NCBI GenBank assembly: GCA_012033595.1
Contig: JAAUQL010000062.1
Location: 1-36,017, forward strand
Length of the DNA: 36,017 nucleotides
Direction: 5' to 3'
From: Cyclobacteriaceae bacterium
GTDB lineage: Bacteria; Bacteroidota; Bacteroidia; Cytophagales; Cyclobacteriaceae
Below the pieces are notes generated by a model that worked only from the letters and a program-made list of their open reading frames with translations, had not been told where the DNA came from and searched no databases. This document shows positions 1 through 36,017 of this stretch, one piece after another. Each line of letters opens with the position of its first letter. Positions within the stretch are counted from its first letter, which is position 1. The translations under genes were made by a program, and so were the position numbers.

Positions 1-282
1 GCTTGGTTCCTGTTGGAAATATTGGCATTTGCATCTGCATATCTATAGCGTTTTGCGACAATGACAATTTACGACTTTTCGCCCTTTTTGCTATATTTCG
101 ATGGTCAAGTCAGGAGGTCTGAAATTAAGGACAGCTTAATTTATTAAAACAATCCACCTTCGATTTTTTTTGTCTTAGTGATTCTTTGCTATGCAGACAG
201 TTCGGAGGTTTATCTAATATCCACGCCACCTGATCAATCATTTCTGTTGGCTGGTGGACTCTTTCAAAAGTTCAGACTGTCT
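1..282. other. Left-edge non-coding stretch
   Basis: No convincing gene was seen in the first 282 bases. The stretch is AT-rich, and the open frames here lack family-like sequence and mostly run antisense into the adjoining acetyltransferase gene. No tRNA-like or strong hairpin structure was found. It lies downstream of the minus-strand acetyltransferase gene, so it may hold that gene's 3' untranslated region. Confidence 0.4.
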
Positions 283-747
283 TCAAAAAACCACTTTGTT
301 ATCGTTTTCACCATAGAAATTAGGCAGTTCGGCTACTATGGTGCAACCCATTTTGAGGTAAAATTGGCGGGTAGCTTCGTACAGCTCCCTCGAAGAAGTT
401 TCTATCCAGATGTTTTTGCCCGATTCCTCAGCGATACTTTGCACTACCCAGTGCATCAGTTGTTTGCCAATGCCCTGTCCTTTTTGGTTTTGGTGCACCG
501 CGATCCAGTACAAATCATAGCTGTCTGCAGTGCAGGGCGTCTTGCCATAGCAGGCAAATGCCACTGGAATGCCGGCCACTTCTACCATCACAAAACTGTA
601 CCCGCTATCGAGTGGCCCTTTCTCCAGATTGGCTGTTGCCAGCTCCAGGGCGATATCTACTTCATAATCATAAAAAAATCCGGTGGAGTCAAGGATTTCT
701 CGGATCACTTCGATGTCTGTGGTTTTTAATTCTCTTCTAAAGTGCAT
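283..747 (-). CDS. GNAT family N-acetyltransferase
   Basis: This 154-residue protein has the size and features of a single-domain GNAT acetyltransferase, which moves an acetyl group from acetyl-CoA to an amine. The acetyl-CoA pyrophosphate-binding motif A is visible as QNQKGQGIGKQL around residues 87-98, after a beta-4-like strand (DLYWIAVH). The C-terminal half has the usual alpha-4/beta-6 pattern with FYLKMGC. The start is the ATG giving MHFRREL. The gene lies 264 bp downstream of the ATP-grasp operon on the same strand, so it may be co-transcribed, although the gap is much larger than the 4-bp overlaps inside that operon. The substrate cannot be read from the sequence. A link to the neighbouring GNAT-deacetylase and ligases is only inferred from position. 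Confidence 0.85.
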   Translation of the reverse strand: MHFRRELKTTDIEVIREILDSTGFFYDYEVDIALELATANLEKGPLDSGYSFVMVEVAGIPVAFACYGKTPCTADSYDLYWIAVHQNQKGQGIGKQLMHWVVQSIAEESGKNIWIETSSRELYEATRQFYLKMGCTIVAELPNFYGENDNKVVF

Positions 748-1011
748 TATGGTAGGGTTAAAGAATTAATTGTTGAATATTAGTATGAGCGAATTAGCTT
801 TTATTATTCTTGTAGCTTACCGCTTGTGGCTTGAAGCTTACAGCTTCAAATTGGAAAATTTTAAACTCCCAAATCTCAAATGACAAATCTCACATAAATT
901 TTACTATCGGAAAATTCAAAATCCGTGGGTCATTTGAGCATTTGTTTTTTAAGTTTTGATCATTATTTGTTATTTGATTTTTGGTGCTTGACCGCGCATT
1001 TTAGACAAAAT
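748..1011. other. Intergenic stretch with a perfect palindrome
   Basis: This is AT-rich spacer between the ATP-grasp operon and the downstream GNAT gene. It carries AGCTT-rich low-complexity sequence. A perfect inverted repeat lies at 831-849, with arms TTGAAGCT and AGCTTCAA around a 3-base loop (TAC). No uridine run follows on either strand, so it is a weak terminator candidate. Similar AGCTT-like low-complexity DNA occurs near 10.82-10.88 kb. Confidence 0.45.
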
Positions 1012-1977
1012 CTAATTAGTATCTTCCAAAATCCTCCGCACCATTTCTTCGGTAGTGTAGCCAGCCTCCTGAATCGCCGCCACAAAGCCACTATCAGGCG
1101 AAATACATGGATTTCCGTTCACTTCAAGGATATAAAGATTGTCAGAGGCATCCATGCGAAAATCTATGCGTACATAGCCTTTCAGCTTAAATGCATCCCA
1201 GGTTTCCAGGCATACGCTTACGATTTTATCTTTCAATGGCTCATCATTTGCCAGTGTGGCGAAGGATCTGTTGGTTTGTTTGTATTCTTCGCTTTGCTCG
1301 TCCCATTTGGCCTTATAGCCTACTATTTTTGGTTTGTCGTCAAAGTATTTAGAAAAGACCATTTCGGCCGGTGGCAGTACTTCCATGCCTGCGCCGCTGC
1401 TCAGCAGGCTGACATTGAATTCGCGTCCATCGATATATTCCTCTACAAAGTAATGCGTACTGCTCAGTTGTTTGATGTTGCTCAGCTTCGATGCATCAGC
1501 AGGGCTAAATATAAAATCTGCGCTGATGCCCACAGATGCCTCTTCCCAGATCGGCTTGGCAATATAAGTTTTGTGGGCAGAGAGCTTGTGCAATTCATCG
1601 ATGGCAAAAAAATCAGCAGTGGGTAAGCCGTGCAGGCGCATCCATTTTTTTGCCAGCACTTTGCTTGTGGTCAAAAACAGGGCATCGAGCGGTACACCGG
1701 TATAGGGTAGCTTATAGGCATTGAGCAGGGCCGGTGCTACGTAGATCAGCTCCCCTTTGTCCCAGAGGTCTTCCACCAGGTTAAAGACCACATCGGGCTT
1801 TTCGATAAGTACCTTTTCCATGTCGCCTTTCAGGTCTTTGCCGAGGGTCATGGACGTGCATTTGTGGCCGAGTGCCGCACAAGCCTTCATTACCAGGTCG
1901 CGTTGGTGGATGACGTCGAGTTGATCGGGTTGGCCAGATTGCACTGCGTTGTGCAAGATCACAATATTTTGCTTCAT
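1012..1977 (-). CDS. D-Ala-D-Ala ligase-like ATP-grasp protein (second of pair)
   Basis: This 321-residue ATP-grasp enzyme resembles D-alanine-D-alanine ligase. Such enzymes use ATP to activate a carboxylate as an acyl phosphate and join it to an amine. The visible signatures are AKPIWEEASVGIS (ATP-grasp lysine and flexible loop, about residues 140-152), FVEEYIDGREF (hinge and adenine region), YVRIDFRMD and the metal-binding end ILEVNGNPCISPDSGF. The last motif differs from the form expected in true Ddl enzymes and is closer to dipeptide or RimK-like ligases, so cell-wall D-Ala-D-Ala synthesis is not assured. Its ATG overlaps the stop of the preceding ligase by 4 bp, indicating translational coupling. 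The two adjacent ligases are clearly diverged from each other, suggesting two successive or different couplings. The substrate is unknown. Confidence 0.85.
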   Translation of the reverse strand: MKQNIVILHNAVQSGQPDQLDVIHQRDLVMKACAALGHKCTSMTLGKDLKGDMEKVLIEKPDVVFNLVEDLWDKGELIYVAPALLNAYKLPYTGVPLDALFLTTSKVLAKKWMRLHGLPTADFFAIDELHKLSAHKTYIAKPIWEEASVGISADFIFSPADASKLSNIKQLSSTHYFVEEYIDGREFNVSLLSSGAGMEVLPPAEMVFSKYFDDKPKIVGYKAKWDEQSEEYKQTNRSFATLANDEPLKDKIVSVCLETWDAFKLKGYVRIDFRMDASDNLYILEVNGNPCISPDSGFVAAIQEAGYTTEEMVRRILEDTN

Positions 1978-2951
1978 TGGTCAAAATGTCTTTTGATGGC
2001 CGATTTCAATATTTCCTCAATCAGGTGCTGAAAATCCATACCATTGAGCTGGCACAATATCGGTAAGTCAGAGGTAGTGGGATTGAGACCTGCAAGCGGG
2101 TTTACCTCAATAAAGCTCATTTTGCCAAACCGATCTATTTTCACATCCACGCGCCCGCCATCATAGCAATTGAGCGCCCGCCACGACTTCAGCGCCACTT
2201 TTTTGCATTCTTCCAATAGTTCGCCACCCACGGCTTCATATTCTATCCGGTCTTCATAATTTTCCTTATTGTCGTAAGTATATATTTGTTTGGTGCCTTG
2301 CAGGTAGATGATCTCCATGGCACCCGGCACATAGGCAGCATCGCCGCTGCCGATTACGCCTACGGTAAATTCCCTCCCGGGAAGAAATTCCTCTACCAAT
2401 ACCGGCTGGTTGAATTTATTGAGGATATAGTGGCACGTGTTTTCCAGTTCTTCTTTGCTTGCGATCAGTGATCTGGAGCTGATCCCTTTGCCGGTGCCTT
2501 CGGAGATGGGCTTGGCAAAAAGGGGGTATTCCAGTACAATTTCTTCGATATCGGATTGCTGCGAAACTACATGAAATGCCGGCGTATTCACACCTTTTGA
2601 CTTAACCAGTTGCTTGGCAAAGGCCTTGTTGAGCGATATGCCCAGGGTAACCGGTCCGGAAAATACATAAGGGATTTTGTAGGTGTCGAGCAGGGCAGGG
2701 ACCAGCGACTCGCGTCCTTCGCCATAGAGACCTTCGGCAATATTGAAGACCATGTCCCATTTTTTGCCATCGAGCAGGGCTTGCATCAGGTCGATGGCAT
2801 TGCCTATTCGCTCTACGGTGTGTCCTGCCTTTTCTATGGCCTGCTCTATACCTTCTATGGTACTTTCTTTATCAAATTCGGCGGTTTGTTCCATCGAATA
2901 CCCTCTCTTCAGATAGTCCGAACGGAGGTCGTATGTGAATCCTATTTTCAA
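1974..2951 (-). CDS. D-Ala-D-Ala ligase-like ATP-grasp protein (first of pair)
   Basis: This 325-residue ATP-grasp protein is closer to canonical Ddl than its downstream partner. The N-terminal domain has VFNIAEGLYGEGRES followed by VPALLD and IPYVFSGP (about residues 68-99), the substrate-loop pattern of Ddl proteins. The ATP-grasp part shows AKPISEGTGKGIS, LVEEFLPGREFTVGV, GGRVDVKID and the Mg-binding FIEVNPLAGLNP. It overlaps the upstream GNAT-deacetylase gene by 4 bp and the downstream ligase by 4 bp, so three genes form one coupled operon. A typical genome has one housekeeping ddl near cell-wall genes. This pair sits beside deacetylase and acetyltransferase domains instead, which argues for a specialised amino-acid or peptide ligase. 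The substrate is not determinable here. Confidence 0.85.
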   Translation of the reverse strand: MKIGFTYDLRSDYLKRGYSMEQTAEFDKESTIEGIEQAIEKAGHTVERIGNAIDLMQALLDGKKWDMVFNIAEGLYGEGRESLVPALLDTYKIPYVFSGPVTLGISLNKAFAKQLVKSKGVNTPAFHVVSQQSDIEEIVLEYPLFAKPISEGTGKGISSRSLIASKEELENTCHYILNKFNQPVLVEEFLPGREFTVGVIGSGDAAYVPGAMEIIYLQGTKQIYTYDNKENYEDRIEYEAVGGELLEECKKVALKSWRALNCYDGGRVDVKIDRFGKMSFIEVNPLAGLNPTTSDLPILCQLNGMDFQHLIEEILKSAIKRHFDQ

Positions 2952-4722
2952 TCGTTTTTTGTTTTTGATGGTGATACATGATTTTTAAACATCCTCGTGG
3001 AGATGTACCCTTCGAAGAAGTTGCGGGCATTGATGCCCAGTGTACGGTTTTTATAACCCCCTTCCTGAACAAAAAGTATAGGGTAGGGGAGTTTTCCAAA
3101 TGCCTCCCCGTTGTTTTTAAAATCAGCCGGTGATAGTGTCCAGGTGCCTGTGGGGTCTCCTTTGGCGGGGTCGAGACCCAGACTGACGATCAGATATTGT
3201 GGTTTGAAAGCGCTGATTTCTTTCAATGCTTTTTTCAAATAGCTCAAATATTCCGGGCCGTCAAGGGCTTCTTTCAGCGGGTAGTTCAGGTTATATCCTT
3301 CGCCTTGTCCCTCGCCTTTTTCATCGGCAAACCCGTAAAATATGGATAGGCAAAAGACGGGTTGCCATGAATGGAAACGGTGAACACATCATTTCGCTGA
3401 TAAAATATCTGCTGTTGGCCGTTGCCGTGATGATAGTCGATATCCAGAAGGGCTACTTTGCCCAGCCTGGACAAAAAATTGGCGGCGATGGCGGCATTGT
3501 TGAAATAGCAAAAACCGCCATAAACATCTCTTTCGGCATGATGCCCCGGGGGCCGCACCAGGGCATAGGCGGTATGGTAGCCTTCCAGCAGTAGTTCGGC
3601 TGCTGTCAGCGTGCAATTGACCCCTGCGCGAGCCGCCAAAAAGGCATTTTTGTTCAGCGGGGTGAAGGTGTCGATGCAGTAATATCCGGCCAAAACCGAA
3701 TAATCTTTTGGTGGGCGTGTAGCATTCCTTACCGGAAAAACATAGGGATAAATCGATTTACCCTCCGGCAACTTGTCACATACCTTTTTGAAATAATTAA
3801 AGTACTTGATATTATGAATGTCGGTGATATGCTTATCGGGATAGCCACGAGCTGGCCGCGACTTGAACTCATGGAGTTTTTCTATCTCCCTCCATATGCT
3901 TTTGATCCGTACCGGCGACTCGATATAGCCTACTTCTTTCACATGGTGAATGTCATGTTTGTCATTCACTACCAACGCTATTTCGTCCTTCACCGCTTCG
4001 CGTTTTTCCAAGGGCCGGTCTTTTACCAGATACCTGAAGGCACGAAGCTGCACCGGGTCATCTTTGATAGATGCTACCACCATTTTGATATAGGCTTCGG
4101 GACAATATTTAGGGTATTTTCGCTCAAGAATAGCCCTGACAATTTTTTTTAACTGGCTGGCCGACAACTGTATATCATTTCCTAGGTCATCATACACCAG
4201 GTACGGCGGACAGTCGTCGGCAGGCTCAACTACGGTTTCGTATCTGGTATTGATAACAGGCCGCGCACCATAGCGTTCGTAAAATGCCAGTCGCGATTTG
4301 TTTTGCTTCATTTCACTTTTGTCGCGACAGAGCTTTTCGTCGTCGGGTAGGCACTCCATAAAAATGCCAAGCGAGTTGAGCATTTGTGCTTCTTCCCTGA
4401 TGCGCTCATAAATGGCACCGCCCACACCCGAAGATACCTTTCCCGGCTTGACGGCAATGTAGTCGAGAAAGCAAAAATTCCTGTCGGGCAGGTAAAAAAG
4501 GATGGCAAAACCTTTCACATTGCTGCGGCCATCTTCGGCTACGAACAGACTGGTCGAAAAACCATATTTTATCGGGTCCTTCATCTGCTCCAGTATCTCG
4601 TTTATTTTCTCCTCGAGCACCGAGGGGAAATGCGCCCTGAGTATATTGAATACCTGTAAAATTGCCGCTGAATTGGTAGGCAAGTAGGCATCTGTTATTT
4701 TCCTGATTCTGAATACATTCAT
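2948..4722 (-). pseudogene. GNAT-histone deacetylase/acetylpolyamine amidohydrolase-like fusion, frameshifted
   Basis: The gene encodes a fusion that would be about 591 residues long if one missing base is restored. Residues 1-165 or so form a GNAT domain (FLDYIAVKPGKVSSGVGGAIYERI as beta-4/motif A). After a linker of about 100 residues comes a deacetylase domain with catalytic RPPGHHAE (H394, H395) and zinc-site LLDIDYHHGNG (D429, H431). The uninterrupted frame ends at a TGA (3286-3288) after 478 residues. The missing part continues in the -1 frame as FADEKGEGQGEGYNLNYPL, then SLGLDPAKGD (the third zinc ligand Asp) and EGGY (the catalytic Tyr loop). The unshifted product would therefore lack key catalytic residues. 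The frame change falls at GGGTTTG (3328-3334). It heads an operon with two ATP-grasp ligases. The deacetylase family acts on acetyl-amine groups, including acetylpolyamines. The lesion may be a sequence error, a real mutation or recoding. Confidence 0.85.
3328..3334 (-). promoter_or_regulatory. In-frame GGGTTTG heptamer at the frame change (possible -1 slippery site)
   Basis: On the coding strand the codons read ACG GGT TTG CCG, so the heptamer G GGT TTG fits the X XXY YYZ pattern in the correct register. A -1 slip here would join ...FTG-L to ADEKGEG, restoring the family-like GFADE region with Leu in place of Phe. It is equally explained by one lost base in the G or T run. No stimulatory pseudoknot could be demonstrated by eye. 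Confidence 0.3.
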
Positions 4723-5055
4723 AATTATGCAAATTTAGCGGAAGGTATGATTTACCTAAAGGTCTATACTAAAATACCAATAGATAAATCTTCCACATGT
4801 TTACATAATTCGGGAAAATCATGAATGATAATCAAATATATGGCGTTGTGACCGGATATTTTGGGGTTCGGAGAATCATTGGAAGACTCAAGTTCATTGA
4901 AAAAAATTATTCTATAAAAATATGCTCCTTAATTGTTTTTAGTTTTCATGAAATTATTAGAAGAAAGATAAGGCGAATAGCATAAAAGAATAATTGGCAA
5001 CAAAAAAATCAAGCGTTTCATAATATTTATTTTTGGGTGAAAAAATTAGAGACAA
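4723..5055. promoter_or_regulatory. AT-rich spacer with candidate promoters for the deacetylase-ligase operon
   Basis: This 333-bp region has no gene that could be supported. On the minus strand it holds TAAATTTG (4730-4737), a match to the Bacteroidota -7 consensus TAnnTTTG, only 7 bases before the ATG at 4722. That would give an almost leaderless transcript. A second match, TATATTTG, lies near 4835-4845, about 115 bases upstream of the start. Which one is used, if either, cannot be told. Confidence 0.35.
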
Positions 5056-5877
5056 TTATCTATAATACTCATAAATATTAATTGCACCTGGAGCCGATCC
5101 GGGAAACCCTGCATCAAAATGATGGCTTTCGATGAGGAAATGTTCTTCATCGTAAAAATACCTGTTCGTTACGCGTCTGCCCAGAGTTTCACCCCAGAGG
5201 TAAGCCTCTTCAACTTTCTGCCCCAGTTTGTTATAGATTTCCTCGTAATAGGCCTTGCCTTCAATCCCATTTTTGTTTGTCCCAATAAATAAGATGGTAT
5301 CTTGTTTGTGCTCATACTTGACAGAGCCTAAAAAAGCTTCTTCATAATCAAAATATGATTCCTTTACTTTTCTTCCTTCCAAATCGTATTCGTTCCTGGT
5401 GACACTCACTAGCTGATTGTGCTCATATTTACGTCTCTCCACCAATAGATCATTGGGATAGAAATAGTCGGTGTAGGATTCCAATTTGCCGTTGTTATAA
5501 CTATAACTCTTAACAAGTTTATCGTTGTCGTATGTGTATTGTAAATATGTTCGGATTTGGGAGGGTGGTGTGGCTGAGCTATAATTATACTCCTTAATTA
5601 CCTGGCCTTTCTGGTTTCTTTCGGTGATTTGGGTCTGTTCCAAAATAGTACCTGAGTAAACTTCTACTTTGGTCAAATATCCATTTGCATTATAGTAGTG
5701 TTCGCTACGGCCATCAAATCCTTGCGCGGTTTCCCGTATCGTTTTTAATTTATCTTTTAGCGCGGGATTATTTGGGTCGTTGATGAATTGAGTGTTTTCA
5801 AGATCAATTTTGTCGCAGGAAACAAGCGTTAAAACTAGTAACAATAATTGAGCATAAGTTTTCATGATTTTGTTCAT
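5056..5877 (-). CDS. Lipoprotein with repeated YD/RHS-like strand motifs
   Basis: This predicted 273-residue lipoprotein has an N-terminal hydrophobic stretch (YAQLLLLVLTLVSC) ending in a lipobox with Cys at about residue 21. The body is made of short tyrosine-rich hairpin-like units such as YYNANGYLTKVEVYSG, YTYDNDKLVKSYSYNNGKL and NEYDLEGRKVKESYFDY. These recall the YD repeats of RHS-type beta shells and the repetitive lipoproteins common in Bacteroidota. There is no catalytic motif. It is flanked on the same strand by the KamA gene (147 bp) and the deacetylase operon (333 bp), so co-transcription is possible but not shown. It is probably anchored at the outer or inner membrane facing the periplasm or surface. 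Its function is unknown. Confidence 0.75.
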   Translation of the reverse strand: MNKIMKTYAQLLLLVLTLVSCDKIDLENTQFINDPNNPALKDKLKTIRETAQGFDGRSEHYYNANGYLTKVEVYSGTILEQTQITERNQKGQVIKEYNYSSATPPSQIRTYLQYTYDNDKLVKSYSYNNGKLESYTDYFYPNDLLVERRKYEHNQLVSVTRNEYDLEGRKVKESYFDYEEAFLGSVKYEHKQDTILFIGTNKNGIEGKAYYEEIYNKLGQKVEEAYLWGETLGRRVTNRYFYDEEHFLIESHHFDAGFPGSAPGAINIYEYYR

Positions 5878-6023
5878 TTATTCCGTACACAATTTAATAA
5901 AATAAAAGAAATTATATATCTGATTTTAATAAAAAAATATGCACGACCAACCAATTTCAGGGCATTAATTATTAGCACTTTATACTAACTATCCACCAAG
6001 GTATTTGATCTAAGATGAAAGGA

Positions 6024-7301
6024 TCACGAATAAGATTTTATCTGTACCGGATCATAGTATTTGAATGACTTGCCTTCGAAATTTTTCAAGATCACATTGT
6101 CCCCCTCGCGTCCCTGGTAATATTCGGGAATCAGCGGGATTTTGCCTCCACCGCCCGGAGCGTCGATTACAAAGTGTGGTATGGCATATCCGCTGGTAAA
6201 CCCACGCAAACCCTGGATAATCTCCAATCCTTTGGTCACAGGTGTACGGAAGTGTGACGAACCCGGAATGGGGTCGCATTGGTAAATATAGTATGGCTTT
6301 ACCCGTATCTTCAGTAGTTTGTGCATCAGGTTTTTCATGGTTTCCACGTTGTCATTCACGCCTTTTAGCAGCACGGTCTGGCTACCCATTACTATTCCTG
6401 CATCGGCAATTCGTGTACAGGCCTCGGTCGCTTCCGGGGTAATTTCGTCGGGGTGGGTCACATGGATGCTCATGTATAGCGGATGGTATTTTTTCAACAT
6501 TTTCACCATGGTGTTGGTGATGCGCTGTGGCAGCACCATCGGTACTTTGGAGCCAATGCGGATGATCTCTACATGCGGAATGGCGCGCAGCGAAGAGAGC
6601 AAAAATTCCAGGTGCTTGTCGGGAAGGGTCAGCGGGTCGCCACCGGACACCACCACATCGCGCACCCCGGGGTGGTTGCGTATATAATCAATGGATTTTT
6701 CCCAGGCTTTTACCCCATAGTGTTTTTTGTCTTTCTCGACCATGTGCGTGCGCGTACAGTAGCGGCAATACACCGAGCAAAACCCGGTAGAGAGCATCAG
6801 CACCCTGTCGGGATAGCGGTGTACCAGGTTGTCGACCGGACACATCGACTCTTCGTGCAGCGGGTCGGTCTCTTCGCCGGGAGATACGATGAGTTCCAGT
6901 TTGTCGGGCACCACAGATTTGGCAATAGCATAGCTGATGGGCTTGCCATGGAAGAGGCTCGCATAGTATGGGGTAATGCGCAGGGGTAGTTTTTTTGACT
7001 TGGCCAAAAAGTCCAGGTCGTCAATGGTGCTCACATCCAGTATTTCCGAAAGTTTTATGAAGTTGGTATAGCTGTTTTGGATTTGCCAACGCCAACTGTT
7101 CCATTGCTTATCGGTGGCAAAAGGAAAGTACTTCGCCCGGAATTTTGCCGTTTGGGCGCTAATCACATTAAAGTCTGAATTGGGGATTTCAGTTTTGCCA
7201 AACAAGGCCTTGCCGGCGGTAGCAGTTTCCAATACTACTTCGATCGACGAAAGATCCGGACCGAGGGGAGGTTCGTAATCCTGTTGTGCAAGCTCATTCA
7301 T
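6024..7301 (-). CDS. kamA: KamA family radical SAM lysine 2,3-aminomutase
   Basis: This 425-residue radical SAM/PLP enzyme is predicted to convert L-lysine to L-beta-lysine. The [4Fe-4S] cluster motif CxxxCxxC is C175-SVY-C179-RY-C182. The SAM-binding GGDPLTL follows at 220-226, and the PLP lysine is K387 in DAPGGGGK. From the established Clostridium lysine aminomutase structure, two aspartates 37 residues apart bind the substrate side-chain amine. Here D343 (YQCD) and D380 (FVID) keep both residues and the exact spacing, favouring lysine over glutamate. No separate AblB-type acetyltransferase is adjacent, but GNAT domains are encoded just downstream. A family relative could instead have EpmB-like function, yet the length and the presence of the C-terminal region fit KamA better. 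A possible -7 box lies at 7331-7338. Confidence 0.9.
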   Translation of the reverse strand: MNELAQQDYEPPLGPDLSSIEVVLETATAGKALFGKTEIPNSDFNVISAQTAKFRAKYFPFATDKQWNSWRWQIQNSYTNFIKLSEILDVSTIDDLDFLAKSKKLPLRITPYYASLFHGKPISYAIAKSVVPDKLELIVSPGEETDPLHEESMCPVDNLVHRYPDRVLMLSTGFCSVYCRYCTRTHMVEKDKKHYGVKAWEKSIDYIRNHPGVRDVVVSGGDPLTLPDKHLEFLLSSLRAIPHVEIIRIGSKVPMVLPQRITNTMVKMLKKYHPLYMSIHVTHPDEITPEATEACTRIADAGIVMGSQTVLLKGVNDNVETMKNLMHKLLKIRVKPYYIYQCDPIPGSSHFRTPVTKGLEIIQGLRGFTSGYAIPHFVIDAPGGGGKIPLIPEYYQGREGDNVILKNFEGKSFKYYDPVQIKSYS

Positions 7302-7671
7302 AAACTTGATTATTACTTACAATTATGATACGAAGGTATGGGCAATTTTTTTATTTACGATCAATTATACATCAAATTATATTCATTGCTTTCAGTACAA
7401 AACAGGGCTGTTTTCAGGTCTTTTTTGCTGCGATATTGGTGTGGAGCCAGCTAACAAAAGCGTAGCAACCCGGGTGGGTTGGATGCACTTCACTCAGGCT
7501 CCGTTCTCAGTGATCTTATTTTATGGTATTGGTGTGAGGTCTGGTTGTTTTGATTTGAGCGATGTGCCGATAGTTTTCAGAGAAGGATTTATGCGGTACT
7601 ATTTTTTTGAATGAAAAGTTTTTGGCTTTTTTACTACCAACTACGGTTTTTCCAATTTCATTTATCCAACT
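7302..7671. promoter_or_regulatory. Divergent intergenic region between kamA and the fucosidase gene
   Basis: This 370-bp region separates two divergently transcribed genes. On the minus strand TACCTTCG (7331-7338), one mismatch from TAnnTTTG, lies about 30 bases before the kamA start and is a candidate -7 box. The part around 7440-7505 is richer in G and C, with a short inverted pair GGAGCC/GGCTCC and an ACCCGGGT palindrome. No protein or RNA gene was recognised. Confidence 0.35.
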
Positions 7672-7683
7672 ATGCCCAACAGC

Positions 7684-9519
7684 ATGAAAAAGTTTGCACA
7701 CGCCTTGCCCAAAGCCATTTGTATCACATTGGTTTTCATGGTATTTTCTCTTCATCTCATTGCGCAAAAGCAGACCAATCCTCGTGCCCAATGGTTTGTA
7801 GATGAGCGCTTTGGCATGTTTATTCATTGGGGGGTGTACAGTGGTGCTGAGGGATATTGGAAGGGTGAAAAGCACCGTGATGACAACGACTATGCCGAAT
7901 GGATATTTTACAGAAACAGAATAGAAAAGGACGAATATCTCACCTTGCTCGAGCGCTTCGACTGGGCAGCAATAGACCCTGAGCAATGGGTGATTTTGGC
8001 CAAAAAGTCAGGGATGAAATACGTGACACTCACTGCCAAACACCACGATGGATTTGCACTGTGGGACAGCCAGGTGTCTGAATACGATTTGGGAAATTTT
8101 ACCCGACCCAAACGGGATATTGTAAAAGAATTGTCAATTGCCTGTCAAAAACACGGACTCAAACTCGGGCTCTACTATTCGCACTGGGTGGATTGGGAAC
8201 ATGAGTATGGCTGGGATCACACCAAAGAAATATACCCCATCACAGCCGACCAGTACGATATTTACTGGCAAGAAAAGGTAATACCCCAAATGCGCGAGTT
8301 GCTCACCAACTACGGCCCGATAGGCCTGATGTGGTTTGATATGTGGATAAACCATTCCGAATCGATCGTGACTAAAGCGCAACTAGAGCAACTGAAAGCC
8401 CTGATTCGTGAGCTACAGCCCGATTGCCTGGTCAACTCACGATTGGGGCTCTCTATAGAAGAAGACCCCGACATCGACTTCAGAACCCTGGGCGATAACC
8501 AGCTAGGCAGCCATAAGCTCGATTATCCATGGCAATCGCCTGCTACCGTAGCACACTCGTGGGGCTACCATGCCCGGGATGCCGACTGGCAATCGACCAC
8601 TGCTCTTCTGCAGGCATTGGTAGGCAATGTGAGCCTCAACGGCAATTATATGCTCAATATCGGCCCAAAATCAAACGGTGAAGTGCCTTTTGAAATCGAA
8701 CAGCGCATGGTGCAAATGGGCAAATGGCTCCATGTGAATGGCGAAGCGATCTATGGATGCGGCGGATTCGACCTGGATAAAGACCTGCACGATTGGGGAA
8801 AAATCACCTTCAAAGTCCTGGAAAACGGACGTGCCCAGCTCTTTCTCCATGTTTTTCGCTGGCCATATCACCAGGGACTCACCCTCACCGGCGTGCGCGG
8901 CAAACCTGAGCTGGTGTATGCCCTGGCGGATAAATCGAAGTCTCCGTTAGGCTTCACGCACGATGAAGTACAAACAAAAATCAACATACCGGCTCTTCCA
9001 CCAGATCCTTATGTTTCTGTGATCGTGTTGGAGTATCACCAGGAACCATCAATTGTTTCTGGCCTTGTGGCTCCAACGGTCGATCACGGCTATTCGCTTA
9101 CCTTCAAAAACAGATTATCGGCAGCAGGCCAGTCGCTTCTGGTAGATAAGGAAAGGAGGGGAACCATCCCTGAACATATCACCATCGATGGCAGATACCG
9201 GTCGTCATGGAAAATTTTTGTGGATGCGCCAAAGACACTTTCCATTGATGCTTCCTACAGTTTTGAAGGACAGCCTTCGCAAAGTAAAATCGTATTGCAT
9301 GCCGCGGCGCAAACCATTGATCAACTGATCGTGCCAAACGGGCAAACGGTAGGCGAGCCCAAACAAGACTGGCACATACCCAATTTTACCGCGCACAGGC
9401 TGGGCAACATCCGTTTTCCTAAGGCAGGTATTTATGAAATATCTATGGATTTGGAAACCGTAAAGATGGATGTCTTAAGGTTTCAATGGCTCTGGTTGGC
9501 CGAAGCGGAGACAGAATAG
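7684..9519 (+). CDS. Secreted GH29-family alpha-L-fucosidase-like glycosidase
   Basis: This large secreted glycoside hydrolase is about 611 residues from the preferred ATG at 7684 (MKKFAHAL); an ATG at 7672 adds four residues. The signal peptide is hydrophobic and ends near LIAQ, without a lipobox Cys. The catalytic barrel shows GH29 hallmarks, numbered from the upstream ATG: FGMFIHWGVYS (48-57), HHDGFALW (124-131), LGLYYSHW, and LMWFDMW with D223 as the expected nucleophile. LNIGPKSNGEVP near 328-339 is also typical. After the usual C-terminal beta-sandwich (ending YVSVIVLEY) there are about 165 extra residues that look like a further beta-rich module. GH29 enzymes remove alpha-L-fucose from glycans, but the substrate is not proven. 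There is no SusCD pair beside it. Confidence 0.88.
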   Translation: MKKFAHALPKAICITLVFMVFSLHLIAQKQTNPRAQWFVDERFGMFIHWGVYSGAEGYWKGEKHRDDNDYAEWIFYRNRIEKDEYLTLLERFDWAAIDPEQWVILAKKSGMKYVTLTAKHHDGFALWDSQVSEYDLGNFTRPKRDIVKELSIACQKHGLKLGLYYSHWVDWEHEYGWDHTKEIYPITADQYDIYWQEKVIPQMRELLTNYGPIGLMWFDMWINHSESIVTKAQLEQLKALIRELQPDCLVNSRLGLSIEEDPDIDFRTLGDNQLGSHKLDYPWQSPATVAHSWGYHARDADWQSTTALLQALVGNVSLNGNYMLNIGPKSNGEVPFEIEQRMVQMGKWLHVNGEAIYGCGGFDLDKDLHDWGKITFKVLENGRAQLFLHVFRWPYHQGLTLTGVRGKPELVYALADKSKSPLGFTHDEVQTKINIPALPPDPYVSVIVLEYHQEPSIVSGLVAPTVDHGYSLTFKNRLSAAGQSLLVDKERRGTIPEHITIDGRYRSSWKIFVDAPKTLSIDASYSFEGQPSQSKIVLHAAAQTIDQLIVPNGQTVGEPKQDWHIPNFTAHRLGNIRFPKAGIYEISMDLETVKMDVLRFQWLWLAEAETE

Positions 9520-9783
9520 TGGGCAGCAATCCATGAATTCAATGCCTCTGGCAGGTGGGAAAGGGAGTGGGTTTAGGATCAAATCAAAGAATGGTAAAGG
9601 AAGTTTTGATGTTTTTTAAAAGCGCTTTGGTCTCCCATGCTTTAGTACTAACTTCATAGGGATAATTCATACTGGCACTCTTACTCCTCCTATTTTAACG
9701 GAACAACAAATAATATTTTATAAACTTATTGATACTTAAAAACAATATGTAATTTTTGACCTCAAACACCAATCAATAGAAAA
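9520..9783 (+). promoter_or_regulatory. Spacer with candidate promoter before the SRPBCC gene
   Basis: The last 60 bases hold TTG (9729-9731), 18 bases, then TAATTTTTG (9750-9758). This resembles a Bacteroidota -33/-7 pair with one extra base in the -7 box, and sits 25 bases before the ATG at 9784. The remainder shows no gene. Confidence 0.3.
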
Positions 9784-10218
9784 ATGAGCACTACCGCAAA
9801 CACCCCCATTACCGTGGAAACCACGCTGAATGCACCCATTGAAAAGATTTGGGAATGCTGGACTTTGCCCCGACACATTATCAAATGGAATCAGGCTTCA
9901 CCCGAATGGCATACCACCAAAGCAGAAAACAACCTCAAAACCGGCGGTAAATTCATCTCACGCATGGAGGCCAAAGATGGCAGTATGGCCTTTGATTTCG
10001 AAGGGATTTATGACCTGGTGCTGGATAAAAAACTCATCGAATACACTATGCCCGATGGGCGCAAGGTGAAGGTAGCCTTCAATGAGCAATTTAACAAAGT
10101 GCATATCAGCGAGACCTTTCAGCCCGAAAGCACCAATTCGCTCGAGCTGCAACGCGCCGGCTGGCAAGCTATTTTAGACAATTTCAAAAATTATGTTGAA
10201 CATGAGGTCGGGCGATAG
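9784..10218 (+). CDS. SRPBCC (AHSA1-like) domain protein
   Basis: This 144-residue single-domain protein has the START/SRPBCC helix-grip fold of the AHSA1 family. It opens with ITVETTLNAPIEKIWECWTLPRHIIKWNQASPEWHT, the typical first strand, helix and W-N signature. GGKFISRMEAKDGSMAFDFEGIYDLV and the ending GWQAILDNFKNYVE are also typical. Such proteins bind hydrophobic ligands or act in stress and detoxification contexts; no catalytic residues define a reaction. The start ATG at 9784 follows the in-frame AT-rich leader. It stands alone, convergent with the phosphatase-like gene on its right. No terminator is evident in the 84 bp between them. Confidence 0.85.
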   Translation: MSTTANTPITVETTLNAPIEKIWECWTLPRHIIKWNQASPEWHTTKAENNLKTGGKFISRMEAKDGSMAFDFEGIYDLVLDKKLIEYTMPDGRKVKVAFNEQFNKVHISETFQPESTNSLELQRAGWQAILDNFKNYVEHEVGR

Positions 10219-10302
10219 ACAGACCGCTTTTAGCATTAAGCCGGATGACCGTCAGCCCGATACGGAAAAATAAACACCATCAGTTCATTGTAAAATCGTC
10301 GT

Positions 10303-10734
10303 TTAAAGCTTTTTTACTAAGGCTTCTACAAGTAGTGCGAGTTTGTCCATCGCGGCTTTTGGCTCTTCCACCGGCAGGTCGCCAACCTCAAAAAAACCGA
10401 TTTTATCAAGGTGTGTAATATAGCGGTCTTTAAGCATAGGGCGGTGTTCTTGTTCGCTTAGCGCAATTATTTTGTCATAGACTTCAAAATCTTCTTTGGT
10501 GATGGGCAGCGGGAAACGGTTTAATTCCTCCCCTATAATTTTTCTTTCTTGCAGGGCGGCAATGGTATGGGTAGAGATCGGACCGGGATTGTTGGGGCTG
10601 GGCATGTTATTCGATAGCCCTTTGGAAAATGCGCGCCAGTTGAGACCATTGACTTTAGCCAGATGATTGAAATATTCTTCGGCAAATCTACTGCGATAGT
10701 AGTTGCCGGTGCATATAAAAAGAATTTTCTGCAT
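10303..10734 (-). CDS. Low-molecular-weight protein tyrosine phosphatase-like protein
   Basis: The product is 143 residues from the ATG at 10734 (MQKILFICTGN); an upstream in-frame start would add 18 implausible residues. The N-terminal CTGNYYRSR matches the C-X5-R phosphate loop (C8, R14) of the low-molecular-weight phosphatase/arsenate reductase fold. Two departures are visible. The second loop cysteine of classical members is Tyr here, and the C-terminal Asp-Pro general acid motif is not clear, since the region reads LPVEEPKAAMD. It may be a phosphatase-like hydrolase of altered activity. It could have a role in reversing protein or arginine phosphorylation, but no partner kinase is nearby. 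It is transcribed toward the SRPBCC gene. Confidence 0.75.
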   Translation of the reverse strand: MQKILFICTGNYYRSRFAEEYFNHLAKVNGLNWRAFSKGLSNNMPSPNNPGPISTHTIAALQERKIIGEELNRFPLPITKEDFEVYDKIIALSEQEHRPMLKDRYITHLDKIGFFEVGDLPVEEPKAAMDKLALLVEALVKKL

Positions 10735-10882
10735 AAAGTGCTTCAGATTGCTGTGGTGCAAAAATAGAAGATAAGCCGCAAGGTACAAGGGTTTGCAAGG
10801 AGTGGATGGTTGCTGGTTTTGTAGCTACAGGCGATAAGCAACAAGCTATACAAACAGCTTATAGCATATAGCAACGCACAAC

Positions 10883-12418
10883 CTACCTCCTTCTCCTTCT
10901 GCTGGTTGAAATACCAAAAACACCCAGTATTCCCCGGGTGAGTTCGCGGGCTATGGTATTGGCCAGCGGGCTTTTCATGATTTTTTCGAAAGAAACATCA
11001 GCACTGGGAGGTGGTACCGGGCGCTTCATTTTTGAATTTTTACCGGTCTGGGTCAATTCTTTTTCGGCTGTGGCTTCATTGATCCGCTCCATCAGCATTT
11101 CGTGTGCGCTATGCCGATCCAGTTCCTGGTTGTATTTGCTGCAAAGTCGCGAAAAACCCAGGATATTGCTGATCTCCTGGTCTGTCAGCACATCCATTCG
11201 CGAAAATGGCGGACGCATAAGTGTATGTGCCAGCTCGGTGGGCATACCCTTTTCATTTAGCACCGTCACCAGTGCTTCGCCAATGCCCATCTCGGTGAGC
11301 AGTTTTTTGGTGTCATAAAAAGACGTTTCGGGGAAGTTGTCTGCCAACAAGTTGATGGCCTTGCGATCTTTTGCGGTAAATGCACGCAGGGCATGTTGTA
11401 GCTTAAAACCCAGTTGCCCCAGTATATTTTCCGGGATGTCATCAGGTGTCTGGGTAATGAAAATAATGCCGATGCCTTTGGAGCGGATCAGCTTGATGAT
11501 GATGTCGATCTGGTTGAGCAGGTCCTTGGAAGCTTCGCGAAAGAGCAGGTGCGCTTCGTCTATAAAAATCATCAATTTGGGGGCTACGCTGTCGCCTGCT
11601 TCAGGAAAAACCTCAAAAACCTCCGCCAAAAGTGAGAGCATAAAGGCTGAAAACAACTGTGGCTTCGATTGAATATCCGTTAGTCTGATGATGTTGACCA
11701 TACCATGACCATATCGGTCGGTGGCGCAAAGGTCCATTACATCAAACGATGGCTCGCCAAACAAACGCTGTGCGCCCTGTTGCTCCAGTGCCGTGACATT
11801 GCGCAGGATAGAATGTACAGAAGGCGACGATACCAGTCCGTATTCCTTCTGTATGTCCGCTTTGCCATCTTCCACAGAGTAGCGAAGTAATGATTTCAAA
11901 TCTTCCAGATTGAGCAGAGGTAATTTGTGGTCATCGGCAAATTTGAATAACATGCCCAAAACCCCTTCCTGAGTATCATTCAGATTCAAAATTTTACCCA
12001 TGATCACCGGGCCAAATTCCGATACCGTACTTCGGATGCGTGCTCCGGGTTCTTCGGAAATGGTGAGGAATTCCACCGGAAAGCCCATTTCTTTCCATTG
12101 CATTTGTATACTTGCCTCACGCCTGGTAACAATCGGGTTGCGTGTGCCCGGGGCGCCGATGCCGCTCAGATCGCCCTTGATGTCCATCACAAGCGAAGGC
12201 ACCCCTGCCAGTGACAATTCTTCCAGTAGTACTTGCAGTGATTTGGTTTTGCCGGTTCCGGTGGCGCCGGCAATGAGCCCATGCCGGTTGAGGGTTTTCA
12301 GCGGTACGCGGATTTGCAGTCCTTCAATGGGATTTAAGTCGTGTATAGCGCCACCCAGCAGGACTGACGCGCCTTTGAAAGTGTAGGAAGTGGCAATGGA
12401 ATTTTGAAAATCCGGCAT
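10883..12418 (-). CDS. HerA-like ATPase, DUF853 family
   Basis: This 511-residue P-loop ATPase belongs to the DUF853/YjgR group related to HerA and VirB4/FtsK motors. The Walker A motif is GLIAGATGTGKTKSL near residues 47-61. Walker B is KLMIFIDEAHLLF near 282-294, and ITQTPDDIPENILGQLG follows as a sensor-like region. FQNSIATSYTFKGASVLLGGAIH at the N-terminus and the basic C-terminus GISTSRRRRR are also seen. HerA proteins move DNA during end resection; for DUF853 members the cellular role is poorly known, and no NurA nuclease gene is adjacent here. The ATG at 12418 gives MPDFQNS. It stands 148 bp upstream of the phosphatase-like gene on the same strand. Confidence 0.88.
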   Translation of the reverse strand: MPDFQNSIATSYTFKGASVLLGGAIHDLNPIEGLQIRVPLKTLNRHGLIAGATGTGKTKSLQVLLEELSLAGVPSLVMDIKGDLSGIGAPGTRNPIVTRREASIQMQWKEMGFPVEFLTISEEPGARIRSTVSEFGPVIMGKILNLNDTQEGVLGMLFKFADDHKLPLLNLEDLKSLLRYSVEDGKADIQKEYGLVSSPSVHSILRNVTALEQQGAQRLFGEPSFDVMDLCATDRYGHGMVNIIRLTDIQSKPQLFSAFMLSLLAEVFEVFPEAGDSVAPKLMIFIDEAHLLFREASKDLLNQIDIIIKLIRSKGIGIIFITQTPDDIPENILGQLGFKLQHALRAFTAKDRKAINLLADNFPETSFYDTKKLLTEMGIGEALVTVLNEKGMPTELAHTLMRPPFSRMDVLTDQEISNILGFSRLCSKYNQELDRHSAHEMLMERINEATAEKELTQTGKNSKMKRPVPPPSADVSFEKIMKSPLANTIARELTRGILGVFGISTSRRRRR

Positions 12419-12826
12419 GGCAATAGTTTTTTGCGTTGTCGATCAAAAATAATGGATATCATGGATATTTGAGCCATTCTTTAAAAAATGAATCTGAAAG
12501 CAAAAACAACTTTTCTGCGTCATGACTGAGGCAAACATTAAGCATACATGCCTGAGGCGAAATGAAGTTTAGCCTGAAAAATAGCTGGCTCAGCGCGTGG
12601 AAAATTGCGATGTTCAAAAATGCCAGCTCCAGCTATTGGCCAAACCACGTTTACCCAAGGGGGTAAGGGGGATTGGCTAAAAAATAATTGCAGATTGACA
12701 GAGATTGCCACGGCGTAATGCTGCGTTGGAGCTTTCACCCTCGATTTAGTCAATACAAAAAACATTTATAACTTTGAAGATTGATCGTGAAACAAAAGTG
12801 GATCAAACTGGAATTTTAATAAGATT
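12419..12826. promoter_or_regulatory. 408-bp divergent region with promoter for the GNAT-nitrilase operon
   Basis: This region separates the HerA-like gene (leftward) from the GNAT-nitrilase operon (rightward). A full match to the Bacteroidota -7 consensus, TAACTTTG, lies at 12769-12776. A TTTAG-like element sits about 19 bases upstream, placing transcription start about 40-45 bases before the ATG at 12827. An inverted repeat AATAGCTGG/CCAGCTATT occupies 12580-12588 and 12629-12637, with a second small pair GCGTGG/CCACGT just outside. These could be a remnant or a regulatory fold. No gene was found. Confidence 0.45.
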
Positions 12827-14356
12827 ATGAAAGAAATTGAAAATATTGAACTGGCATTTTTGAGCCTTGACGACTATCAGGAATTGAAAACAGCCATGAT
12901 CGAGGCATATTCCAGCATGCCCAACTCCTATTGGAAAGAACAGCAAATCAACTCGCTAATCAGCCGCTTTCCCGAAGGCCAGGTGGTGATAAAAGTAAAT
13001 AAACAGATCGCAGGTTGTGCCTTGTCTATTATTGTGGACTATGCCGCTTTCGAAGATGAACATACCTACAAGCAAATTACCGGAGACTACACCTTCAATA
13101 CACATAGCCCTGCCGGCGATACGCTCTACGGCATAGATGTGTTCATTAAGCCTGAATTCAGGGGGTTGCGCCTGGGTCGCAGGTTGTATGATTACCGAAA
13201 GGAACTTTGTGAGCGACTCAACCTGCACGGAATTGTTTTTGGAGGGCGCATTCCCAACTATCATAAATTTGCCGGGGAGATGTCGCCCAAAGAATATATC
13301 GAAAAGGTAAAGCGCAAGGAAATCCACGATCCGGTTTTCAATTTTCAGATTTCCAATGATTTTCATCCTTCGAAAATTCTCAAAAACTATCTACAGGGCG
13401 ACAATGCCTCTAACGACTATGCCGTTTTGCTTAAGTGGGACAATCTCTACTACGAAAAGAAAGAAAAACAGGCAAGCACGACGAAAAAAGTAGTGAGGTT
13501 GGGGCTGATTCAGTGGCAAATGAGACCATACAAACATCTGGATGAATTGCTGCACCAGGCCGAATATTTTATTGACGCCGTTTCGGGCTATCGGTCTGAC
13601 TTTGCGTTGTTTCCGGAGTTTTTCAATGCGCCGCTGATGGCGGACAATAATCATCTTGACGAGCCCCAGGCCATCCGCGAGCTTGCAAAGCATACCGAAA
13701 CCATCAAACAGCGTTTTTCTGAACTGGCCATTTCTTATAATATCAACATTATTTCGGGCAGCATGCCTGAGATGAAAAACGACAGGTTGTATAATGCCGG
13801 CTATCTGTGCAAGAGAGATGGCAGCGTGGAACGTTTTGAAAAGCTACACGTAACCCCCGACGAAGTAAAAGTATGGGGAATGGAGGGGGGTAAGCAACTG
13901 AGGGTATTCGATACCGACTGTGGAAAAATTGGCATTTTGATATGCTATGATGTGGAATTTCCGGAGCTGAGCCGGATTCTGGCAGAAAAAGGGATGGACA
14001 TATTATTTGTTCCGTTCCTTACGGATACCCAAAACGGATACTCCCGGGTGAGGAACTGTGCTCAGGCACGCGCCATCGAAAATGAATGCTATGTGGCCAT
14101 AGCGGGCAGTGTCGGCAATCTGCCAAAAGTTCATAACATGGATATACAATACGCTCAATCCATGGTATTTACGCCATGCGATTTTGCCTTCCCGGCCAAC
14201 GGCATCAAAGCAGAAGCAACGCCAAATACCGAAATGATATTGATAGCTGATGTTGATATCGATTTGCTACGGGAGCTTAACCAATTTGGCAGTGTGAGAA
14301 ACCTGCGTGACCGGCGCAAAGATATTTATGACCTGAAGATGACACAGGCAGAGTGA
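12827..14356 (+). CDS. GNAT-carbon-nitrogen hydrolase (nitrilase superfamily) fusion
   Basis: This 509-residue two-domain enzyme begins with a GNAT acetyltransferase domain at about residues 1-205, with YGIDVFIKPEFRGLRLGRRLYDYR as beta-4 and motif A. After a short linker rich in lysine comes a nitrilase-superfamily amidase from about 222. The catalytic triad is visible: E264 in LFPEFF, K339 in RFEKLHVTPDE and C373 in LICYDVEFPE. Nitrilase-fold amidases hydrolyse C-N bonds of amides or N-acyl amino acids, so the fusion joins acyl transfer with amide cleavage, as the GNAT-deacetylase fusion at 2.9-4.7 kb also does. It is the first gene of an apparent five-gene operon, with a good -7 box 51 bases upstream. 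The substrate is unknown. Confidence 0.9.
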   Translation: MKEIENIELAFLSLDDYQELKTAMIEAYSSMPNSYWKEQQINSLISRFPEGQVVIKVNKQIAGCALSIIVDYAAFEDEHTYKQITGDYTFNTHSPAGDTLYGIDVFIKPEFRGLRLGRRLYDYRKELCERLNLHGIVFGGRIPNYHKFAGEMSPKEYIEKVKRKEIHDPVFNFQISNDFHPSKILKNYLQGDNASNDYAVLLKWDNLYYEKKEKQASTTKKVVRLGLIQWQMRPYKHLDELLHQAEYFIDAVSGYRSDFALFPEFFNAPLMADNNHLDEPQAIRELAKHTETIKQRFSELAISYNINIISGSMPEMKNDRLYNAGYLCKRDGSVERFEKLHVTPDEVKVWGMEGGKQLRVFDTDCGKIGILICYDVEFPELSRILAEKGMDILFVPFLTDTQNGYSRVRNCAQARAIENECYVAIAGSVGNLPKVHNMDIQYAQSMVFTPCDFAFPANGIKAEATPNTEMILIADVDIDLLRELNQFGSVRNLRDRRKDIYDLKMTQAE

Positions 14357-14423
14357 AATTGCACTACACCACCACAATGAAAAGGATCAGCGTGTTTTAT
14401 TAAATGTCCTGAAAAAGAATTTC

Positions 14424-15476
14424 TTGAATAGCTATAAATATTTGACTATTTGCCGTAGCCCAAGCGAGCAGGTGATTGGCTTGCTGGAGGCCAATGCCAT
14501 TGGCACCCCCGGCAAAAGCATGGTGTACAAGCATGCCCGGGTAGAAGAAAAGGTAAAAGCTGTGCCCAATCCCTACTTTGCCAATTTGTGTATACGCAAC
14601 AGGCTATATGGCACCATCTGTCTGAGCAAAAGGACGATTTTTAATTGTGGTGTGCCCCGGGAAGCTTTTTACCTGCGCTATTTCACCTTTCGCGAAAGCG
14701 TGCGATCATTTGACCCCGATAGCAGAAAAAGCAACAAAACCAGTCCCCTTAGGGATGAAATCTCCGCCTTGTTAGATGGCCATGGGCTGGCATATTCGGG
14801 CGAATTGCTGCTGTATGCCTATGTCGATGCAGACAATGTGAGGTCTGAACGGTTGATCAAAGAATTTGGCTTTCACAAAGTTGGAGATTTTCAATTGGTG
14901 CCTTTCAGCCGGATTTTTACCAAGCACCACCTTGCAGTGAAGATAGCAGATGAAAAAATCCGGCACAGGATAAAGGAACAGTTGCACCAGGCCCATCAGC
15001 ACCAACAATTGGTTTCTTATGAATTTTTATTCCTTCATGGAAAATATTTTTATATAGAAGAAAACAATGAAATGGTTTGCGGCGTGCAGGCTATACCCGA
15101 CACGTGGCTGGTGAAAGAGCTGCCCGGATGGATGGGCAAAATACTGCTTCGCGTGGTGCCCGGCATACCCCTTTTACGCCGGCTGTTCGATCCCGAATAC
15201 CAATTTGTGTTTCTGGAGGCTGTGTTTTGCCTTCCCGGGCACGAATCGAAACTGAGCGTATTGTTCCAATCGGCCTTGCATCACTTCGGCAGGCATTCGG
15301 CGGTGTTGTGCGTTGATCGCCGCGCTAAGATTTATTCACAGATAAAACAGAATAATTTGGGACTTACCCATAAATTGCAAGGTGAAAAAACAATAGATAT
15401 TGTTGTCAAAACATCCCGGTCTCAATCTATAAGCAGCGATATTCCCTTCAATATTTCAGGATATGACGTTTTATGA
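14424..15476 (+). CDS. GNAT-like protein, probably two degenerate acetyltransferase domains
   Basis: This 350-residue protein has no catalytic motif that I recognise with certainty. The first half ends with LLLYAYVDADNVRSERLIKEFGFHKVGDF (about residues 129-157), the typical C-terminal beta-5/alpha-4/beta-6 part of a GNAT fold. The second half has a similar layout, with FVFLEAVFCLPGHESKLSVLFQ and HHFGRHSAVLCVDRRAKIYSQIKQNNLG. A tandem GNAT is therefore likely, with the motif A glycines poorly conserved. The start appears to be TTG at 14424; no ATG or GTG lies upstream in the open frame, and the next ATG, 96 bases inside, would cut conserved-looking sequence. It is 67 bp after the GNAT-nitrilase gene and 16 bp before the RimB-like gene. 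A role as an acyltransferase or binding partner in the operon is inferred. Confidence 0.65.
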   Translation: MNSYKYLTICRSPSEQVIGLLEANAIGTPGKSMVYKHARVEEKVKAVPNPYFANLCIRNRLYGTICLSKRTIFNCGVPREAFYLRYFTFRESVRSFDPDSRKSNKTSPLRDEISALLDGHGLAYSGELLLYAYVDADNVRSERLIKEFGFHKVGDFQLVPFSRIFTKHHLAVKIADEKIRHRIKEQLHQAHQHQQLVSYEFLFLHGKYFYIEENNEMVCGVQAIPDTWLVKELPGWMGKILLRVVPGIPLLRRLFDPEYQFVFLEAVFCLPGHESKLSVLFQSALHHFGRHSAVLCVDRRAKIYSQIKQNNLGLTHKLQGEKTIDIVVKTSRSQSISSDIPFNISGYDVL

Positions 15477-15492
15477 CATTTAATTGGGAATA

Positions 15493-15938
15493 ATGAATGA
15501 TCAATTGATGATTATTGGAAGAAGGGACTATATAGACCTCCCTGAATTTGACCTGAAAAAATTAAAGCAAAGGTCGATACAGGAGCATATGGCTGCTCGC
15601 TGCATTGCCATGAAATATCTACTGAGCACATCGATGGCAAAGAAATTTTGAAATTCAAATTGCTGGACCCACAGCATCCGGAATATGCTGATCGCTATAT
15701 CTACAGTGCTGATTTTAATGATAAAACCGTTAGAAACTCAGGCGGGCAGGTAGAGCATCGATACACGATCAGCACCAGGGTGGTATTGTCCGGTAAGAGC
15801 TACGATGTTGAGTTTTCGCTGGCAGATAGGGAGCAGATGCGCTATCCGGTACTTTTGGGCAGGAAATTTTTGCGAAACAGGTTTGTGGTGGATGTTTCTA
15901 AAAAGAACATTTCGAGAAAATTTAAAATGAATCACTAA
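15493..15938 (+). pseudogene. RimB-type ATP-dependent zinc protease, frameshifted near the N-terminus
   Basis: A small retropepsin-like protein of the ATP-dependent zinc protease/RimB family, about 148 residues once one base is restored. The ATG at 15493 (after GGGA) gives MNDQLMIIGRRDYIDLPEFDLKKLK. The conserved core then continues in another frame as AKVDTGAYGCSLHCHE, where DTGA is the catalytic-type aspartate motif. It goes on through SADFNDKTVRNSGGQ and REQMRYPVLLGRKFLRNRFVVDVSKKN to the stop. One A appears to be missing in the run at 15564-15566. Without it, translation from the ATG stops at the TGA spanning 15649-15651, and a downstream start would lose the DTGA motif. The stop abuts the RimK ATG directly. 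In Pseudomonas, RimB trims glutamate residues added by RimK. Mutation versus sequence error is unresolved. Confidence 0.85.
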
Positions 15939-16847
15939 ATGAAAATTGCGATATTATCAAGAAATCAGAATTTGTACTCGACCCGTCGGTTGCTCGATGC
16001 CATAACGCTGCGTGGGCATCAGGGTCTGGTAGTTGACCATATGAAATGCGATTTGATTATGGACGAAAGGGGGCCTTCTATTTATTATAAAGGAGAAAAA
16101 CTGGAGGATATTGACGCCATTATACCCAGAATAGGCGCATCAGTCACCTTCTATGGCACAGCAGTAGTTAGGCAATTTGAGATGAAACATGTCTTTAGCA
16201 CTCAGGACTCACTGGCCATTACCCGGTCGCGCGATAAATTGCGCAGCTTGCAAATATTGTCCAGGTCGGGGGTGCTTATGCCCAAGACCGCCTTTACCAA
16301 CTATAGCAAAGATGAAAACAAACTGCTAAAGCACATTGGCGAAGCACCTGTGGTCATCAAACTACTGGAAGGAACCCAGGGATTGGGTGTGGTACTTGCC
16401 GAAACAAATAAGGCAGCCAAATCGGTGCTGGAGGCATTTGAAAGTCTCAAAACCCGAGTCATTTTGCAAGAATTTATAGAAGAAGCCAAAGGGGCTGATA
16501 TTCGTGCCTTTGTGATTGACGGAGAGGTAGTAGGCGCCATGAAGCGACAGGGAAAGGAAGGAGAATTTCGCTCCAACCTGCATAGAGGGGGCAATGCCCA
16601 CATCATTAAGCTGTCTCGCACCGAAAAATCTACCGCCCTGAAGGCTGCCAAATCCATAGGTCTGGCCATTGCCGGAGTCGATATGCTACAATCCAAACGT
16701 GGACCTATGGTGCTGGAGGTCAATTCCTCCCCGGGTCTGGAAGGTATAGAAAGTGCCACCGGGGTAGATATTGCAGGCAAAATCATAGAATATATAGAAC
16801 GGAATGCTGCAAAAAAGCGCAAGCCAAAAGATAAAGTGAAAGCGTAA
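15939..16847 (+). CDS. rimK: RimK-like ATP-grasp glutamate ligase
   Basis: This 302-residue protein has the size and order of RimK, the ATP-dependent ligase that adds glutamate to the C-terminus of ribosomal protein S6 or makes poly-glutamate. The N-terminal domain begins [18 protein letters not shown] and includes [14 protein letters not shown]. The ATP-grasp domain has [18 protein letters not shown] (about residues 134-151), [28 protein letters not shown], and the metal-binding [26 protein letters not shown] near 246-271. The ATG follows the TAA of the RimB-like gene with no gap, and its own TAA abuts the next ATG, so the three genes are surely co-transcribed. Whether its target is S6 or a small molecule made by the surrounding enzymes cannot be told. 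Confidence 0.92.
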
Positions 16848-17783
16848 ATGAACATAAATGGTGTAGAAATAAAGCCGGGAGACCAACGATCCATCGAAGT
16901 GAACATTGCCAGGCTGCCTTCACACTCGTCGATAGATATCGTGATCAATGTGGCCAGAGCACATAAAAAAGGACCGGTGCTTTTGCTCATGGGCGGCTTG
17001 CATGGCGATGAGATTAATGGCGTGGAGATCATCAGAAGGATGATAGAACAGAAAAAAAATATACCCAGGCAAGGCACGGTGATATGTATTCCTATCTTGA
17101 ATATTTTTGGCTTTATTCATTTTTCGCGATACGTGCCCGATGGCAAAGACGTAAATCGTTCTTTTCCCGGAAATAAAAATGGCTCTCTGGCAGCCCGTGT
17201 GGCCTACTACCTGATGAAACACATCCTACCCAAGATCGATTATGGCGTTGATTTTCATACCGGTGGCGACGATAGGTTTAATTATCCGCAGATCAGATGT
17301 ATGCTCAACGATCCCGTCAATCAGCAACTCGCCGGGGCTTTTCATGCCCCTTTTACCTTGCATTCGCAATACAGGCCAAAATCTTTGCGACAAGCAGCCG
17401 CTAAAATGGGCAAGCATATCGTGGTGTTCGAAGGGGGAGAATCATCAAGGTTTGATGAAAATGCGATTTCAGAGGGAATAAACGGCACATTGCGCTTGAT
17501 GAACCATTTGGAAATGACCGATGAAAAACCAGTTCCTAAAAGGAACAACAAGATCATCCGCAACTCGTCATGGATCAGAGCCAAAGCATCGGGCATGTTT
17601 TTATCTGAAGTAAAATGCGGCGATGCCATTAAAAAAAATGCAGTGGTCGGCGCCATAAAAGATCCCTTTGGCGAGCTCAATCAGGTGGTGAAGGCCACCA
17701 CCACCGGCTATGTGATCGGTCTTAACAACAATCCTATCGTCCACCAGGGAGATGCGCTCATGCATGTGGGGGTATTGAAATAG
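16848..17783 (+). CDS. Succinylglutamate desuccinylase/aspartoacylase family metallohydrolase
   Basis: This 311-residue zinc deacylase belongs to the AstE/AspA branch of the M14-like fold. The zinc ligands are H52 and E55 in GGLHGDEINGVE and H137 in DFHTGG. DVNRSFPG (101-108) is the usual substrate-carboxylate region, and VVFEGGE near 192-198 holds the expected catalytic glutamate. The C-terminal beta domain (CGDAIKKNAVVGAIKD ... TTTGYVIGL) is complete. AstE-like enzymes release an acyl group from N-acyl amino acids; the exact acyl group and amine are not predictable. It is translated immediately after RimK. Such RimK/RimB/AstE-like trios occur in other bacteria as a matter of general knowledge, and here two GNAT-containing genes precede them. 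Confidence 0.9.
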   Translation: MNINGVEIKPGDQRSIEVNIARLPSHSSIDIVINVARAHKKGPVLLLMGGLHGDEINGVEIIRRMIEQKKNIPRQGTVICIPILNIFGFIHFSRYVPDGKDVNRSFPGNKNGSLAARVAYYLMKHILPKIDYGVDFHTGGDDRFNYPQIRCMLNDPVNQQLAGAFHAPFTLHSQYRPKSLRQAAAKMGKHIVVFEGGESSRFDENAISEGINGTLRLMNHLEMTDEKPVPKRNNKIIRNSSWIRAKASGMFLSEVKCGDAIKKNAVVGAIKDPFGELNQVVKATTTGYVIGLNNNPIVHQGDALMHVGVLK

Positions 17784-17816
17784 CTGATTTGGGGCGTACA
17801 TGGGGTCAGTGAAGGT

Positions 17817-17845
17817 GCGCTCTCTAAGATTGCTTTAAGAGGCGC
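17817..17845 (+). terminator. Imperfect hairpin after the RimK operon
   Basis: The arms GCGC-T-CTCT-AA and TT-AAGAG-GCGC pair with one bulge on each side, 34 bases after the stop of the deacylase gene. There is no immediate uridine run, so terminator function is tentative. Confidence 0.3.
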
Positions 17846-17923
17846 TTGTGATATGCTGCTAAAATTTCTCTTGTTTTTTACTCAATTCCTAAACCAAACC
17901 CTGACTGAATGGTAGTATAAGGT

Positions 17924-18643
17924 ATGAGAAATATAAATGACAAAACAGCCCTGATTACCGGAGGTTCAAAAGGAATAGGGTATGGTATAACTGCGGCTAT
18001 GCTACATGAAAATATGAAAGTGGCAATTACCGGCCGGACAAAAGACACCCTGGATGCGGCGGTAAAAGAATTGAAAAAAATAGGCACAGGGGAGGTTTTG
18101 GGTGTTGTCTCTGATGTGCGCGACTATGAATCGCTACGCCAGGCGGTAGATACACTATTGTCGGCCTGGGGCAAGCTGGATGTTTTGATCGCCAATGCGG
18201 GGGTAGGGCATTTTGGCTCTATCTTCGATCTGACACCCGACCAGTGGAACGAGACCATTGATACCAACCTGACCGGGGTATTTCATAGTGTAAAGGCGAG
18301 CCTGCCAGAGCTGAAAAAAACCAAGGGCTATATCATAACCATAGCCAGTCTTGCCGGCACCAACTTTTTTGCCGGGGGTGCTGCGTATAATGCGAGTAAG
18401 TTTGGTTTGGTGGGCTTCACTCAGGCTATGATGCTCGATGTGCGCCAGGAAGGCATCAACGTAAGCACCATTATGCCTGGCTCTGTAGCCACATATTTCA
18501 ATGATCATACGCCATCAGAAAAAGATTCCTGGAAAATTCAAATTGAAGATATTGGCCAAATGGTAGTAAATCTGCTTCAGCTAGATCCACGCACACTGCC
18601 ATCAAAAATAGAGGTGAGGCCAAGCTTGCCTCCGAATAAATAG
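17924..18643 (+). CDS. Short-chain dehydrogenase/reductase (SDR)
   Basis: This classical SDR of 239 residues should be an NAD(P)-dependent oxidoreductase of alcohols, ketones or sugars. The cofactor motif is TGGSKGIG at about 12-19. The stabilising NAG motif is in LIANAGVGHFG, and the active site is formed by the Ser of ITIASLAGTN and YNASK (YxxxK). An arginine in ITGRTK after beta-2 suggests NADPH preference. The start ATG at 17924 follows a tiny out-of-frame ATG. The gene stands alone, 140 bp after the RimK operon on the same strand, and is convergent with the FAD oxidoreductase gene. The substrate is unknown. Confidence 0.88.
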   Translation: MRNINDKTALITGGSKGIGYGITAAMLHENMKVAITGRTKDTLDAAVKELKKIGTGEVLGVVSDVRDYESLRQAVDTLLSAWGKLDVLIANAGVGHFGSIFDLTPDQWNETIDTNLTGVFHSVKASLPELKKTKGYIITIASLAGTNFFAGGAAYNASKFGLVGFTQAMMLDVRQEGINVSTIMPGSVATYFNDHTPSEKDSWKIQIEDIGQMVVNLLQLDPRTLPSKIEVRPSLPPNK

Positions 18644-18744
18644 GACGAATCCACAAAACCCGGCTGGCGCTATCCTACCATAAGAATGCGATGACAATCG
18701 AAAGTGACCTCCGTTTGAAGAAAAGCAGGAAGAGGCTCAATTAG

Positions 18745-18804
18745 AAACCACGCATAGTTTTGAACAGACCAGTGTAAAGTCATGAACAAATCCATGCGTG
18801 GTTT
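18745..18804. terminator. Inverted repeat between convergent genes
   Basis: The perfect 11-bp arms AAACCACGCAT (18745-18755) and ATGCGTGGTTT (18794-18804) are separated by 38 bases, in the gap between the converging SDR and FAD oxidoreductase genes. The right arm is followed by TTAAAAAG. A bidirectional terminator is plausible; a remnant inverted repeat is the alternative. Confidence 0.35.
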
Positions 18805-18848
18805 TAAAAAGAACCACCAACGAGGTCTTCTACTTCTTCATTTCCCCC

Positions 18849-20495
18849 TCACTCCAGGGTTAGTACCTGCTTTTTTTCCAAAAGCACCTTTTGAAGCATA
18901 GCATAAGGCACGTCTTGTACCGCGCATTGCTGGTCGAGGGCGATGACTGCTGCTGCGGCGGCCGATTGACCCAGGATCATAAATACCGGCTCCATCCGTA
19001 TAGAGCCGAAAGCGATATGACTGGATGAAAGGCATACTGGCACCAGCAGGTTTTCACATTCCTCTTTTTTAGGAATGAGAGCACCATAGGCAATAGAATA
19101 GGGCCCCGGGGGGCTTACGCCAATATCGCCTTCATTTTGTACATAGCCCTCTGGCGTCACATAGCGTTGCACATTGTGCGAATCCATGGCATAAGATCCC
19201 ATGCCAACCGGCTCGGGCACGTTGCGCCTGAGCAATACATCATGTTCGGTGGTTACGTATTCGCCTACCATGCGTCTGGCTTCGCGCACATAAATCTGAT
19301 GAGGCCAATGTCCGTTGTCGGTAAATTCATCTTTTGCCAGACCCCAGGTCGACATGCGGCTCCTCACTTCCTCAGGCACCCTCTCATCGTTGGCCACAAA
19401 CCACAGCAGTCCTTTTTGATAGTCCTCGTGCTGTTTTATTATCTCCCTGCGCCGTTCATAGCTGGCTTCGGGGTAGTCGTAGTTTTGCCCGATATGATCG
19501 CTGCTAAATGGCCCATTATTATTGGTATCTGTTTTTTTATTGGGGATATTGTCGAATTTATTAAACCATTCGCGCCAGCCGGATTCAAATACACGCACCA
19601 AAAGCGCGTACTGGTTAGCATCATAATTTTCCGGTTTAGGAAATGGTACACGGTTGGCGTCATGGTTGGTCATGCAGGTGCGAAAGCAATAAGCCTGTAT
19701 TTTGTCGTCACCTTGTCCATAGTCGCCCGGATAAGCTGTAGATATCAATGGCAGCACGCCACTGGTAGTATCGCCTGGTATCTTATATGGCGAAATGCCG
19801 GGCTCAAAGTAGTGGTGGTGGTGCAAAACACCTGTTTGTACCCCGTTCCATTGTTCGTTGTAGGTATCGATACTTTCCCGGCCTACATGGTAGCTCACGT
19901 CAGCCGAGGCCATCAGATCGCCTTCGTAGGTGGCATCAATAAACATTTTGCCGTGGTAGGTTTTGCCCGATAGCATAGAGATTGATACTATCTTCCCTTC
20001 GGTTTTATTGACTCCGGCCGTACGGTCGAGCCATTCATCTCTATGGATATTGAGTTTATTTTCTTCTGCTAAATCCTCAAAAATCTTTTCCGCTACATGT
20101 GGTTCAAAAATCCACATGGTGCGGTTTTGCCCGTCTATAGCCGGCGTTCCCTGGCCTACGTTGCCATATTCACTCTTTTTTTGCCATTTCCAGGCCGATG
20201 AATCGTTGTAGTGCAGCCAAACACGGTGGTAAAACTGCCGCGCCAATCCTCCTATTGCATCTTTTTTTCCTGTGTCGGTCCAACCCAGTCCCCCTGCGGA
20301 AAGACCACCCAGGTGCTTGTCGGGCGATACCACGATGACCGACTTGCCAGATTGCACTGCTTCCACAGCGGCAATGATTGCTGCGGAGGTGCCGCCGTAA
20401 ATGATAATGTCAGCATGATAAGCATCGTTTGATCCAGGGGAATTACATACCGCTAAAAAAAAGGTGAGAAGCAGGATAGCAGGTAAATTTTTCAT
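18849..20495 (-). CDS. Lipoprotein FAD-dependent oxidoreductase (FAD_oxidored family)
   Basis: A secreted flavoprotein of about 548 residues from the ATG at 20495 (MKNLPAILLL); an upstream TTG would add four residues. The signal ends in a lipobox, FLAVC. The dinucleotide-binding segment is DIIIYGGTSAAIIAAVEAVQSGKSVIVVSPD, followed by HLGGLSAGGLGWTD, both typical of FAD_oxidored proteins often labelled xanthan-lyase-like in Bacteroidota. MFIDATYEGDLMASADVSYHVGRES and, near the C-terminus, SSSHIAFGSIRMEPVFMILGQSAAAAAV complete the FAD-binding architecture. These proteins are common near secreted glycan-degrading genes and presumably oxidise sugars or uronic acids in the periplasm, but the substrate is unproven. 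It converges with the SDR gene. Confidence 0.85.
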   Translation of the reverse strand: MKNLPAILLLTFFLAVCNSPGSNDAYHADIIIYGGTSAAIIAAVEAVQSGKSVIVVSPDKHLGGLSAGGLGWTDTGKKDAIGGLARQFYHRVWLHYNDSSAWKWQKKSEYGNVGQGTPAIDGQNRTMWIFEPHVAEKIFEDLAEENKLNIHRDEWLDRTAGVNKTEGKIVSISMLSGKTYHGKMFIDATYEGDLMASADVSYHVGRESIDTYNEQWNGVQTGVLHHHHYFEPGISPYKIPGDTTSGVLPLISTAYPGDYGQGDDKIQAYCFRTCMTNHDANRVPFPKPENYDANQYALLVRVFESGWREWFNKFDNIPNKKTDTNNNGPFSSDHIGQNYDYPEASYERRREIIKQHEDYQKGLLWFVANDERVPEEVRSRMSTWGLAKDEFTDNGHWPHQIYVREARRMVGEYVTTEHDVLLRRNVPEPVGMGSYAMDSHNVQRYVTPEGYVQNEGDIGVSPPGPYSIAYGALIPKKEECENLLVPVCLSSSHIAFGSIRMEPVFMILGQSAAAAAVIALDQQCAVQDVPYAMLQKVLLEKKQVLTLE

Positions 20496-20507
20496 AATTG
20501 AACGCAA

Positions 20508-20890
20508 TTAAGTCATATCAAATGGGTCTATAATAGCCTTGCTCAAATCAACAAGGCTTTGGATGTCCATTTAAAAATGTGATAAATTACGCATTTGTCC
20601 AAACCAGGATATTTAAAGATAAAGATGGGCAACCTTAGACTGTTGCAGGGAGGGTATAGGTAAATTAGCCACCTTCAAGGCAGATTTTAAAGGTCGTATG
20701 CTGCTTTTTTTTTGCCTCAATTGCTGCATGAACATATACATCGTGGGCATTGCAATGTGCCATCGGTCACTCGATCGAAAAGTATGCCTTGACGTATCGT
20801 GCTATGAAATGCCAGCTAGATTTGCCGAAAGGCATATAAAATATACCCGATTTTAGTCGAATTGTCCCCAAACTTCCATAGGGTTCTAAA
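20508..20890. other. Intergenic stretch without recognised gene
   Basis: About 380 bases separate the start of the FAD oxidoreductase gene from the DUF892 terminator. Open frames here are short and show no family-like sequence. No convincing TAnnTTTG box was found directly before the oxidoreductase start. Confidence 0.4.
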
Positions 20891-20893
20891 CAA

Positions 20894-20917
20894 AAAAAGC
20901 CGGAGTTCCGGCTTTTT
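20894..20917 (-). terminator. Rho-independent terminator of the DUF892 gene
   Basis: A perfect 10-bp stem, AAAAAGCCGG and CCGGCTTTTT, with a 4-base loop lies about 20 bases beyond the stop of the minus-strand ferritin-like gene. The arms give A and T runs on both sides, so it could stop transcription in both directions. Confidence 0.85.
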
Positions 20918-20938
20918 AATGATCGATAAATGGCATGC

Positions 20939-21433
20939 TTATGCCTCGGCTTTGGCATTAACTGTTTCTGAAATTTTCGTTAGTTTTTCATCCGCGCTAT
21001 ATTCCTGTTCCAGAATTTTGCCCAGCTTTTTCTTAGCTTCCGAATGATCCAGTTGTTTGGCAAAAGTACAGGCCGTTCCATACCCCGATATTTCGTAGTG
21101 CTCTATGCGCTGAGCATCGGCAATGAGCGCCGCATCCATCACCTCAGGACTTGCTTTTTCTTTCATCATGCTTTTAGCTTCCTGTATTAGTCCTTCCATT
21201 GCTTTGCACTTTTCACCAGATGGTTTTATGTCCAGTTCTTTGCACACCTCTTCGAGCAGGCGTTTCTGCTCTTTAGTTTCTTCCAGGTGGCTTTCAAATG
21301 CCTTTTTCAATTTAGGGTTCGAAGCTTTGGCAGCCATTTCGGGTAGCGCCTTGATCAGTTGTTCCTCGGCGCTGTAGAGATCCTGCAATTGATGTTCGAA
21401 CAGGTCGTCCAGTGTTTTCATCTTATCTGACAT
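20939..21433 (-). CDS. DUF892 (YciE/YciF-like) ferritin-like protein
   Basis: This 164-residue helical protein has the ferritin-like fold of DUF892. The start is taken as the ATG at 21433 (MSDKMKTLDDLF), because the family begins with MKTLDDLFEHQLQDLYSAEEQLIKALPEMA; the open frame reaches 38 residues further upstream without resemblance. Metal-type residues appear as E and H in the helices: LYSAEEQL, FESHLEETKEQ, IADAQRIEHYEISGYG and LEQEYSADEKL. Members are induced by general stress in several bacteria and are thought to be di-iron or ligand-binding proteins. It is a single-gene unit with a strong terminator immediately after it. Confidence 0.88.
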   Translation of the reverse strand: MSDKMKTLDDLFEHQLQDLYSAEEQLIKALPEMAAKASNPKLKKAFESHLEETKEQKRLLEEVCKELDIKPSGEKCKAMEGLIQEAKSMMKEKASPEVMDAALIADAQRIEHYEISGYGTACTFAKQLDHSEAKKKLGKILEQEYSADEKLTKISETVNAKAEA

Positions 21434-21786
21434 AGTATATTTTGTTTTGGTTTTAAATAAGTATTTGAATAATGCTCCATTTTGCAATTGCCATGCCTTG
21501 CGGTTTGCAGTCGATTTTAGATGGTTTTCAATAGTTTTCTGTTTCAAAATGATGGATTTAAAACCTCACCTTGGGGAAATTGCTCAACGAGCATATCCCT
21601 GCGCCGACCAATGGCAAAGCCGGAAAATAGTTCGGCCTGCGCAAGGGATAGAAAAGATATTTGGGTAGCCGAGATTCCCATTTGACTGCCGATGAAAGTA
21701 AAATGTGGAAATGGTGTAATAAATTGACTGATGATATTATCTTGTGAGCGCATTGCCACAGGCATATTTTTATACATATTTTTAAA

Positions 21787-22635
21787 ATGGCACAAACCCG
21801 AAGACAGTTTTTGACCACGTCGAGCCTGGCGCTTTCCGGGGTTTTACTATCAAAGCATGCGCTGGCATCATTTCAGTTACCCAATGACCTGGCCCATCCC
21901 GGCATCATCTTAAATACCGTTTCTAAACCAATGGAAGAGGATTATAAGCATACCCTCATCCGGCTGGCAGAGATGGGCTATACGCATATCGAAGGGGGCA
22001 TCTATGGCGGGGATCCGAAGAGCTATGCCAGATTTGCCAGCGATACCGGCCTGCGGACATTTGCCACTGGAGATGCCATGCACTCATTGTTGAATGATCC
22101 GGCAAAAGCAATTCGCAACGCCGAAGCTTTACAAGCCCAGTATATTGTGTGCTACTATCCTTATTTGGGTTCGTCTGAGCATCTGGGAAGAGCAGAAGGG
22201 CTGCAGGCTGCTGCTAACTTGAATAAATTGGGACTGGAATTTAAAACCGCTGGTTTTACTCTGGCCTGGCACAATCACGCCTGGGAGTTTAAAGACCTGG
22301 GAACAGAGACGCTCTTCGATGTAATCATGCACAACGTTGATCCTGAGCTCGTGAAAAATGAGCTCGACCTGTATTGGGTAATCAAGGGCAATGCAGATCC
22401 GGTCGCGCTATTCAAAAAATACCCGGGTCGCTTTGAGCTGGTACATGCTAAGGACATGGACTATAGTGAAGGCAAAGGGATGACCTGCCTGGGTGAGGGC
22501 ATTATCGACTTTAAGCGAATTTTTGCTCATGCCGAAACTGCCGGTATTAAGCGCATTATTATAGAAAACGAACAATGGACAGGCGGCCTGGAGTGCGCTG
22601 CCACAAGTATCAAAAGTTTTAAACAACTATTCTAA
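21787..22635 (+). CDS. Tat-exported sugar phosphate isomerase/epimerase-like TIM barrel protein
   Basis: This 282-residue protein has the xylose-isomerase-like TIM barrel fold (AP endonuclease 2 family). The N-terminus MAQTRRQFLTTSSLALSGVL carries a twin-arginine signal, so the folded enzyme is likely exported. Metal-binding features are EGGIYGGD, WHNHAWEF (about residues 160-167), NELDLYWV, VHAKDMDY and IIENEQWTGG. It is followed after 16 bp by a Tat-exported Gfo/Idh/MocA oxidoreductase, indicating one operon. In Bacteroidota such pairs can act together on keto-glycosides: the oxidoreductase makes a 3-keto sugar and the barrel protein cleaves or isomerises it. For this pair that role is inferred only. 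Confidence 0.85.
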   Translation: MAQTRRQFLTTSSLALSGVLLSKHALASFQLPNDLAHPGIILNTVSKPMEEDYKHTLIRLAEMGYTHIEGGIYGGDPKSYARFASDTGLRTFATGDAMHSLLNDPAKAIRNAEALQAQYIVCYYPYLGSSEHLGRAEGLQAAANLNKLGLEFKTAGFTLAWHNHAWEFKDLGTETLFDVIMHNVDPELVKNELDLYWVIKGNADPVALFKKYPGRFELVHAKDMDYSEGKGMTCLGEGIIDFKRIFAHAETAGIKRIIIENEQWTGGLECAATSIKSFKQLF

Positions 22636-22651
22636 ACATTTACCCAAAGCT

Positions 22652-23944
22652 ATGAAAAACAATCGCAGGACATTCATCAAAAAATCTGCCCTGACCATAG
22701 GGGCTGCCGGACTATCGGGCGCAGTCGGAGCGCCGTTTTTATATAGTGGAGCCAAAGCCGCCCCAAGTGAAATAGTAAATATTGGTCTGATCGGCTGCCG
22801 AAATATGGGTTTTGGCAACCTAGAAAAACACCTTGGCTATGCCGATGCACGTTGTGTGGCCCTGTGCGATGTCGATAGTAATATCCTCGACCAAAGGGCA
22901 AAGGATGTGAAAGATAAATTTGGTCAAAATCCCGATAAATACACCGACTTTCGTAAACTACTCGAAAACAAAGACCTTGATGCCGTAATTATTGGCACCC
23001 CCGACCACTGGCATTGTCTGCCCATGATTGCCGCATGCGAAGCCGGTAAAGACGTGTATGTTGAAAAACCAATGGCCAACTACATAGCCGAATGCAACCT
23101 GATGGTGAAGGCGGCAAATAAATACAATCGCGTGGTGCAGGTAGGACAGCAGCAGCGTAGCGGGGCTATGTGGGCAGAAATAATGAAAACCATAAAAAGT
23201 GGTGAACTAGGCAAGTTGCGCAAGGTGGAAATATGGGCGAACTTTAACTATGGGGTAGGGGGCAAAACAGTACCCGACAGCCCGGTACCCGCAGGCGTTG
23301 ACTATGACTTTTGGTTGGGCCCTGCGCCCAAACGTGACACATTTAATGCCCAGCGCTTTCATGGCTATTGGCGCATGTTTTGGGACTATGGCGGTGGCCT
23401 CATGACCGACTGGGGGGTACACCTGATCGACATGGCGCTTTGGGCCGGCGATGTCACCACCACGCCCGAAACCATACTTTCATATGGTGCAAACCTCTCT
23501 TATCCCAATCATTCCCGCGATGTGTTCGATACCATGTCGGTCACTTTTCCACAAAAGGACTATATCATTACCTGGCAACATGCCGCAGGAACGCAAACCG
23601 GCCCCTGGGATCGGAACTATGGCCTCAACTTTATTTGCGATAATGCCTCCATAGTTGCCAACCGTGGCGGCTACAAAATTTTGCCAGAATACGATGACAC
23701 TATCAAAGCTGACAAAGTACCCGCCTATACATTTGAGGAAGGCCGGGAAAATCACGACTTGCATGCGCGCAATTTTCTCGACTGCATCAAAAGCCGGGCT
23801 AAAACCAATTGCCCTCCCGAAATCGGCAGACAAGTGGCTCTCTATGCGCATATGGCCAATATCGCCGCTCGTACGGGCGATGAAAAACTGGTGTGGGACG
23901 AAGACAACAACAGGTTGCCAATGCTGCAAAAGCCAATGCCTTAA
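22652..23944 (+). CDS. Tat-exported Gfo/Idh/MocA family oxidoreductase
   Basis: This 430-residue NAD(P)-dependent sugar oxidoreductase has a Tat signal RRTFIKKSALTIGAAGLSGA. The Rossmann domain opens IVNIGLIGCRNMGFGNLEKHLGYADARCVALCDVD, and the family motif DVYVEKPMA (about residues 132-140) contains the EKP lysine. GTPDHWHCLP lies before it. The C-terminal alpha/beta domain includes LMTDWGVHLIDMALWAG, with the catalytic-type Asp and His. Exported members probably hold their cofactor tightly and act on glycosides in the periplasm. It is co-transcribed with the upstream TIM barrel protein. No 3-keto-disaccharide hydrolase-type gene lies next to them, so a complete keto-glycoside pathway is not shown in the window. 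Confidence 0.9.
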   Translation: MKNNRRTFIKKSALTIGAAGLSGAVGAPFLYSGAKAAPSEIVNIGLIGCRNMGFGNLEKHLGYADARCVALCDVDSNILDQRAKDVKDKFGQNPDKYTDFRKLLENKDLDAVIIGTPDHWHCLPMIAACEAGKDVYVEKPMANYIAECNLMVKAANKYNRVVQVGQQQRSGAMWAEIMKTIKSGELGKLRKVEIWANFNYGVGGKTVPDSPVPAGVDYDFWLGPAPKRDTFNAQRFHGYWRMFWDYGGGLMTDWGVHLIDMALWAGDVTTTPETILSYGANLSYPNHSRDVFDTMSVTFPQKDYIITWQHAAGTQTGPWDRNYGLNFICDNASIVANRGGYKILPEYDDTIKADKVPAYTFEEGRENHDLHARNFLDCIKSRAKTNCPPEIGRQVALYAHMANIAARTGDEKLVWDEDNNRLPMLQKPMP

Positions 23945-24114
23945 TTGTCCCTGAGTATCGAACGCCCTGGAAGCTGCCAAAGGTGTAGTGTGGCTGCTTC
24001 GACCCCAGGCTCCGTCCTTGCGTCTGTTGTACATCAATTGTTCGAATTTGAGTATGATTTTCGGTATTCCAATTTTAGGGAGACACCGACAGTAATGAAA
24101 CTAACAACAATGAT

Positions 24115-24957
24115 ATGATAATAAATAAACTGGCACTTGCATCCATACTCTTGTCTCTGGCCAACCTCAGTGTGGCGCAAAACCTGGATGTATTGACCTA
24201 CAACATCAGGTATGGCTTGGCCAATGATGGTGAAAATCGATGGGATCTACGCAAAACAGGCCTTGCAAAACAATTATTGTTTTACGAACCAGATGTCTTT
24301 GGCGTGCAGGAAGCGCTGGATTTTCAGGTAGCGTTTCTCGACAGCGTATTGCAGGAGTACGATTACTACGGCCTTGGGCGCGAAGATGGCCATACCCAGG
24401 GAGAAACCACCACCATTTTCTTTAAGAAAGCAAAGTTCAGGGTGTTGGAAAAAACTACCTTTTGGCTTTCCGAAACACCGGAAGTGGTTTCTACCGGGTG
24501 GGATGCAGCTTTGCCAAGAATTTGCAGCGCGGTGTTGCTTCAGCTCAGGGAAAACGGGCGCCAATTTTGGGTCATGAACACCCATTTCGATCATGTTGGT
24601 GTGGAAGCAAGAAAGAATAGTGCCAAGCTGATCGTGGCCAAAATGCATGAAATCAACCGGCAAAACCTGCCTTTGATCTTAATGGGCGATTTTAATCTGG
24701 AACCACATTCAGAAGCGATTCAGTACCTGAGTATGCAGTTGCACGATTCCAAAAAAAATGCAAAGCGAGTCGTTTTCGGTCCTGAGGGTACTTTTCAGGG
24801 CTTCAATTTGCAGGATCCGCTTACGCGAAGGATTGATTACATCTTTACGGACAAAACGAAGGTGGAAGTTCTGAAGTATGCCGTACTGACAGACTCCAAA
24901 AATCAAAAATTCTATAGCGACCATCTGCCAGTGTTTGTTGAATTGCTTATTAAATAG
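24115..24957 (+). CDS. Secreted endonuclease/exonuclease/phosphatase family protein
   Basis: This 280-residue protein has an N-terminal signal peptide (MIINKLALASILLSLANLSVAQ). The EEP-fold motifs are in order: LDVLTYNIRYG, GVQEAL with the metal-binding Glu, MNTHFDHVG, LMGDFNLEP (catalytic Asp and Asn), RRIDYIFTD and FYSDHLPVFVEL with the terminal Asp-His pair. Length and signatures match the small secreted phosphodiesterase-like members found near glycan loci in Bacteroidota. The fold includes nucleases, sphingomyelinases and inositol phosphatases, so the substrate is open. It starts 170 bp after the Gfo/Idh/MocA gene on the same strand and is convergent with the lipoprotein gene to its right. 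Confidence 0.88.
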   Translation: MIINKLALASILLSLANLSVAQNLDVLTYNIRYGLANDGENRWDLRKTGLAKQLLFYEPDVFGVQEALDFQVAFLDSVLQEYDYYGLGREDGHTQGETTTIFFKKAKFRVLEKTTFWLSETPEVVSTGWDAALPRICSAVLLQLRENGRQFWVMNTHFDHVGVEARKNSAKLIVAKMHEINRQNLPLILMGDFNLEPHSEAIQYLSMQLHDSKKNAKRVVFGPEGTFQGFNLQDPLTRRIDYIFTDKTKVEVLKYAVLTDSKNQKFYSDHLPVFVELLIK

Positions 24958-25032
24958 CACAAGAATTGGTATCGCCCCCGGCCACGTGTTGTCCTTGAAT
25001 ACCCTACCGCCGACTTTAACGAAGTACTCGAT

Positions 25033-25063
25033 CACAGCCTTATCCGCAGGAAATTCTGAAGGG
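25033..25063. repeat. Degenerate hairpin repeat, copy 1
   Basis: This copy has the core CAGCCTTATCCGCAGGAAA and then a TCTGA-like end, related to the copies at 25778-25807 and 35654-35683. Its outer arms have decayed relative to CCTCAG/CTGAGG. Confidence 0.5.
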
Positions 25064-25071
25064 AGGAAAAA

Positions 25072-25518
25072 TCAATCTGGAATTTCTACTTGCTGCTTTT
25101 TATAAAGGTCAATATATGTCTCTGTGGTATAGGTGCTTAGTGTCTTCTTATTTTCCGGGTCTGCCCAAATCAAAATAGTTTTACCTGCAAAGGTACTTTT
25201 CGGTAATCTGAATTTTAAAACATCTGTTTCAAAAAAAAGATTTAACCCACCATCTTTGTTGGAAGTACTTGCTGAACCACTTTGAAGTAAATTATTGCCT
25301 TCGTAAAAGTCGTATTCCAATTCTGTTTGTGCTCCCGTAGATGGGTATTGGATTGTCAGCTTAAAAAACAATGTGTCATTCGCATAGCCCGAATTAGTTA
25401 TCTGGACAAGTCCCTTACCGTCATCATTATTATCATTATCGCTGTTTTTTTCACAACCTGTAAAGATAAATACGATACATCCGGCAATTACCCATTTTAA
25501 TAGACTATGGTGTTTCAT
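25072..25518 (-). CDS. Small lipoprotein of unknown function
   Basis: A 148-residue predicted lipoprotein. The signal segment WVIAGCIVFIFTGC ends in a lipobox with Cys at about residue 22. A flexible Asn/Asp-rich linker (EKNSDNDNNDDGK) follows, a common feature of surface-exposed Bacteroidota lipoproteins. The remaining 115 residues look like one beta-sandwich domain, with alternating strands such as LFFKLTIQYP, ELEYDFYEG, KFRLPKSTF and KTILIWADPE. No enzymatic motif was seen. It is convergent with the EEP gene, and the first copy of the degenerate hairpin repeat lies just past its stop. Confidence 0.75.
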   Translation of the reverse strand: MKHHSLLKWVIAGCIVFIFTGCEKNSDNDNNDDGKGLVQITNSGYANDTLFFKLTIQYPSTGAQTELEYDFYEGNNLLQSGSASTSNKDGGLNLFFETDVLKFRLPKSTFAGKTILIWADPENKKTLSTYTTETYIDLYKKQQVEIPD

Positions 25519-25777
25519 TTCTTTTAATATTTGATGCGATATTTCTATGTGATAAAAACCAGGTTTGACTTTATGTACGTAGATCCGTTTTGGCCAGCAC
25601 TTTTTTGTTTGCGATTCTATTTAAAAATTGTATCTGGTTGATCTTTGACACTTCCAGTCTGAGGATGCTCTGATAACAGGTTCAAAAATGAATAAGTTCG
25701 TGCTTCCTAAATTAATCCAATCTTTTCTTCAATCCTGAATGCTGTTAACCGCCTTCCATGTTTTCTGGTTTCTCCAC

Positions 25778-25807
25778 CCTCAGCCTTATCCGCAGGAAAC
25801 TCTGAGG
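25778..25807. repeat. Degenerate hairpin repeat, copy 2
   Basis: This 30-bp unit has perfect 6-base arms, CCTCAG and CTGAGG, around a core reading CCTTATCCGCAGGAAACT. It differs from the copy at 35654-35683 at two positions only. It can fold into a short hairpin on either strand. Confidence 0.6.
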
Positions 25808-25983
25808 TGTGAGACGATTTTGGGCAGCTCCTCATGCTGATGTTCCGCTTTAACTTTTCATTGGTATTCCCAGAGCGCCGATTTGCCTAAATTATCATGC
25901 AGTTAAATGTAGCCTATTCAGTGTTAGCGGCCAGAAGAAGTAGTGTATCTGCCTGTGTGGCTAAATATTGAGAAAATAATTAT

Positions 25984-25991
25984 TAGTTTTG
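25984..25991 (+). promoter_or_regulatory. Candidate -7 box for the sigma factor gene
   Basis: TAGTTTTG matches the Bacteroidota -7 consensus TAnnTTTG and lies 27 bases before the TTG start at 26019. No clear -33 TTTG was found at the best spacing. Confidence 0.4.
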
Positions 25992-26018
25992 GAACCTTGC
26001 ATCCAATAATCTGACATT

Positions 26019-26603
26019 TTGAGTAGCATACAATCAAATACCGAACTGGTAAAACTCCTTAAGAAAGGTGATATGAAAGCCTTTGATATCATCTATCAAA
26101 AATATTCCAGACGATTGTATGTTTTTATTTTTCGCTATGTAAAGCACGGAGCAGATACCGAAGAAATTGTGCAGGAGGTTTTTATCAAAATATGGAATAA
26201 CCGGGACAAAATAAATGTCTATTCCTCATTTGAATCTTTTCTTTTTACCATAGCCCACAATGCGACGATAAATCTTTTGAAGAAAAGAGCCACAGAACAA
26301 AAATACGTGGAGCATGTAAAATCGCTTCAGCGAATTGAAGAGTCCTATGAGCTAAGCGATGAGATTCACTATAAAGAACTGAAGGAAAAGTTCCAGGGCG
26401 TGTTTGATAAATTATCTCCCAGACAAAAAGAAATTTATAAGCTAAGCCGTGAAGAAGGGCTAAGCAATAGTGAAATAGCGGAGAAATTGGGTATTTCCAT
26501 ACAAACCGTAAAAAACCACATGGTTTCTACCCTGTCTTTTTTAAAAAGCAATCTTGATAATGGCTTGTTAATGAGTGGATTATTCGTCAGTTTATTCCTA
26601 TAG
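26019..26603 (+). CDS. ECF RNA polymerase sigma factor (FecI-like, Bacteroidota family)
   Basis: This 194-residue ECF sigma-70 factor has region 2 at about residues 20-90 (AFDIIYQKYSRRLYVFIFRYV, IVQEVFIKIWNNRDKI). Region 4 lies at about 125-180 (LSPRQKEIYKLSREEGLSNSEIAEKLGISIQTVKNHM, with the helix-turn-helix). The start is TTG at 26019; the next in-frame ATG would remove the conserved first helix. It directs RNA polymerase to the promoters of the adjacent receptor locus. The FecR-like anti-sigma gene follows, and the SusC gene has the STN domain that transmits the outer-membrane signal, so the three form a trans-envelope switch. The C-terminus ends in a hydrophobic stretch (GLLMSGLFVSLFL), often seen in this family. 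Confidence 0.9.
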   Translation: MSSIQSNTELVKLLKKGDMKAFDIIYQKYSRRLYVFIFRYVKHGADTEEIVQEVFIKIWNNRDKINVYSSFESFLFTIAHNATINLLKKRATEQKYVEHVKSLQRIEESYELSDEIHYKELKEKFQGVFDKLSPRQKEIYKLSREEGLSNSEIAEKLGISIQTVKNHMVSTLSFLKSNLDNGLLMSGLFVSLFL

Positions 26604-26735
26604 TAAATATTTTTTTAAATTTTTGTTAGTACTTTTTGTGCCTCTCCTTGTATAACATTTAAGCAATCAGAATTAAATAGTACCGTAGGTTAGATGGGCG
26701 CTCACTTTGTTGAGGGTCCGATCAGAAAAATTAAT

Positions 26736-27791
26736 ATGACAAAAGAATTACTTGAGAAATATTTGAATAACCGCTGTACCACTTCGGAGGTTGATGAGGT
26801 AATTGGCTGGATGAAGCAACAATCATTTTTTTCAGAAAGCAGGGAGCTTAGTAAAAATGATTGGCAACAATTAAGGGATGATGATGATTTTGTTTCAGAC
26901 GAAAAGCTACAACTGTTGCTTGATAAAATTCATCATAAACTAAATATTGAGCATCCCCGGGTCATAGCGTTGAAACGCTACAGCATAATCAACTGGATTT
27001 CGAAAGCCGCTGCTATCCTTCTCATTCCCGTCTTGGCATTTTTGTTTTATACCTTATCAGTTAATACCAAATTGGCCAATCAAATCATAACAGTTTCTGT
27101 CGATTCTTTAGAAGTAGTTGCACCGATAGGTTCACGAACGGTAGTTGAACTATCTGACGGTTCCGTAGTGCATTTGAACTATGGAAGCCGTATGAAATAT
27201 CCACAAAATTTTTCGGGAGAAACCCGCAGGGTTCATCTATCAGGGGAAGGTTATTTTGAAGTGGCCCATAATCCAAATAAACCTTTTGTGGTTTCAGCCG
27301 GACAAATGGAAATAAAAGCTGTGGGGACCGAGTTTAATGTGAACGCATACCCCGAAAATATTGACATTGCCACCACCCTGGTAGAAGGCAAGGTATTGCT
27401 CGAAAAGAAAGTGGCCGACCATACATCAAGGCAAATAGGAGCCATGAAACCAGGACAGCATGTTAATTTTAATATAAATACCGGTAAAATAGTTTCGAAT
27501 ACCGGAAATATCGATAAATACATTGCCTGGAAAGATGGAAAAATGGTGTTTGATAATGAATCGATTGAAGGGGTTGCTCAGCGCTTAAGCCGGATGTTTA
27601 ACGTGGATATTCAAGTTGAAAATGAAGCGAAAGAATATAAGTACACCGTAACATTTGTTGACGAACCACTTTTTCAAATACTTGAATTATTGACGCTCGC
27701 CACACCGATTAGCTATAAGACATTGCCACGTAAGAAGAATCCTGACGGAACATTTTCGAAACAGATGATCATCATTGAGAAAAAGAAATAA
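26736..27791 (+). CDS. FecR-family anti-sigma factor
   Basis: A membrane-bound regulator of about 351 residues from the ATG at 26736 (MTKELLEKYLNNRCT). An ATG 42 bases upstream adds 14 residues that do not look like the family. The cytoplasmic N-terminal part binds the sigma factor. A single transmembrane helix follows (ISKAAAILLIPVLAFLFYTLS). The periplasmic FecR domain shows VVELSDGSVVHLNYGSRMKYP, RRVHLSGEGYFEVAHNPNKPFVV and VGTEFNVNAY. A C-terminal DUF4974 domain (MVFDNESIEGVAQRLSRMFNVDIQV) completes it. By analogy with Fec systems, receptor occupancy releases the sigma factor. It follows the sigma gene by 132 bp and precedes susC by 156 bp. Confidence 0.9.
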   Translation: MTKELLEKYLNNRCTTSEVDEVIGWMKQQSFFSESRELSKNDWQQLRDDDDFVSDEKLQLLLDKIHHKLNIEHPRVIALKRYSIINWISKAAAILLIPVLAFLFYTLSVNTKLANQIITVSVDSLEVVAPIGSRTVVELSDGSVVHLNYGSRMKYPQNFSGETRRVHLSGEGYFEVAHNPNKPFVVSAGQMEIKAVGTEFNVNAYPENIDIATTLVEGKVLLEKKVADHTSRQIGAMKPGQHVNFNINTGKIVSNTGNIDKYIAWKDGKMVFDNESIEGVAQRLSRMFNVDIQVENEAKEYKYTVTFVDEPLFQILELLTLATPISYKTLPRKKNPDGTFSKQMIIIEKKK

Positions 27792-27854
27792 AATATGATT
27801 TAACCACCTAAAAATCAATTGCCTATGCCCAAATCTTTTTATTAAAAAGCAACA

Positions 27855-27920
27855 GGGAAATGCTGTGAACATTTCCCCGGAGATCGTAAAAAATCACCCC
27901 GTACGCTTCACTTTACGGGG
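27855..27920 (+). promoter_or_regulatory. Two consecutive hairpins in the susC leader
   Basis: The first hairpin has perfect 8-bp arms GGGAAATG (27855-27862) and CATTTCCC (27870-27877) with a 7-base loop. The second has 7-bp arms CCCCGTA (27897-27903) and TACGGGG (27914-27920) with a 10-base loop. They lie between the fecR-like stop and the susC ATG at 27948. Neither is followed by a uridine run, so attenuation, RNA processing or small-RNA control are more plausible than simple termination. Confidence 0.45.
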
Positions 27921-27947
27921 CATTTCAAACTTTATCATTACAAAATT

Positions 27948-30900
27948 ATGAAAAAAAAATTATGTTTTATCCGGTTGTGGGAAATAACCGGACACATTAA
28001 ACTGCTAAGAGTTATGAAACTAACTGTCTTTTTAATCTTGGTTTCTGTGGCTGGAGTCTTCGCAAGCAAAAGCTATTCTCAAACCAAAACGCTTAACCTA
28101 AACATGCGTGAGGCTACCGTCAAAGAGGTTTTAAACAAAATCGAAGAACAAAGCGAGTTTTATTTCCTGTTTAGCGAAAACCTCATCGATGTGCAAAGAA
28201 GGGTAAATGTCAACATCCAAAATCAGAAGATTGAACAAGCCTTAAATTTGATATTTGATGGCACCGATGTCGATTATTCTATCCGTGAGCGCATTATAGT
28301 GTTGAAAACCCCAGAACTCTCGGATATGGATTTTATGACACAGCAACAATCTACTGTGTCTGGCAAGATAACTGATGAGGAGGGTGAGCCACTTCCCGGT
28401 GTGACGGTAATAGTAAAAGGCACCACACAGGGTACCGTAACCAGTGCCAACGGTGAATACGCTATTGATGATATCCCCGAGGATGCCATACTGCAATTTT
28501 CGTTTCTGGGCATGCGACCACAGGAAATTGTTGTTGGCAACCAGGCTGTTATTAGCGTGGTGATGGTCGAAGAAACGGTTGGGATGGATGAAATTGTGGT
28601 GATTGGCTATGGAACTCAGAAAAAAAGCGACATAACCGGTTCTGTAGCTTCACTTCCTCAAGATCGATTGGAGATGGTGCCGAACACCAACATCACCCAG
28701 GCCTTGCAGGGAGCCGTAGCAGGGATACAGATTACAACCAATTCTGCAGGAGCTTCTCCGGAAAATGACGCAACTTCAATTCTGATTCGAGGTAGAAACT
28801 CGATAAAGGCAGATAACGGGCCGTTGGTCGTAGTGGATGGAATTCCCTACGGTGGTCAATTGTCGGACATAGCCCCTACGGATATCAAATCAATCGAAAT
28901 ATTGAAAGACGCTTCTTCAACAGCCATTTACGGTTCTCGAGGCGCCAATGGTGTTATTCTTATCACCACTAAACTTGGTAAAAAGGGCAAACCACAAATC
29001 TCCTATGACGGATATTATTCCATTCAAAAGATGACAAATTTTCCGGATTTAATGACGGGAGAAGAATTCTATAAGTATAAAATGGAAAGGGAGCCTGATG
29101 CTATGACTGAGGGTGAGCAGCAGGTTTATGACAATGGCACCTGGACAGACTGGCCGGCTTTAGCGTTACGGCACGGGGAATCTAACCAACATAATATTGC
29201 CATAGCTGGCGGAGCAGAATTTGTTAATTATTATGTTTCAGTAAATGTATTGGATGTGAAAGGTATCGCATTAAACGATGACTACCTGCGCGTAACCAAC
29301 AGAATTAACATTGATGCCAAAATTACTGATTGGCTGTCTTTGGGAACGCGGACATCTATTTCTTATGCCGATCAAAGCGGTGATTCGCCCGATTTCGATG
29401 CTGTTACCTATATGAATCCGCTAACAACATCGCACAATGAAGACGGCTCATTAACCATATATCCTAATCCTTCGGATACCTATTTTGGAAATCCTTTGCA
29501 AAATACGCTAGCGCAGAACCAGGATAAATCGCATCAGGTTATCACCAACAATTTTGCTAAAATCGATTTTCCTTTTATTCCCGGGCTACAGTACCAGTTA
29601 AACACTGGCTTCCGGTTTAAATACTCCGATTACGCAAGTTATTTTGGAAGGGATACAAAAACCGGAATTACAAATCGTGGCGATGCAAGAACTGACCGGG
29701 CAAAATATTTGAATCAGACGATCGAAAACATATTAAGTTATAACCGGCAATTTGGAAAGCACAACGTATTTGCTACTGCGCTATATAGTTTTGAAAAAAA
29801 TGAAAGCAGCAACAACAGGCTCGATGCATCAGGATTTCCTCATGATATACTTGGCTGGTTTGCCGCCGGACAGGCAACACTCATTACGCCTTCATACGGA
29901 TATTCACAAACAGATTTGCTATCGCAAATGCTCCGAATAAATTACGGATATGACAATAGATATTTATTTACTGCCACAATACGAAGAGACGGATATTCAG
30001 GCTTTGGTACGAAAACTAAATGGGGCGAATTTCCCTCATTGGCTTTAGGCTGGAACATCGCCAATGAAGATTTCTTTACGATGACCGGGGTAATAAACAA
30101 CCTAAAACTCAGAATGTCATGGGGGAAAAATGGAAACCAGTCAGTAGGCGCTTACGAAACTATTTCGAGGTTGTCGTCAGAAGATTGGGTATCAGGATCT
30201 GAAACTCAACCAGGATATATTCCATCTAAACTTGGTGAGGATAATCTGGGATGGGAATCTACTGAGACTTACAATGTTGGCATCGACTTTGGCTTATTTG
30301 CCGATCGAATAACAGGAGAAATAAATGCCTATAGGGCAAATACAACCGGGCTGCTGCTCAACAGGAGAATCTCGCCAATTCATGGAGTGGACCAAATAAC
30401 CCAAAATATCGGGAAAACACAGAATCAGGGGTTCGAATTTTCTGTTAGTTCTACCAATATTAATCGTAATGATTTTAAATGGTCTACCAATGCAAACTTT
30501 TCCTCCAATCAAAACAAGATAGTTTCTTTATATGGTCTGTTAAGCGAAGAGGGGAACGAAATTGACGATATAAGTAATAAATGGTTTATTGGTGAACCCA
30601 TACGTGTAAACTACTATTACCAGGTGATAGGTATTTGGCAACAAGAGGAGGAAGAAGAAGCCGCCAAATATGGCTCAAAACCAGGTTATGTAAAATTATG
30701 GGATAAAAATACCGATTACAAAATGGATTCGGAAGACCGTGTGATACAAGGTCAAAAAGATCCGAAGTTCATATGGGGCATGGCCAATAATTTTCAATAC
30801 AAAAACTTTTTGCTCAATGTCTTTATTCATGGAGTACATGGAGTAACTAAAGCGAACGATTTGAAGAACGACGATGTGTGGACTGAGGTAAGAAGGAATA

Positions 30901-31220
30901 CAACCATAAAGAATTGGTGGACACCTGAAAACCCTACAAATGAATTCTACAAAAACGAGCGTTTTGCCGAACAACAAGGATCTGGCAATGCCATCTATTA
31001 TGAAAATGCCAGTTTCATCAGGATCAAAGATATTTCATTGGCCTATGATCTGCCCGATGCACTTCTAAGCAAAGCAAAATTAAATAAGCTGAGACTATTC
31101 GTGACAGGGCGCAACCTGTTTACCATCACAAATTTTGGAGGCTTAGATCCAGAACTTAGCGGGCAACGTGGCATTCCTCTTCAGAAAGAGTATGTAGTGG
31201 GTCTTAATATCGGTTTATAA
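27948..31220 (+). CDS. SusC/RagA-family TonB-dependent receptor with STN domain
   Basis: This 1090-residue outer-membrane transporter imports oligosaccharides, with SusD as its lid. A signal region spans residues 1-45 (LTVFLILVSVAGVFASKSYSQ). The STN signalling domain comes next (TLNLNMREATVKEVLNKIEEQSEFYF, about 47-125). Then come a CarboxypepD-regulatory-like domain (VSGKITDEEGEPLPGVTVIVKGT), the plug (DEIVVIGYGTQKKSDITGSV, LQGAVAGIQI, SIEILKDASSTAIYGSRGANGVILITTK) and a 22-strand-type barrel ending IPLQKEYVVGLNIGL. The STN domain shows it is the signalling kind that talks to the adjacent FecR-like anti-sigma factor. The start is the first ATG. The gene is intact. Confidence 0.95.
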   Translation: MKKKLCFIRLWEITGHIKLLRVMKLTVFLILVSVAGVFASKSYSQTKTLNLNMREATVKEVLNKIEEQSEFYFLFSENLIDVQRRVNVNIQNQKIEQALNLIFDGTDVDYSIRERIIVLKTPELSDMDFMTQQQSTVSGKITDEEGEPLPGVTVIVKGTTQGTVTSANGEYAIDDIPEDAILQFSFLGMRPQEIVVGNQAVISVVMVEETVGMDEIVVIGYGTQKKSDITGSVASLPQDRLEMVPNTNITQALQGAVAGIQITTNSAGASPENDATSILIRGRNSIKADNGPLVVVDGIPYGGQLSDIAPTDIKSIEILKDASSTAIYGSRGANGVILITTKLGKKGKPQISYDGYYSIQKMTNFPDLMTGEEFYKYKMEREPDAMTEGEQQVYDNGTWTDWPALALRHGESNQHNIAIAGGAEFVNYYVSVNVLDVKGIALNDDYLRVTNRINIDAKITDWLSLGTRTSISYADQSGDSPDFDAVTYMNPLTTSHNEDGSLTIYPNPSDTYFGNPLQNTLAQNQDKSHQVITNNFAKIDFPFIPGLQYQLNTGFRFKYSDYASYFGRDTKTGITNRGDARTDRAKYLNQTIENILSYNRQFGKHNVFATALYSFEKNESSNNRLDASGFPHDILGWFAAGQATLITPSYGYSQTDLLSQMLRINYGYDNRYLFTATIRRDGYSGFGTKTKWGEFPSLALGWNIANEDFFTMTGVINNLKLRMSWGKNGNQSVGAYETISRLSSEDWVSGSETQPGYIPSKLGEDNLGWESTETYNVGIDFGLFADRITGEINAYRANTTGLLLNRRISPIHGVDQITQNIGKTQNQGFEFSVSSTNINRNDFKWSTNANFSSNQNKIVSLYGLLSEEGNEIDDISNKWFIGEPIRVNYYYQVIGIWQQEEEEEAAKYGSKPGYVKLWDKNTDYKMDSEDRVIQGQKDPKFIWGMANNFQYKNFLLNVFIHGVHGVTKANDLKNDDVWTEVRRNTTIKNWWTPENPTNEFYKNERFAEQQGSGNAIYYENASFIRIKDISLAYDLPDALLSKAKLNKLRLFVTGRNLFTITNFGGLDPELSGQRGIPLQKEYVVGLNIGL

Positions 31221-31235
31221 TTAAAGAAGGGAACT

Positions 31236-32912
31236 ATGAAAAAGTATATATCATATGTATTTATTGGGATTTTTTTGCCCTTAGTTGAGTTTGGTTGTAG
31301 CGAGGATTACCTGATCGAAGAACCTCCTCATATCATTACAGCGGAATCATTGTACAAGAATCTTGAAGGATTCGAAACGGGTCTCAATGGACTTTATGCG
31401 TTGGTGTGGGAAGAGAGACAGGGACGGTCTGACGGAGGAGCAAATGCATTGAGGGCAGCTATGTGGATGGATGGCACTGACGTATTGACACCTAACCGTT
31501 CCGATGGGTTTGGTTCGGTCGCTATCGGGTGGCAAGAACGCAACAATCCATCAGCAGATGATGTCACTGCCCAGTTTTTATGGTTGTATCAGATTATCAA
31601 TAGTGCCAATACAGTCATAGGAAGAGCTGAAAACCCAGGAATAGAATGGGTTGGAAATGGAAAAACAGCGGAAGAAAATAAGCACAGAGTTATTGCTGAA
31701 GCCAGGGTAATAAGGGCATGGGCTTACAGGCACCTGGCCTATCTGTACGGAGATGTGCCCTTAACTTTGGAAGAATCGCTGGGATCGAATGTACGCACCG
31801 ATTGGCAATGAACTCCCGTTGCCGAAGTATGGGAACAGGTAAAAGAAGACCTCTTGTACGGTGAAAGACATTTAGGGGTGGATCCTGAAAGGCAAGGAAA
31901 GTTAACCAAGGTTATTGCCGAACATTATCTCGCTGAGATTTATCTGGTTTTAAATAAGCCCGATAGTGCTTTAGTGTATGCAAACAAGGTTATCAACACG
32001 CCTAATTACAAATTGATAACCGAAAGATATGGCGTAAAAGCCAATGAGCCGGGAGTTCCGTTTGCAGATATGTTTATTGAACAAAATACCAACCGCGAAC
32101 AAGGTAACACTGAGGCGCTTTGGACCTGGCAGTATGAGCTGGAGACAATTGGAGGTGGAGCAAATATTATGCGCCGCTGGCATGTAAACCGATATTACAG
32201 CATTAAAATCGGTGGTGTTACCCCCCTTGAAATAACAGTTGACAGGGGAGGCCGACCCCAAGGGCGTATGGCACTAACCAAATATGCCATCGACTTGTAC
32301 GAGCCACAAGATGATCGAGGGTCAAATTTTATTTTGCGCAGATATTTTATTCTGAAAGATGAAAAGCAAAACGACACCGGGGTAGCAGATGAATTGCCGG
32401 CTGGCTACAATTATGGCGATACCATTTGGACAAAAGCAGATAAGCCCATTACCCCCGACCATCGTTCAAGCGCGGTTGACGACTGGCCATATTCCAGAAA
32501 GTGGGACTGGGCTAACCCTGCAGATGTCGCCAATTCCTATCAGTATGGCGACCAGGTGTATTTGCGTCTGGCAGAAACCTACTTGCTGAAAGCCGAAGCA
32601 CAAATGAAGTTAAATGACCTTGCTGGGGCAGCCGAAACATTAAATGTGATCAGAAGAAGGTCTAATGCCAGTGAAATTTCAGCTTCAGATGTAGATATGG
32701 ATTTTATCCTGGATGAGCGCATTCGCGAACTTATGGTAGAAGAGCAACGAAGGCATACACTGGTACGAACCGGAAAATGGCTTGAACGCGTCCAAAAATA
32801 CAACCACCTGGGCGGCCAGTTTGCCACAGAGCGCGATGCTTTGTTTCCCATTCCACAAATAGCTATTGATGCAAATCTAACCGCTCCTATGAGTCAGAAT
32901 CCCGGCTACTGA
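31236..32912 (+). pseudogene. SusD/RagB-family lipoprotein interrupted by an in-frame TGA
   Basis: This SusD-like outer-membrane glycan-binding lipoprotein spans 558 codons plus stop, with a signal and lipobox (FLPLVEFGC, Cys at about 21). The tetratricopeptide-like fold is seen in SLYKNLEGFETGLNGLYALVW, EARVIRAWAYRHLAYLYGDVPL, AEHYLAEIYLVLNKPDSALVYANKVI and RLAETYLLKAEAQMKL, and FILDERIRELMVEEQRRHTLVRTGKW near the end is typical. Codon 192 (31809-31811) is TGA in NVRTDWQ*TPVAEVWEQVKEDLL. The frame is the same before and after, so this is a nonsense change, not a shift. In SusD relatives this position is usually Arg before TPV, and CGA to TGA is one transition. It may be a real mutation or a base error. 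Without read-through SusC would lose its lid. Confidence 0.9.
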
Positions 32913-32928
32913 CGGATATCACCATTTG

Positions 32929-32959
32929 CAGAAGGTACTTTACGTCAAGGTACCTTCTG
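32929..32959 (+). promoter_or_regulatory. Hairpin between susD and the GH5 gene
   Basis: Perfect 10-bp arms, CAGAAGGTAC (32929-32938) and GTACCTTCTG (32950-32959), flank an 11-base loop 17 bases after the susD stop. There is no uridine run. It may cap the susCD transcript, stabilise it or partly terminate it before the hydrolase gene. Confidence 0.5.
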
Positions 32960-33092
32960 TACTAAGTGGTATGATGTACAATTTTATACTCCCATTGGCT
33001 TGGGTCAGGTACTTAATTTTTGCATTGTACTTCTAAGAGACCAGGACAAAGCAAGATAAGTGGGTAATAATCAGAATAAAAAATTAGAACTT

Positions 33093-34247
33093 ATGAGCGC
33101 TTTACGCATTACATTTTCTCTAAAGGAAAACACAATTATCTCAATATTTTTAATATTAATAGCCACTTCGTGTGCACAAAAAGAGGAACAAGGTGAACCA
33201 CTGAACGAAGATCCTGTGCTCGTTGTAACACCTACAGCTAAAGAGGTCATCAAAGCAATGGCTGAAGGGTTCAAATTAGGGAACACGTTCGAAAATGGGA
33301 AGAATACAACAACCTTAGAAAGTGTCAAACCCATTATTGATTTGTATTACAATTCACATATGAAGAGTATGCGCATTCCAACTACATGGATGGATAGGTT
33401 TACCAGTACCGACCATCTAGCCGACGGGAGTGGAAATTTAAACGTGAATAACACCCGGTTCAAAGAACTTGTCAAGGTGATAGACTATGCCATAAGTCGC
33501 GACATGTATGTGGTGCTCAACACGCACCATGAGCAGTGGCTCAAACGCCAGTATGACGGTTCCGAATCATTTGACACAAAATTTGGAACCCTATGGACAG
33601 GTATCGCAAATTATTTCAAAGACTATGATTATCATCTTATTTTTGAAATTCTGAACGAACCATCCGGCAAACTGGGTGAATGGGGGGACGATTGGCCTGA
33701 TCCCACCGATCCAACAGCGCTCTATCATACCCGAAAACTTAACGAAATAGGATACAATGCCATTCGTGCGACAGGAGGAAATAATGCTACCCGGCTAATA
33801 ATGGTAGCTACAAATGGTGAAGGCACTGATGCCATGATAGAAAAAGTCTATCCCGACAAATCGAGTTTGCCTGGTAAAGGTACAGATCCCTTTGTCGCCA
33901 TTCAGGTGCATAGTTATAACCCATGGGCTTTTTGTGGTCAAACCGGCAGCAATTCTGCCTACCCCGGAGACGAAGCTATTGCAAACAAAATTAAAAAAGT
34001 TGGTGCTCATTCCAGATTACTTGGCGTACCTGTAAATTATGGTGAATTTGGAGTGGGAAGAGAAACAAACGCAGACGAACGCAATACCGAACTGGTTCGC
34101 GGATATTACAGAACGTTTGCCAGTACGGCACTTAGTGAGGATATGTCATATAACGTGTGGGATGATCGGGGCTGGTTTGGTCTTGTATCGAAAGATGGAT
34201 CGCATTTCGTGAATGAAATTGTGCCTGCAATGTTGGGCAATCTCTGA
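33093..34247 (+). CDS. GH5-family endo-glycanase lipoprotein (cellulase-like)
   Basis: A predicted surface or periplasmic lipoprotein of about 384 residues from the ATG at 33093 (MSALRITF); a GTG 33 bases upstream is an alternative. The lipobox IATSC places the acylated Cys at residue 27, followed by an acidic linker. The GH5 barrel includes GFKLGNTFE (59-67), MRIPTTW, VVLNTHHE (140-147), FEILNEP with acid/base E189, IQVHSYNPW (270-278) and VNYGEFG with nucleophile E318, then WDDRGWFG. GH5 enzymes cut internal beta-1,4 linkages of glucans, mannans, xyloglucans and related polymers; the subfamily cannot be assigned safely by eye. It follows susD in the locus, supporting beta-glycan use. Confidence 0.9.
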   Translation: MSALRITFSLKENTIISIFLILIATSCAQKEEQGEPLNEDPVLVVTPTAKEVIKAMAEGFKLGNTFENGKNTTTLESVKPIIDLYYNSHMKSMRIPTTWMDRFTSTDHLADGSGNLNVNNTRFKELVKVIDYAISRDMYVVLNTHHEQWLKRQYDGSESFDTKFGTLWTGIANYFKDYDYHLIFEILNEPSGKLGEWGDDWPDPTDPTALYHTRKLNEIGYNAIRATGGNNATRLIMVATNGEGTDAMIEKVYPDKSSLPGKGTDPFVAIQVHSYNPWAFCGQTGSNSAYPGDEAIANKIKKVGAHSRLLGVPVNYGEFGVGRETNADERNTELVRGYYRTFASTALSEDMSYNVWDDRGWFGLVSKDGSHFVNEIVPAMLGNL

Positions 34248-34387
34248 AAACTGGGATATTATTCTCAGAACCGAATTCCTTTGCCGCATTTTCCTTGACT
34301 AATTTATGCGGTCAAAATTCATATTGCTATTTGCTGGAAAAGACTGAGCAGCCAGTAATTTGATATTGAAATGAAGCTCAGAATAAA

Positions 34388-35494
34388 ATGACACAAGATA
34401 CCATGAATCACTTTATTAATTTAGTTCTACTAATTGCTATATCGCCTTTTTGCGCGGGACAAGATCAGTCGCCACTTATGATTTCTCCTCCTGACGCGGA
34501 TGCGGTGATTTCTTATTTTCAGCAGTGCCCCGAAAGTCCGGATGGCAAAAAAATGGCATTCACTATTTTTTATCAACCAGACTCCATGGGTATTGTAGTG
34601 AAAGATTTGAATTCAGGCGAACTGAAGACAATAAATAAAATAAAAGGACAGGTACGGCATACGGGTGCGCATCCTATTTGGATAGATAATGAATCGCTGA
34701 TTTACGGCAGTCCATCGGAATATGTAATTTACCACCACAACATTATAACAGGAGCAATAAGGCAATACCCGGGGGGCAAAATCAGCGACTATTCCCTTAT
34801 TAACAAAAAATTACTGTTCGTTAACTCCAATAAAAATATGGGGCAAGTTGGAGTTTACACCATGGATTTTAGCTCAAATGAAGGTGATTGTGTAGTATCT
34901 CTGGATGATGTCGCCACTTTAAAAGAGGAAATAGGAACAATAAATCCATTAAATTATTGGCGTATCGATCATCCGTATTGGAGCCCCAATGGCAAAAAAA
35001 TCCTTTTTCAGATTAAAACCGACAAAAATAAATCTACTAAAAAAGATGATTATATTTTTTATGCAGATGAATATGGTGAGCACATTCATTTTATAGGCAG
35101 GAAACCTATGCATGTGCAATGGTGGGACAACGAATCGGTATTTGGTCACGACTGGCAAGATAAGGAGGATTATTATATGCGCAGGTATGATTTGAAAGGC
35201 AATTTAGTTGAGGAGCTTTCAGGCCCCGGATGTCATGGTGCAGTTTCTCCCGACAGGCAATGGATAGTGACTGAAAGCTGGTATGGGAGTGATCCAATTC
35301 GGGTATTTTTGTATCGAAAGGGAAAAACCAATCACGAAAAACTGCTATTCGAGCAAAAGGCCATCGTAAATGGCATTGAATTTTGGAAAGTGCGTTCTCA
35401 TGTCCATCCGGCATTTTCGCGTGATGGAAAGAAGGTTTACTTCAACGGGCAAGGAGCAGATGGAAAATCAAAAGTATGGAGGTACAGCCTTTAA
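34388..35494 (+). CDS. Secreted beta-propeller, oligogalacturonate lyase (PL22)/TolB-like
   Basis: This 368-residue protein has a signal peptide (MNHFINLVLLIAISPFCAGQ) and repeated propeller blades with PDGKKMAF, SPNGKKILF, SPDRQWIV and SRDGKKVYFNG. An internal ATG at 34403 may be the true start. The blades and the histidine positions recall oligogalacturonate lyases. Candidate metal residues are H242 (KPMHVQWW), H283 (GCHGAVSP), and H338 and H340 (RSHVHPAFS). In PL22 enzymes, as recalled, a Gln precedes the His-x-His pair; here that place is Val, so activity may differ. It lies 140 bp after the GH5 gene and is probably the last gene of the locus. A non-enzymatic TolB-like binding role is the alternative. 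Confidence 0.65.
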   Translation: MTQDTMNHFINLVLLIAISPFCAGQDQSPLMISPPDADAVISYFQQCPESPDGKKMAFTIFYQPDSMGIVVKDLNSGELKTINKIKGQVRHTGAHPIWIDNESLIYGSPSEYVIYHHNIITGAIRQYPGGKISDYSLINKKLLFVNSNKNMGQVGVYTMDFSSNEGDCVVSLDDVATLKEEIGTINPLNYWRIDHPYWSPNGKKILFQIKTDKNKSTKKDDYIFYADEYGEHIHFIGRKPMHVQWWDNESVFGHDWQDKEDYYMRRYDLKGNLVEELSGPGCHGAVSPDRQWIVTESWYGSDPIRVFLYRKGKTNHEKLLFEQKAIVNGIEFWKVRSHVHPAFSRDGKKVYFNGQGADGKSKVWRYSL

Positions 35495-35621
35495 AATGAC
35501 GGTAAAAATGCCAATTTAAAAAGAATAAAAGTATTGTCTTTTATAGTCAGTGTAGTAGGTGTAGGTCTCTGATGCGATCAAAATCGATTCGTTTGCCCTG
35601 GCAATCGATTACCTTCCCGGC

Positions 35622-35700
35622 CCCAGCGTTATCCGCACGAAACACTACCCCCACCTCAGCCTTATCCGTAGTAAACTCTGAGGAAGAAGCGTTAGCTGGG
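35622..35700. repeat. Nested degenerate hairpin repeats, copies 3 and 4
   Basis: Copy 3 (35654-35683) has arms CCTCAG/CTGAGG and core CCTTATCCGTAGTAAACT, two bases different from the 25.8-kb copy. Copy 4 (35622-35650) is a poorer relative containing CAGCGTTATCCGCACGAAA. The outer arms CCCAGC (35622-35627) and GCTGGG (35695-35700) enclose both, so the whole 79 bp can fold as a nested structure. It lies directly beyond the stop of the truncated DinB remnant and the end of the propeller gene. Confidence 0.5.
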
Positions 35701-35958
35701 TTAACTGCCTTTTCTCATTATTTGATTTAGATGATGTTCTAAATGGTCAACATAATCCTCCATCAGAAATTTTAAATCAGAAAATTTGCCTTCTGCAATT
35801 TCCATCTCATAGTTCAAGTTAGTTTCTGTTTGATTCTTCATCACACTTACAATCCTTTTATTCACTGCCAGCCACAAATTGGTGATTTCATCAATATTTG
35901 TCTCCTGATAATTATTTGCTTTAACCCAACTTGCACCGGAAGGGCATCGAAAACACAA
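35701..35958 (-). pseudogene. C-terminal remnant of a DinB-family protein
   Basis: The 85-residue frame ends with WVKANNYQETNIDEITNLWLAVNKRIVSVM...KFLMEDYVDHLEHHLNQIM, which looks like the last half of a DinB-fold (DinB_2) protein, including the metal-type His residues of DHLEHHLNQ. Family members are about 150-180 residues long. Here the similarity stops at about Trp11, and a TAA lies four codons further upstream in the same frame. None of the other frames to the window edge continues the fold convincingly. The 5' half therefore appears lost or displaced, perhaps by a deletion or insertion at about 35925-35945. DinB-like proteins act in stress, thiol or metal-dependent transferase roles, but this fragment is unlikely to be functional. 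Confidence 0.55.
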
Positions 35959-36017
35959 ATTTTAAGATATTTTCTTGTACAAATCATGTACTGCGTGCTG
36001 GAATCGGGGTTTTGTGT

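Follow-up and report, generated by a model that had tools for sequence, protein, structure and literature searches.

The analyzed locus raises the question which product is made where an acetyltransferase-deacetylase protein is encoded together with two relatives of D-Ala-D-Ala ligase (Ddl). It was studied within a stretch of 36,017 nucleotides, here referred to as the window. The gene set was found in many bacteria; it probably directs the synthesis of an undescribed small acetylated compound, which perhaps protects the cells from salt. As best explanation we tentatively propose, with confidence somewhat short of even, a five-enzyme pathway to an acetylated di- or tripeptide containing beta-lysine that would most likely build up as a compatible solute. 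Both the product and its osmotic role are what we infer from the genes described below.

Table 1. Genes and gene fragments of the cassette region, with positions in the window.
Feature	Position	Strand	Size	Basis
KamA-family radical SAM lysine 2,3-aminomutase, predicted to make beta-lysine (KamA)	6024..7301	-	425 aa	PDB 2a5h match, TIGR00238, kept residues
ORF between KamA and GNAT-HDAC, lipoprotein-like start (by eye)	5056..5877	-	273 aa	no Pfam or NCBIfam match
GNAT domain and linker, followed by the initial two thirds of an HDAC-like zinc amidohydrolase domain; early frame end	3286..4722	-	478 aa	Pfam
HDAC tail in another frame, in which the third zinc-ligand position and the catalytic Tyr position fall	2948..3247	-	99 aa	Pfam
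ATP-grasp ligase 1 (ATPg1), TTG start; Ddl-like, not Ddl	1974..2951	-	325 aa	Pfam Dala_Dala_lig_C
ATP-grasp ligase 2 (ATPg2), Ddl-like, more diverged	1012..1977	-	321 aa	Pfam Dala_Dala_lig_C
Second acetyltransferase (GNAT2)	283..747	-	154 aa	Pfam Acetyltransf_7

A previous sequence-only reading had described the GNAT-HDAC gene and the two ligase genes as a coupled operon and overlooked KamA and GNAT2. The cassette is larger than these three genes, and both proteins are counted as members because the relatives show both in the set. The 4-bp overlaps that it had described were borne out by the coordinates, at 2948-2951 (HDAC tail and ATPg1) and at 1974-1977 (ATPg1 and ATPg2). For the ORF of 273 aa no match was found at 1e-4 in 80 related loci, and it is missing from an intact cassette copy of the same genus (L202). 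Thus, it apparently lies outside of the conserved cassette.

Comparison was made with 80 loci, the closest with GNAT-HDAC that were retained from species genomes. In 50 of these at least one true cassette partner was located beside the GNAT-HDAC gene; the KamA matches of L064 (30% identity) and L105 (29%) and the ligase match of L082 were not taken as members. At least four full gene orders were present (16, 10, 9 and 2 loci, respectively). Most of the counted gene junctions (154 of 176) spanned 100 bp or less, with a median of 2.5 bp. About one third of the loci first seemed to be partnerless, a view that was dropped: relatives of the ligases or of the cassette were found elsewhere in 28 of the 30 genomes with a stand-alone GNAT-HDAC gene (29 and L064). 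The distance matrices of the five proteins correlated with r between 0.54 and 0.94 in 35 loci, the ligase-1 entries of L107 and L112 being excluded, and for each of the ten pairs none of 500 permutations was as high.

Both ligases were present in nearly all well-covered copies of the core. Cultured environmental hosts with an intact cassette are, for instance, Desulfofustis glycolicus (L115) and Ancylomarina (L054). Conservation of the gene order across Bacteroidota had been named as a check, and the neighbourhood proved to be conserved, in several orders, far outside this phylum, with conserved sequence in many phyla. In the window's own family a ligase was found in only 2 of 98 sampled genomes; two of the four genomes with GNAT-HDAC (G031 and G034) had no ATPg1 match at 1e-60, which argues against strict co-dependence. 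In family f35, 47 of 79 genomes carried a divergent relative of ATPg1 (324-348 bits) but no full GNAT-HDAC. GNAT-HDAC is therefore not essential to the core, which likewise speaks against strict co-dependence. No paper recognisable as describing the set was found in the open-licence PMC full text.

The first enzyme of the proposed pathway resembles L-lysine 2,3-aminomutase (PDB 2a5h) with an E value of 1.4e-124 over 365 residues and scored 335.6 bits with TIGR00238 (cut-off 199.2). Its positions R184, D343, D380 and K387, which align with Arg134, Asp293, Asp330 and Lys337 of 2a5h, were each conserved in 97% or more of the 45 sequences compared, a count that takes in the KamA of L064 although this was otherwise not regarded as a cassette member. 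We take the Arg and the two Asp to be lysine-binding and the Lys to be the PLP site. Since these lysine-binding residues are kept, beta-lysine is likely to be the entry point, as far as residues can predict it.

A relationship also exists to EpmB, and the enzymes could modify a protein, comparable to EpmAB placing beta-lysine on EF-P, or a polyamine. We consider this highly improbable: the EpmB score of 244.9 bits is far below the cut-off of 369.3 and below the AblA score, and we know of no use of Ddl-like ligases for protein or polyamine modification. In its favour, HDAC-like enzymes include acetylpolyamine amidohydrolases according to the cited part of PMC11532494.

The two ATP-grasp proteins recognised in the sequence-only reading were found again, with 99.2 (ATPg1) and 67.3 bits (ATPg2) for Dala_Dala_lig_C. 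They scored 130.1 and 90.9 bits with the Ddl model TIGR01205 (cut-off 245.65) and 155.2 and 99.1 bits with NF002378 (cut-off 243), respectively; neither reached a Ddl cut-off among the models listed, which for ATPg1 were the best 25 of 38. The Gly and Ser of the acceptor motif and the Lys-Tyr pair of the omega-loop are presumably functional positions of Ddl. Here ATPg1 kept Ser and Gly and not the Tyr, Lys-Tyr being mostly replaced by Lys-Glu or other residues. Of these positions ATPg2 kept only the Lys, now within Lys-Trp. The organism's own Ddl is neither of the two cassette ligases; a distinct gene encodes it, and its score lies above the cut-offs of the Ddl models (345.8 bits with TIGR01205).

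These data bear on a possible role in altering the cell wall or wall precursors, such as a D-Ala-like terminus or a beta-lysine cross-bridge. Such a role would suit two Ddl relatives, but it is very improbable given the separate Ddl and the lost acceptor residues of ATPg2. Moreover, no mur or fts gene was present in ten further genes scanned in the window or among the neighbour families listed. The earlier proposal of a small peptide or pseudo-peptide instead of cell-wall synthesis is strengthened by ligases below the listed Ddl cut-offs and by a separate true Ddl. Because the neighbourhood is conserved as well, neither of the two findings named beforehand as contrary to that proposal was obtained, i.e. 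genes that are rarely neighbours in relatives, or a ligase that is the sole essential Ddl, although the ligase is rare in the window's own family.

GNAT2 matched Acetyltransf_7 with 41.5 bits (cut-off 27) and was 28-73% identical to the GNAT2 of 29 other cassettes. A lysine 2,3-aminomutase next to an acetyltransferase recalls the pair AblA-AblB, which produces the osmolyte N-epsilon-acetyl-beta-lysine in methanogens (cited part of PMC1224877) and has been suggested as a basis of salt tolerance in Pelobacter carbinolicus (cited part of PMC3543383). KamA and one GNAT might thus make the same osmolyte, with the ligases and GNAT-HDAC acting on another substrate in the same operon. The resemblance of KamA to lysine 2,3-aminomutase fits this idea, which is nevertheless improbable. 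With the AblA model TIGR03820 (cut-off 525.4) the three scanned cassette KamAs reached 443.7 (window), 494.6 (L069) and 488.4 bits (L074), compared with 776.9 for the AblA of genome G464. The AblB model TIGR03827 gave no match at 0.001 for GNAT2 or GNAT-HDAC of the window, and none for the GNAT-HDAC of L045 and L069 or the GNAT2 of L069 and L074. The near-constant presence of both ligases in well-covered copies also stands against the idea. Of 39 genomes bearing GNAT-HDAC, AblB exceeded its cut-off in just 2, which is counted for the compatible-solute pathway.

The window's own genome holds a separate locus of a KamA-like gene, a Na+ symporter and AblB, which counts against the AblA-AblB analogy and also against our best explanation. 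In G464 the classical ablA-ablB pair adjoins an MscS gene and a sucrose-phosphate synthase, and this is counted in favour of the compatible-solute pathway.

The claimed GNAT-HDAC fusion held with regard to the domains, which are both present, but not as a single frame in this assembly. The N-terminus scored 25.1 bits with Acetyltransf_7, slightly below the cut-off of 27. The HDAC domain is split over two ORFs: Hist_deacetyl matched the upstream frame with 156.2 bits (profile 2-195) and the downstream frame with 46.4 bits (profile 216-295). These frames correspond to residues 1-465 (83% identity) and 455-589 (77% identity), respectively, of an intact homologue of the same genus. The break is located near 3330-3360; it would be either a genuine frameshift or a fault of the assembly.

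An intact homologue (L045) scored 243.7 bits with the HDAC model (cut-off 27.9). H394, H395, D429, H431, D518 and Y557, which we take to be zinc and catalytic positions, were invariant in 34 intact homologues, a point for the best explanation. In the window the positions of D518 and Y557 fall in the other frame, and the broken gene counts against that explanation. A GNAT-HDAC fusion of this kind was not found in the cited part of the 2024 survey PMC11532494.

The neighbours were compared in two sets without ORFs below 110 aa, 240 near proteins, all scanned, and 240 far ones drawn from 264 and scanned as subsets of 144 and 96. MscS genes accounted for 7 near neighbours, in 5 of 80 loci, where about 0.26 genes were expected from a genome rate of about 1 per Mb (about 127-128 matches). 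Among the far neighbours a model built on the near sequences gave none, and the Pfam listings, of 25 families each, allow at most two; the difference has p = 0.0075 with no far gene and 0.034 with one. MscS is commoner beside the cassette than the genome rate predicts, and the contrast with the far neighbours is less clear; the former counts for the compatible-solute pathway, the latter against it. Four cassettes (L085, L089, L100 and L107) contained MarC. TrkA was dropped as a neighbour, being 2.6-5.7 kb away.

For a lysine-2,3-aminomutase gene of Dehalobacter, a tandem of a Na+ and a c-di-AMP riboswitch is reported (cited part of PMC9337991). Neither type turned up in the 66 sources scanned, which comprised the window, 42 loci out of the related 80, three longer stretches of genome and 20 small pieces that include little DNA upstream of KamA; only tRNAs and one TPP riboswitch were obtained. 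This negative result counts against the best explanation. To judge from their names alone some hosts may live in non-saline habitats, which also counts against the osmolyte reading.

A beta-lysine peptide could also serve another use, as a signal, in metal binding, in storage or as an antibiotic-like metabolite, the acetyl group being a temporary protection removed by the HDAC domain. Two ligases with an acetylating and a deacetylating activity fit a protect-couple-deprotect chemistry. In 75 of the 80 loci MscS is missing at a distance of up to two genes, which also counts against the best explanation, and the common sensor-kinase domain HATPase_c (10 of 240 near neighbours) may point to regulated synthesis, whatever its purpose. 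However, the occurrence in many phyla, the conserved sequence and, among the families listed, the lack of a transporter or resistance gene common to many neighbour clusters make the set unlike a specialised antibiotic cluster. On balance such a use appears rather unlikely.

For the compatible-solute pathway the following steps are proposed. KamA, judged by its residues, would convert L-lysine to beta-lysine. The two ligases, by the acyl-phosphate chemistry of the Ddl type, would couple it to one or two amino acids, and GNAT2 may acetylate a remaining amine, which would lower the net charge. Least certain is the part of the fusion protein, which might add and remove an acetyl group, either capping and recycling the solute with changes in osmolarity or protecting and deprotecting an intermediate. 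On osmotic down-shock the solute would leave the cell through MscS channels, whose genes lie next to several of the copies. That this represents an undescribed class of compatible solutes across many mostly anaerobic lineages, with level or charge tuned by one acetyl-adding-and-removing protein, is possible, though we regard it as rather doubtful.

If true, a new small molecule and its pathway would join the few known microbial ways of salt handling in sediments and deep waters, and two uncharacterised Ddl-like ligase families and the GNAT-HDAC fusion would obtain a role. From domain content alone the proteins would be labelled D-Ala-D-Ala ligase and histone deacetylase. By its small size the cassette lends itself to expression in E. 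coli and mass spectrometry, so that the product can be searched for directly.

Compared with Ddl, the cassette ligases share the ATP-grasp family and its Arg-x-Asp and Glu-x-Asn motifs and differ in the scores below every listed cut-off, the changed Lys-Tyr pair and, in ATPg2, the missing acceptor Ser and Gly. With bacterial HDAC-like deacetylases and acetylpolyamine amidohydrolases the fusion protein shares the zinc-site and catalytic Tyr positions; its N-terminal GNAT-like part and its link to a beta-lysine cassette are distinct. The pathway to the osmolyte N-acetylglutaminylglutamine amide (NAGGN) consists of a GNAT/ATP-grasp fusion synthetase and an asparagine-synthase-like amidotransferase. 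The resemblance lies in the principle, a small peptide that carries an acetyl cap and is built by an ATP-grasp ligase, whereas the cassette lacks the amidotransferase, carries GNAT and ATP-grasp as separate genes and is predicted to use beta-lysine instead of glutamine; no NAGGN model was among the NCBIfam matches listed for its proteins. AblA-AblB likewise places a lysine 2,3-aminomutase and a GNAT acetyltransferase in one operon, the classical copy of G464 even beside MscS. From this pair the cassette is set apart by KamAs below the AblA cut-off and GNATs other than AblB, in the members scanned, and by the addition of two ligases and the GNAT-HDAC protein.

The three proteins proposed by the sequence-only reading, a GNAT-HDAC fusion and two ligases resembling D-alanine--D-alanine ligase (Ddl), were all present in the window and the 4-bp overlaps between their genes were correct, but the GNAT-HDAC gene is broken into two frames. 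The cassette additionally comprises a KamA-type aminomutase and a second GNAT, here named GNAT2.

Genes of the cassette region in the window, in order of transcription
Order	Feature	Position	Strand
first	KamA	7301-6024	minus
second	273-aa ORF without family match	5877-5056	minus
third	GNAT-HDAC, split over two frames	4722-3286 and 3247-2948	minus
fourth	ATP-grasp ligase 1	2951-1974	minus
fifth	ATP-grasp ligase 2	1977-1012	minus
last	GNAT2	747-283	minus

Against an intact protein of the same genus the two frames matched residues 1-465 at 83% and residues 455-589 at 77%, so the break either arose recently or reflects an assembly error. The GNAT half reached 25.1 bits in Pfam, below the cut-off of 27, and in the intact homologue of locus L045 the HDAC domain was the sole Pfam match at 1e-5. 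The homologue alignment showed a Gly-x-Gly kept at residues 99-101, which fits the GNAT acetyl-CoA loop. The zinc-binding and catalytic positions of HDAC were invariant across 34 homologues. In the part available, the closest published survey of deacetylases from bacteria (PMC11532494) contained no GNAT fusion. The full GNAT-HDAC is rare in the phylum: within an even draw of 395 genomes near full-length matches were confined to the window's genome and G440, and the other matches were HDAC domains.

KamA could be aligned to the solved L-lysine 2,3-aminomutase (PDB 2a5h) across 365 residues. The positions of Arg134, Asp293 and Asp330, which bind the substrate, and of Lys337, which binds PLP, are retained in the window and conserved in at least 97% of 45 sequences, a count that includes locus L064, probably no cassette member. 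Conservation of these positions favours lysine over glutamate as the putative substrate.

Both ligases were Ddl-like, yet stayed under the Ddl cut-offs among the models shown, whereas the organism's own Ddl, located on another contig next to a protein that is PASTA-like by eye, passed the Ddl models. Aligned with two true Ddls, ligase 1 retained the acceptor-motif Ser and Gly while the Tyr after the conserved Lys was replaced; ligase 2 had lost Gly and Ser and carried Trp after the Lys. Given these changes, both enzymes should catalyse amide-bond formation, though on substrates that are not a pair of D-alanines. A 716-aa fusion of two Ddl-like ligases directly precedes an HDAC protein without GNAT part in genome G400 (L197:7906-11063), and similarly long ligase proteins were found in G474, G577 and elsewhere in G400.

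Scanning a single genome for each species yielded at least 574 relatives of GNAT-HDAC, the best 80 of which were kept for locus analysis. Going by record title, they include Bacteroidota, Deltaproteobacteria, Chloroflexi, Nitrospirae, Spirochaetes, KSB1, Acidobacteria, Aminicenantes, Bacillota and others; all except L054, L065, L115 and L121 are titled MAG, so single taxon labels may be wrong. At least one true cassette partner adjoined GNAT-HDAC in 50 of these 80 loci. The 30 stand-alone loci comprise 29 assigned by script and L064, whose KamA match is only 30% identical. At least four full orders were found: KamA-ligase 1-ligase 2-GNAT2-HDAC (16 loci), KamA-HDAC-ligase 1-ligase 2-GNAT2 as in the window (10), KamA-ligase 1-ligase 2-HDAC-GNAT2 (9) and HDAC-ligase 1-ligase 2-GNAT2-KamA (2). 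The remaining cassette loci were partial, several of them at contig ends. With starts trimmed to the alignment, 154 of 176 gene junctions measured 100 bp or less. Since the order is shuffled and the content retained, the data speak for a functional link more than for mere common descent of one block. In L075, L093 and L103 a membrane-like protein of 286-310 aa without Pfam match directly follows GNAT-HDAC.

Where GNAT-HDAC stands alone, the other genes are usually found elsewhere in the genome. The ligase 1 profile exceeded 400 bits in 22 of the 30 stand-alone genomes and gave 280-356 bits in five (G471, G474, G476, G478, G480); the G476 and G480 matches were shortened by contig ends, and that of G474 is a double-ligase fusion with KamA absent within the stretch read. 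G468 carried a broken ligase 1 adjoining KamA and ligase 2, and by profile search G462 and G477 lacked ligase 1, with Ddl or nothing matched. KamA and both ligases occurred together in 22 of 24 loci read from these genomes, in 19 of the 22 with GNAT2.

Across whole families the linkage is looser. Among 98 genomes of the window's family four had GNAT-HDAC and two, both among these four, had ligase 1 above 400 bits (Fisher p 0.0013). The corresponding numbers for the 79 genomes of family f35 were three (full GNAT-HDAC) and four with an overlap of three (p 5e-5), a fourth genome, G400, having the HDAC part only. Another 47 f35 genomes contained a ligase 1 relative of 324-348 bits; in 26 loci read, ligase 2 adjoined it in all 26 and GNAT2 in 23, and L201, the one of these divergent loci covered by a longer stretch, had KamA and lacked GNAT-HDAC. 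The core therefore consists of KamA, two ligases and GNAT2, often joined by GNAT-HDAC as a fifth component. GNAT-HDAC genes of 48-52% identity without cassette genes nearby were seen in L195 (G034) and L196 (G031), and neither genome had a ligase 1 match at 1e-60.

Of 240 proteins encoded at most two genes away from the cassette or GNAT-HDAC, 7 were MscS channels, distributed over five loci (L064, L082, L090, L100, L106), four of them same-strand and within 276 bp. From a background of about 1 MscS per Mb (34 genomes) 0.26 were expected; the Poisson values, 1e-8 for seven genes and 8e-6 for five loci, ignore relatedness. A model seeded from the seven found none among 240 proteins further off in the same loci and one further match in the 80 loci, four genes away; by Pfam the far set held at most one in 144 and one in 96, given the families listed. 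For near against far sets, p = 0.0075 with no far MscS and 0.034 with one. Near the cassette, MscS is also encoded in G478, accompanied by a Na+/H+ antiporter between the ligases and KamA, and in G466, at a distance of about 1.9 kb from GNAT2. The sensor-kinase domain HATPase_c occurred in 10 of the 240 near proteins, several of the loci being close relatives, and was absent from the far families with at least two members. Two-component and PAS/GAF sensor domains were frequent beside the cassette in the near-neighbour set of the 80 loci and may hint at its regulation. No osmotic riboswitch was found in the window, 42 of the 80 related loci, three longer stretches and 20 small pieces.

Two further gene arrangements were observed in the window, both on the plus strand. 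A RimK-like ATP-grasp ligase is directly followed by an AstE/AspA-type deacylase (15939-17783), possibly another small peptide or acyl-amino-acid pair, and a carbon-nitrogen hydrolase carries a weak GNAT match at its N-terminus within a single protein (12827-14356).

Taken together, a pathway to a beta-lysine peptide is the best reading and in our view a fairly probable one; that it holds and the product also serves as an osmolyte is a more tentative proposal. The observation made from sequence alone is real, and its broad idea of a small-peptide pathway stands after correction for the aminomutase, GNAT2 and the broken frame. Searches of open-licence full text turned up no description of this gene set.

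According to the part of the source available, N-epsilon-acetyl-beta-lysine is the product of AblA-AblB, whose expression depends on salt, and another solute, N-acetylglutaminylglutamine amide, is a neutral dipeptide carrying an acetyl group (PMC1224877). The AblB cut-off was passed in 2 of 39 GNAT-HDAC genomes, including the window's own, where a beta-lysine locus separate from the cassette (L209:2396-6106, G000 contig C94) holds a KamA-like gene, a sodium:solute symporter and AblB with a frame-broken start. The cassette KamAs scanned are set apart from AblA by scores of 444-495 bits against an AblA cut-off of 525, compared to 777 for the AblA of G464, whose classical ablAB is likewise adjoined by MscS, and by sucrose-phosphate synthase. 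Known solutes include beta-lysine as well as acetyl-capped small peptides, and the osmolyte proposal draws on this and on the MscS neighbours.
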